Part shown: piece by piece, positions 1 through 43,557 of the stretch
How positions within the stretch are numbered: position 1 is the stretch's first letter
How the letters are laid out: each line of letters opens with the position of its first letter
NCBI RefSeq assembly: GCF_017468685.1
Contig: NZ_JAFUHT010000004.1
Location: 1 to 43,557 of the forward strand
Direction of reading: 5' to 3'
DNA: 43,557 nt
Origin: Methanobrevibacter sp.
GTDB lineage: Archaea; Methanobacteriota; Methanobacteria; Methanobacteriales; Methanobacteriaceae
Translations under genes and position numbers: made by a program
The notes under the pieces: generated by a model
The model's input: the letters and a program-made list of their open reading frames with translations, nothing else
The model's database searches: none
Told to the model about the DNA's origin: nothing

Positions 1-50
1 AATCTTAATCTGATGTGGCCAGTTCCCGAAACTCTGCATTTGACATGGAC
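1..50 (-). CDS. 3' exon (start) of the same transglutaminase-like peptidase, cut by the window edge
   Basis: Read on the minus strand from position 50, the codons give VHVKCRVSGTGHIRLR. This is the expected continuation of the family after DVQF, and it includes the GTGH segment with the catalytic His. Joining base 2308 to base 50 leaves an uninterrupted frame, because the intron sits between two codons (phase 0). The remainder of the gene, including the expected Asp, lies outside the window. Confidence 0.75.
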
Positions 51-125
51 GTCGGATAAGGGAGAGAAATTGCTTTCTTTCCCTCTCCTAAGAACCGTAC
101 GTGTCCCTTTCGAGACATACGGCTC
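51..125 (-). ncRNA. Group II intron domains V and VI
   Basis: Domain V is at 125-91 on the minus strand. It is a hairpin whose arms GAGCCGTATGT and the matching ACGTACGGTTC flank a GAAA tetraloop, the typical catalytic domain V of bacterial-type introns. Domain VI is at about 90-51, a hairpin with arms GGAGAGGGAAA and TTTCTCTCCC holding the presumed branch-point A. It is followed by the 3' end CCGAC. Domain V starts 11 bases after the maturase stop codon. Confidence 0.88.
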
Positions 126-135
126 AAGCAAACTT

Positions 136-1650
136 TCATCCAGTAGAAAATGAAAATTTAGACTTTCTAGAATCGAAATATGCTTTTTTATCACCATCAT
201 ATGGACTATAATCATGTTTTACCATAATATATCTCCTAGGTTTAAACCAAGCCATTTTCTCCAGAATTTTGCCAGATTTCGGGTCTGTTAGAACCCAGTT
301 ATTACGATGTATGCCATCATCATACAAAGGATAGTAACGGTTTTTAATCCATCCCTTTCCTTTATTAGAATGAAGTCTCTTTAGGAAATTGAATGTTTTA
401 TTCCATAGATAATGGTCCATAGTGGCAAGTTCGTAACCTGTAGAAACAGCATATCTCCAATAGTTTGCAGTACCTCTGATTACAGGATTTAATCTGTCAA
501 TTAGAAGACTGACATTATGACCATGTGTAGTTTTACAGATATAGTCGACTTCTTCTTTAAAACTTTTCAGGCTATCCTTGGATGGTCTAACACGAGATAT
601 GTTATCCTTATCCCGTCTGAAGTTAAAGCCTAAGAAATCAAATCCTTCAGAGATATGTGTTATTTGGGTTTTCTCTTTGGACATTACCAAACCCCTTTCA
701 TCCAGATAGAGTTCTAATAATTCAGGCACTTTGTTTATATCGTCTTCTGTCTGTGCGAATACTAAAAAGTCATCCGCATATCGAGATAGACGATATTTAC
801 CTTTAGACACGACTTCTTTAACGGTTTTCCCATTTCTTGTCCTGTTGTAGGCCATATATGATATGCCCAGTGCTTCTTCCATCCCGTGAAGAGCGATATT
901 TGCTAACAATGGAGATAAAAGACCTCCTTGAGGAGTACCTTCATATGATTTATAATGAATTCCATTGTCCACAAATCCGACTTCTAGAAATCTTTTAACA
1001 AGATTATAGTATGGAAAATCACGGACTTGTTTTAGAATAAAACCATGTGACAGAGTGTCAAAGCATGCTTGGAAATCACCTTCATATATCCAGCACCATT
1101 TACCGCTTTGGATATTGTAGTAATTTCTTCTTACGGAGTCATGTTGCCTCCTGCCTGGACGAAAACCATTACTTGTTGGTTCAAATTTTGCTTCCCATTC
1201 GGGCTCCATGGCCATACGGATGATTTCTTGATAAATCCTATCTTTAATGGTAGGAATACCTAGAGACCTTAATTTTCCGTTCTTCTTGGGAATGTATTTG
1301 CGAAGTACTGGCTTTGGTCTATGGAGTTTAATATTCTTCGTCTTGAGAGTATCATATAGTTCACCACGGGCTAAATTAGTAGTGGCTCTAAAACCATCGA
1401 TACCCGGACTGTATTTGCCTTTATTTTCTTGAGTAACTCTTCTTATTGAAATTAATAAGGACGAGTTACATCTCATTACTTGCCTTTGTAAATCTCTGAC
1501 TTTCTTTTTATTATTTTCTCTACTGGCACGGTATATACGCCTTTGTAAACTAGTTACATGCCGATTGGGTTTGTTCCAGTTGATGGAACTCCAATCGGTA
1601 GTGATTGGTTTCGCGGGCTCACAAATATTGTTATTTGGAGTTAATCTCAT
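136..1650 (-). CDS. ltrA: Group II intron-encoded reverse transcriptase/maturase (LtrA-like), endonuclease domain missing
   Basis: This 504-residue protein is the intron's own reverse transcriptase and splicing maturase. Visible are the RT finger/palm region (KLRSLGIPTIKDRIYQE, GFRPGRRQHDSV), the block GTPQGGLLSPLLANIALH, the catalytic RYADDFLVF near the middle, and the domain X signature LNPVIRGTANYWRY after it. It lies inside the intron between the 5' ribozyme half and domain V, as is usual. The C-terminus ends soon after YFDSRKSKFS, where many relatives carry a zinc-containing HNH endonuclease; no CxxC or HNH motif is seen. Splicing help should be possible, while target-primed insertion would need another source of second-strand cleavage. 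The start is the ATG giving MRLTPNNN, usual for this family. Confidence 0.95.
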   Translation of the reverse strand: MRLTPNNNICEPAKPITTDWSSINWNKPNRHVTSLQRRIYRASRENNKKKVRDLQRQVMRCNSSLLISIRRVTQENKGKYSPGIDGFRATTNLARGELYDTLKTKNIKLHRPKPVLRKYIPKKNGKLRSLGIPTIKDRIYQEIIRMAMEPEWEAKFEPTSNGFRPGRRQHDSVRRNYYNIQSGKWCWIYEGDFQACFDTLSHGFILKQVRDFPYYNLVKRFLEVGFVDNGIHYKSYEGTPQGGLLSPLLANIALHGMEEALGISYMAYNRTRNGKTVKEVVSKGKYRLSRYADDFLVFAQTEDDINKVPELLELYLDERGLVMSKEKTQITHISEGFDFLGFNFRRDKDNISRVRPSKDSLKSFKEEVDYICKTTHGHNVSLLIDRLNPVIRGTANYWRYAVSTGYELATMDHYLWNKTFNFLKRLHSNKGKGWIKNRYYPLYDDGIHRNNWVLTDPKSGKILEKMAWFKPRRYIMVKHDYSPYDGDKKAYFDSRKSKFSFSTG

Positions 1651-2307
1651 TATTTGTCACCAATTCCTTCTAGTATTGTTTATTATTTACAATCGCGTTT
1701 TATACGCATGTTGTTCACCATTCGAAAGTTGGCACAGGTTTCCCTGCCAAAACACTATGGTTTTGGTATCTGTCCATAGTTATATTTCTCCATTCTATTT
1801 TCCTATGGGTCTTTCGACCATTGACAGCATTTGCTTTTCTTCGAAATCCTCTGTCCTCCACAGAATTAGGTTTCGCTCACGCTCGACTTACCACAAAAAA
1901 AAGTTTTGTGGACTGTGAAGGATTTACCAAGTTGATCTCTTGTCAGTTGCGAACAAGGGACGATTCGGTCTGTACACCGGCAGATCTATGGGTTGTGAAA
2001 TATAAATATCAATTCAGTATTTATTTCCTATCTGCAATCCAATAGTAGCTTTCTGTAGCAAATGTATTCCACCTATCGGTTGACGTCACGATGCTTACAA
2101 CCATTCACCCGAAGGTTAATCGTTCTTGTCCTTCCCCTAGCCTTTAAATACTTGAATACTAAATATTTAATTAGACATATCGTCATGCAACCTGTCAGTC
2201 CATTACTAGATTAACAGTTTCAGAGGGGGAAATCCCACACAACAGGGATTGAGAATACTTTATTCTCACTGAACTCGATGGAGAGAAGAGACCCTAGCTT
2301 GTCGCAC

Positions 2308-2796
2308 AAACTGCACATCATAACCTAATGATTTAGCTATTCTATAATATACTTGTCCCCAGTCAACACAATTGGAACCTTTACTGGCTTTAGCATCTGT
2401 TATTATTTTCCTGTCTGTTTTTTGTGAATCAAAGTATTTACTGTACAATTTCTTGTTGGCTATAACATCTAAAGCTTCATCAATATTATCACCTTTGAAA
2501 TTATAAGTCTTTATAAATAACTTCATTGTTGAATCATCATAGTCAGGTAATGTTGACTTACGATAGACAATAGCTGGAAGCCTTCCGTTTGCTCTGATAT
2601 AGCTTTCAGTTCTTATGGCCATGTCCACATATTCTGCTTTATCGATTTGGGTTCCATTCTTTAGCATTACATAATTTGGAAGAAAATCTAAAGACTTGTT
2701 GTCTTTAATTAAGGCCATTGTATACATTGCTACTAGCTTATCATTTCCTAATTTCTTTGCTTTCTTTTCTATGTCCTTGCAGTTACCTTTTAGCAA
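2308..2796 (-). CDS. 5' exon of a pseudomurein-binding-repeat / transglutaminase-like cysteine peptidase, interrupted by a group II intron
   Basis: The frame runs from a TTG at 2796 and carries one pseudomurein-binding repeat (motif YVDMAIRTESYIRANGRLP). A transglutaminase-like core follows, with the nucleophile segment SNCVDWGQVYYRIAKSLGYD. In the family (PeiW/PeiP-like pseudomurein endoisopeptidases, C71-like) a Cys-His-Asp triad cuts the peptide cross-links of the methanogen wall. The coding frame stops at the group II intron after ...DVQF, and the His-containing part lies in the exon at 1-50. No ATG with a Shine-Dalgarno sequence precedes the frame. An in-frame stop lies at 2815-2817, and no signal peptide is visible. 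The gene is therefore either 5'-truncated or starts at a weak codon. The family call is fairly sure; whether it is expressed is unknown. Confidence 0.75.
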
Positions 2797-2876
2797 ACAA
2801 CATTCGTTAACTATTTATAACAAATTTATTAATATTAAAAATATAAACTATTTTAACTTTTAATGGAGACAGAAAA

Positions 2877-3590
2877 ATGAGTGAATATTTCAAATATGAA
2901 AATAAGGATTATGATATTCCTTTTTTAAACGGGATTCCAGAGCTTACAACTCCCAAGATTATAGTATTAGTTATAGGATTTTTAATCACATTCATAACAC
3001 CATTTGTTGTTCCTCTAGAAGGATTTCATATCCAAAAAGCTTTAATAGTCTGTTTTGCAACATTAATTCCTATAATTTATGCTTTGAAAGGTAATCTGTC
3101 AATGATTTTTAGAGTTCCACAAGTTAAAGACATCAAAATAATAATTTTAGGTCTAATCGGAGTTATGATTTTATCAGCAATAATCAATTTTATTTTAACC
3201 GGAGGAATTGGTAACACTGCAACGGATGCTGCAATGAAGGGTAGTCCAACCGTATTAATAATTGGCTTAATAATCCAACTGGTCGGTGAAGAACTGTTCA
3301 AACTCATACCTTTAATATTAGTCGTTGCATTCACATACAAATCATTAGGACGTAAAAATGCAATAATTGCTGGAATTGTCATTTCACAGTTACTCTTTGC
3401 ATTGGTGCACATTCCTGCATACGGATTTGACTTAAAATTTTTAATTCTTGCACTGGGCGTTGGCGGCTGTATACTGCCGATAACCTACATACATACAAAA
3501 AATGTTGCTGTACCATACTTCATACACTTAATTGAAGATCTTATAGGATTAGTTGTTATGCTTGGAACTGCAGGACTTTTATTTTTCTAG
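2877..3590 (+). CDS. CPBP-family intramembrane metalloprotease (CAAX prenyl protease-like)
   Basis: The protein has 237 residues and about seven hydrophobic helices. It belongs to the CPBP/Abi family of membrane-embedded metalloproteases: the first motif is GEELFK (Glu138-Glu139, with Lys where EExxxR members have Arg), the second is FALVH (His178), and a late HLIED (His217) could be the last ligand. Family members process prenylated or membrane proteins, and some give immunity to peptides; the substrate here is unknown. The ATG at 2877 has GGAG at 2865-2868 as ribosome binding site. The gene is transcribed away from the interrupted peptidase gene and ends in a clear stem-loop terminator, so it is probably a single-gene unit. 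The variant third residue of motif 1 makes activity slightly less certain than the fold. Confidence 0.82.
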   Translation: MSEYFKYENKDYDIPFLNGIPELTTPKIIVLVIGFLITFITPFVVPLEGFHIQKALIVCFATLIPIIYALKGNLSMIFRVPQVKDIKIIILGLIGVMILSAIINFILTGGIGNTATDAAMKGSPTVLIIGLIIQLVGEELFKLIPLILVVAFTYKSLGRKNAIIAGIVISQLLFALVHIPAYGFDLKFLILALGVGGCILPITYIHTKNVAVPYFIHLIEDLIGLVVMLGTAGLLFF

Positions 3591-3620
3591 ATTATGGAAA
3601 TATCCATAATCATTTTCTTT
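3590..3620 (+). terminator. Stem-loop plus T-rich terminator after the CPBP gene
   Basis: GATTATGGA (3590-3598) pairs perfectly with TCCATAATC (3603-3611) around a 4-base loop and is followed by ATTTTCTTT. It lies right at the stop codon of the CPBP gene. Confidence 0.75.
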
Positions 3621-4594
3621 ATGAGACAACCATACCACCACATATACTATACGAATAAACCACCTCTCGTTAATCAGCCCCATAAAACAAATAACATTAA
3701 CGACGACCATTTTGAAATAGAAACTTGTTTTTGAAATCTGAAAACAGCAATTTATGCCACATAAATTACCTATTTTTCATAAACATTAATATTTAGTTGA
3801 TTTCATTTTTTTAAATAGCTATTCAAATTAACTTTCGTGAAAATTTTTCCAAAATATTAAATAACCACATCCGATAAAGTCTATAACAAAGTTGATTGAA
3901 AAGTACGTGTAAGTGGTACTACTTTTTCATGAGTTTCAATATAGCTAGGTTCTGAAATTTCCTTTACAACATCGCTTTCTTTAACTTCCCCAAGCAGCAA
4001 TGGTGAATCAGGATTATGCAACTTCTGATTTCTTTTAACCAGCTTCATGTTGCTGTTGGCGTAACAATAATTGCTTGTCATCAATTGTTTATAATAATTT
4101 CAGCATCTTACCCTGCAACTTTTCCAATAATACTCAAGTAGTTACCTTTGCATCATTAGTTGGTTCAGGTTATGTCAGTGATTATAGTAGATGTTCAGGA
4201 TTTGTATTTCCACCATCCCAGTTTCACCCAGTATAGATGAAAATATTTAATTATCATGATTTCTAAAAAAAGTAGTGTAGAGAAAACATAAGTATGACAA
4301 CTTTCGCATGCCCTTTCATATAACCTACCTCAATTTATTTTAATTAATAATATTTTACTTTTTAGATTATATATAAATAGCTATTTGAAATATTTTTGAA
4401 TTGTATCATTATAAAAAAAACACAATATAATAAAATTAAAACCGTTATCTTTTAAAAATAAAATAGAATGTTAAATTTTTAATTTAAGACTTTTAAAAAT
4501 TGCAATATTCAAAAAATGAGCATACAAATTGATTATAAACAAGCATATTACTAGTGTTCATAAGCTTCACAAAAGAATATAACTTAATTTTAAG
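3621..4594. other. Stretch of nearly 1 kb without a convincing gene
   Basis: No frame here has a good start, ribosome binding site and recognisable protein. A 67-codon frame on the minus strand (3881-4084) has no recognised family. On the plus strand a short stop-bounded frame near 4085-4236 encodes a tract containing TFASLVGSGYVSD that looks more protein-like than its surroundings. Both may be decayed gene fragments. From about 4320 onward the sequence is extremely AT-rich and looks like ordinary spacer DNA. Confidence 0.5.
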
Positions 4595-4798
4595 TTAATC
4601 TAATTCTTTTAACATGAACACTTCGGCAATGTATTCTTTTTTAAGTGCCTTGACAATATTATTTGCATCGATTAATGTTGGTTCAAGAGTATTGTTTTCT
4701 ATTGCATTTAAATCTTCAACTGACATGCCAATTGCATGAGCAAGCTGTTTTTGAGTCATTCCCAGTTCCTTTCTGAAAATAGCGATATTGTTTTTCAT
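4595..4798 (-). CDS. Small Cro/C1-type (XRE) helix-turn-helix regulator
   Basis: This 67-residue DNA-binding protein consists of little more than one HTH_3 domain: IAIFRKELGMTQKQLAHAIG, then SVEDLNAIENNTLEPT and a C-terminal helix. The ATG at 4798 is preferred over an upstream TTG because GGGA lies just before it and the HTH begins right away. Such short XRE proteins are usually autorepressors or regulators of a few local genes. A long imperfect palindrome lies directly upstream of the start and is a candidate operator. Targets cannot be read from the sequence. Confidence 0.85.
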   Translation of the reverse strand: MKNNIAIFRKELGMTQKQLAHAIGMSVEDLNAIENNTLEPTLIDANNIVKALKKEYIAEVFMLKELD

Positions 4799-4805
4799 GA
4801 TATTT

Positions 4806-4852
4806 CCCAAAAATAATATTTTGTAATATATTTTTTACAATATTATTTTGGG
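4806..4852. promoter_or_regulatory. Long AT-rich inverted repeat upstream of the XRE gene
   Basis: The arm at 4806-4826 (CCCAAAAATAATATTTTGTAA) is an imperfect inverted copy of the arm at 4835-4852 (TTACAATATTATTTTGGG). The repeat begins 7 bases before the regulator's ATG and covers where a promoter or leader would lie. That fits an autoregulatory operator. No T-tract follows in the minus direction, so a terminator for the upstream gene is less likely. Confidence 0.45.
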
Positions 4853-4876
4853 ATTCATAGTTAATTAATCTTTTGA

Positions 4877-5266
4877 TTAATTAGGAACTACTGTAACATT
4901 ACCTTCATAAGTACATCCAGCATATTTACCATCACCGGCAAAAGTAAAGTCTCCATAATAGTTATCATCACCAGCATCTGACAAATATTCGGCATTTTCA
5001 ATAGTGAACTCACCATTTTCATCAGTCACTGCATCCACCAAGGTTCCCATTTCATATCCTGGCTTGTGGAATGTGACGGTCTTGTTTGCAACACCATAAC
5101 CATATGCATCCATCAGCAAACCTGAAAATGATCCGTTTTCTTGAACTTCAGTTTCATTTACAATAATGACCGTTGATACATTATTGTTGAACTGAAACCA
5201 GAAAACAGCAATACATATTACCAAAGCCACCAAGAGAATTATCAAGTATTTGCTTTGTTTTTCCAT
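4877..5266 (-). CDS. Membrane-anchored protein with one Ig-like/carboxypeptidase-regulatory-like beta domain
   Basis: The 129-residue protein has an N-terminal membrane helix (about residues 8-26, after MEKQSKYL). One extracellular beta-sandwich domain follows, with the pattern GSFSGLLMDAYGYGVANKTV, then TDENGEFTIEN and FAGDGKYAG. The spacing of these elements matches the Ig-like repeats of the adhesins elsewhere in this window, but here a single copy is tethered by its N-terminus. It is probably exposed at the cell surface. The ligand is unknown. It sits 50 bases after the AlkD-like gene, perhaps co-transcribed. An inverted repeat (TAATTAATC/GATTAATTA, 4862-4883) overlaps its stop codon. Confidence 0.65.
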   Translation of the reverse strand: MEKQSKYLIILLVALVICIAVFWFQFNNNVSTVIIVNETEVQENGSFSGLLMDAYGYGVANKTVTFHKPGYEMGTLVDAVTDENGEFTIENAEYLSDAGDDNYYGDFTFAGDGKYAGCTYEGNVTVVPN

Positions 5267-5316
5267 TAAATCACCTAATTAATATATTAGAATTATTCTA
5301 AAATAAACTTTACCAA

Positions 5317-5994
5317 TTAGTGATTGAATTTATTTTGGACTTTTTCACTTTCAAGCTCCCTAATCGCTCCACGAGCAACCCATTTACTTGACTTGCAGTC
5401 GATTTCAAGAATTTCATAGGAAAGTTCAATTGCCTTTCGATTATTTTCAAAATCAATCTTACCGATTTGTCTTATGGCCCAGTTAACTGATTTTTTAACG
5501 AAATTACGATTGTCCTTTGAACCATCCTTTAGAATGTCAAAATATCTGGTGAAATCCAAATCTTTTTCATGAACTGCCAAAACTGCTATCAGACTAAAGG
5601 CTGTTCTTTTGGTAAATTCCTTATCACTATCGCACCAGACAAATATATTGTCCCAAGCTTCGGGAATGAATCTCAAAAGATTGATGCATGCCTGGTCAAC
5701 CAGATCCCATGAATAGAACTCATCAACCCACTCATTCAATTGGGACGAGGTTACCTTATCTTCCTCTTCAACCAGTGTTGCCATAATGTAGGTTTCATGA
5801 TATCCGTGATTCCACAGTTTTTGTGCCAGTTCATGATTCTTACCACAGCTTTTGGCAATCCTTTTGATTTGAGGTATTCTCAAACCGTAACTTCTAACAT
5901 ATTGAATGCCGAAATTCTTCATGTTTTGAGCATAATCAACATCTGACAAGCTTTCAAGCTCATGAATTATCTCATCAAATTCCATTTCAATCAT
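5317..5994 (-). CDS. AlkD-like DNA alkylation repair protein (HEAT-repeat DNA glycosylase family)
   Basis: This 225-residue all-helical protein is of the length usual for the AlkD/AlkC family (DNA alkylation repair enzyme). Family landmarks are YGLRIPQIKRIAK near the start, NEWVDEFYSWDLVDQAC in the middle (Trp-Asp-Asp region) and NFVKKSVNWAIRQIGK toward the end. Family members remove positively charged alkylated bases such as 3-methyladenine and 7-methylguanine by wrapping DNA with HEAT-like repeats. The gene overlaps the end of the COG1325 gene by 8 bases, which suggests translation from one mRNA. A start at the fourth residue (MEFDEI) is also possible. Confidence 0.85.
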   Translation of the reverse strand: MIEMEFDEIIHELESLSDVDYAQNMKNFGIQYVRSYGLRIPQIKRIAKSCGKNHELAQKLWNHGYHETYIMATLVEEEDKVTSSQLNEWVDEFYSWDLVDQACINLLRFIPEAWDNIFVWCDSDKEFTKRTAFSLIAVLAVHEKDLDFTRYFDILKDGSKDNRNFVKKSVNWAIRQIGKIDFENNRKAIELSYEILEIDCKSSKWVARGAIRELESEKVQNKFNH

Positions 5995-6406
5995 TTAAAA
6001 TAGCTTGACGGACTTTATCCACTGCAATCTGCTTTTTAGCAGGAAATGCTGCAATTTTAACTTTTAAATGAATTGCATCTCCTGAATCCTTAATAGTCCA
6101 TATTTCATCTAGAGCGTCAGATTTATCAAATCTTAAAAACCAGTTACCTTTATCATCTATCTTGCGCTCCAAATCCCCGTTGAGTTTATCCAAGTCGGTC
6201 CACTTTAAAAGTGTATTAAAAAAAGTTTTTGTGAATCGTTTTTTAGAAACAATTCCGGTTAGAATTATTATCTTGTTTTCAAGTAATCCTTCAGCCTCTT
6301 CAGCTTCGATTTCAGCTTCAGGAAGAATATTTAAAATAGCTTGACTAATATCATCAACGCTTTCATTTTCATAAACGAAAGCCCTAAACTTAATATTATG
6401 AATCAT
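5987..6406 (-). CDS. COG1325-type RNA-binding protein linked to the archaeal exosome
   Basis: From the ATG at 6406 this is a 139-residue protein. It starts MIHNIKFRAFVYENE and continues with FNTLLKWTDLDKLNGD and NWFLRFDK, matching the archaeal RNA-binding family (COG1325/PF01877) that was predicted as an exosome-associated subunit. The frame is open 35 codons further upstream, but that extension would run into rpl15e and its terminator, so the internal ATG is chosen. Location next to rpl15e agrees with a role in RNA or ribosome metabolism. A strong stem-loop with nine Ts ends just before this start. It may limit read-through from rpl15e, or the gene may have its own promoter. Confidence 0.8.
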   Translation of the reverse strand: MIHNIKFRAFVYENESVDDISQAILNILPEAEIEAEEAEGLLENKIIILTGIVSKKRFTKTFFNTLLKWTDLDKLNGDLERKIDDKGNWFLRFDKSDALDEIWTIKDSGDAIHLKVKIAAFPAKKQIAVDKVRQAILND

Positions 6407-6412
6407 ATCAAT

Positions 6413-6452
6413 CAAAAAAAAAGGATTTAGAAGAAAATTATAATTTTCTTCT
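6413..6452 (-). terminator. Palindrome plus nine Ts after rpl15e
   Basis: A perfect 12-bp inverted repeat (6429-6440 with 6441-6452) overlaps the rpl15e stop codon. Nine consecutive Ts follow on the transcribed strand (6414-6422). It sits directly before the ATG of the COG1325 gene. Confidence 0.7.
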
Positions 6453-6995
6453 TCTAGCTTGTTCAGAGCCTTTTCCTTTAGATTTGATTCCACGTCCTTT
6501 GTTACCAGCACTGGTTAAGCCTCTGAGAGCTCTGTTAGTGTGTTTTTTGGAGCAAATCCAATTGATTTTTTTATCGTTAACGATAGAAGGACTTTGTGGA
6601 TCTACTAAAATTACTTCATAATATTTATGTTTACCTGTAGACCATACCCAGTATGAGTTTAAAACTTCTAAGTTAGGGTATTTTTTAGCTACACGTTCTT
6701 CAGCAATTCTTTGAATAGATTTTGCTTGGGTAATTTTGTTTACACCCATTCTTTTAGGTTTACGACCATTGAAACGACGAGTTTTTCTTCTTCCACCACG
6801 TCTTACTCTGGTTCTTACTACAATAAAACCTTTTTTAGCTCTGTAACCTAAACTTCTAGCTCTGTCGAGTCTAGTAGGTCTTTCAATTCTTTGAACTACT
6901 TTTTGCTTTCTCCATTTAGGAGCTCTTTCCCACATGAGTTCACGTACGTAAGACTCATCAGGATTTTTCCACGCATCTCTAATATATTTATACAT
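6438..6995 (-). CDS. rpl15e: 50S ribosomal protein L15e
   Basis: The 185-residue protein is an easily recognised archaeal/eukaryotic-type large-subunit ribosomal protein. It starts [20 protein letters not shown] and contains [19 protein letters not shown], the basic stretch [17 protein letters not shown], and [20 protein letters not shown]. The end is the basic [12 protein letters not shown] tail. Length and charge are normal for the family. It binds 23S rRNA in the large subunit. The ATG at 6995 is preceded by AGGTG, a good Shine-Dalgarno sequence. Its presence with the COG1325 gene fixes the domain as Archaea. Confidence 0.97.
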
Positions 6996-7207
6996 AAATT
7001 AACACCTTTTTGTTCAGCCACCAAGGGCCACATCCATATGGGAACTTATCCCAAAAAAAGTAATTTACCACTGTTAAAAATAACAGTAATAAAATATTTG
7101 TTTTAAGTATTTATAAAAGTATCGATGAAATTAATCATTTCATGGAAATTTAATGCCCAAATTCTAATATATTACAAAATTGGCATTCTCAAAAATTTTT
7201 TTATACA

Positions 7208-7381
7208 CTAATCTGATTCAATTTTTTTAAGAAATTGTCTGATAGATTCATCCCATTTTTGTAAATCATCATCTGAAACACTATCTGGTTTTTCCAAATT
7301 TACAGTAAATTCCTCAGGGTACTTAGGAATCCCCCTACATTTTGATGCATAACCAAGTCTTTTATTAACATTATTAGACAT
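7208..7381 (-). CDS. Small 57-residue protein coupled to the JAMM-like gene
   Basis: This frame is short but well supported by position: its ATG shares one base with the stop codon of the upstream gene (TAATG at 7383-7379), the usual sign of translational coupling. The protein starts MSNNVNKRLGYASKCRGIPK and ends ESIRQFLKKIESD. It is charged, has one Cys, and its C-terminal third (SDDDLQKWDESIRQFLKKI) looks helical. No family is recognised. It may be a partner or inhibitor of the membrane-bound JAMM-like protein; this is inference from coupling alone. Confidence 0.6.
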   Translation of the reverse strand: MSNNVNKRLGYASKCRGIPKYPEEFTVNLEKPDSVSDDDLQKWDESIRQFLKKIESD

Positions 7382-8121
7382 TATTGAATCTCCTTTTTAT
7401 TTAAAACTAAATTGATTTCATTTATCTTTTTATCGATAACATTTAACAAATAATCACCAATATATAATTCTACATTAGAATTAATTGTTTTTGCATTGAT
7501 ATACCTTGATTTAATTTTATTATTTATTATATTCATATCTTTCGCAAGATGATACTGAAAATTTTGTCTAATTTCTTTTTCAACCCTGCCTTTAAATTCA
7601 ACAACCCAAAAAACATCAATGGAAGTGATAATTTCGTAATCTTCAAATTCATTACATAAAATATCAAAATTATCCGAAGACGGAAACGAATAATAATTCT
7701 TCGGATGATTATGTAACGAAGCAATTTTTCTATTTTTGAAGTGAATTTTATCATATTCTCCACCCGTTTTATCCTCGTCCCCTTTCCAAGAATATATTAC
7801 ATCACCGTTTGTGTAATCAAAATACAGCATCCATTCAATATCCTGATTAACAGTTTTTCTGTGAAATTCATCAACCAATTTACAAGCCTCCGGACAAAAA
7901 TCCTCAGGCAAATCTTGTGGATTAATAGATTTGACAGATTTATCAACTTTTAACAGCTTATATTCCAACCACCCCATATCTGGAAAATCAATATCTCCAA
8001 AAGATAATACCAATCCTCCACGATTATCACTTAAAAACTTTCTAAATTCATTCACAGAAAAAGTAGCTGCTAAAAATGCAATTATCCATAATCCGATTAA
8101 TTCAAAATTTTTAATTTTCAT
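7381..8121 (-). CDS. Membrane-anchored protein with a JAMM/Mov34-like HxHP motif
   Basis: Of its 246 residues the first 22 form a membrane helix (ELIGLWIIAFLAATF). A soluble domain follows, with EWMLYFDYTNGDVIY (Glu96) and then ASLHNHPKNYYSFPSSDNFD (His137, His139, Asp150). Glu, then HxHP, then an Asp about eleven residues later is the order of zinc ligands in JAMM/JAB metalloproteases and in the HNHP proteins of phage morphogenesis regions. The usual S-x-x-D is not exact: Pro occupies the Ser position. A zinc-dependent isopeptidase or peptidase is thus possible but unproven. The domain may face either side of the membrane. The gene is translationally coupled to a 57-residue protein and stands alone between rpl15e and the ExbB-like operon. 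Confidence 0.5.
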   Translation of the reverse strand: MKIKNFELIGLWIIAFLAATFSVNEFRKFLSDNRGGLVLSFGDIDFPDMGWLEYKLLKVDKSVKSINPQDLPEDFCPEACKLVDEFHRKTVNQDIEWMLYFDYTNGDVIYSWKGDEDKTGGEYDKIHFKNRKIASLHNHPKNYYSFPSSDNFDILCNEFEDYEIITSIDVFWVVEFKGRVEKEIRQNFQYHLAKDMNIINNKIKSRYINAKTINSNVELYIGDYLLNVIDKKINEINLVLNKKEIQ

Positions 8122-8222
8122 GAGTTTATTTTAGCATTTAAGATATTTAAAATACTCAGTTTTAAATAAAAACAATTTTACAAGCTCAAATCAATATTAT
8201 AAAGTGAATAAATATTTAAAAG

Positions 8223-8240
8223 AAAAAAATAGTAAAAAAA
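8223..8240 (-). terminator. Double T-tract after the ExbB/ExbD-like operon
   Basis: Two runs of seven Ts on the minus strand (8240-8234 and 8229-8223) lie about 30-45 bases after the last gene of the operon. This is a typical archaeal T-rich termination signal; only a weak hairpin (TTAAC...GTTAA) precedes it. Confidence 0.5.
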
Positions 8241-8267
8241 GCGAAGTTAAAAAACTCCTAAAACAAG

Positions 8268-8570
8268 TTAACCCGATACCATCACCAGCTCACCAGTAGC
8301 GGGATCTTCATATACCTTTCCGACTTCACTGTATCCGCTGTCTTCAAGTCCACCAGCATCAGTGTAATTCTGCGTGAATGTATCAGCAGTTGAAACGTCC
8401 TGCGTTGACTGTGACTGTGTAATCATATCCGGATTAGCGGACAATGCCATAATTGCAAAAATCAAAAACCCCAAAGCCAAAACAAGCATTGCATCGGACA
8501 GGTTATTTAATCCACCCATAGGATCATCATCAACTGATTCAGAAATCCTTCTTCTTTTCCTAAGCATCAA
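8268..8570 (-). CDS. ExbD-like DUF2149-type membrane protein
   Basis: The protein has 100 residues: a basic start (LRKRRR), one membrane helix (about 27-45) and a polar outer tail. The segment NNLSDAMLVLALGFLIF places an Asp (Asp26) at the beginning of the helix, just as in ExbD/TolR/MotB (pattern DxMLVLL), where that Asp carries protons. This supports a proton-channel partner of the ExbB-like protein encoded one base upstream. The tail is much shorter than that of true ExbD and ends in a small beta-like segment (VGKVYEDPATGELVMVSG). I place it in DUF2149 by resemblance. What the motor energises in an archaeon is unknown. Confidence 0.7.
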   Translation of the reverse strand: MMLRKRRRISESVDDDPMGGLNNLSDAMLVLALGFLIFAIMALSANPDMITQSQSTQDVSTADTFTQNYTDAGGLEDSGYSEVGKVYEDPATGELVMVSG

Positions 8571-8571
8571 A

Positions 8572-9213
8572 TCACCATTTGTTCATTGTTTCAAGTTCCG
8601 CTTCAGCAACGGTTTCAACATCAATAAGTTCTGATTCGTACCATTGCTTTTTGTATTTTGATATTAAAAATGCAATAGCTCCCACGGTCAAACCTGTGAC
8701 AGTTGTGTCAAATGCAATTGTCAGAGATTGGGCAAGAGTTGCAATGTCTCCTGTTCCAAGCGCTGCTAGTCCGGGACCTAACGGTATTAAAGTACCTAAA
8801 AGTCCCAATATTGGTCCAACACGAACTAATATATCAGTTTTATTAGTTTTTTTGATTAATCTTGTCTCATGAGCAGAAATCAATTCACTGGCCAATGCTT
8901 TTCTTGCTTCCGGCCCTATATCATGATTGTCTGCAATTCTTGTCAAAATTTCCTTTTGATAATCAAACAAGTCACTTTTTGAAATTTCATCTTTCATTTG
9001 AGCCACATTGGCTGAAAATGAAACTCTCCTGACTAAATCCTCCAAATTTCTTGAACTAATGGCTTTTCTTGAAATAAACTCATTAATCAATCCTCCGAAT
9101 GCCAATATGACAATAACTATCGAGACTACCAGCAAAACAACAACCGGTGTTAAAAGACTTTCAGACAGGATATGAATCAATGAAGTTAATGTTTCAGTTC
9201 CCTGAATAATCAT
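8572..9213 (-). CDS. MotA/TolQ/ExbB-family proton channel protein
   Basis: The 213-residue protein has one N-terminal membrane helix (about 18-45), a cytoplasmic helical part, and two C-terminal helices. The first of these contains the family signature VGPILGLLGTLIPLGPGLAAL and the second TTVTGLTVGAIAFLISKYKK. In the family these helices form the pentameric stator through which protons flow around the ExbD dimer. The start codon directly abuts the upstream stop (TAAATG), and the ExbD-like gene begins one base after its end, so three genes form one operon. Archaea without outer membranes have no TonB system, so the output of this motor is an open question. Confidence 0.9.
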   Translation of the reverse strand: MIIQGTETLTSLIHILSESLLTPVVVLLVVSIVIVILAFGGLINEFISRKAISSRNLEDLVRRVSFSANVAQMKDEISKSDLFDYQKEILTRIADNHDIGPEARKALASELISAHETRLIKKTNKTDILVRVGPILGLLGTLIPLGPGLAALGTGDIATLAQSLTIAFDTTVTGLTVGAIAFLISKYKKQWYESELIDVETVAEAELETMNKW

Positions 9214-9849
9214 TTATTTCCCCCTTGTATCATTTATAAGCACACCTACAACTAAAACAACAATAACTCCTATTATAACATAAATTAACTGATAAGTTGG
9301 AGTTAATATTAAAAATGAACTAAACATTGTATAGTTAAGATTTAATGTAGAATTATATGTCAATGCAAAAAGAAAAATCAATATTGACTCTAAAGTCATG
9401 TACTCACCAATTAAAACTGGATACTTCCTTTTTGCATGATGCAATAATCTTGTAAGCTGAAAAACGACAAATAGAATAATAAAAAATAATAAAGAATATG
9501 AAAGGGAATTAAAAACATTAAGATTAGCCTGTGAGGACAATAATATAACTGAGATTATGAAAATAACTAAAATTGAATAATTTAAAACTTTAATATTATT
9601 GTTTTTAGTACAATACACCATCATAGCAAATGTCAAGATAGATATTATTAAAAATATGTACCCAAAATAGTCCAACAATTCTAAATTTATGTTATTTGAG
9701 GCATTTATTAAAATAAATGTTATAATGGTAAATATTGCTGAAATTGCAATTAATTTCAGATTATTAATTTTATTATTGCCAAAAAGCAATGCTATATTGG
9801 CAGCGAATAAAACCAACAATACTAATAGATATCCTCCCATTAAATCCAT
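9214..9849 (-). CDS. Multi-pass membrane protein of the ExbB/ExbD-like operon (DUF2162-like, tentative)
   Basis: The 211-residue protein consists almost entirely of six to seven hydrophobic helices with very short loops. One basic cytoplasmic stretch, TRLLHHAKRKYPVLIGEY, lies near the centre. No catalytic motif is seen. It is the first gene of the operon with the ExbB-like and ExbD-like genes and directly abuts the former. In methanogens a membrane protein often accompanies the MotA/ExbB-DUF2149 pair, and I tentatively equate this one with it (DUF2162). Function as a transport or force-receiving component is inference. Confidence 0.55.
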   Translation of the reverse strand: MDLMGGYLLVLLVLFAANIALLFGNNKINNLKLIAISAIFTIITFILINASNNINLELLDYFGYIFLIISILTFAMMVYCTKNNNIKVLNYSILVIFIISVILLSSQANLNVFNSLSYSLLFFIILFVVFQLTRLLHHAKRKYPVLIGEYMTLESILIFLFALTYNSTLNLNYTMFSSFLILTPTYQLIYVIIGVIVVLVVGVLINDTRGK

Positions 9850-10067
9850 TTTTTAACCTTTCATATATTCTTTATACAATTAAATATTAATCAACATGAA
9901 TATATAAACATATCGAAATGAATTATTAAAAAATAAATCAAACAAACGAAAATAGACAATTAAATAAAATAATGATTTAAAAACTGTTTTAGATTAATTA
10001 AGCAATAAATTTTGATAAAAATAGAAAATAAAATAAAATGAAAGTAATTAATAAAAGCCATTATAAA
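9850..10067. other. AT-rich spacer between the ABC/FmdE operon and the ExbB-like operon
   Basis: No gene is seen. On the minus strand it holds the end of the FmdE transcript (several short T-runs between 10020 and 10060) and presumably the promoter of the ExbB-like operon, with TATA-like elements such as TATATAAACATAT at 9900-9912. Confidence 0.4.
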
Positions 10068-10637
10068 TTACTCTTCAATTATCTCATAATATGACCCTTC
10101 AGCACAGGAGATGCAAACAGGTTTTCCACCAATGAGTTTATGCCTGCCATCAGATACCTTTTCACCACATACAGAACAGAATGTAGTAGTATAAGGTTTA
10201 CCAGGCATGTCTCCAGGACCCAATTCAATTTTAACCTTGTCAACCTTGAACAGTTCTTCAGGTGGAGTTCTTCTGAACCTTGCAATCATTTCCTCCTTGG
10301 TTTCCTCATCCTTGAACTTCTTATTGGCATCAGCATCAGTTATTCTGAGTGCCTCACCGGTTTCCTGGTTAAGAAATGTAGCAGCAAACTTGCCGTAATA
10401 CATTTGCTTTAATGATCTTTTACCCATAGAGCATCCTGTTACAGACTGTACTGCATCAGACATGCAGCGGTCAATTTCCAGAAATACAATGAGATTTTTA
10501 TTTCTCTGATTCAAAGGCATTTCAAGCAGTTCCATACCATACATTGCAAGTTTGGTTCCGATTGCAATTCCACCGCAGACGTGTCCGTGAAACTCTGCAG
10601 CCTTTGCCAATTGTTCATCATAATCTTTTTCATTCAT
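10068..10637 (-). CDS. FmdE-family protein with C-terminal zinc finger
   Basis: The 189-residue protein has the FmdE fold signature EFHGHVCGGIAIGTKLA (His17, His19, Cys21) at its start, and further Cys residues at 58 and 69. A treble-clef or zinc-ribbon end follows with Cys154/Cys157 and Cys175/Cys178 (CSVCG...CISC). FmdE was named as a subunit E of formylmethanofuran dehydrogenase (Mo/W), but many FmdE proteins occur outside that complex and next to metal transporters. Here it follows a FecBCD-type importer, with 9 bases between its start and the ATPase stop, so a role in handling the imported metal or metal chelate is likely. The exact metal is not readable. Confidence 0.85.
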   Translation of the reverse strand: MNEKDYDEQLAKAAEFHGHVCGGIAIGTKLAMYGMELLEMPLNQRNKNLIVFLEIDRCMSDAVQSVTGCSMGKRSLKQMYYGKFAATFLNQETGEALRITDADANKKFKDEETKEEMIARFRRTPPEELFKVDKVKIELGPGDMPGKPYTTTFCSVCGEKVSDGRHKLIGGKPVCISCAEGSYYEIIEE

Positions 10638-10646
10638 ACTATCACC

Positions 10647-11450
10647 TTATAATTCTAATTTTAAATTTGTTTTCATTGGTACACAAACTTTTCGCTTGCC
10701 ATCCAATTCTATAAGCTTTACATCTATTGAATATGCTTTTTTCAGGTTTTCTTCAGTCACCACATCATCTGGAGCTCCGAAATCAATGAATTTCTTGTTT
10801 TTCATGATAGCCACTTTTGTCGAACTTAAAAATGCATGGTCTGGAAAATGAGATGACATTATGATTGACAAACCTGTTTTTGCGAGATTGTCAATAATTT
10901 CCAGTAGTTTTATCTGATTTCCAAAGTCCAAGTGTGAAGTTGGCTCATCAAGAATCAGGATATCCGGTTTTTGACATAATACTCTTGCTAAAAATACAAG
11001 CTGGCGTTCTCCTCCACTTAAATTGGTATAATCCTTATCCTTCAGATATTCAATGTCTAATGTTTTCAGAGCTTCCAGTGCGATTTTTATGTCTTCATCT
11101 CTCGGAGAATCAGTCAGGTTAAGATAAGGAGACCTTCCCATCAGTACAACATCAAACACCTTAAATGGAAAAGAGGGCACATGTGATTGGGGAATATAAC
11201 CGATATGTTTTGATATTTCCTTAAATGATAACTTCTTAATGTTTTTGCCGTTGATTAGTATTTCACCAGAACTAATTTCATGAAATCCGTTGAGACATTT
11301 AATCAGAGTGGTTTTTCCAGTACCGTTTGGCCCCAGAATACATAAGACATCTCCTTTTCCAATTGAAAAACTGATATCTGAAAATATTTCCTCATCATCA
11401 TATGAAAATGAAATGTTTTTTGCTTCAAATAATTTTGAGTCTATGACCAT
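10647..11450 (-). CDS. ABC transporter ATPase, FecE/BtuD type
   Basis: The 267-residue protein has all ATPase motifs: Walker A GPNGTGKTT (residues 40-48), Q-loop IGYIPQ, signature LSGGERQ (144-150), Walker B ILILDEP (164-170) and the H-loop SSHFPDHA. The family drives uptake of iron chelates, haem, cobalamin or similar. The start overlaps the permease end by 10 bases, indicating coupled translation. Order binding protein-permease-ATPase-FmdE on one strand makes this a complete importer operon. The sequence does not define the substrate. Confidence 0.93.
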   Translation of the reverse strand: MVIDSKLFEAKNISFSYDDEEIFSDISFSIGKGDVLCILGPNGTGKTTLIKCLNGFHEISSGEILINGKNIKKLSFKEISKHIGYIPQSHVPSFPFKVFDVVLMGRSPYLNLTDSPRDEDIKIALEALKTLDIEYLKDKDYTNLSGGERQLVFLARVLCQKPDILILDEPTSHLDFGNQIKLLEIIDNLAKTGLSIIMSSHFPDHAFLSSTKVAIMKNKKFIDFGAPDDVVTEENLKKAYSIDVKLIELDGKRKVCVPMKTNLKLEL

Positions 11451-12454
11451 TCTGAATAACCCCTTTTAAGTAAGTATAAAAATATCGGAACACCAATAAT
11501 AGCTGTGAGGATACCGATTGGAATTTCAATTGCAATCACAGCACGTGATATATTGTCAATCAGCAATAGAAAACTTGCACCCAAGCTCAGTGAAGCCGGA
11601 AGCAACACCCTGTTGTCCGGTCCCACTATCATACGGGACATGTGAGGTATAATCAGTCCGACCCATCCGACAATACCGCTTATGGATACTGCAGCTGAAG
11701 TGAGTAATGTACAGCCTGCAATAATCAAAAGCCTTATTTTTGACGGATCCAAACCTAAAGACTGTGCCTCCTCATCACCCATTGCAAGCAGGTTCATTTG
11801 CCATCTCAAAATCAATAATATTGCAAGTCCTATGATGACAGGTATTGCAATCATAAAGAGTTTATCCGCATTGATTGATGCCAAGCTACCCATCAGCCAG
11901 TATACGATTTCAGGCAGTTTATCGTCGGGATCTGCAATAAACTTAATTGCTGAAATCAGTGAATTGAAGAATGCTGAAATTGCAACTCCTGAAAGTACCA
12001 GTACAAGTATTCCACCAGCCTTATATGATTTTGATATCAGATAAGTTGTTGCAACTGATATCAAACCGAATACAAATGCAAAAATCTGTGTTATAATATT
12101 GGCTCCGCTTAAAAGGATTCCAAGTGCCGCTCCAAAGCCCGCACCATTTGAAACACCCAAAAGGTCAGATGATACCAATGGGTTTTTGAATATTGATTGG
12201 AATGCCGCACCAGAGATTGCAAGTGATGCACCGACAACTATTGCTCCGATTATTCTTGGAAGCCTTATTTCAAAGACTATTGTTGTTATTGTTGAGTTGA
12301 CCTCCAGTTGCGGAAATATTGGAGATAAAATCGTATTTATCACATCAACAGGACTGATTGGATATCTGCCTATCAGAAATGAAGCGAAGAATAAAAATAT
12401 TGGAAAAAAGATTAAAAGCACAATACTTATAATCTCTTTTGATTCCTTATCCAT
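11441..12454 (-). CDS. ABC transporter permease, FecCD/BtuC type
   Basis: The 337-residue membrane protein has about ten helices. Typical FecCD segments are LPRIIGAIVVGASLAISGAAFQ, which is near the family's first conserved block, then NPLVSSDLLGVSNGAGFGAA and GWVGLIIPHMSRMIVGPDNR, the cytoplasmic coupling region that contacts the ATPase. It presumably works as a homodimer, as no second permease gene is present. It begins one base after the binding-protein stop and overlaps the ATPase gene. Confidence 0.93.
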   Translation of the reverse strand: MDKESKEIISIVLLIFFPIFLFFASFLIGRYPISPVDVINTILSPIFPQLEVNSTITTIVFEIRLPRIIGAIVVGASLAISGAAFQSIFKNPLVSSDLLGVSNGAGFGAALGILLSGANIITQIFAFVFGLISVATTYLISKSYKAGGILVLVLSGVAISAFFNSLISAIKFIADPDDKLPEIVYWLMGSLASINADKLFMIAIPVIIGLAILLILRWQMNLLAMGDEEAQSLGLDPSKIRLLIIAGCTLLTSAAVSISGIVGWVGLIIPHMSRMIVGPDNRVLLPASLSLGASFLLLIDNISRAVIAIEIPIGILTAIIGVPIFLYLLKRGYSEWS

Positions 12455-12455
12455 T

Positions 12456-13562
12456 TTATAAATTCTCCTCTTTAAGTCCAGAGCCTAATAGAATATCCTT
12501 TGCCTGGTCGTCACTTAAATCAAAGTGGTAGAAATTACTGTAGAATTCCTTGGTTGCGCCAACCATGTCAATGTCCTTATAGTCATTAGGATAGATTACC
12601 TTTGCAGTCCATGGAACACCAATAATCATGTTTGCCCCTACAGGCCTGTCAAACCATTTGAATGGAGATTGCGGTGAGAGATATACTTCATGGTTTTTAA
12701 CTGCATCAAGTTTGCCCCAGTTTGAATCTGAATAAACGCTTGCATAGAATTCCGGATCTCCAGTGATAATTATATCTGGATTCCAGCTGATTACCTGTTC
12801 CATTGACACTTGAACTCCACTGGTAGTGTTTCCCTGAGCAACTGAATCAGCCACATTTACACCACCAACCAAATCAATCAGCTGACCGTGTGTTGAGTGT
12901 GAAGGGTTTGTCTGAAGTCCGTCATCACCCTGAGCATAATAGACTGTCTTTTTGTCACTGTCGGATAATTTGGATGATTTTTCATGTACAATGTCCAAGT
13001 ATTTGTCGTTGAAGTCATTGAGTTCCTGTGCCTTGTCTTCGGCTCCGACAACCTCACCCATGAATGTTATTGACTCGCCAATCTTTTCCACATTGGTGGT
13101 ATCCTTAACAGCAACGACAGGTATTGTACCGAACTTTTCCTGGCGTTCCTGAACGGTTGATGTATCACCGTCGCCGCCTTCATCAATGGATTCAATTACA
13201 ATGTCCGGTTCTGAAGCGATGAATTCCTCATAGCTTCCGTCCTGTGTACCGTACCATCCGCCGACTACTGGAAGGTTCTGGTATTGTCCTGGAACGTATT
13301 CCATCTCATCATCTGTCCATTGGAAGTTGACAGCCTTTAGTTTGTCCGGTGCAATCATGTACAATACTGTTGTCATTGGAGGACTTGTAGCAACGACATT
13401 GCTTACTGATGCAGGTATTTCCACTTGCCTGTCAATCATATCAGTAATGTTTTTGGATCCAACAGTTTCTACAGTTGAAGGTGTTAAAAACAAGTGTGTA
13501 GCCAGTCCCGCTACGACTAAAACAACTAACAATAAGATTATTACTTTGATTTTCTTTTCCAT
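12456..13562 (-). CDS. Substrate-binding protein of the FecB/BtuF type, membrane-anchored
   Basis: The 368-residue protein starts with a hydrophobic helix (about residues 6-27). It lacks a lipobox Cys, so it is probably tethered by that helix, as is common in methanogens. The core is a class III binding protein: ITDMIDRQVEIPASVSNVVA, then EEFIASEPDIVIESI, and SWNPDIIITGDPEFYAS in the second lobe. These occur in carriers of iron-siderophores, haem, cobalamin and related chelates. It is the first gene of the operon, with a strong purine-rich site (AGGGG) before the ATG. A TATA-like element and a palindrome lie just upstream. Confidence 0.9.
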   Translation of the reverse strand: MEKKIKVIILLLVVLVVAGLATHLFLTPSTVETVGSKNITDMIDRQVEIPASVSNVVATSPPMTTVLYMIAPDKLKAVNFQWTDDEMEYVPGQYQNLPVVGGWYGTQDGSYEEFIASEPDIVIESIDEGGDGDTSTVQERQEKFGTIPVVAVKDTTNVEKIGESITFMGEVVGAEDKAQELNDFNDKYLDIVHEKSSKLSDSDKKTVYYAQGDDGLQTNPSHSTHGQLIDLVGGVNVADSVAQGNTTSGVQVSMEQVISWNPDIIITGDPEFYASVYSDSNWGKLDAVKNHEVYLSPQSPFKWFDRPVGANMIIGVPWTAKVIYPNDYKDIDMVGATKEFYSNFYHFDLSDDQAKDILLGSGLKEENL

Positions 13563-13582
13563 TATTAAAACCCCTAAATATA

Positions 13583-13604
13583 TTATCGATAAGAATATAT
13601 ATTC
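13583..13604 (-). promoter_or_regulatory. Promoter of the FecBCD/FmdE operon with palindrome TTATCGATAA
   Basis: The TATA-like element GAATATATATTC is at 13593-13604, about 31 bases before the binding-protein ATG. Directly downstream of it, near the expected transcription start, is the perfect palindrome TTATCGATAA (13583-13592). A repressor bound there would block initiation, as expected for a metal-uptake operon. The same 10-mer lies beside the TATA-like element of the adhesin gene starting at 29930. It also occurs once inside a coding region (about 7431), so chance cannot be excluded. Confidence 0.45.
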
Positions 13605-13789
13605 ACGAAGTTATTTAATAAGTTTTCTAAAATAGTAAAAATTACTATAAAATCAAATAATTAAATAATAAATTTTTAAATAAGAACTAAAAATAGGCAA
13701 ATATATTTTAGACATATTATAAATAATCTTTTTTAAAAAAAACAAAATATTTACGTTATATATTATTTTTCAATTTATACAAATTGTTT

Positions 13790-14200
13790 TTAATCTTTCA
13801 TGAAAATTTTAAATTCAACAATACGATAATCATCTTCCCCAATATATACTGCAGGTTCAATAGCCAACTTTTCAATTACACCATACAACTCTTTTCCCGC
13901 ATCCATCAGATTAGCTAAAACATTATTATGTTTTCTTGGAACATAACCTATCTTATCACCATTGAATTTGACCAAAATTGCCTTTTCATCATAGTAATTT
14001 TGTTTTTCACGGAATAACTGCAGATATTCTCCTTTTTCCAATTTAGGAAAAATATCATCAATATTATCTATAAACATTAATCCAGCTACATCAACTGTGA
14101 TAAGATAAATATCCCTGTGAAATGATTCGATTTCACGTTTATTATGTAAAAATTCTACGAATGTGGAAATTTCAGAATTTGTCTTTTGAATATTAGCCAT
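13790..14200 (-). CDS. Stand-alone HIRAN-domain protein
   Basis: The protein has 136 residues. From about residue 28 to the end it matches the HIRAN domain: YLITVDVAGLMF, then LREKxNxYDxxAI-like FREKQNYYDEKAILVKFNG, then DKIGYVPRKHNNVLANLMDAG. In SNF2-type helicases (HLTF/Rad5) HIRAN binds 3' DNA ends at stalled forks. Stand-alone prokaryotic versions are known but poorly understood. Its ATG directly abuts the stop of the J-domain gene (TAAATG). No helicase or nuclease domain is fused. A role in DNA-damage or stress response is inference from the domain. Confidence 0.78.
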   Translation of the reverse strand: MANIQKTNSEISTFVEFLHNKREIESFHRDIYLITVDVAGLMFIDNIDDIFPKLEKGEYLQLFREKQNYYDEKAILVKFNGDKIGYVPRKHNNVLANLMDAGKELYGVIEKLAIEPAVYIGEDDYRIVEFKIFMKD

Positions 14201-14941
14201 TTAAATCATTGCAAAAATCTTTTCTTTGTATTTTTGAATTTCATCATCAAATTGCCTGTTCAACTGTTTAAGTTCATTTTTATATGATTCTATTTTAATA
14301 AAATCTTTTAGCAAATCTTTTTTATTGTAAGGATAATTTATTTTTATTTCTTGAATTTTATCCTCATTATATTTAATTAATTCATTTAACCGGTCAAAAT
14401 CAGAGACATCATCAAACTGATTATTAGGTATTAAAAGATATAATGACTCCAATGTTTTTAAGTCTCCATTTTTAAACGCTTCATTAATCTGAGTAAACAA
14501 GTTTAATTGATTTTCATTCATTTCATTGTTTAAATCAGGATGCAGGGCAAACACACATTTTTTATATATGGATTTGAGCATTTTTACATCATCTTTTGAA
14601 AGACAAGAGTAATGGGAATTCAATACTTTTTCCAGCTCCTTCATCTGCTTTGCAATATTTTTTTCATAGCTGGAAAATTCCTTTTCAATCTGTTGGTTAA
14701 TTTGGGAAATGTCAATTTTTTCTTCATTATTGATTTTAATTTGAATCAATTGAACTTTTCTTTTAAGTTTTGATAGCTCAACATCCTTTTTGTATAGTTC
14801 ATACTCCAATAATCCGAATTGCCTAACATATTTATGTTCCAAGTTTGGGCAAATTCTAAGTTTAAGTTCATTATATTCAAAAATCAGTTCAGATAATCTC
14901 TTTTTTAGACTTTCATACTCTGGATGGACAATTATTGACAT
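14201..14941 (-). CDS. Coiled-coil protein with an internal J-domain (HPD motif)
   Basis: The 246-residue protein is highly charged and helical. Residues 1-115 look like a long coiled coil. Residues 116-165 resemble a J-domain: KSIYKKCVFALHPDLNNEM with His134-Pro135-Asp136, then FTQINEAFKNGD, which fits helix III. A second helical part closes the protein. J-domains stimulate DnaK/Hsp70. There is no glycine-rich or zinc-finger region, so it is not DnaJ itself but a specialised J-protein. It begins 5 bases after the glycosyltransferase stop and directly abuts the HIRAN gene, forming one operon. Confidence 0.65.
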   Translation of the reverse strand: MSIIVHPEYESLKKRLSELIFEYNELKLRICPNLEHKYVRQFGLLEYELYKKDVELSKLKRKVQLIQIKINNEEKIDISQINQQIEKEFSSYEKNIAKQMKELEKVLNSHYSCLSKDDVKMLKSIYKKCVFALHPDLNNEMNENQLNLFTQINEAFKNGDLKTLESLYLLIPNNQFDDVSDFDRLNELIKYNEDKIQEIKINYPYNKKDLLKDFIKIESYKNELKQLNRQFDDEIQKYKEKIFAMI

Positions 14942-14946
14942 AGTAT

Positions 14947-16137
14947 CTATAATAATTTTTTCATAGACTCTTCGAATTTATCTGTTATGGCTTCCCAGTC
15001 ATTGGATTTGACATATTCACGTGCATTACCTGTAATTTCATCATACTTCTTATTATCAATGATATTTTTAGCTGTTTCAAGAACTTCCGTTGCATCCTGA
15101 ATGTATTCAATACCATTGCCGTATCCGAATTCCTTTGACAATCCCGGCAGTTCAGATGCAATAACCACTTTTTTCATTGCCAAATATTCATAAATTTTGA
15201 TTGGGACAATATCCTGCATTATCGGCTCATCGATATGTGCCGGCAGGAGACAAAAGTCAGCAGATGCCAAAAATTCAGGTATTTTTTCAAAGGGTTGTTT
15301 TCCGGTCATTATCAGTTGATCTGCCATATCATACTCATCACGGATTTCACACATTTCCTCATATGCATCGCCATCACCCACAACAAGTATCTTGTAGTTG
15401 GGATATTTTTCCTTGTTCTCACCCAAATGCCTTGCAAGTTCCTTCATTCCTGCAAACTCATAAATCCAACCCATAAAAAAGAGCACTATATCATCATGAG
15501 CAATACCATATTCTTCACGTATTCTAGAATCATCCAAATCAGGATTATAGCTTGCAAGATCAATTCCTGCATCAATCAGTATTGTCGAATCCGGTTTTGC
15601 ACCTACACTGTATGCAAATTCTGATAACTTCTTATTGATTGTTATTACCAAATCGGCATTTCGGATGGTTTTTTCAGTGAACTGCTGTCCAAGTTTCTGA
15701 AATGCCTTTTCAGGAATCAATGCATAAATAACATCAATGAAATAGTAAACAAATGGAATATTATGTTTTTTGGCCAGTCTTGATGCATTGTAAGAGTTCA
15801 ATATTCCCAATGCAAGAATGATGTCCGGTTTGAATTCTTCAATCTGATGTTCGATTTCTTTTTTATGAGTAAAGAATAATGTTGCATAGTTCAAGCCCTT
15901 GATTTTAATAAATCCTGGCCTTATCACTTCAATATGAGTGTTTTCTTTGATTTTTGAAACATTTTCATAAACTTCCTTGTGATAAATCAAACCTGTGTCA
16001 TCATCATTTGGCCAATCGATTGGATAGTCAATGACCTTGATTTGATGGCCTCTTTCAGCCATTCTTTCCATTAAGTGGTGCTGCTGGTGAGGGTTTCTCT
16101 CTAGCCAATCTGATTCCTGAACAACTAATATTTTCAT
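14947..16137 (-). CDS. Glycosyltransferase, GT4/group 1 family (GT-B fold)
   Basis: The 396-residue protein is of usual length. The N-terminal half begins MKILVVQESDWLERNPHQQH and contains HNIPFVYYFIDVIYALIP. The C-terminal nucleotide-sugar-binding half has ILFFMGWIYEFAGMKE-like IVLFFMGWIYEFAGMK, YKILVVGDGDAYEEM and PIKIYEYLAMKKVVIASELPG, where the Glu of the EX7E-type motif lies. Such enzymes move activated sugars onto lipids, polysaccharide or protein, cytosolic face. It heads a three-gene operon with the J-domain and HIRAN genes. The acceptor is unknown, though the many surface proteins nearby may be glycosylated. Confidence 0.88.
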   Translation of the reverse strand: MKILVVQESDWLERNPHQQHHLMERMAERGHQIKVIDYPIDWPNDDDTGLIYHKEVYENVSKIKENTHIEVIRPGFIKIKGLNYATLFFTHKKEIEHQIEEFKPDIILALGILNSYNASRLAKKHNIPFVYYFIDVIYALIPEKAFQKLGQQFTEKTIRNADLVITINKKLSEFAYSVGAKPDSTILIDAGIDLASYNPDLDDSRIREEYGIAHDDIVLFFMGWIYEFAGMKELARHLGENKEKYPNYKILVVGDGDAYEEMCEIRDEYDMADQLIMTGKQPFEKIPEFLASADFCLLPAHIDEPIMQDIVPIKIYEYLAMKKVVIASELPGLSKEFGYGNGIEYIQDATEVLETAKNIIDNKKYDEITGNAREYVKSNDWEAITDKFEESMKKLL

Positions 16138-16194
16138 AAGACGTTATTTGTCGTTGAATAAATATATAAGTTTCTTCAACTAAAATTAATTATC

Positions 16195-16497
16195 ATGAAA
16201 ATGCCAAATGAACTGGATTCAAAGTTGCTTGCTCCCTGCGGGATAAATTGCATCAGTTGTGAAAAATACCAGAATCCGTGTGCCGGATGTTTAATCAGTG
16301 ATGACGGTAAAAGCAAGGCTAGTTTAAAGTGCAAAATTAAGGCTTGTTTTGACAAGAAGAATTTCAGCTACTGCGGACGCTGCAGTGAGTTTCCATGTCC
16401 CTTGATGAAAAAGCATTCCAAAAAGTATGTTAAAAGGCATGGACTTGACACTTTAGGTTCCGCTAAAAGAATAAAGACTACTGGATTGGAAGGATGA
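16195..16497 (+). CDS. DUF3795-family cysteine-rich protein
   Basis: The 100-residue protein has the pattern LLAPCGINCISCEKYQNPCA followed by GCLIS, CKIKACFDKKNFSYCGRC and EFPCPLMKK, ten Cys in all. This is the DUF3795 family, widespread in anaerobes and presumably binding zinc or an Fe-S cluster; no enzymatic role is established. It reads divergently from the glycosyltransferase, with a 57-base shared promoter region. Its stop codon overlaps the start of a 33-residue zinc-ribbon protein (ATGA). Confidence 0.85.
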   Translation: MKMPNELDSKLLAPCGINCISCEKYQNPCAGCLISDDGKSKASLKCKIKACFDKKNFSYCGRCSEFPCPLMKKHSKKYVKRHGLDTLGSAKRIKTTGLEG

Positions 16498-16595
16498 TGA
16501 ACGAAGACCGTGAGAATTGGTTGTGTCCCGAATGTGGTGGCGTTGTTAAATTCCAAACTCATGAGTGTTCGGAGTGCGGTTTTCAAATCGATTAA
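16494..16595 (+). CDS. 33-residue zinc-ribbon microprotein coupled to the DUF3795 gene
   Basis: The ATG overlaps the stop of the preceding gene as ATGA, so translation is probably coupled. The protein MMNEDRENWLCPECGG... continues to HECSECGFQID and consists of two CxxC knuckles (CPEC and CSEC) with 11 residues between them, enough for one rubredoxin-like or zinc-ribbon fold. GGAAGG precedes the start very closely. No family is recognised. It may share its metal or a partner with the DUF3795 protein. Confidence 0.7.
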   Translation: MMNEDRENWLCPECGGVVKFQTHECSECGFQID

Positions 16596-16690
16596 ATGAA
16601 ATTTATGACAAATTAAATGATACGATTCGATGTAAAACTAGATTATTATCAAATGAATATATTATTAAATTGATTTTAATTGAAAAATAT

Positions 16691-16718
16691 AAAAAAATGA
16701 TGTAGGAAATCTACATCA
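16691..16718 (-). terminator. Stem-loop plus seven Ts after the 444-residue adhesin gene
   Basis: An 8-bp perfect stem (16698-16705 with 16711-16718, TGATGTAG/CTACATCA) with a 5-base loop is followed directly by seven Ts on the minus strand (16697-16691). Confidence 0.8.
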
Positions 16719-16720
16719 AC

Positions 16721-18055
16721 TTATTTTTTAACAATAATTTTGCCAGTTTTGCTTGCACTATTATATACATTATCACCAGCAAATTTAACAGTGTATTTGA
16801 AGGTTCCTTTTTTAGTGACTTTAACTTTTATGGAAGCTACACCTTTTGAATTTGTTTTAGCAGAAAATGTTTTACCATTAACTTTAAGAGAAACTTTTTT
16901 ACCTGAAATAACCTTATTTCCAGATTTTAATGTGATTTTAACAGTTTTTGCTTTTTTCACTTTTAAAGTGGCTTTTGGAGCTTTTAGAGAAGATGATTTC
17001 TTACTGACAGCGATTTGAACACTGCTGAAAGTGGATTTATAATCATCATCACCTGCAAATACCAGTGTAGCATAATGAGTTCCTGAAGTTGAATATTTTA
17101 CCGGCAAATTTATAATTCCCACATTATCAGTTGTTAGGCTTCTGGATTGTCCATCAAGAATGATAACAACATTTTTATTTGGAATAGGTTTATTATTAGT
17201 ATCTTTTAGTGTGAACTGCAGATTTCCATTGTCTGAAGCTTTAATATTCAGACTGGAAGAGACTATAGTTGTGGAAACTAATTCTTTCACTTTATTTTCA
17301 ACCATTTCAACACTATTAGCGTTTATGTTTGTTGCATTGATTGACTTTATGAAACTATTAACGTTTCCAATGACGATATTTTTTATTGTAGTATTTTGAG
17401 TATTGTTTAGAACTATTGCATTGAACAGGAAATCATTCGGGTCATATTTGGAGGTTTCTTGGTTAACTCCAACCCAGTTGAATGTCAGGTTTTCAAGCAA
17501 TACGTCATCGGCATCTACATAGACTCCGAATGGATTGTAGACATTATTTGCAATATAGTAATAGTCATTTGTAAATGAAAAACCGCTTAGGACAGTTCCA
17601 TTGGCTTTTGGGGAAATATAGAATATTCCATTATCGGCAGGACCTTCACCATACTTCATCATATGAGTGTGGTGAGGACATACTCCAACACTGGTGCCGG
17701 GAGTTGCAATTATTGTTAAAGTCTTATTGATCATAAAATGACAGTGAACAAATGTTCCATTTAATACTATGGTATCTCCAGGGTTTGCTTTATCAATAAT
17801 CGGTTGCACTGTAGGTTTTTGGACCTGATTCGGATTATCAGGATCAGGAGCAACATAATATGTTTGAGGTCCGGTTTCTTCATCACAGCAATCTGATTCG
17901 TCAGTAGTTAATTTACTATCATCATTAATTTCAATAATATCCTCATTTTCATCAGTCAAATTTAAATCATTACTGTCCTGAGCAGAAATGGATGAAATAA
18001 ATGTTAAACCAATGATTAAAATTAAGGATATGATTATTATTTTATTTATTTTCAT
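16721..18055 (-). CDS. Adhesin-like protein: short beta-helix plus two Ig-like domains, HCHF/CPHHTH motif
   Basis: The 444-residue protein has a signal peptide (IIIISLILIIGLTFISSISA) and an acidic spacer with a Cys-Cys pair (56-57). A NosD-like right-handed beta-helix spans about 75-255. Two Ig-like domains follow, ending in the Lys-rich TKKGTFKYTVKFAGDNVYN...KIIVKK. The beta-helix contains HCHF (104-107) and CPHHTH (126-131), shared with the adhesin starting at 28054. No membrane helix is found at the end, so attachment is probably by the basic Ig-like domain to the wall. AGGTGA lies before the ATG. A ligand cannot be predicted. Confidence 0.85.
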   Translation of the reverse strand: MKINKIIIISLILIIGLTFISSISAQDSNDLNLTDENEDIIEINDDSKLTTDESDCCDEETGPQTYYVAPDPDNPNQVQKPTVQPIIDKANPGDTIVLNGTFVHCHFMINKTLTIIATPGTSVGVCPHHTHMMKYGEGPADNGIFYISPKANGTVLSGFSFTNDYYYIANNVYNPFGVYVDADDVLLENLTFNWVGVNQETSKYDPNDFLFNAIVLNNTQNTTIKNIVIGNVNSFIKSINATNINANSVEMVENKVKELVSTTIVSSSLNIKASDNGNLQFTLKDTNNKPIPNKNVVIILDGQSRSLTTDNVGIINLPVKYSTSGTHYATLVFAGDDDYKSTFSSVQIAVSKKSSSLKAPKATLKVKKAKTVKITLKSGNKVISGKKVSLKVNGKTFSAKTNSKGVASIKVKVTKKGTFKYTVKFAGDNVYNSASKTGKIIVKK

Positions 18056-18132
18056 ATAATTTCACCTAATAATTTTATCAATATGTATAGTTTTTACTAT
18101 CATAATATATAACTATTGTTATAAATTGAAGT

Positions 18133-18153
18133 AAAAAAAATATAATAAAAAAA
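18133..18153 (-). terminator. T-tracts after the frameshifted adhesin gene
   Basis: Runs of seven (18153-18147) and eight Ts (18140-18133) on the minus strand lie just after the stop codon at 18158. A weak 4-bp GGAA/TTCC stem precedes them. Confidence 0.5.
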
Positions 18154-18157
18154 TTAA

Positions 18158-21100
18158 TTATATTGGAATTTCACTTTCCGGAACTTCATACAAGTAAGTA
18201 ACTTTAAATACCCTTGATGTGGAATTGATTAAAGACCCAATGGAAATTTCAATTTTATTGTTTGAAGCATTGAAGTTATTAGAATCGAAATTAAATGTTC
18301 CAATACCGTCCACTACATCAAAAACAACTTCTACTTGTTTATCAGTTCCACGATTTAATGTTGCATACATGTCAAACACTGGAAGATTTGAAGCCAACAA
18401 TCCATTTTTATAGAATTTAATGCTATAATTTCCAAAGGAATTATAAGTCATATTAAATTCGATGTTTGTAGTATTTATTCTTGGACACATTGTTCCATAA
18501 CCTACAACACCTGTGTCATTATCCCAAGTAACAAGATTGTTAGTACCATACCAATTTGGTTCCAATTGTAATTTTTCATTTGGATTTAAAAGTCCACCAC
18601 CATATATTCCCTCAGGATTTGCACTTAACTCACCAAGAATCATCATACTTGGACCTCTGGCATTTCTATAAATTGCATTATCAGTCACATGAGGTTCAAC
18701 AGCATTTTCGCAAAGATCATAACCTGCATTGAATCTCATTCCTTCAAGAACATTATCTGTAATAGTGTTTTGAGTAATTACAATTCCAGTGGAATAATTT
18801 GCATCAAGAGAAATACCCAAATGGTTTGAAAATATATGGTTTTATTGATTGTAACATTTACAGCAGAGTTATTCAGGAATATTCCATAACCAGATGGTCC
18901 TTCAGGAACAGTCATAATATACAATCCGATGTTTTCTGTTATTTCATTATTTAAAATTTGAGTGTTTGAAACGCCAAATCCATATTTTATACCATAATTG
19001 TTTTCTCTTAAAGTATTATCATCTATTAATAACTTTGAGGAATCCTGGGCAAATACTCCACTTTCAAATAATTTAATCATGTTTTTATTTAATTTTACAT
19101 TTGATGAATTAATAATGCTTACACCATAACCTGGCAAATTAATGATTCCTTCATTATAGCTACTTAATATTGATTCATCCAAATTATTAGAAATTATATT
19201 ATCACTTATATTCACCCCATCAGCATTTTCCACAACAACTGCATTTCCGGAATTTCCGTTGATTGAAAATCCGTCAATAGCAACATTTTCAGCTGATATT
19301 GTAAAGACAGGATTATTAATTTTAGCGTTTAATGCTGTTTGACATTGAGATTGAATATTTAAGGATTTTTTAATTATTAAAGAAATATCAAAATATTGAT
19401 TGCCTAAAAACTCAACATTAACATTTTCACCAGCTTTATCCAAAATGCCTTGAATTTCACTATTTGACAAACCATTGTCAACAAATACCGTGTTAGTAAC
19501 ATCTTTAACAGTGATTTTATTTATTTTGGAAACTTCTTTGTACTTATCACTACCCACGTACTTAGTTTCAACATCATACACTCCAGGAGTGGTGAAATTT
19601 AAGTTTATGCTAGCAATACCATTGCTGTCAGTTGTTTTAGTTACACTGTGACCATTATAATTAAATATAATGTTGTGATTAGATAGTGCATTGCCTGATG
19701 CATCCTTGAGTGAAACTGAATAATCTTTAAGCAAATCTTTTGAATAAGTCTTATCAGTGCTAATTATGTCTGTTGCAATCTTATTAACATTTATTTTACC
19801 GGTTGCAGCAGAAGACTTATAAATTCCATTTCCATCATAGTTAACTTTAACAGAATAGGAGTTTTCATCGGCAAAATTAAGGTTGAGGCTGACCTGACCT
19901 TTAGAATTGGTTGTTTTAGCATATGTTTTACCGTTGACTTTAAGTGTTAATTTTTGTTTGGATAATGCATTATTGCCAGATTTTAAAGTTACTGTATAAG
20001 TGGTTGATTGTTTAGGAAGTGTTGAAACAGTGGGTGCTGTTATTTTTGTTGCTGCTTTAGCAACTTTAATTGATCCTTTTGAAGATGCTTTCTTATAGAT
20101 TTTACTTCCTTTATAGCTTGCACTTACTTTATATGTTTTGAATTTAGAAAATTTCACTTTAATTGTAATTAAACCCTTCTTGTTGGTTTTTTTCACATAT
20201 TTTTTATTAGCAATTTTTATTGTAACTTTTTGTTTGGCTATTCCTTTACCATTGCGATCCTTTAAACTGATAACATATTTTGTAGAGGTTTTAGGCTTAA
20301 TTGTTAGTTTTGGAGTTGTTAATTTAGCCTTTTTAGAGGAATATTTAACAACGATTTTATTAGTTTTTGAAACTGCTTTATATTGATTAACCCCGTTGTA
20401 AGTTATTTTAATTTTATAAGTTTTCTTATTTTTATTAAATTTAAGTTTTACTTTTGCAACACCATTACTATTGGTGGTTTTAGTGTAGGTTTTACCATTA
20501 ACTTTAAATGTTACTTTTTGATTAGCTAAGGCATTACCTGATTCATCTTTTAATGTTATTGAATAATATTCCGCCATTTTAGGAATCATATTAATATTTG
20601 AAGAGGTTATCTTAGTTAAGGATTTTTTAACAGTGACAGTTGATTGTGCTGAAGATCCGTAATAGTCAACATCTCCATCCCCAGCATATCTTACAGTTAG
20701 TGTATAGGTTCCTTCATTCGCTTCATTAATATTTAATTTAGCCTGACCTCCATTGGAAGTTATGACATTATAATTTTTTGAGTTGATTGTGAATGTCAAT
20801 GTTTCACCGACAATAGCTTTTCCATTCATATCAGTTAATGTGGCAACAATTTCCTGATTGGAATTAGGATAAGTATTTATGGAATTTACAGACACTTTTG
20901 TTTCAATAGGAATGCCTGGAATATATGCATCATCTACAGCAAATGTTTTGGATACTTTATTATCAAAATTTGTTCCAGGTGTTGGCAGAACTGCAGTTAT
21001 GACATTTCCGGTTTCATTAAACTCCTCCATATAAAATCTAACTGTAGCAGTTCCATCTTTCATCATTACAGTTTTATAGACATCCCCTTCTTGAGGAGCA

Positions 21101-22575
21101 GCTGTTTTTCCAATTTTATTAAGATAGAATGTTACAGGAACTGAACTTATGTCTGTTGCAATATTTCCATTTGCATCAACAATTGAAATAGAATAAATTC
21201 CTTTTTTTACTTGTGTAATCTCACTTAACTGAAGTTCATAGTTACCTGTTTTCGCCCAAACCATTCTAGGTGCATAATAAGTATTCGGACAACTTACAAA
21301 TTCATTAATTTCAAAAACATAACCTAAAAACATTATTCCCTGATGACCATAATAATCTCCATTTCCCTGTCCCACATAAGTATAGATATCTTTTGAGGAA
21401 TCATAAACATAATCCCCAACTACTGTATTATATTCATATACCTGTGTCCAAACAGGTCTGTCGATGTCTGCGCTTCCAAAACCTCCATAATTAATCATAT
21501 AGTTATTGTTAATTACTTCTAAGCTATTTCCTTTTTGAGCTAAATTTGTGACATGAAAATCATTGAAAACTTCCCATTTATAATTTTGATTAAAGAAATT
21601 TCCTTTGATTTCGATTTTAACTATATCATTATCGACATACACTCCATTATTCTTATTGAAAGCAATGTAATTACTTAATATATAAATATTATCTGAGGAA
21701 GTTAAGCTAATACCATTTCCATTATCTGAAATGTTATTGCTGTTAACAGTCAAATAACTTCCTTTTCCGGAAAATGAGACTCCTGCGTTATTATTATTAA
21801 TTATAATATTAGATGAAATAACTGTTCTTGTTGAATCAATGATATTTATCCCATTTTTTGAATTTTCTATGATTGAATTTTTAACGGAGACATCCTGTGA
21901 GTTCTTAATGTTTAATGCATTTGCACAATTAGATAATTCAACATTTTCAACAATTGTGTTTTTTGAATTTTCAACTCGTATTGCATCCGAATAGCCATTA
22001 TTTGTAATTTTACAGTTATTAATAGTAACGTCAGAAGCCCCACTAACCAATATTCCATAATCCTCATCATTATAAACATTGTTTTTTATGGTAAATCCTT
22101 GAATGACTGTTCCACTGGCACTTGGAGAAATGTAAAAAATTCCTTTATAACCAGAACCTAAAGTACTGCTTGGACATACCTCCATTGTAGTTCCAACATT
22201 ACTTATAATGGTTAATTTTTTATTTACAACAAAATGACAATGAACATAACTTTTTCCATTGATGATAATTGTATCTCCAGCTTTTGCATCATTTATTGCT
22301 TTTTGAATTGTTGATTGAGTCATTTCATTGTGATCCTCTTCAACTTCATCAACAATTATCGTATTAGCAGACAGCACATCATTATTGGTATTTTTAAGTG
22401 CATCTTCATCAATTGACTGCAATTTTGCATCATTTGATATTTCTAGATTATCCTCAAAAGAAGAATCTGTCAAGTTATTATCCTCATTATTTGCTGCGGC
22501 TAGTGAACCTAAACAAATGAATAATAGCAGCAATAAGGAAAAAATAATTACAAATTTATTATTAAATATTCTCAT
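18158..22575 (-). pseudogene. Large adhesin-like protein, two beta-helix regions and five Ig-like repeats, frameshifted near its 3' end
   Basis: The restored gene would encode about 1471 residues. It has a signal peptide (FSLLLLLFICLGSLAA), a first NosD-like beta-helix with VHCHF (111-115) and Cys134, and a middle domain shared with the adhesin starting at 28054. Five Ig-like repeats cover about 19500-20905 (each with a TYTKTTNSNGVAKVKL-like core). A second beta-helix (GLSNSEIQGILD onward) is followed by a beta-rich end. At 18832-18837 (ATATAT) an extra TA pair, relative to the expected frame, shifts translation out of NVTINKTI. The following frame resumes with HLGISLDANYSTG. The main frame 18778-22575 would thus give a truncated 1265-residue protein. 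A two-base indel in a short TA run may be phase variation, decay or sequence error. Confidence 0.8.
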
Positions 22576-22725
22576 AAAAATTTACTCCCCAAAATATTAT
22601 AAAAATATATCAATATATAATTATATGATAATCGATGTATATAATATATTTTCGTTTAATTTGATTTAAAAGAAAAAATATGAAAAATAATAAAAATGAT
22701 TTGAATTAAAATTCACAAAGCAATT

Positions 22726-22755
22726 AAAAAAAAAGAATGTGAAAGTATTTTCACA
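22726..22755 (-). terminator. Stem-loop plus nine Ts after the 979-residue adhesin gene
   Basis: TGTGAAA (22738-22744) pairs with TTTCACA (22749-22755) around GTAT. Nine Ts follow on the minus strand (22734-22726). It closely resembles a bacterial intrinsic terminator. Confidence 0.8.
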
Positions 22756-22757
22756 GA

Positions 22758-25697
22758 TTATTTTACTTTTAAAGTTATTTTAGCTTTAAAATTTAGATAT
22801 TTAACAGTGATTTTATACTTTCCCACTTTTAAATTCTTAAAGTAAACGGTTGCAATTCCTTTTTTATTAGTCTTTGCACTATAAGTTTTTCCTTTGATTT
22901 TAAAAGTAAGTTTTTTACCAGATATAGCTTTACCAGCACTAGTTTTTAGTTTTGCAGTGTATTTAATTTTTTTAGCTTTTTTCTTAGTGATGCTTTTTAC
23001 TTTTAAAACATTTTTAACTTTAATAGTATTTTTAACAGTTGATGCCTTGTATGATGTTGTTACAGTGTATTTGCCTGGAAGCAAACTTAATTTCTTAGAT
23101 GCATAACCTTTTTTATCAGTCTTTACTTTATAAGTCTTTCCAGCTATTTTCATTATCACAACCTCATTTTGGCCAACAATCTTGCCGTTAGGTCCTACAA
23201 CTCGAACTTTAAATGTTACTTTTCCACTATAATCGACAACAATATTTTTATTGTTTATAATCTTGGAAGGGTTTGAGCTAACACTTAAAGTTATTGATTG
23301 GTCATGGATTTTAGATGTAACAGAAGATATTGCTGAAACATATAATGATTTTGATAAGTATCCATCTTCAACAGTCAATGAATCCCCAGTAGACAAGTCA
23401 ACTTTAAATGATGGCAATTCATTCGGATTATTCAACTGGGAAATTGAATTGTATTTATTTTTAACCTCATTGAATGTAATTACAATATTCGAATTTTCGT
23501 ATTGCATCAATGGAATGGTATTTTTAAAACCCATTACAATCCATGTAAATTCATCAGACAGGTTGGTTTTGATTAATTTTTCAAAATCAGGATTATTTGA
23601 TCCCCACCAATTATCAGACAATCCACTATTATTGTTATTTACATATATTGCATCACCTGATGTTGCATGATTGTTGAATAATATGCTGTGAGAGATATCA
23701 ATATCTTTTCTGGCGATTATAGCTCCACCTTGTGAGCCTGCAACATTATTTTCGAAAATGGAACCAACAATATTTAAAACTTTATTATTATCAATAGCAC
23801 CACCATTAATTGTTGCTTTATTGTTTATGAAATTTGAATAATAGATAGATAAGTTTCCGGCATTATCAATAGCTCCTGCACTGTAAGCCTGATTATCATC
23901 AAATAAAGAATTTATCAAAGTAATTACACCAGAATTATCAATAGCTCCACCATAACTTTTTGCTTTATTTGAAACAAACTGTGAGTCACTTACATAAACA
24001 TTTGCATCATAATTGAATATAACTCCACCTTCATCAGCACCAGTATTTCCTAAAAAAATTGAATTAAGAATTTTAACATTTCCACCAACAAGCGCTAATA
24101 CACCGCCTTTTCTAGAAATTTGATTATAATTGAATTTTGAATTAGATATATTTAAATCTGTGGAGGAATATATTGACCCTGCTTCAGAAGCTTTATTTTT
24201 TGTGAATCTTGAACCATCGATTTTTGTTGATGCAATATTATAAATCACACCTCCGAAATATGCTTCATTAGCTTCTGCATTTAAAATGTTTACCAGTAAA
24301 TTTGCGGCATTATATATTACTCCTCCGCTCATCGTTGCAATATTTTTATTAGAATTGATATTATCCATTTTCAATTCATTTTTATTATAAGCTCCGGCAC
24401 CATTTGCAGCATAATTTGAATTTAATTGAGAATTATAAAAAGTTAAACTGCCCGTATTGTAAATTGCACCACCATCACTTGCAGAATTTCCATTTAAGTT
24501 GGAGTTTAAGATATTGACAGAAACTGCATCTACATAAATCCCTCCACCATTTTCTGCAGAATTATTCGAAATTATACAATTATTAATAATTGCATCATCA
24601 ATATTTTTTAAAGATAAGCAGCCACATCGAATTCCACCTCCATTAGTATTTGCAGAATTGTTTGATATGATTGAATCACTTAATTTAATTGATCCGTCAT
24701 TAACGTCAATTCCACCGCCACGGTAAGCAGAATTATTTAGAATTTGACTGTTTTGAACAGTCAGTTTAGCTTTCGCCTCAACATATACTCCCCCACCATA
24801 AACAGCATAATTATTTAAAACAATACAATTTTTAAGAAGTAGACTGAATTCTGATACATAAAAACCCCCACCCTGTTTCACATTATTTGTATTGTTCATA
24901 ATGATTGAGTCATAAACTTCACAGATTCCCCAACTTTTAATTCCTGCACCCAAATCAGTGCAGTTATTTGAAATTACATTAGTACTGTAGACTTTTAAAA
25001 TTCCACGATTATTATAGATTGCTCCTCCTCTTTCAGCGACATTATACATGAAATTGGAATTATAAATATTCATTTCACCCCAGATATTATAGATTGCTCC
25101 TCCTTCTTCACAAATATTATGAGTAAATGTTGAATTAAAGATATTTTCAACACCATTTGCATTATCATTTTCAATTGCTGCGCCTGAAACTGCAGTATTA
25201 CCTTCAAATTTTGAGTTATAAACATTTAAAGTGGATTTGTCATAACAATATACTGCTCCACGTTCAGAATTTGTATTGATTATTGTGGAATTTAAAATGA
25301 TCAGTTTTCCATTGTTAATTATTGCTCCACCTTGACTTTCCGAATAGCCGTTTGTTATTGTCAAACCTATTATATTTACGTTTTTATTTCTTGAAATTTC
25401 AAATATTCTGGAAGTGTTATTTGCATCAAGAATTGTTTTTGATTCAAATCCTTGAATAGTAATATCCTTATTAATCTTTATAGATTTTCCAGTACTGACA
25501 TAAGTTTTATTGTCTAAAAAAATAGAATCGCCAGAGTTTGCACTATCAATTAAGTTTTGTATTGATTCAAAATTATCATCGGTTAAATTTTCATCAACAG
25601 TATCCTCTTCAGCATGGACCGAATTAACAATTAATATCGATAAAAATACTATTAATATTAATATAAATTTAGATTTATGTTTTTTAATTTTTATCAC
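22758..25697 (-). CDS. Adhesin-like protein with many GGAIYN (PMP-type) beta-helix repeats and two C-terminal Ig-like domains
   Basis: The 979-residue protein has a signal peptide (FILILIVFLSILIVNSVHA). A very long right-handed beta-helix occupies about residues 45-740. In it GGAIYN/GGGIYV/GGAIDN steps recur roughly every 22-25 residues, as in the chlamydial polymorphic membrane protein repeat. Asn and Ser ladders dominate. Two Ig-like domains close the protein, ending in Lys-rich KKGIATVYFKNLKVGKYKI. It has no C-terminal membrane helix. It lacks the HCHF motif found in three neighbours, so it forms a different subfamily. A long cell-wall-attached stalk or adhesin role is inferred from architecture. 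Confidence 0.87.
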   Translation of the reverse strand: MIKIKKHKSKFILILIVFLSILIVNSVHAEEDTVDENLTDDNFESIQNLIDSANSGDSIFLDNKTYVSTGKSIKINKDITIQGFESKTILDANNTSRIFEISRNKNVNIIGLTITNGYSESQGGAIINNGKLIILNSTIINTNSERGAVYCYDKSTLNVYNSKFEGNTAVSGAAIENDNANGVENIFNSTFTHNICEEGGAIYNIWGEMNIYNSNFMYNVAERGGAIYNNRGILKVYSTNVISNNCTDLGAGIKSWGICEVYDSIIMNNTNNVKQGGGFYVSEFSLLLKNCIVLNNYAVYGGGVYVEAKAKLTVQNSQILNNSAYRGGGIDVNDGSIKLSDSIISNNSANTNGGGIRCGCLSLKNIDDAIINNCIISNNSAENGGGIYVDAVSVNILNSNLNGNSASDGGAIYNTGSLTFYNSQLNSNYAANGAGAYNKNELKMDNINSNKNIATMSGGVIYNAANLLVNILNAEANEAYFGGVIYNIASTKIDGSRFTKNKASEAGSIYSSTDLNISNSKFNYNQISRKGGVLALVGGNVKILNSIFLGNTGADEGGVIFNYDANVYVSDSQFVSNKAKSYGGAIDNSGVITLINSLFDDNQAYSAGAIDNAGNLSIYYSNFINNKATINGGAIDNNKVLNIVGSIFENNVAGSQGGAIIARKDIDISHSILFNNHATSGDAIYVNNNNSGLSDNWWGSNNPDFEKLIKTNLSDEFTWIVMGFKNTIPLMQYENSNIVITFNEVKNKYNSISQLNNPNELPSFKVDLSTGDSLTVEDGYLSKSLYVSAISSVTSKIHDQSITLSVSSNPSKIINNKNIVVDYSGKVTFKVRVVGPNGKIVGQNEVVIMKIAGKTYKVKTDKKGYASKKLSLLPGKYTVTTSYKASTVKNTIKVKNVLKVKSITKKKAKKIKYTAKLKTSAGKAISGKKLTFKIKGKTYSAKTNKKGIATVYFKNLKVGKYKITVKYLNFKAKITLKVK

Positions 25698-25843
25698 CTA
25701 ATTTTAATGTTAAATTTAAATTTTAAATAATCTAGGTTATTTATTAGAAAAATTATTATTTTATAATTAATTTGATAATAACGATTATAAATTATTTACT
25801 TATCATATTATCTATTTAAATTCGTATTTAAAATATAGGTTTA

Positions 25844-25882
25844 TAAAAAAAGAAAAAATAAATATGAAAATATTTATTTTTT
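25844..25882 (-). terminator. Stem-loop plus T-tract after the 726-residue adhesin gene
   Basis: A perfect 13-bp stem (25853-25865 with 25870-25882) with a GAAA loop overlaps the stop codon. Seven Ts follow on the minus strand (25850-25844). Confidence 0.75.
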
Positions 25883-28054
25883 AACAACTTTAATTGTTTT
25901 TGTTAAAGAAACTGCCTTATAATTTGCATTTCCTAAAAATTCCATTGAAATTTTATATTTCTTGATTTTTTTAAGCTTAATGGAAATTTTAGCTATTCCT
26001 TTCTTGTTTGTTTTAAGAGTATATGTTTTTCCATTTAATTTGACGATTATTTTTTGGTTTTTTAAAGCTTTACCTGAACTTGTGGTTAATTTCAATTTGT
26101 AAGTTTTCTTCTTATTCTTTTTGATTTTTAGGTTAGAAGCTTTAATCTTAGATTTCTTAGAACCTGTTTTTATTACCACAGTTGAAGATATGCTGCTTGC
26201 TTTATAATCATCATTGCCCAAGTAAGTGATTGTTGCTTTATATGTTTTTTTAGAAGATAAAGAAACTTTCACTTTAGCAACACCATTAGAGTCAGTTTTT
26301 GCACTATAAGAGTGCCCATTTAATTTGAAAGTAATAGTCTGACCAGATATTGGTCTTCCTTTACTATCTACTAACTTTGCAGAAAGATATGAATCAGATA
26401 AAGGATAAGTAGTTAGTTTGGATGAACTTAATGATGTAGCCGGATTGATTGGAATATCTGAATCTTTAACATTAAATGTCATTAAAATATTATTTTTAAC
26501 AAACTCGGATAGTCCAGGAAATGCAACAGTAATAATGTTTCCTGATGATGCAAAAGATGAGAAAACATCCCTAAAATCTGCAGTAGCAACACCATTTTTA
26601 ATTAAAACTTGTTTACATATGTCTGATTGTCTTGGATTGATTGTATAATATTCATTTAAATAAAATGTTAAATAGAAATCATTGAAATCAGCTGCAACAT
26701 TTCCTTTTGAATCAACAATTGAAATTTGGTATACACCATTTTTAATTTGATTAATATTGCTCAACTTCAAGTTAAAATCATATTTTCCATTGTTTCCAGG
26801 ACCATTTAAAGACCATGGAATGTTTGTTTTATAATAAGTAAAACCGCAGGGAATATCATTGTAAATAAATGCATGTATCATGTATACATATGATTTGCTT
26901 TCGATATATGTTCCTTCACCTACATCCCCATATACATCATTTTCACTATCATATTTCAAATCGCCTTGAGGATTTTCAACATACACCCTATGATGCAAAA
27001 TCATTGACTTATGCCCTTCAAAATAATTATTATCAATGATTGTGAGTTGATCTGCACCTTCCTCATTATTCAAGTTTCTGGTTCTATAATCATACATTAT
27101 TGCATGAAGCCCATTGCTTAAAAAGATATTGCCTTTCACGATAAGCTTTGTAATGTTTGAATTAACATAAATTCCGCAACCTGTATCATCATTTTCAAGT
27201 CCATTGTTCTGAATCAGATTATTGTTAATTGTAATATAATTTACAGTTTCCAAATTAATTCCTGAAAGAGAATTATCAGTTATTTGATTATTCAAGATAT
27301 TAATATTGCTTGAATCACCATTAACGGAAATTCCTGAATTTTGAGTATTTAAAATCTTACAATTAACTATATTAATATTAGTTGAATTAATTATCCTAAT
27401 TCCATTAATCGTATTGTTAATCACTAAATTAGACAGAGTTATTCCATTTGAATTTTGAATTGTAATACCTGAAAGGTAATCTTCTCCTTTGCTGATAAAA
27501 TTAATATTACAATCATTAATCACGACATTTGATGCACCATCAATTAAAAAGCTAAATGGTGTTTCAGCTTTATCGTTGTTGTTAAAGTTAAATCCTTCTA
27601 TTACAGAACCGCTTCCGCCAGAGGTTATATAAAATACTCCATGTTCACTAACGCCTTCATGAGTATGGTGAGGGCATGCATCAAGATAAGTTCCAGTTTG
27701 ACTAATAATAGTTAATGGTTTATTTACAGTAAAATGACAGTGCACAAAATCTCCTTTTAATATTATTGTATCGCCAGGATTTGCCAAATCCAATTGTGGT
27801 TGAACAGTTGGTTTTAGAACTTGATTCGGATTGGTTTTATCGGCAACAATTGTGATTGTTTTACTGCTTGAAGAGGAATCTGATAGAATTTCACCACCAT
27901 CAATTGATGAATCAATTATTTCATCCTGTGGAACTTCAGAGTAATCCAATATGTCATCAGTACCATTACCTGATATGTTTTCGGCAGATATGTTTCCAAC
28001 AGTAAAAATGAATATTGATAAAATAAGTAGTATGATTAGAATTTTAGACTTCAT
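25874..28054 (-). CDS. Adhesin-like protein: beta-helix with HCHF/CPHHTH motif, middle domain, two Ig-like domains
   Basis: The 726-residue protein has a signal peptide (LIILLILSIFIFTVGNISA), a Ser-rich spacer and a NosD-like beta-helix (about 80-335) with HCHF (105-108) and CPHHTH (127-132). A middle domain (NGVYQISIVDSKGNVAADF and following) recurs in the large frameshifted neighbour. Two Ig-like repeats follow, and a Lys-rich end (KIKKYKISMEFLGNANYKA). The head is a paralogue of the 444-residue adhesin (shared KPTVQP..D.ANPGDTI, HCHF, CPHHTH). GTGAT before the ATG serves as ribosome site. The gap to the preceding adhesin gene is only 64 bases, with a terminator inside it. Confidence 0.86.
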   Translation of the reverse strand: MKSKILIILLILSIFIFTVGNISAENISGNGTDDILDYSEVPQDEIIDSSIDGGEILSDSSSSSKTITIVADKTNPNQVLKPTVQPQLDLANPGDTIILKGDFVHCHFTVNKPLTIISQTGTYLDACPHHTHEGVSEHGVFYITSGGSGSVIEGFNFNNNDKAETPFSFLIDGASNVVINDCNINFISKGEDYLSGITIQNSNGITLSNLVINNTINGIRIINSTNINIVNCKILNTQNSGISVNGDSSNINILNNQITDNSLSGINLETVNYITINNNLIQNNGLENDDTGCGIYVNSNITKLIVKGNIFLSNGLHAIMYDYRTRNLNNEEGADQLTIIDNNYFEGHKSMILHHRVYVENPQGDLKYDSENDVYGDVGEGTYIESKSYVYMIHAFIYNDIPCGFTYYKTNIPWSLNGPGNNGKYDFNLKLSNINQIKNGVYQISIVDSKGNVAADFNDFYLTFYLNEYYTINPRQSDICKQVLIKNGVATADFRDVFSSFASSGNIITVAFPGLSEFVKNNILMTFNVKDSDIPINPATSLSSSKLTTYPLSDSYLSAKLVDSKGRPISGQTITFKLNGHSYSAKTDSNGVAKVKVSLSSKKTYKATITYLGNDDYKASSISSTVVIKTGSKKSKIKASNLKIKKNKKKTYKLKLTTSSGKALKNQKIIVKLNGKTYTLKTNKKGIAKISIKLKKIKKYKISMEFLGNANYKAVSLTKTIKVVKK

Positions 28055-28093
28055 AAGTAATCACATAGTATTAACAATCGTTATAAAGAAAAC

Positions 28094-28139
28094 AAAAAAA
28101 ATAAAGAAAAATTGTTGTTTATTTTTTAACAACAATTTT
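28094..28139 (-). terminator. Stem-loop plus Ts after the 603-residue adhesin gene
   Basis: AAAATTGTTGTT (28108-28119) pairs perfectly with AACAACAATTTT (28128-28139). A T-rich run follows on the minus strand (28101-28094). It lies across the stop codon. Confidence 0.7.
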
Positions 28140-29930
28140 ACCTGCTTTAAGTCCAGCATTGTATGTACTGTCACCAGCAAAGCTAGCTACATAACTGTAA
28201 GTACCTTTTTTAGTTAATTTAACTTTAATAGTTGCTACACCTTTTTTATTGGTTTTAGCAGAGAAAGATTTACCATTAACATGAATAGTTACTTTTTTAC
28301 CAGCTATAGCTTTACCTGCAGATTTTAAAGTAATTTTAACTTTTTTAACTTTTTTAACTTTGAAGGTTGCTTTAGGAGCTTTAAGAGTAACTGCTTTTTT
28401 AGCTACAGTTTGAGTAACAGTTTGAGTTTGAGTTACTGGAGTTAAAGTTATGGAATTTTGAGAAGCTGCAAATTTACTGGTTTGTGCAAAATTAATAGTA
28501 ACTGCTTTACCAGCTTCACCATTAATTGTGAAAATACCATTTTCATCAGTGACGATTTTTACATCAGCACCATTATTAATGGAATAAGTTAAATCTGCAG
28601 AGTCAATAGCTTTACCTGCAATATCTTTTAAAACACCAGTGATTTTTGTTCCATCTATAGCTGTAATAGCAATTTGAGTTTGAACTAATTCTGCTTTAGG
28701 AATTACAATATCACTAGTATCACTAGATTCAGTTCCCCAATCATTATTCCAAACAACTAAAGTTTTTACGCCATCAGCAACTTGATTACCAGTAATAGTA
28801 ATTTCTTCATAAGGGTTTAACATACCTGATCTGCATAAAATGTGCAATAAAGTTACACCAGAAGTTACAACATCATCATTATATTTTTCAACGATATTGT
28901 TAGTTACATTGATATTACCAAGAGTACTTGGATAACCATGTGCAGTATTTCCTTGTTCAGCAGCGATTAACCAGTTATCATCAATTACTTTGAAAGTGTT
29001 GTTATCTATGAAAACACCGCTGGATGCTTTTTGAATACTGATAACTGGATATGCACTCCATGAATGAACTCCATCATCAAATGAACCACAGTTTATGAAA
29101 GTGTTTCCAGTAATATAAGTACCGTCAGTGGATGCTCCTCCAAAGAAGATTGAATAAACATTGTTTTTGAATGTATTGTTAATAATTTTTGCATCCCCAC
29201 TTGCTTGTGCAATAGAAATTGCATCTAACACCACACCATCAAAAGTGTTGTTTAAAATTGTAGTAAAGAAAGATCCACCTACACTGATTACTTTTGAACC
29301 TGTTTCTTTGTTAACGGTTGGATCATTTAAAAGTTTAGTTGCGTAACCTCCTTCAAATTCACTGTTTTTAATAGTGATATAATTAGAGGATGAAACTACA
29401 ACCGCTTGGTTGAAATCTTTAAAGTAACAATTATCGACAATTCCACCTTCAGCAGCAGCACCGTTGAAACTAATACCCCATCCATTTACAGACCCATCAT
29501 AAACGAGATTATTTTTAGAGTTTGTATCAATAAATCTAATTCCCTGAATAGTTACGGATTTAGCATTTACACTAATTAAACCTTTACCAGCACCATCTCC
29601 TTTAATAGTAGTTGCACCATTTCCTTTAATGACAATATTATCAGTAGTTACTGCAATAGTTTTGTTTCCTATATCATATTCTGCATATTTACTTAAATCT
29701 ACAGTGTCTCCATCATTAGTTGAATCAACTGCTTTTTGTATTGCATCGTAAGTATCATTATCCGGAGATATAGGTTCAGCACCTACAACTTCATCAATAT
29801 CACTTTGACTTACAGAATCAACATCGTCAGTAGCTACAACATCTTGAACATCTTCTGCTGAAACTGAACTAACAGATATGGCAATTAAAACAACTAAAAA
29901 GATAGACATTAAAATCTTTTTGTTATTCAT
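28119..29930 (-). CDS. Adhesin-like protein: NosD-type beta-helix with two Ig-like domains
   Basis: The 603-residue protein has a signal peptide (ILMSIFLVVLIAISVSSVSA) and an acidic spacer (VQDVVATDDVDSVSQSD). A beta-helix (about 55-395) starts with DAIQKAVDSTNDGDTVDLSK, the common opening step of NosD-like helices. An Ig-like domain (about 415-500) and a Lys-rich C-terminal Ig-like domain ending in GKIVVKK follow. It lacks the HCHF motif. GGAG before the ATG is a good ribosome site. The leader is about 100 bases long, with a TATA-like element flanked by two ATCGAT sites, which suggests regulated expression. A terminator closes the transcript. Confidence 0.86.
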   Translation of the reverse strand: MNNKKILMSIFLVVLIAISVSSVSAEDVQDVVATDDVDSVSQSDIDEVVGAEPISPDNDTYDAIQKAVDSTNDGDTVDLSKYAEYDIGNKTIAVTTDNIVIKGNGATTIKGDGAGKGLISVNAKSVTIQGIRFIDTNSKNNLVYDGSVNGWGISFNGAAAEGGIVDNCYFKDFNQAVVVSSSNYITIKNSEFEGGYATKLLNDPTVNKETGSKVISVGGSFFTTILNNTFDGVVLDAISIAQASGDAKIINNTFKNNVYSIFFGGASTDGTYITGNTFINCGSFDDGVHSWSAYPVISIQKASSGVFIDNNTFKVIDDNWLIAAEQGNTAHGYPSTLGNINVTNNIVEKYNDDVVTSGVTLLHILCRSGMLNPYEEITITGNQVADGVKTLVVWNNDWGTESSDTSDIVIPKAELVQTQIAITAIDGTKITGVLKDIAGKAIDSADLTYSINNGADVKIVTDENGIFTINGEAGKAVTINFAQTSKFAASQNSITLTPVTQTQTVTQTVAKKAVTLKAPKATFKVKKVKKVKITLKSAGKAIAGKKVTIHVNGKSFSAKTNKKGVATIKVKLTKKGTYSYVASFAGDSTYNAGLKAGKIVVKK

Positions 29931-30465
29931 GATTATTTCTCCATTAAAATATACTAATATTATAATAATACAAATTTTTGAAATATTGATTAAATATTAG
30001 CTAATTATAATATATTATCGATAAGTAATATAAATATTATTGTTTATCGATTATATTAAAAATTAATTGAAACTACTTTAAATATAATTAATATTTTTAA
30101 TAATAATTAAAAAAATAAAATAAAGATTAATTATAAGTTATTAGATAAATAACTAAAATATATAAGTAAAAATTAAATTTAAATCATTTAAACATAAATA
30201 AAAATATATGTAAAATAATTCATAACGATAAAATTACAAATTATTCTTAAAAATATGATTAAAAAGTAAATTAAATGTAAACTTATAAATATGCAATAAA
30301 TAATTTATAAATAATGAAAATAAATTAAAATAATCTTTAAAATTAAATATAATAATTTATATAATGAAATTTAATACAAAAATTAAAAAAACGATATACA
30401 TAATATTATATAACAATTAATCATAAAATTACTATTAAAGAAATCATTCTTAAAACTTAAAGGAG
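29931..30465. other. Very AT-rich divergent intergenic region between two adhesin genes
   Basis: No coding frame is convincing in these 535 bases. The left part holds the promoter and long leader of the minus-strand adhesin. The right part is almost pure A/T with scattered TATA-like stretches and carries the promoter of the plus-strand adhesin. The only strong signal at its end is the AGGAGGTGA ribosome site at 30461-30469. Confidence 0.6.
30015..30053 (-). promoter_or_regulatory. TATA-like element flanked by two ATCGAT sites, promoter of the 603-residue adhesin
   Basis: The minus strand reads AATATTTATATTA (complement of 30026-30038), a good archaeal TATA box. The palindrome TTATCGATAA (30015-30024) lies just downstream and a related TTTATCGATTA (30043-30053) just upstream. 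The downstream site has the same sequence and relative position as in the FecBCD/FmdE promoter. A common regulator is possible, not shown. Confidence 0.35.
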
Positions 30466-30469
30466 GTGA
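30461..30469 (+). promoter_or_regulatory. Strong Shine-Dalgarno sequence with no ATG/GTG/TTG at proper distance
   Basis: AGGAGGTGA is a near-full match to the 16S rRNA 3' end. The only GTG in frame is inside this very element, so it cannot be used at normal spacing. In-frame codons at normal distance are ATA at 30472 and ATA at 30475. Start by AUA, or loss of an ancestral ATG by one base change, are the likely explanations. Confidence 0.6.
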
Positions 30470-32022
30470 AAATAATAAAATTCAATCAATTTGCATTATT
30501 ATGTCTCTTTATTATTATATTTTCACTAACGACAGTTCATGCATCCCAAGATAATTTAACATCAGAAAGTATGGAAATTGACGATACCCTTCAAAATCCA
30601 TCGTTCGATTTAGCCAGTGAGATTACCAATTCAAAAAATGGAGATGAAATCCTAATCCCTGAAGGCACATACACCATCAATAACTTAGAGATAACAAAAA
30701 ATCTTACCATTAAAGGGAATGGAGAGTCCAGAAATGTTATAATTGATGGTGAAAAAAAAGATAGTATTTTTCTTATAAGAAGTGATGCCATACATGTCAG
30801 TTTTAAAAACATTACATTCATCAATGCAAATACTGATGGCTTTGGTGGAGCAATCTCAATTGAAACAGGTCATGTTTATGTTGATAATTGTAATTTCATC
30901 AACAATAGTGCAGGAGTTAACGCTGGTGGAATTTCTAATTATGGAAACAGCGAACAGAAAGGGTATTTATTTGTGAATAATTCATTTTTCATGAATAATC
31001 ATGCGAACCATGATGGAGGTGCAATAACAACCTGTTATGCAAATTCAGACATTTATAATTGTGTATTCATAGATAATTTTGCACATCGTGACGGAGGTGC
31101 AATTAGAGTCAGTGTAGCAGGATATGGAAATGTTCAGGATTGTATTTTCATGTTTAACCATGCTGATGAATGGGGAGGAGCATATTACAGTTGGTCAGGT
31201 GAATCCAATATTGAACGATGCATATTTATGAACAATACTGCAGGAACCAATGGTGGAGCAGTAATGGTTTCAGGAAATTTGAATCTTGAAGATTCAATTA
31301 TCGTAAATAACAATGGTGGTGAAACTGGAGGATCATTTTACATCCAACAGCCAATGTATGATGCAAAAACAATAATTAATGTTCACAATAACATTATAAC
31401 AAATAATTCATCTCCATATGGTCAGGAAATATTTGTCAAATGGAAAGACATTAAAAATTTATATACAAAATTTGATGATAATGATTGGGGTGATGAAGAC
31501 CCGAATGATTCCTCTATAAATGATCCGAATAATGTTACTTCAAGAATCAAAGTATCTAGAACCATAAAATCAGATTTATTTAACAGGTTAAATGTTAATT
31601 TATTAGATAAATATAGAGATTTGCTTGGTAACTATTTTACAGATGAGTCATTTGACAATCTTAAAAATCAGTTTAATCATAATGCATCCAACAATGAAAG
31701 AACAAATAATAATCAGAATAGTAATGAAAATGTAAAAATCAAGAATACTTCTTCTACCAAAATAGCTATTAAAAATAATTCATCCCGTAATTTAGAGACA
31801 AAATCAAATGAAAATTCAAAAATAGTTAGTGATAATTACAATAATCTAATTATTGGAAATTCATCCTCCCATGGTGAAGATGAAAAGGCTTATGAATTAA
31901 ATGAGACTGGAGGCTCTGCAGTTAAACAAATTAATTCAGAGGAGAAATATTTTATTGTTGCAATAATCATTGCACTTATTCTATTAGTTATTGGTTATAA
32001 AAGAAACAAAAAAGAAGAGTAA
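30466..32022 (+). CDS. Adhesin-like beta-helix protein with C-terminal membrane anchor; start codon non-canonical
   Basis: About 515 residues. A signal peptide (FALLCLFIIIFSLTTVHA) is followed by a PMP-like right-handed beta-helix to about residue 330, with steps such as GGAISIE, GGAITTCY, GGAIRVS, GGAVMVS. An Asn/Ser-rich, low-complexity stalk follows (about 395-480). One C-terminal helix (YFIVAIIIALILLVIGYK) ends in the basic RNKKEE, anchoring it to the cytoplasmic membrane. No Ig-like domain is seen, unlike the minus-strand adhesins. The 30466 coordinate is a GTG within the ribosome site; true initiation is more likely at ATA 30472 or 30475. The next in-frame ATG would remove the signal peptide. 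A terminator shared with the DUF3021 gene follows. Confidence 0.82.
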   Translation: MKIIKFNQFALLCLFIIIFSLTTVHASQDNLTSESMEIDDTLQNPSFDLASEITNSKNGDEILIPEGTYTINNLEITKNLTIKGNGESRNVIIDGEKKDSIFLIRSDAIHVSFKNITFINANTDGFGGAISIETGHVYVDNCNFINNSAGVNAGGISNYGNSEQKGYLFVNNSFFMNNHANHDGGAITTCYANSDIYNCVFIDNFAHRDGGAIRVSVAGYGNVQDCIFMFNHADEWGGAYYSWSGESNIERCIFMNNTAGTNGGAVMVSGNLNLEDSIIVNNNGGETGGSFYIQQPMYDAKTIINVHNNIITNNSSPYGQEIFVKWKDIKNLYTKFDDNDWGDEDPNDSSINDPNNVTSRIKVSRTIKSDLFNRLNVNLLDKYRDLLGNYFTDESFDNLKNQFNHNASNNERTNNNQNSNENVKIKNTSSTKIAIKNNSSRNLETKSNENSKIVSDNYNNLIIGNSSSHGEDEKAYELNETGGSAVKQINSEEKYFIVAIIIALILLVIGYKRNKKEE

Positions 32023-32056
32023 ATAGTTTAAAACTATTTACTATTTACTATTTTTT
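32018..32056. terminator. Shared stem-loop between two converging genes
   Basis: AGTAAATAGTTT (32018-32029) and AAACTATTTACT (32031-32042) form a 12-bp inverted repeat covering both stop codons. On the plus strand a T7 run follows (32050-32056). Confidence 0.7.
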
Positions 32057-32465
32057 TATTTAAATCTCTTGCGAGCAAATAATAGTATATGTAAAAGCCA
32101 CACCAGAAAACTGCTGCAAATATACAAGCTATTGAAACCCATACTAAAATCGGTTCCCATCCAAAGTTAATTGGCATCCATTTCAAATAAATTGCAATAA
32201 TAAATAATACTGTCATCCCAATGCCCATTTGGAAAATAATTTGGAACGGCAATGCAATATCTTCTCTTTCATAAATCATACCGGATAATGAAAATGCCCA
32301 TCCTGCAACGATTGATCCTAAAAATGCATTGATTACATCAACTCCTGAAAATGATACAACATTAACTCCTTCTCCAAGAGAAATTAAAACCATAACAAGC
32401 ATTACAATAAAACATCCGACAAAAGCCCCTAAAGCTAAACTTTTAATTAAATCCGCAATTTTCAT
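32034..32465 (-). CDS. DUF3021-type four-helix membrane protein
   Basis: This 143-residue protein has four membrane helices: LALGAFVGCFIVMLVMVLIS, VINAFLGSIVAGWAFSLSGM, PFQIIFQMGIGMTVLFIIAI and PILVWVSIACIFAAVFWCGF. The layout and the position directly after a LytTR gene match DUF3021 proteins of Firmicutes, where LytTR-DUF3021 pairs form small membrane-linked regulatory systems. It begins 8 bases after the LytTR stop and is the last gene of the operon. The molecular action of DUF3021 is unknown; control of the LytTR regulator from the membrane is a common proposal. Confidence 0.75.
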   Translation of the reverse strand: MKIADLIKSLALGAFVGCFIVMLVMVLISLGEGVNVVSFSGVDVINAFLGSIVAGWAFSLSGMIYEREDIALPFQIIFQMGIGMTVLFIIAIYLKWMPINFGWEPILVWVSIACIFAAVFWCGFYIYYYLLARDLNKKIVNSK

Positions 32466-32473
32466 TTAATCAC

Positions 32474-32914
32474 CTATAAATCCAAAGCCTTTTTAAAATC
32501 AGGCAAGTATTTTCTTGAGATATTGTCCTTTAAGCCATTTTTTAGTTGTATAAACATCATTCCCTTAAGTGAAGGAGCCACTCTTTCAATCTTTTTCAAA
32601 TTAACAATTGTGGTTTTTGAGATTCTCACAAAATCGCTTGTTAAAGTCTCTTCAACCTGATATAATGCCTTCTTAATGAGATACTCATTCTTTTGTGTGT
32701 AAACTTTAACCTGTTTGTCCTCTACTCGGAACATGCATATTTCACTTAATTGCAGAAGTGCAATATCTGAGCCTTTCTTTACAGCCAGCATGTCATTTGA
32801 GTCATCACTTTCGAGAATGGATATTGCCTTTGTGACATTATCGCTCAATTCGTTAGTGTGGATGTCTGCATGAGGCTCCTTAATATCTCTTGAAACAAAT
32901 AGGTTTACTTTCAT
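32474..32914 (-). CDS. LytTR-family DNA-binding regulator
   Basis: The 146-residue protein lacks a receiver domain. Residues 1-40 are a short beta/alpha lead. Residues 45-145 form the LytTR beta-fold DNA-binding domain: LLQLSEICMFRVEDKQVKVY, then SDFVRISKTTIVNLKKIERV and GLKDNISRKYLPDFKKAL, the end motif of the family. Proteins of this class regulate their own operon and sometimes surface or bacteriocin-type genes in bacteria. It is flanked by two 2TM genes upstream and DUF3021 downstream, all on one strand with 0-8 base gaps. LytTR is typically bacterial, so the operon was probably acquired by transfer. Confidence 0.88.
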   Translation of the reverse strand: MKVNLFVSRDIKEPHADIHTNELSDNVTKAISILESDDSNDMLAVKKGSDIALLQLSEICMFRVEDKQVKVYTQKNEYLIKKALYQVEETLTSDFVRISKTTIVNLKKIERVAPSLKGMMFIQLKNGLKDNISRKYLPDFKKALDL

Positions 32915-32918
32915 GATT

Positions 32919-33194
32919 TTAGTCTCTTAATTTTTCCATTTCTTCTTGAATTTTGCGTTCTCTATATTCATCCGTGTCAAATTTATCCATAAGCACATAA
33001 GCTCTTAGAAAATCAACAAGCACTCCAATTCCCCAGAATAGAACTACCCATAAAAACCACCAGTATTCCGGAGTAAATATTATGTTAACAATGGCTAGAA
33101 TTACATTTACTACAATATAACTATATAAATTGCGTTTAAATTTAATTTTTCTTTCAACTCTACTTTCAGCAATTGCTCTTAAATTATCACTCAT
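32919..33194 (-). CDS. 2TM-domain protein (second copy)
   Basis: The 91-residue protein has a basic amphipathic start (AESRVERKIKFKRNLYSYIV), two membrane helices around a short turn (IFTPEYWWFLWVVLFWG) and a charged end (YRERKIQEEMEKLRD). It is of the 2TM type often found fused in front of bacterial LytTR or sensor proteins, here as a free protein. It is a tandem paralogue of the upstream 85-residue protein, with shared LYxYIxVNxxxAI and VxxFWGI segments. Its ATG abuts the stop of that gene (TAAATG), and the LytTR gene starts 4 bases after its end. Confidence 0.78.
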   Translation of the reverse strand: MSDNLRAIAESRVERKIKFKRNLYSYIVVNVILAIVNIIFTPEYWWFLWVVLFWGIGVLVDFLRAYVLMDKFDTDEYRERKIQEEMEKLRD

Positions 33195-33452
33195 TTAATC
33201 ACCCATTTTTGAAATTTCTTTTTCTATCATCTTTTCACGATTAATAAAGTTATCAAATGGATATGCTTTTAAAAAGTCACATGTTAAACTAATTCCCCAG
33301 AAAAACATTACAGCCATCAATAACTCATAGCTATGTAGGAATACAAAGCTGATTATTGCTATTGCTGAGTTTACAATTATATATTTATATAGTTTTTCCT
33401 GAAATCTTATTTTTGCTTCAACTCTTTTTTCTGCTTTTTGTCTTAATGTCAT
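33195..33452 (-). CDS. 2TM-domain protein (first copy)
   Basis: The 85-residue protein has a basic start (KAEKRVEAKIRFQEKLYKYI), two membrane helices (VNSAIAIISFVFL and LLMAVMFFWGISLTCDFLKA) and a charged tail. It is a paralogue of the next gene and the first of the four-gene LytTR operon. GTGAT precedes the ATG. The pair may form a membrane hetero-oligomer that signals to the LytTR protein; this is inferred from position and from known 2TM-LytTR fusions. Confidence 0.75.
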   Translation of the reverse strand: MTLRQKAEKRVEAKIRFQEKLYKYIIVNSAIAIISFVFLHSYELLMAVMFFWGISLTCDFLKAYPFDNFINREKMIEKEISKMGD

Positions 33453-33578
33453 GTAATCACCAAATATTCATTCGTTAATATAACTTAGATTTAGTCCATA
33501 TAAATGGCTATTTGGAGATGTTTCTAAGATGCAGAATTAGCTTACTAAAATGCAAAAAAATAGTAATGAAATTAGTAG

Positions 33579-34277
33579 CTATAATACAGCTACTAAATAA
33601 TATAAAATTGAAGTTATTGCAGGAACTGTCAAATTGTCGATTCCACCATAACTGAATGCTTCACATATTGTTGCCACTGCAGAAATAAGTATAATGTATA
33701 CAATATTGAATTCAGGCATTACACAACCGATTGAAGTGAAAACCATCCATACGAATACACTCATCACAGTTGTAATGACAAACATTGTAAGTGATCCTTC
33801 AAGAGATTTTGTTCCTCCAAATACTGTGTATTTGACTTTACCGAATTTTTGACCTATCAATGCAGCGAATCCGTCACCGTATACCATTGGCACGATAGCT
33901 AGTGCAACAATCCATATGAAATATTTAGGGTCGTTTGCCGGTGCTATTGTGGTGAATATTGCAATCAATATTGTCCATATTCCAGCATAGAAGAATAATC
34001 CTAATGCGTGTCCGGATTCAGTTACACTGTTTTCTATTTTTATTGGTGAGTATTCTGTTAGGAAGAATAGTACTATTGTGATTGGCAGTGTTAAAAACCA
34101 TACCATTACCCATGGATCTGAGAAAAATGGCATGGCAAATATCATGTTACCTACCATAATGTGTAAAAATTTACGTGAAACTTCAGGCCTTGTCTTTAAA
34201 ACCATTTCAGCTACAACAAAAATGACGGCAACGTAAACATATACTATAATTAATGCAAGGACATCTGAGAATATCAT
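33579..34277 (-). CDS. Phytol/dolichol kinase-like membrane protein (VTE5/SEC59 family)
   Basis: From the ATG at 34277 the protein has 232 residues and about seven membrane helices. Family motifs are EVSRKFLHIMVGN, VYGDGFAALIGQKFGK, GTKSLEGSLTMF and EAFSYGGIDNLTVP. The pattern belongs to the CTP-dependent polyprenol/phytol kinase superfamily (SEC59, VTE5), related to CDP-alcohol forming enzymes. Likely reaction: phosphorylation of a prenyl alcohol at the membrane. The TTG at 34283 is rejected in favour of the ATG that shares a base with the stop of the cyclase-like gene (TAATG). Coupled translation with that gene points to one pathway. Archaeal lipids are prenyl-based, so an alternative is a role in isoprenoid alcohol salvage. 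Confidence 0.82.
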   Translation of the reverse strand: MIFSDVLALIIVYVYVAVIFVVAEMVLKTRPEVSRKFLHIMVGNMIFAMPFFSDPWVMVWFLTLPITIVLFFLTEYSPIKIENSVTESGHALGLFFYAGIWTILIAIFTTIAPANDPKYFIWIVALAIVPMVYGDGFAALIGQKFGKVKYTVFGGTKSLEGSLTMFVITTVMSVFVWMVFTSIGCVMPEFNIVYIILISAVATICEAFSYGGIDNLTVPAITSILYYLVAVL

Positions 34278-35392
34278 TAGCAATACTCTCCGTACTCACA
34301 ACCTGCATTTTCTATTTTAACATGGTCAATCAAGGTTCCATCTTTTTTGTATAGTTTGATTTCACCCCAACCGTTTCCACCATTCCATAATCGGTTGTGT
34401 CTTTTTTGTCCGTCCGGTGCTTCATAATTGAAAAGCATCATTTCATCACGTTTGCAGTAAAGTACAAGCTCCATTTTTGAGTTTTTGTTACTTGCATTTA
34501 TATGCCATGTGTGAACATCTTCACCTTCTTCAAAGTCAAAGTCGATTTTTACAAGGTTCCAGAATCTTGCGAAGTTGTATTCATACATGGTTCCTTCATA
34601 GTAAAAACCAATGAGCAGCTTACGTGGAATTTCAATACCGAATGCTTTTGGCCTTCCTCCGCCTGCTTCAAATGCAGAATTCTCTAATTTTTTACCGCTG
34701 ATTAAGCTGGTTATGTTACATGATGAAATCCATAGCCATGGAGAAGTGAAGTCTCCTCCCCAGTTTTTATCAGCATAACCGTAGGATTTTTCAGGAATCA
34801 CTTCATATTCTTCACCATCCAGCCAGATGGTTCCGCTGTACTCTGTTTTGATTCCTTCTGCATGCCAGAACATTTCAAAGGAGTTTAATTTTCTGAAAAA
34901 TGAGTTTGCACCATAACCTACGTTAAAAGTGATTTGTTTGTCGATGTCTAAATCCCACATCATGTCTCCAGCATCAGACATGTATTCAGGGTGGTTTTTA
35001 GCATCCTCTTCACTTACTCTTGCAAATCCGCTCATGTGAGTTTCTGTTAGGCTGCAATCACCTACTTGAATGTTTAATTCATCATCCGGACAGTTGAAGT
35101 ATTTCATTGAGTAGAAATTGTGAATTTGTTTTGGGTTTTTACCCCATGTTCCTGCCTTTATCATACAGTATGATGGTTTTTTACCTGCTTTTTGGTTTTC
35201 AGGTAATTGTCCAAGTGTTGGTTCTTCTTCAGCTAATGCCGGATTGCATACAAAGTATTCTATAAAAAATGGTCTTTCTTCACCAGTCTTTTTATTATAT
35301 GCAGTTAGGGAATGCCACCACCAGTCATAACCTTTCTTGGCAAGTGGCCCTTTGAGCATATAATAATTTCTTTTCAAATCACTCTTATTCAT
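34277..35392 (-). CDS. Tocopherol cyclase-like protein (VTE1-like)
   Basis: The 371-residue protein carries the pattern of the tocopherol cyclase-like family: GYDWWWHSLTAYN near the start, SFEMFWHAEGIKTEYSGTIW in the middle, then GYADKNWGGDFTSPWLW and FEAGGGRPKAFGIEIPRK. No signal peptide is found, so it acts in the cytosol or at the inner membrane face. In plants VTE1 closes the chromanol ring of tocopherols; bacterial and archaeal members have no assigned reaction. GGAGG stands a few bases before the ATG, a strong ribosome site. Coupling to a phytol kinase-like gene mirrors the plant vitamin E enzyme pair VTE5/VTE1. The substrate remains unknown, as methanogens are not known to make tocopherol. 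Confidence 0.78.
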   Translation of the reverse strand: MNKSDLKRNYYMLKGPLAKKGYDWWWHSLTAYNKKTGEERPFFIEYFVCNPALAEEEPTLGQLPENQKAGKKPSYCMIKAGTWGKNPKQIHNFYSMKYFNCPDDELNIQVGDCSLTETHMSGFARVSEEDAKNHPEYMSDAGDMMWDLDIDKQITFNVGYGANSFFRKLNSFEMFWHAEGIKTEYSGTIWLDGEEYEVIPEKSYGYADKNWGGDFTSPWLWISSCNITSLISGKKLENSAFEAGGGRPKAFGIEIPRKLLIGFYYEGTMYEYNFARFWNLVKIDFDFEEGEDVHTWHINASNKNSKMELVLYCKRDEMMLFNYEAPDGQKRHNRLWNGGNGWGEIKLYKKDGTLIDHVKIENAGCEYGEYC

Positions 35393-35474
35393 ATTATTCC
35401 TCCAAAGGTAAGATAATATGATATTTATTAAAAATCGTTTAAATAATTTTTTATGAATATTTGCTTAAAAATAG

Positions 35475-35498
35475 AAAAAAAGAAAGATGATTATCTTT
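35475..35498 (-). terminator. Stem-loop plus seven Ts after the 703-residue adhesin gene
   Basis: AAAGAT (35483-35488) pairs with ATCTTT (35493-35498). Seven Ts follow on the minus strand (35481-35475). It overlaps the stop codon. Confidence 0.65.
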
Positions 35499-37602
35499 TT
35501 GAGTTCATTTCTTTTATATCTTCACGATAATAAAAACCTACTGTCAATATCATCAAAAGAATTATAAATGAAATTCCAGCAACTCTAAAGAATTCATCTT
35601 CATCAAGTAAAATTTGTTTTACAACTGATTGTGACTGAGAACCAAGATTACCTGCATCCCCAGTACTTGTTTCTGACGCACTAGCTTCAGATGATGTTGT
35701 CTGTGTTTCATAACTTTGTTCAACATCATTCACCTGATTGTTTGCACTGTTTGATGGATCAGCTCTTTGACTGTGAGTACTGTTTCCATTAGAACGACTG
35801 TCCTGTTTTGAAGCACCATTACCGTTATTTGCATCCCCATCAGTGCCATCTCCATCACCATTCCCATTTCCAGCACTGCCAATATCTTCATATAATTGAT
35901 AACTTGGAATTGAAGGATAATTATATGCAGGAGTTTGTCCATTAATCACTTTAGAATTGGTACGAGTATTTGAATCATAAGTGTTATCTCGTCTAGAACT
36001 ATCCACTGTTGCTTTAATAAGATCACCATCATTTGCATCAACAGTAAATGTGACTATGCCCCCACTAATTGTTAATGTGATACTTTGACCATTATTTGCC
36101 CTATATGATAAAGTCCTATCCGGAAGCAAACTAGCAATATTGCCATTAGAATCTAGAAAAGATGCTTGAAATTGATTTGAACTAATTTGTGTTACAACAA
36201 ATCGAATATTATTAGTTTTAATCTTAGGACAGATTAAACCAACATCACTGTACCAATTTTCACCTATTTCCAAACGTTGTCCGTTTTCATTGTAATATGT
36301 TTCTTTAGCTTCAACTTCACGATGACCGTTGCCTACAATGGCATTGTAACTTATTTCCTGGTTTTTTGGTTTAACGTATTCATCATTAAACTTAATACCT
36401 ACATAACCATTATTGGATATGACATTTGACTGAATAACATTATTTCCAATATTAGTTATTGAAATACCACTTCCCACATTATAGTCAATTGAATTACCCT
36501 TAATGTTAATATTATTGCCTGCTTTATAACTATAAATACCGTTTTCACCATTTTTTGAAACAGTATTCTTATTAATATAAACGTCTTGAGGCCCACTACC
36601 ATAATTCTTACCGTTCACAGTATTGGTAAGCTTAATTCCATTTTTAGCATTACTAGAAATGATATTATCATGAATATAAGTTTTTGAGGATTTCCCCAAT
36701 TCAATACCATCAGCCCCATTACTGTTAATCTTATTATTGAAAATGTATGTTGAAGTGACATCTCCAAGGACAATTCCTGATTTTGAATTTTTCAAAATAT
36801 TATTGTTTGAAATATTCAAATAAGTGGTTCCTGTTGCAACAATTCCATTACCTTTCCCAGTTATATCATTTTTAGTGATTGTTACATAATCTGCACTATT
36901 TATAACAATTCCATCACCTCCACTTTGAATATTGAATCCTTTTATAGTGGTTAATGATGCGGATTTGCCTTTGATAGTTATTACCTGACCCGAATTGGAT
37001 TTGAGTACAGTATTTACATTACTTTGAAGTTTTAAACATTTAGTAATAACAAGATTAATATTAGAATAGCTTGACCCTTTAAATAGAATTACATTATTGC
37101 TTTTTGCATTATCAATAATATTCTGTATTTGAGAATTGCTTAAACCGCTTTCAACTTCACGAGTATTATCCATAGTAATTCTTGTTGATAGACTGGATGA
37201 TTTATATTTAGAGTTTCCAGCGAATTTAGAAACAATATTATATGCACCATCATTTAATCTAATCTGAAGTGAAGCAATTCCAGCTGAATCAGTATTTTTA
37301 TTATAGTTAGCACCATTTACAGTGAAAGTCACTTTAGCATTTGCTATAGGATTGTTATTAACGTCAGCCAATTTTACTTTGAAATAATCCCCAATAACAT
37401 CAAATTCAGTTGTACTTTCCACATTAAAATGAGTGTCAACTGTTGAGGCTTCAAGAAACGATTCATTTGATATTGACTGAACTTCTTCAACTTCAGTCAT
37501 TTCGACAATTTCGGTTGTGTTATCAATATCTTGTGCTGAGGTAAAGTTTAGCGTTAAGAAAATTAATGCAATCAATACAATTATTAATACTTTTTTATTC
37601 AT
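35491..37602 (-). CDS. Adhesin-like protein: N-terminal Ig-like domain, beta-helix, low-complexity stalk and C-terminal membrane anchor
   Basis: The 703-residue protein has a signal peptide (LIIVLIALIFLTLNFTSA) and an Ig-like domain (about 65-145). The segment GLSNSQIQNIIDNAKSNNVI follows, then a NosD-like beta-helix to about 455 and a further beta domain. A Gly/Asn/Asp/Ser/Thr-rich stalk (about 575-665) leads to a membrane helix (FRVAGISFIILLMILTVGFY) with a basic tail. The Ig-GLSNS-helix order is the same as the second half of the large frameshifted adhesin (18158-22575), so modules have been exchanged or duplicated. It stands 98 bases downstream of nothing on its strand but the MFS region, with a strong purine-rich site before the ATG. 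Confidence 0.87.
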   Translation of the reverse strand: MNKKVLIIVLIALIFLTLNFTSAQDIDNTTEIVEMTEVEEVQSISNESFLEASTVDTHFNVESTTEFDVIGDYFKVKLADVNNNPIANAKVTFTVNGANYNKNTDSAGIASLQIRLNDGAYNIVSKFAGNSKYKSSSLSTRITMDNTREVESGLSNSQIQNIIDNAKSNNVILFKGSSYSNINLVITKCLKLQSNVNTVLKSNSGQVITIKGKSASLTTIKGFNIQSGGDGIVINSADYVTITKNDITGKGNGIVATGTTYLNISNNNILKNSKSGIVLGDVTSTYIFNNKINSNGADGIELGKSSKTYIHDNIISSNAKNGIKLTNTVNGKNYGSGPQDVYINKNTVSKNGENGIYSYKAGNNINIKGNSIDYNVGSGISITNIGNNVIQSNVISNNGYVGIKFNDEYVKPKNQEISYNAIVGNGHREVEAKETYYNENGQRLEIGENWYSDVGLICPKIKTNNIRFVVTQISSNQFQASFLDSNGNIASLLPDRTLSYRANNGQSITLTISGGIVTFTVDANDGDLIKATVDSSRRDNTYDSNTRTNSKVINGQTPAYNYPSIPSYQLYEDIGSAGNGNGDGDGTDGDANNGNGASKQDSRSNGNSTHSQRADPSNSANNQVNDVEQSYETQTTSSEASASETSTGDAGNLGSQSQSVVKQILLDEDEFFRVAGISFIILLMILTVGFYYREDIKEMNSKR

Positions 37603-37952
37603 TTTTCACCTCCGTTTATTTCGATTAGTAAGGAATTAATTATTGATAATTTTCCTTAATTTATAATATATCCTTTATCAGTATATATTATTGTCCTTTT
37701 TTATTATAGATATTAATTTTTAAGCATATCGTTATTTTTCATATAAAATTAAATTTTGATTTAAACCAGTTAAAATTACAAATTGAAATTAAATATCGTA
37801 TTTAACTAAAACATAACCCTATATAACACAATTTTTAAAAAATGAAAATCCATAGATTATTTTTAAAGAAAATATTAAGAAGCAATTAAATGATGGAATC
37901 ATGCATATTCAATAGATAGTATTGAAATTAAGATATTAAAAAAAGCAATAAA
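37603..37952. other. AT-rich intergenic region upstream of the 703-residue adhesin
   Basis: About 350 bases without a gene. The part nearest the adhesin holds its ribosome site (AGGTG on the minus strand just before the ATG) and TATA-like stretches around 37660-37690. The other end holds the T-tract that follows the MFS gene. Nothing else is recognised. Confidence 0.5.
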
Positions 37953-37982
37953 ATGAAATTCACATCAAATCGTGAATTTCAT
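37938..37982 (-). terminator. Stem-loop plus T-tract after the MFS gene
   Basis: ATGAAATTCAC (37953-37963) pairs perfectly with GTGAATTTCAT (37972-37982) around an 8-base loop, and seven Ts follow on the minus strand (37944-37938), after a short spacer. Confidence 0.7.
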
Positions 37983-39345
37983 CTTTAATATATAAAACTA
38001 CAATTACTGCAGAAAGGATAGCCAATACAGACATTACAAGAGAAGTCTGTGCAAATGCAGATACTGAAATATGATTGTGGCCAACATTTCCTCCGGCAAA
38101 TGCTGCCATCAGCACTACTGCAACAGCAGATCCTATTGCTCCTATGATTTGCCTTACAGTATTGTTGATTGCAGTTGCATCCTCAACATCCCCTGAAACT
38201 ACAGCAATTGTCCATGTTACTGCAGGCATCAATCCTAAACCTGCACCTATTGCCCTTATAATTTGAGTTACAATCATATAAGTAACAGAAGTTTCGGGAT
38301 TATAGGTCATCATCAATAGATATCCTGCAACCGTAAACAGACATGACAATAATAATACTTTGCGTACACCAAACTTATTTGCCATAAGAGGCCCAATGAA
38401 GTTAAATACAATCATGACAAGTGTTGCCGGAAGCAAAATTATTCCTGCGGTTGTTGCATCATGATATGCAATGCTTTGAGCAAACAATGGCATAATAACA
38501 TTTAATCCACACATTGTAAAGTAAAGAATTGCTGAAAACAATGTTCCAAAGAAGAAATATTTGTTTTTTAATGCATGTAAATCAACAAGAGGTGTTTTAA
38601 TGCTGAACTGTCTTTTGACAAACAGAACTAATGATACAACACCGATTACGATTGGTAAAATCACCCAAATCAAATCAAATCCATTTTCTGCAATGTTTGA
38701 AAATCCAAACATTATTCCGACACATGCCAGTACACATAATATCAGTGAAATCATATCCAATGGATAATGTCCTGTTTCAAATTCCAGTTTAACTACAACT
38801 GATGCAACAAGTATCAATACTGCAATAATTACTGCAAATATCAAAAAGATTGATCTCCATCCAACAGTGTCAATTATTAACCCTCCTGCTGTGGGAGCAA
38901 GTGCCGGTGCAATCCCTATAATAAAACCGAATAATCCCATATATATCTGCCATTTTTCTTCAGGAATAACCTTAAACAGCACGATTTGTGTTATGGGAAG
39001 CAATATTCCAGAACCGATTGCCTGAATTACACGTGCCAATATCAATACTTCAATATTTGGAGCAAAATATGCAATAATTGACCCAATTAAAAATAAGGTC
39101 AATGAAGAAATTAAAATTGTCTTTACCTTAAATCTACGGGTAAAAAATGCAGATAATGGTATCATAACACCTAAAACAAGCAAGAATGAAGAATAAATCC
39201 ATTGTGCAGTTGTTGAGGATATATGAAAATCAGCCATTATTCCTGCAAGACCTGTTGTCACTACACTTTGAGCAGCACTGAGAATTGCTGCTGCAATGAT
39301 AAAAATAATTAATGTTGACATTCCTCTGTCTATGTTCTCGTCCAT
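37960..39345 (-). CDS. MFS transporter, DHA2 (EmrB/QacA) multidrug-type
   Basis: From the ATG at 39345 (MDENIDRGMSTLIIF) the protein has 461 residues and about fourteen membrane helices, the size of DHA2 drug:proton antiporters. Recognisable parts are TTGLAGIMADFHISSTTAQW in the first loop, LARVIQAIGSGILLPITQIV, and GFIIGIAPALAPTAGGLIID, which is motif C of antiporters. It probably exports toxic compounds using the ion gradient. The frame is open 13 codons further upstream, but that stretch is AT-rich and unlike the family. It is probably a single-gene unit with its own terminator. The substrate is unknown. Confidence 0.87.
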   Translation of the reverse strand: MDENIDRGMSTLIIFIIAAAILSAAQSVVTTGLAGIMADFHISSTTAQWIYSSFLLVLGVMIPLSAFFTRRFKVKTILISSLTLFLIGSIIAYFAPNIEVLILARVIQAIGSGILLPITQIVLFKVIPEEKWQIYMGLFGFIIGIAPALAPTAGGLIIDTVGWRSIFLIFAVIIAVLILVASVVVKLEFETGHYPLDMISLILCVLACVGIMFGFSNIAENGFDLIWVILPIVIGVVSLVLFVKRQFSIKTPLVDLHALKNKYFFFGTLFSAILYFTMCGLNVIMPLFAQSIAYHDATTAGIILLPATLVMIVFNFIGPLMANKFGVRKVLLLSCLFTVAGYLLMMTYNPETSVTYMIVTQIIRAIGAGLGLMPAVTWTIAVVSGDVEDATAINNTVRQIIGAIGSAVAVVLMAAFAGGNVGHNHISVSAFAQTSLVMSVLAILSAVIVVLYIKDEIHDLM

Positions 39346-39556
39346 AAATATACACTCTAATAATTCTACAATTATATTAATCAAAAATATTATATAAATT
39401 TAATTTATAAAACAAATTAATAAAAAAATAATATAAAAATTAAACAATTTATAAATTAATTTAATTAAAAGTGATGATAAATTAAAGTAAAATAAATTTT
39501 ACTGAAAAAAAATTATTAGAAATAAGTAAACGGACATAAAAAAATAGATATAAATA

Positions 39557-40000
39557 TTATTTTAATTTATTGGAATTGATGATATCCAAAAGACCCAAAT
39601 CAAAAATCAACCTACGCAAGTGTCTTTCAGAATATGTTACACCAAATTCACGATAAATCTCATTTTTTATCTCGGAAATTGATGATAAACCCTTAACAGA
39701 AATATTGGCCTTTAGAATTTCTAACTGATAATCAGATAACTTTGAAATCCTTCCAGAACCTTCTTTTCTAAATAAACCATCAAAACCATTCTCATTCCAA
39801 TTCTTCAACCATTTATAACCAGTTTGAGGAGTTTTTCCTCTTTTTTCCATTGCAGATTTAACAGTTTCATCAAAGTATAACTCTTCAATGAATGTTACTT
39901 TTTCATATAAATCCACAAATTTCTGCAAATCACGTTTAACTTTGCGAATCTCTGAAATAGAAACTGATTTGTTGATATAAGCCTGCCTACCCATAGACAT
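39557..40000 (-). CDS. Stand-alone IS630-type helix-turn-helix protein (no DDE domain)
   Basis: The 147-residue protein resembles the DNA-binding part of IS630/Tc1-type transposases. It has a first HTH (TPQTGYKWLKNWNENGFDGL), the linker FRKEGSGRISKLSDYQLEIL, and a second winged HTH (EIKNEIYREFGVTYSERHLRRLIFDLGL). No DDE catalytic part follows; after the stop there is only AT-rich DNA, so this is either a domesticated regulator or the remainder of an insertion sequence. No terminal inverted repeats are evident. Start at ATG 40000 or at the third codon is uncertain. Confidence 0.72.
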   Translation of the reverse strand: MSMGRQAYINKSVSISEIRKVKRDLQKFVDLYEKVTFIEELYFDETVKSAMEKRGKTPQTGYKWLKNWNENGFDGLFRKEGSGRISKLSDYQLEILKANISVKGLSSISEIKNEIYREFGVTYSERHLRRLIFDLGLLDIINSNKLK

Positions 40001-40087
40001 ATATTTTTAACAAAATACTATAAAAATTTTATGTCTAAATAACCATCATATTCAAAACTTATATCTAAATACATACTATTTAAACAT

Positions 40088-40189
40088 TTAAAAATCATCA
40101 TTTTCATCAATACAATACAAATCATAACCGCAATAAGGACAGTATTCCTCACCATCCTCAACGAATTTGCCACAAACAGGACATTGCAT
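40088..40189 (-). CDS. 33-residue zinc-ribbon microprotein
   Basis: The ATG at 40189 has GAGGT at proper distance; that ribosome site overlaps the stop codon (TGA) of the EamA-like gene, so the two are coupled. The protein begins MQCPVCGKFVEDGEEYCPYC and ends YCIDENDDF. Two CPxCG knuckles form a complete zinc ribbon, followed by an acidic tail. Such mini zinc ribbons occur often in archaea and are usually left out of gene lists. Function unknown. Confidence 0.8.
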   Translation of the reverse strand: MQCPVCGKFVEDGEEYCPYCGYDLYCIDENDDF

Positions 40190-40198
40190 ACTAAAACC

Positions 40199-40627
40199 TC
40201 ATATATTAATTAAAATCAATCCTACCATACATACAATTATTCCTAATATCTGCTGGAGTGAAACATTTTCTCTGTAGAGGAAATATCCGACAAAGAGTAA
40301 AACACAAGCCAAACCAATATTTGCAACTACTGAAGCAGTACTTACAGTCCATCCTGCACGATATACGAATACATATCCCACTTCAAGTCCCACAATAGCC
40401 AGTGCAAGAATAATGGATGTCCAATTCAATTTGGTTATTTCAACTCCAACATTTCCAGGACCTACCATAAATATAAAAATCAATCCTGAAATGATGGCTG
40501 CAACCAAATAAGTAACCATTAAAGCCCCAAATGGATTTACATCTGCCGGCATTGATTTCATGCAAATGTTATAGAATGTATTTGCAAGTATAACCATCAA
40601 TATTGGCCAAATTAAATTCCAATTCAT
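40199..40627 (-). CDS. EamA/DMT-superfamily small membrane transporter
   Basis: The 142-residue protein has about five helices, equal to one EamA repeat: PILMVILANTFYNICMKSMP, SIILALAIVGLEVGYVFVYR and the end part ENVSLQQILGIIVCMVGLIL, typical of the DMT superfamily. Half-size members work as dimers. Substrate classes include small metabolites, but none is indicated here. GTGAT before the ATG is the ribosome site. It lies after the uraA-upp operon but is separated from it by a stem-loop terminator. Confidence 0.8.
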   Translation of the reverse strand: MNWNLIWPILMVILANTFYNICMKSMPADVNPFGALMVTYLVAAIISGLIFIFMVGPGNVGVEITKLNWTSIILALAIVGLEVGYVFVYRAGWTVSTASVVANIGLACVLLFVGYFLYRENVSLQQILGIIVCMVGLILINI

Positions 40628-40637
40628 TTAATCACAA

Positions 40638-40670
40638 AAAAAGAAAAATTAAGTGAAGAAAATCTTCACT
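40638..40670 (-). terminator. Stem-loop plus T-rich run after upp
   Basis: AGTGAAGA (40652-40659) pairs perfectly with TCTTCACT (40663-40670) around AAA. On the minus strand it is followed by TTAATTTTTC and then a run of Ts. It overlaps the upp stop codon. Confidence 0.75.
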
Positions 40671-41295
40671 ATTTTGTTCCATATACTCTGTCTCCTGCGT
40701 CACCAAGACCTGGGAGAATATATGCGTTTTCATTCAATTCACGGTCAACGGTTGCACAGAATATTTCAACATCTGGATGATCATCTTCAATGCATTTAAT
40801 ACCTGCAGGAGCTGCTACAATACATAACAGTTTGATTTTTGCAACACCATCCTGTTTAAGTCTTGAAATGGTTGCTGAAGCACTTCCACCTGTTGCAAGC
40901 ATAGGATCAATAACCAGAACTTCCCTTTTATCGATTCCTTCAGGCATTTTATAATAGTATTCAACAGGCTCAAAAGTTTCCTCATCCCTGTAAAGACCAA
41001 TATGGCCTATTTTTGCATTTGGAATTACATTGATGACACCATCAACCATACCCATTCCTGCTCTCAGGATTGGTACGATTGCATAGTTGTCTTCATTCAA
41101 CATTCCAGTGTCCATTTTCTCAAGTGGAGTTTCAATTGTTGCTTCTTCTAGTTTAGCATCCTTCATTGCTTCATAAACAAGCAGTGTTGAGATTTCAGTA
41201 ACAAGTTCTCTGAATTCTTTAGTACCAGTATTGATATCTCTCAATATTGCAAGCTTATGAGTTATTAATGGATGATTTAAAACATTCTCATTCAT
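40669..41295 (-). CDS. upp: Uracil phosphoribosyltransferase
   Basis: The 208-residue enzyme makes UMP from uracil and PRPP in pyrimidine salvage. Motifs: [20 protein letters not shown], the PRPP-binding [19 protein letters not shown] and the uracil-binding end [17 protein letters not shown]. Length and motifs are normal, so it looks intact. The ATG overlaps the end of uraA by 8 bases, so uptake and phosphoribosylation of uracil are co-expressed. A terminator follows. Confidence 0.96.
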
Positions 41296-42578
41296 GGTTT
41301 TCCTCCGGTATACAAATGTTTAAGATTACACCGACTATTGCTGCAAGTGCCATTCCAGATATTGAAAGGGATAAGTCACCTGACACAACAGATAATGTTG
41401 CTCCACCTAAACCTAGAACAAGCATGGTTGCTGCTACTACAACATTTTTTGTGTTGTTGAAGTCAACTTGATTGTGGATTAAGATTTTAAGACCATTAAC
41501 ACAAATGAATCCGTATAACAATACTGAAATACCACCTAAAACAGGTTGTGGAATTGCAGTTAGAAGTGCAGTCAAGTGTCCTGAGAATGCAAATATTATT
41601 GCAACAATTGCTGCAAGACCTATTACATAAGTGGATGCTACACGAGTCATACCTACAACTGATGTGTTTTCACCGTAAGTGGTGTTTGCAGGACCACCGA
41701 GGAATGCTGCTACGAATGTTGCAACACCGTCACCGAGTAAGGTTCTTTGAAGACCCGGATCTTCAATTAAGTCACGACCGATGATTTCACTTAATACCTT
41801 GTGATCTCCTACATGCTCTACCATTGTTACCAATGCAATCGGAACGATTGTCAGTACCGCTGCAAAGTTTAAGTCATAATGCAGGAACGGTACGTAGAAT
41901 TTAGGGATTTCAATAACATTGGCAGTTAATGCCTGTGTAAAATCAACCATACCTAATGCAGCTGCCACAATATAACCTACAACAATACCTATTAAAAATG
42001 GAATAACCTGCATGATTCCTTTTCCACGAACCGCCACAAGTGCAGTGACTAAAAATGAGATAAAGGCAACAACTAGATTAGTCCATGGAATCACTGCTTG
42101 ATCTAAACCTATTTTCTGAAATAGCTGTTGGAGCAAGAGACAATCCGATAACCATAATCATTGGACCTACAACTACTGGAGGCAGCAGTTTATTAATCCA
42201 ACCCGGACCGGAAACACGAATAATCAATGAGATAATTACATAAACAATACCCACAATCATTAAAGCTGTGAATACACTTCCAGTACCCCCAATTGCATAA
42301 CCTGCAATCATAGGAGCAATGAATGCGAACGAACTTCCCAGATATACTGGGCTTCTATTACGGGTACAAATAAGATAAATTAATGTACCTATACCTGATG
42401 AAACTAATGCTACAGGGATTGATAAGATATCTGCACCTGCTGTGGTGTTAACAACTATCGGAACTAGAATTGTAGCTCCAAACATTGCACAAACATGCTG
42501 AATAGCCAGTAAAATCCACCTAAGTGCAGGCGGTTTATCACCAGTACCTAGTAGCATATTACTATTTTCTTCGACCAT
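41288..42578 (-). pseudogene. uraA: Uracil/xanthine permease of the NCS2 family, disrupted by a one-base frameshift
   Basis: The restored protein would have about 429 residues, the normal NCS2 length, and about fourteen helices. The N-terminal part (from ATG 42578, MVEENSNMLLGTGDKPP) contains LAIQHVCAMFGATILVP and VYLGSSFAFIAPMIAG. The C-terminal part contains TIVPIALVTMVEHVGDHKVL with the substrate-binding Glu/His region, and NTTYGENTSVVGMTRVAS. Between them, at about 42115-42122 (TATTTCAG on the minus strand), one extra base, most simply a T in TTT, moves translation from ...GLSLAPTAI into a short dead end. Frame resumes with QKIGLDQAVIPWTN. The frame shift breaks the first permease helix bundle, so uptake is lost unless the base is a sequencing error. 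The open frame 5' of 42578 is rejected because GTGAT precedes this ATG. Confidence 0.87.
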
Positions 42579-42780
42579 ATTATCACAAAAAATTCCCAAA
42601 TTTATCAAGAATTGATTAATTATTTTAATAAAGTTATTGAACAATCAAATAATTAAATTAAAAATACTTAAAATACGTTAAAAATATCTCAAATATCCTT
42701 ATAACAATTTTTGATTAATAATATATCTCTGAATGAAAGTATAAAATACTTACCCATTGCAAAATTGATTTTAAAAAATT

Positions 42781-42801
42781 AAAAAAGGTTGGGATTTAAA
42801 A
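42781..42801 (-). terminator. Small stem-loop plus Ts after the VUT gene
   Basis: GGGATTT pairs with AAATCCC (42791-42805 region) and is followed on the minus strand by AACC and six Ts (42786-42781). The loop is very tight, so the effective stem is about five pairs. Confidence 0.5.
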
Positions 42802-42813
42802 TCCCTTAAAAAT

Positions 42814-43431
42814 TTAAGCTTCTGCAGGTTTTCCTTTCTCAGCCCATCTAACAGTCATGTTAGTAAATGGTTGAGCGATAGCACTCCAAATCAAACTTAA
42901 TACCCAGTGCGAAATAATCATGACTAAAATCTCCCAGACAGGGAACACACCAATGAATGCTAAACCGATAAAAACAAAATTATCAATCAATTCAGAAAAA
43001 GCAATTACTCCTAAGTTTTTAACTGCGGAATAATCATTTCCTTTGTTAACAATAGTTGTGATTCTTGCGTTAACGAAGTTACCAATTAAGTAACTGATAT
43101 ATGATGCTACAAGAATTCTTGGAGTTTGTGTAAATACAAATGCTAAACTTGAATCTCCAGTAAATGTTGCAGGAGAAGGCAAGAACAATATTAAAGTTGT
43201 CATGAATACAAATAAAACATCAACACAAAGACCTAATATAATAGTTCTGCGTGCAGTTCTCTCACCGTAAACATCTGCAATTACATTTGTTAAGATATAT
43301 ACCAATGGATAGATAAGAACTCCAGCAGGAGTTTCCATTCCTAAAAATCCAATATTGATAATTTTAACAGTTATTAAGTTTGCTATGGTGAATGCCATAC
43401 AGAAAAATGCAGTAATTATGAGTCCGTCCAA
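42814..43431 (-). CDS. VUT-family (YhhQ-like) queuosine-precursor transporter
   Basis: The 205-residue protein has six helices and the conserved family segments NLITVKIINIGFLGMETPAG, GVLIYPLVYILTNVIADVYG, SYLIGNFVNARI and FSELIDNFVFIGLAF. Relatives import preQ0/preQ1 or queuine; archaea need preQ0 for archaeosine in tRNA, so preQ0 uptake is a reasonable guess. The start is a TTG at 43431, with no evident ribosome site. The frame is open 18 further codons upstream without an ATG, so the true start is unsure. Inverted repeats that exclude each other stand in the leader. Confidence 0.85.
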   Translation of the reverse strand: MDGLIITAFFCMAFTIANLITVKIINIGFLGMETPAGVLIYPLVYILTNVIADVYGERTARRTIILGLCVDVLFVFMTTLILFLPSPATFTGDSSLAFVFTQTPRILVASYISYLIGNFVNARITTIVNKGNDYSAVKNLGVIAFSELIDNFVFIGLAFIGVFPVWEILVMIISHWVLSLIWSAIAQPFTNMTVRWAEKGKPAEA

Positions 43432-43488
43432 TAATTCAATTTTTTGATTGGATTTTTGTAAAAAGATTTTAATCTGAGTATGGAATTA

Positions 43489-43557
43489 GTGGGATTTCGT
43501 GAGGAGATTTACACTTGAAATCTCACTTCATTACATTTTTTTAACATTATGAAGTGA
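43489..43557 (-). promoter_or_regulatory. Leader with overlapping inverted repeats upstream of the VUT gene
   Basis: On the minus strand GTGAGATTTC (43526-43517) can pair with GAAATCCCAC (43498-43489) around 18 bases; alternatively its GTGAG pairs with CTCAC inside that loop (43503-43499). A further 9-bp perfect repeat, TCACTTCAT (43523-43531) with ATGAAGTGA (43549-43557), shares bases with it and runs to the window edge. Mutually exclusive stems before a queuosine-precursor transporter could be a riboswitch or an operator. It does not resemble the short preQ1-I consensus. Confidence 0.35.

Follow-up and report, generated by a model that had tools for sequence, protein, structure and literature searches.

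The analysed window is a 43,557-nt stretch of a Methanobrevibacter sp. genome (contig NZ_JAFUHT010000004.1), in which three close-packed genes occupy 8268–9849 of the minus strand, matching the position where the first-pass annotation had placed an ExbB/ExbD-like proton motor. These are T (9214..9849, minus strand, 211 aa), a DUF2162-like multi-pass membrane protein in the position of HmuT, without the CPxC motif found in copies that stand beside CobN; E (8572..9213, minus strand, 213 aa), a MotA/TolQ/ExbB channel protein of the HmuU type; and V (8268..8567, minus strand, 99 aa counted from ATG), a DUF2149 protein of the HmuV type, ExbD-like, with one membrane helix and a conserved Asp. The trio is further referred to as TEV. 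T and E abut, and 4 nt lie between E and V. A TTG start would give V the coordinates 8268–8570 (100 aa), while the ATG one codon on, at 8567, fits the relatives better. The Pfam scores of E with MotA_ExbB (PF01618; 42.5 bits, cut-off 22.9) and of V with DUF2149 (PF09919; 39.9 bits, cut-off 27.1) are above the thresholds, and that of T with DUF2162 (PF09930), 19 bits, is under the cut-off of 34.4. NCBIfam provided nothing useful for the trio, sequence searches of PDB with P0001 and P0002 taken singly produced no match, and none of the PADLOC families, the Zorya (ZorAB) model included, matched the three proteins.

Upstream of the trio, on the same strand, lies a chelate importer formed by a FecB/BtuF-like substrate-binding protein (12456..13562; Pfam Peripla_BP_2, 80.5 bits), a FecCD permease (11441..12454; 295.7 bits) and an ABC ATPase (10647..11450; ABC_tran, 114.4 bits), followed by a protein with an FmdE domain and a C4 zinc finger (10068..10637; 104.4 and 39.3 bits), in which no signal peptide is seen. 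FmdE and T are separated by an AT-rich gap of 218 nt (9850..10067, minus strand), possibly holding the trio's own promoter; no terminator-like site was seen in this gap by a scan that does not cover archaeal promoters. The gap suggests that the trio may be transcribed apart from FecBCD–FmdE.

The description of E in the first-pass annotation as an ExbB-family protein with channel helices is borne out by Pfam and by structure prediction. The AlphaFold (AF2) model (pLDDT 88.9) has long helices as in ExbB, three of them membrane helices, as in the MotA/TolQ/ExbB fold; the top Foldseek matches are ExbB (E 3e-5), with TolQ, MotA and PomA lower down, and VIA-align comparison with E. coli ExbB yields Z 13.7. 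A profile of the E family reaches MotA in PDB at E 0.002, and both Thr motifs align with those of MotA. These motifs, GL[LM]GTL and AF[DN]TT, are kept in 72 out of 72 distinct ExbBs and correspond in the window protein to T141 and T171, which we take to be the conserved pore-helix threonines.

V starts with a basic stretch, continues with a single membrane helix that opens with NNLSDAML and a short outer part, and closes with a conserved end. The Asp near the helix start, as in ExbD/TolR, had been pointed out previously and is confirmed as residue 26 (25 when counted from ATG), being kept in all 162 distinct archaeal DUF2149 sequences collected and present in DUF2149 from Trichlorobacter as well. 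V has no match to Pfam ExbD/TolR (PF02472) at E ≤ 0.1, and the DUF2149 profile did not find ExbD in PDB. An hhalign comparison of DUF2149 and ExbD places the Asp residues in register in a weak match (prob 13%, E 0.002), and the comparison of profiles from a wider set is weaker still (prob 2.6%, E 0.018); a relationship between the two families is plausible. Taken with the predicted model, these data support the view of E as a channel protein of ExbB fold and of V as its small partner, bearing the Asp.

T is a divergent member of DUF2162, as the profile–profile comparison of 13 window-type T proteins with 11 CPxC-bearing DUF2162 proteins (ten archaeal and one from Trichlorobacter) has prob 97% and E 4.6e-11. 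The model of a T relative (L134) contains seven membrane-length helices. TonB and TolA are single-pass proteins, and the earlier suggestion that the third protein of the locus takes the place of TonB/TolA is not supported, given this model and the hhalign kinship of T with the multi-pass DUF2162 family of “predicted transporters”; any TonB-like part would more likely fall to the C-terminal helix of a surface protein. The DUF2162 model has no clear structural match (best Foldseek E 0.1; best VIA Z 11.3, to NorA), and no reading was taken from these scores, since they are uninformative for a helical membrane protein. Across the scanned loci, 126 T genes were counted; CPxC is found in 34 out of 34 with CobN alongside and in 9 out of 92 without it, and a metal site is a possible role for this motif.

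DUF2149 is present in 135 out of 151 genomes and 19 out of 20 genera of the phylum, and ExbB proteins related to that of the window (E ≤ 1e-30) likewise occur in 135 out of 151 genomes, so that the trio is no chance occurrence. TonB_C was found in none of the 151 genomes; of the 14 controls, those from E. coli, Caulobacter and Bacteroides were positive. The pairing of an ExbB-type protein with an Asp-bearing partner, proposed by the first-pass annotation, is supported, in a phylum where TonB was not found. In a Clostridia-like phylum, DUF2149 was detected at E 0.001 in 6 out of 392 genomes, with one match above the cut-off, from a probably mis-binned genome. L141 and L200 are DUF2149 loci from MAGs that carry the names Bacillales and Clostridia; at 64 and 60% identity to the query they look archaeal, and both contigs are probably mis-binned. 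ExbD relatives on plasmids are limited to two records. One window-type locus, L126, with a stop codon in ExbB, a short DUF2149 and broken neighbours, seems to be decaying.

The genome containing the window has three DUF2149 genes and four MotA_ExbB genes. The C20 copy (L011) is preceded by a CobN-like protein of 1711 aa that has a C-terminal membrane helix, and the C21 copy by a 528-aa surface protein with no Pfam match. On contig C6 of the same genome (L012:8839-11913), ExbB (100 bits) and ExbD (31.5 bits) form a pair of the classic type; an MreB-like gene (324 bits) is close by, separated from them by an RNase HII-like ORF, and this pair is a candidate wall-related motor of the pseudomurein cell.

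The gene neighborhood was surveyed in 80 named loci, reduced by script to 78 ExbB loci; by name, nearly all of the 80 belong to Methanobrevibacter, Methanosphaera, Methanoflexus or Methanobacteriaceae, the exceptions being two records that are probably mis-binned and one labelled “Euryarchaeota”. T, E and V stay together in nearly all loci. A membrane-anchored CobN-like protein (CobN-type being PF02514) is located immediately upstream of T in 32 out of 78 ExbB loci, and the partners seen otherwise are surface proteins that carry FmdE domains, beta-helices, or PKD and other repeats. In ten loci (L161, L164, L166, L167, L172, L175, L181, L184, L186, L195) E and V stand beside a surface protein and T is undetected. 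Anchored and exported FmdE-domain proteins occur near TEV at L180:4038-7037, L196:2808-5864 and L212:3165-5789, and differ from the window FmdE by their export.

For loci of the window type we considered a set of 61, comprising the window, 56 other genomes (best ExbB at least 57% identical to P0002) and the distant loci L129–L132. FmdE is immediately upstream of T in 32 of these, and in the remaining ones this position is mostly held by a surface protein, in many cases a beta-helix protein with a C-terminal helix. In six window-type loci an adhesin-like protein with no C-terminal helix is directly upstream of T, and in four of the six a helix-bearing protein is found one gene further out.

C-terminal membrane helices are indeed common near the module: with “surface-like” and “C-terminal helix” defined by hydropathy thresholds that we set, 54 out of 81 surface-like ORFs near ExbB have such a helix, compared to 11 out of 86 elsewhere in the same loci (here and below, enrichment and co-occurrence statistics are not corrected for phylogeny). 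Moreover, the tails of CobN, FmdE and PKD/beta-helix partners resemble each other and follow the pattern [SA]YE[VIL]–helix–GY, with E3, G37 and nearly Y38 common to 17 tails, which were picked by hand, include one CobN (C62) away from TEV and are not a random sample. A loose YE[ILV]-like pattern is found in only 22 out of 65 C-tailed neighbor proteins, and the window-type beta-helix tail is of another kind, DEExxRxAG–helix–YYRDD. Of the 135 genomes that have DUF2149, 110 contain strong matches to the tail profile (E ≤ 1e-6), compared to 1 out of 16 without it (counted by eye, Fisher test; several of the latter genomes are incomplete); the 25 DUF2149 genomes with no strong match come in many cases from one genus (g12). 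Of the three targets that had been offered for the motor (the pseudomurein wall, a large surface complex and the nearby chelate importer), the second has the best evidence, from both the neighbor surveys and the tails.

The likeliest client of the window copy, as we infer, is a beta-helix surface protein encoded at 35491..37602 (minus strand; Pfam Beta_helix/NosD), which has a signal peptide and, according to the tail survey, a C-terminal membrane tail. This tail is found in 60 out of 151 genomes, that is, in 52 out of 57 with the window-type ExbB and in 8 out of 94 others. In those close relatives that have both on one contig, the beta-helix gene is found on the same strand at a distance of approximately 17–48 kb upstream, and in more distant relatives a similarly tailed beta-helix protein is encoded directly upstream of T; in the window the distance to the trio is now 26 kb. 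Given the co-occurrence of the tail and the direct adjacency in distant relatives, the gene order of the window looks like an old beta-helix–T–E–V set invaded by adhesin-like genes and FecBCD–FmdE. Locus L119 has the order adhesin-like, tailed beta-helix, T, E, V, adhesin-like, into which the M. ruminantium M1 tags mru_0326, mru_0327, mru_0329 and mru_0331 would fit by our tentative assignment. According to PMC5816558, the adhesin-like mru_0326, mru_0327 and mru_0331 are upregulated in the presence of lauric acid (log2 5.04, 1.73 and 1.15, respectively), and mru_0329, a MotA/TolQ/ExbB protein, is upregulated alongside (1.56 log2).

TEV can be described as a widespread TonB-free module tied to anchored surface proteins, with energy coupling as its putative function. 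Our leading interpretation, to which we give a chance slightly short of even, is that DUF2162, ExbB and DUF2149 form an energy-coupling module acting on tail-anchored surface proteins. Observed in its favor are the family assignments, the ExbB fold of the predicted model, the conservation of the Asp and of the Thr residues, the gene linkage, the similar tails and the absence of TonB. In the only membrane of the cell, the cytoplasmic one, an ion-driven motor of the ExbBD/TolQR/MotAB kind would be formed by ExbB, probably as a pentamer, and by DUF2149, probably in two copies, with the Asp placed in the DUF2149 membrane helix. Protons or sodium ions would pass through the ExbB–DUF2149 assembly via this Asp, and the resulting force and movement would reach either DUF2162 or, by way of its membrane helix, the surface protein. 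The presumed load, in place of TonB or an outer-membrane receptor, would be DUF2162 along with a large surface protein anchored by a helix at its C-terminus. For the majority of relatives this surface protein would be the CobN-like exported (de)chelatase, and the ion flow could substitute for the AAA+ ATPase of class I chelatases; alternatively, it may drive hand-over of a metal or tetrapyrrole through the Cys-bearing DUF2162. With CobN partners the motor could thereby power the extracellular handling of metals or tetrapyrroles. For the window copy, whose DUF2162 has no CPxC, the likeliest load would be the beta-helix protein, and in this lineage the module also travels with the FecBCD importer. 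Counting against this interpretation are the weak profile match of DUF2149 to ExbD, the loose tail pattern found in 22 out of 65 C-tailed neighbors only, the differing tail of the window-type beta-helix proteins, the six loci with a helix-less adhesin-like protein next to T, the 25 DUF2149 genomes with no strong tail match, the tailed CobN away from TEV (C62) and the 26 kb between the trio and its presumed client.

Motors of the ExbB/ExbD type are understood as energy sources for the outer membrane, for flagella or for defence. The nearly universal presence of TEV in TonB-free methanogens and its ties to exported chelatases and anchored surface proteins point to a different job for such a motor. 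TEV shares with ExbB–ExbD–TonB and TolQ–TolR–TolA the ExbB/TolQ fold, the Thr motifs and a one-helix Asp-bearing partner, but it has no TonB, the partner is DUF2149 rather than PF02472, and the third protein is multi-pass. The channel fold of E and the profile match to MotA are reminiscent of the MotAB/PomAB stators and ZorAB, whereas the trio has no PADLOC match and no peptidoglycan-binding partner is seen. As for class I chelatases (CobNST, BchHDI), many TEV relatives have a CobN-type partner (PF02514), which differs from the chelatase subunits by its signal-like start and C-terminal membrane helix.

The closest known system is encoded by the hmuYRSTUV heme operon of Bacteroidota, in which, as described in PMC10434189, HmuU is a MotA/TolQ/ExbB protein and HmuV a DUF2149 protein, standing behind the CobN-type de-chelatase HmuS. 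TEV looks like an archaeal counterpart of HmuT–HmuU–HmuV: the family names of U and V agree, as does the upstream position of CobN in relatives of the window set, in contrast to the lack of TonB in the archaeal phylum and to the window copy, which has a divergent T and no adjacent CobN. A CobN-type HmuS beside T–U–V is thus absent at the window copy and present at the C20 copy. The correspondence between DUF2162 and HmuT is drawn from gene position and the DUF2162 of Trichlorobacter. On the Trichlorobacter lovleyi plasmid NC_010815.1 the gene order is TBDR–DUF2162–ExbB–DUF2149–CobN–ExbB–ExbD–TonB–TBDR, and no AAA+ partner is annotated in this stretch. As this run contains a separate ExbB–ExbD–TonB set, TEV is not simply a TonB energiser, and a DUF2149 set serving only in that capacity seems unlikely on such genomic evidence.

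In published models HmuU and HmuV are assigned to powering the TonB receptor (PMC10100974; PMC12583661, EMBO J 2025), with HmuT left open in the latter, and in 2026 HmuTUV was put forward as a heme transporter of the inner membrane (PMC13227078). The gene sets of archaea and Trichlorobacter favor a role of the inner-membrane-transporter type, and the choice between these two assignments bears on gut heme biology. The function of archaeal CobN homologues, called unclear in the same EMBO J text (PMC12583661), gains in TEV a partner to test. The pairing of DUF2149 with an ExbB-type protein is already in print, a methanogen DUF2149 being mentioned as “linked to biopolymer transport protein TolQ” in PMC9425974. 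In the portions of the literature on CobN, ExbB, DUF2149 and DUF2162 in methanogens and archaea that were searched, we found no paper that ties the TEV module to tailed surface proteins or that draws the resulting reading of HmuTUV.

A broader form of the energy-coupling reading, possible but clearly more speculative, is that TEV would be a general ion-driven surface engine of single-membrane archaea. It would dock on a short C-terminal tail ([SA]YE[VIL]–helix–GY or a variant) grafted onto unrelated outer domains, such as CobN chelatases, FmdE, beta-helices and PKD repeats, and ion flow within the membrane would drive chemistry or movement on its outer side; in bacteria, HmuTUV would accordingly energise HmuS, or the hand-over from HmuS to HmuT, and not the TonB receptor. 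A point against energy coupling in general is that the CobN-type partner need not be energised: as reported in PMC12583661, recombinant HmuS converts heme to PPIX, and B. theta membranes require NADH, but no ATP, to de-chelate heme, which speaks against outside energy being strictly needed for this step.

The strongest competitor, in our view rather unlikely, is a transporter of the HmuTUV type, in which the load would be DUF2162 itself, acting as a permease for a metal ion or a tetrapyrrole and driven by ExbB–DUF2149, and the surface protein would only supply the substrate. The association of CPxC with CobN (34/34), the linkage of T, E and V in nearly all loci and the heme movement across the inner membrane proposed in PMC13227078 agree with it; the ten loci with E, V and a surface protein but undetected T, the lack of CPxC in the window T and the DUF2162 model with no clear fold match do not.

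That the window trio serves the neighboring FecBCD–FmdE chelate importer seems improbable. The association itself is repeated, as suggested by FecB or FecBCD adjoining the trio in differing orders in L127, L129 and L132, and FmdE directly precedes T in 32 out of 61 loci. Yet approximately half of these loci have no FecBCD adjoining the trio; the link proposed by the first-pass annotation stands for one subclade and as a lineage-specific feature. The importer genes do lie near the trio in the window, and the 218 nt between FmdE and T, which make a common operon at best putative, speak against this reading. FecBCD is, moreover, an ATP-driven ABC importer and needs no proton motor.

It is hardly probable that the tail is an ordinary membrane anchor and that TEV stands beside surface genes by chance synteny. 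The window is indeed crowded with surface-protein genes at 16721–37602, tails occur away from TEV too (C62), and M. ruminantium was described earlier as having 14 adhesin-like proteins that end in a membrane domain (PMC2812497), but such a reading is opposed by the C-terminal helix enrichment (54/81 vs. 11/86), by the several unrelated outer domains found with TEV (CobN, FmdE, beta-helix, PKD) and by the CobN–TEV set on the Trichlorobacter plasmid.

Several additional features have been observed in the same genome. On contig C62 (L253:7420-12267) a second exported CobN-like protein carries an AYEL–helix–GY tail with no TEV alongside. In the window, a 518-aa surface protein encoded on the plus strand at 30466–32022 ends with AYEL...helix...GYKRNKKEE, a tail like those of TEV-linked proteins, and two overlapping ORFs of 1265 and 220 aa at 18158–22575 look like one frameshifted adhesin-like gene. 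Finally, positions 51–1650 contain an Rfam match to a group II intron, and the adjoining 504-aa ORF looks like its reverse transcriptase.

Follow-up and report, generated by a model that had tools for sequence, protein, structure and literature searches.

A bacterial relative of vitamin E cyclase, coupled to a native isoprenoid-alcohol kinase-like gene in Methanobrevibacter, points to a possible new isoprenoid-lipid modification

The hydratases, cyclases and lyase of the CrtC/VTE1-type fold work through carbocations at prenyl or tertiary carbons, and Fsa2-type members of the same fold catalyze [4+2] cycloadditions. The photosynthetic cyclases have the motif YxEKNWG with a neighboring WxW (in plants as FPxxWxW), and tocopherol cyclase-like proteins of heterotrophic bacteria have already been annotated (PMC4963081). 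In RgCrtC an aspartate (D268) and tryptophans including W283 and W285, which protonate a prenyl double bond and hold the cation, are essential by mutagenesis (PMC12402844). In Sterolibacterium a 25-hydroxysteroid kinase works with a 25-phosphosteroid lyase (25-PSL) that is now known to have this type of fold; no candidate lyase gene lies near the kinase (PMC8449060). The kinases of the SEC59/DGK1/VTE5 group include VTE5, FolK and PfPolK, and geranylgeraniol kinase activity is known from Sulfolobus; RKxxH, one of the motifs of the group, forms a charged clamp in PfPolK, the prenol kinase of the malaria parasite (PMC10849223).

Archaeal genes of both kinds have been named before. The gene mru_0432 of M. 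ruminantium M1 is annotated as 'tocopherol cyclase vte1' (PMC7772410) and a 'phytol kinase' (K18678) is annotated in M. smithii (PMC10939349). The families and the individual genes are known, but we found no report of the pairing itself, and the open-access papers that we found describe neither the coupling nor the repeated transfer nor the lack of the pathway, all of which are set out below.

The pair lies in a 43,557-nucleotide stretch of Methanobrevibacter sp. DNA (contig NZ_JAFUHT010000004.1), the whole of which is called the window here (Table 1).

Table 1. Position of the gene pair and its signals in the window
Feature	Position	Strand	Basis and remarks
Cyclase-like gene	34277..35392	(-)	ORF, 371 aa, ATG; PF14249 / CrtC-VTE1 superfamily
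Gene for SEC59/VTE5-type kinase-like integral membrane protein	33579..34277	(-)	ORF, 232 aa, ATG at 34277, stop at 33579
TAATG stop/start overlap (translational coupling)	34275..34279	(-)	Sequence
Shine-Dalgarno-like GGAGG, 5' of cyclase-like gene	35399..35403	(-)	Sequence, CCTTTGGAGGAATAATATG

A preliminary description of this DNA had noted that the two genes share a base, and they do: the stop TAA of the cyclase-like gene (34279-34277) and the start ATG of the kinase gene (34277-34275) have one base in common within TAATG (34279-34275). All the motifs that it had quoted for the two proteins are likewise present in the translations. A stop/start overlap of 1 or 4 bases is retained in 29 of the 34 loci examined. 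Compared with close relatives, the cyclase-like gene has a dN/dS of ~0.02-0.04, with dS near saturation, and the kinase gene one of ~0.04-0.12; strong purifying selection acts on both, and the pair is more than a product of chance.

The 3' side of the kinase gene (32034-33452, minus strand) holds a pair of small membrane ORFs together with genes for a LytTR DNA-binding protein and a DUF3021 protein, a block that is kept together in many Methanobrevibacter loci and resembles a bacterial-type LytTR regulatory cassette. Elsewhere on the minus strand of the window are a reverse transcriptase that by eye resembles a group II intron maturase (136-1650, near the contig end) and a ~13 kb run of large, repeat-rich, adhesin-like surface proteins (16721-30000).

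Where do the two genes come from? Orthologs of the kinase occur across the Methanobacteriales, including two other families of the order. In the older lineages (L144-L147, L157) the kinase gene is beside, or divergent from, a UbiA gene of the geranylgeranylglycerol-phosphate geranylgeranyltransferase type, and in many cases a dTMP-kinase-like gene follows it downstream; in M. smithii-like genomes (L148, L149) it sits between cofH and that dTMP-kinase-like gene. The kinase is native to the Methanobacteriales and vertically inherited, and its native context is archaeal lipid synthesis.

The cyclase-like gene has a different history. Within the phylum it is present in 4 of 20 genera, and its nearest relatives outside the phylum are in Paenibacillus, Clostridium and Lachnospiraceae (55-66% identity) and in spirochaetes; many of the carriers are gut or rumen organisms. 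In the tree the main archaeal group of copies stands beside a Clostridium/Lachnospiraceae clade, and the copies of three genomes (G071, G088 and G119) fall within another bacterial clade. Both one common clade for all archaeal copies (p-AU 1.9e-6) and placement of the G071 copy with the main archaeal group (p-AU 8.8e-7) are rejected. The gene was transferred from Firmicutes to archaea at least twice. Joint transfer of the kinase was considered and rejected, the kinase being native and order-wide and its profile finding no match in 14 of the 16 bacterial cyclase-carrier genomes tested. Neither gene has relatives in the plasmid collection searched, and PHROGs gave none. Two 'Bacteriophage sp.' scaffolds from human feces that lack annotation (MT837528.1, 4279-5394; MT838316.1, 2578-3702) each encode a relative at 40% identity; they could be mislabeled bacterial DNA or a mobile carrier.

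The association of the two genes recurs well beyond the window. The cyclase-like gene is present in 85 of 152 Methanobacteriota genomes and a clear kinase in 102; of the 74 genomes that have the two together, 71 carry them side by side on the same strand with the cyclase-like gene directly upstream. The flanks of the pair vary between the main Methanobrevibacter group, the ruminantium type (L163, L192), G132 (L190) and G071 (L159). In G071 the cyclase-like gene, the kinase gene and a dTMP-kinase-like gene stand in a row (L159, 74-1990): the cyclase-like copy is the second import, yet it is directly upstream of the kinase, with the ancestral dTMP-kinase-like gene behind. By our estimate, random insertion among ~2,000 genes would give such a repeat in about 1 in 1,000 cases or less. 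G071 is the strongest case for repeated association, to be read with the caveats that its assembly has 430 contigs and 5% contamination, that the contig is 4.2 kb long and that the G071 kinase sits on a long branch; by eye, the remaining genes of the contig look archaeal.

The link is useful but not obligate. Neither gene needs the other, since Methanosphaera (9 genomes, the genus being taken from named relatives) keeps the cyclase-like gene and has no kinase, and M. smithii-like genomes and several other Methanobrevibacter have the kinase alone. One genome (G073; L153, 3295-3636) retains a cyclase-like remnant, an ORF of 114 codons, beside an intact kinase gene, and this represents recent gene loss. 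In Firmicutes the picture differs from what a conserved unit in gut bacteria, for which the preliminary description had suggested looking, would give: the cyclase-like gene is solitary there, and across 42 bacterial loci it has no fixed neighbor. A conserved Firmicutes operon was rejected on this ground; minor recurrences were a PF06541 membrane protein in 3 loci, DUF362 in 2 and TetR in a few.

We propose that the pair forms a prenyl-lipid-modifying unit, in which the native kinase would phosphorylate a prenol and the Firmicutes-derived partner would protonate a prenyl double bond and so hydrate or cyclize the chain, and we put the chance that this is right at about even. The solitary state of the cyclase-like gene in Firmicutes and Methanosphaera raises another idea, namely that the enzyme acts by itself on a prenylated compound from diet or host, a detoxification like that by kievitone hydratase in fungi, and that the kinase is adjacent because of expression or repeated insertion at a tolerated site, with no shared pathway. 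The gut or rumen habitat of many carriers, the TetR-type regulators beside the gene in a few bacteria and the presence of kievitone hydratase among the top structural matches would all fit. However, two imports that are separate in the tree both have the gene next to the same kinase, and the pair occurs in different genomic contexts (the main Methanobrevibacter group, G132, ruminantium-type genomes and G071), so that a neutral neighbor is unlikely; we regard solitary detoxification, too, as unlikely.

What kind of enzyme is the cyclase-like protein? It scores 44.4 bits with PF14249 (Tocopherol_cycl), above the cut-off of 26.6, though over residues 166-368 only; this is the search by which the preliminary description had proposed to check its tocopherol cyclase-like reading. 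No CrtC-named Pfam or NCBIfam model matches. An AlphaFold model built with 51 homologs (pLDDT 92.5) matches the two-lipocalin-domain, CrtC/VTE1-type fold (Foldseek probability 1.00, E 5e-9 to 7a0t). Its top solved matches are Fsa2-type pericyclases, kievitone hydratase (7a0t/7a0q) and 25-PSL (9g4c, 9fzn), at 9-13% identity and a TM-score of ~0.5. A fold match and conserved adjacency, the two things whose absence was to count against the preliminary description, were thus both found. Because the fold also includes pericyclases, it does not fix the reaction type.

Residues D208, W211, W219, W221, H177 and E179 are invariant in the 51 homologs, and the set looks catalytic. The invariant motif YADKNWG...W-x-W aligns with DRQWG...W-x-W of kievitone hydratase (7a0q). 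Judged from motif and spacing, D208 would be the counterpart of D268 in RgCrtC, and W219 and W221 those of W283 and W285; D208 is accordingly the predicted catalytic acid, and W219 and W221 are predicted to hold a carbocation. The photosynthetic signature YxEKNWG is replaced by YADKNWG, the change from Glu to Asp being invariant in the 51 homologs. Like the VTE1 of plants and cyanobacteria (PF14249, EC 5.5.1.24) and like the tocopherol cyclase-like proteins that heterotrophic bacteria have (PMC4963081), the window protein matches PF14249 above cut-off and has (E/D)KNWG followed by W-x-W, but its acid is D rather than E, DWWWH stands in place of FEGWY, its match is confined to the model's C-terminal part, and its genome lacks a pathway to an aromatic prenyl substrate. 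With CrtC and kievitone hydratase it has in common the arrangement of D and W-x-W (essential in RgCrtC) and, for the latter, the fold; it differs in matching no CrtC-named model, in its 11-13% identity to kievitone hydratase and in belonging to a separate archaeal/Firmicutes family. The signature of this subfamily is GYDWWWHS (DWWWH) with YADKNWG, that of the plant-like type FEGWY with YxEK(N/D)WG. Clostridium intestinale encodes both the DWWWH/YADKNWG form and a plant-like FEGWY/YIEKDWG form (L179), and the two are therefore distinct paralogs. The label tocopherol cyclase-like holds at the level of fold and motif, but the protein belongs to a subfamily of its own and is not of the plant-like type. 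Two Clostridium proteins (L183, L184) are relatives without the DKNWG motif and are perhaps non-catalytic.

These residues bear on the idea that the adjacency is incidental and that the protein, lipocalin-like in fold, carries lipids or acts on a non-prenyl compound. Such a role could be accommodated by the pericyclases in the fold class, by the partial match to PF14249 and by the occurrence of each gene alone, but it sits badly with an invariant set that looks catalytic, with strong purifying selection and with repeated neighboring of the kinase, and we consider it quite unlikely.

In the proposed prenyl-lipid-modifying unit, the native membrane kinase would use a nucleotide (CTP, by analogy with its family) to phosphorylate an isoprenoid alcohol of the geranylgeraniol or polyprenol type. 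We infer that its soluble partner would then act on the same compound: Asp208 would protonate a trisubstituted prenyl double bond, Trp219, Trp221 and the WWW motif would hold the tertiary carbocation, and capture by water or an internal nucleophile would leave the chain hydrated or cyclized, elimination being a further possible outcome. Gut Methanobrevibacter may thus, we suggest tentatively and at rather less than even chances, make an undescribed hydrated or cyclized isoprenoid (a prenol, a polyprenyl phosphate or a diether chain) by means of a VTE1/CrtC-type enzyme and their own prenol kinase. A literature search on hydroxyarchaeol as the product yielded nothing usable.

Methanobrevibacter dominate methane formation in the livestock gut, and one thing that distinguishes them is their isoprenoid lipids, in the membrane and as cell-wall carriers. 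A conserved, transferred and translationally coupled pair that seems to change isoprenoid chains, in organisms with no known use for it, offers a concrete genetic handle on an undescribed lipid step. It would also give a first function to a large uncharacterized subfamily of PF14249 common to gut Firmicutes, spirochaetes and archaea, and, if the proposal is true, it would mark a new, Firmicutes-derived branch of archaeal isoprenoid lipid chemistry.

The structural match to 25-PSL suggests a variant in which a tertiary or allylic prenyl alcohol is phosphorylated and the partner eliminates the phosphate, a net nucleotide-driven dehydration as with 25-hydroxysteroid kinase and 25-PSL. The comparison with 25-PSL covers fold and one motif only: the fold match is clear and the motif match, to DRSWG, is weak but at the same acid. 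A kinase likewise works with a lyase of CrtC/VTE1-type fold in the 25-hydroxysteroid system (PMC8449060); unlike that system, the window pair has no steroid context. VTE5-type kinases, however, are known for primary prenols, and in Firmicutes and Methanosphaera the enzyme lacks this kinase partner. We see in the kinase-lyase order a genuine rival, though an improbable one.

The smaller protein is less easily placed. Its motifs RKFLH, YGDGFAALIGQKFGK, GGTKSLEGS and GGIDNLTVP are invariant or nearly so in 24 homologs and correspond to RKxxH, GDGxAxxIG, KSxEGS and DNxxxP of the SEC59/DGK1/VTE5 kinases. No curated Pfam or NCBIfam model accepts it (for a relative, PF01148 gives E 0.03), so that the SEC59/VTE5 assignment of the preliminary description agrees with the motifs but is not matched by curated models. 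The structural model (pLDDT 78) may have the CdsA-like fold of the known kinases; against CDP-DAG synthetase 4q2g Foldseek gives a probability of 0.99 but E 0.02 and TM 0.34. A PDB sequence search returned only NMDA-receptor matches, which we take as chance. Besides lying outside the curated models, the gene differs from the known kinases in being an archaeal, vertically inherited one.

In plants VTE5 and VTE1 act in vitamin E synthesis, an analogy drawn in the preliminary description that does not carry over. A single UbiA prenyltransferase is encoded in the genome; it is of the archaeal-lipid type, exceeds the PRK12884 cut-off and scores 44.6 bits with the homogentisate phytyltransferase model (cut-off 226), far below what that model requires. 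No aromatic prenyltransferase was found, either near the pair, as had been noted before, or anywhere in the genome, and 4-hydroxyphenylpyruvate dioxygenase (HPPD) was not found in it either; at an assembly completeness of 96%, no single absence is absolute. Since the sole UbiA is of the lipid type and HPPD is missing, tocopherol synthesis lacks support. A true tocopherol or chromanol pathway, for which VTE1-like and VTE5-like genes side by side would speak, is rejected on this gene content in a host that is a strict anaerobe, and we rate it as extremely improbable. Once the vitamin E pathway falls, phosphorylation and modification of a prenyl lipid by the pair, also raised in the preliminary description, is the best reading left, its substrate and product being those conjectured above.

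VTE6, the phytyl-phosphate kinase of plants, we place in the DUF92 family; the genome encodes one DUF92 protein, which makes a second phosphorylation possible. As a co-traveling partner DUF92 was uninformative: it is present in 138 of 152 genomes of the phylum and, being near-universal, neither tracks the kinase nor marks a pathway. In Lacrimispora one protein joins a homolog of the kinase (80 bits) and a DUF92 domain (127 bits; L191, 3181-4623, minus strand; the same gene as L164), and the fusion gene adjoins two genes that read as uppS-like from their translated sequences. This fusion is possibly a one-protein prenol-to-prenyl-diphosphate enzyme.
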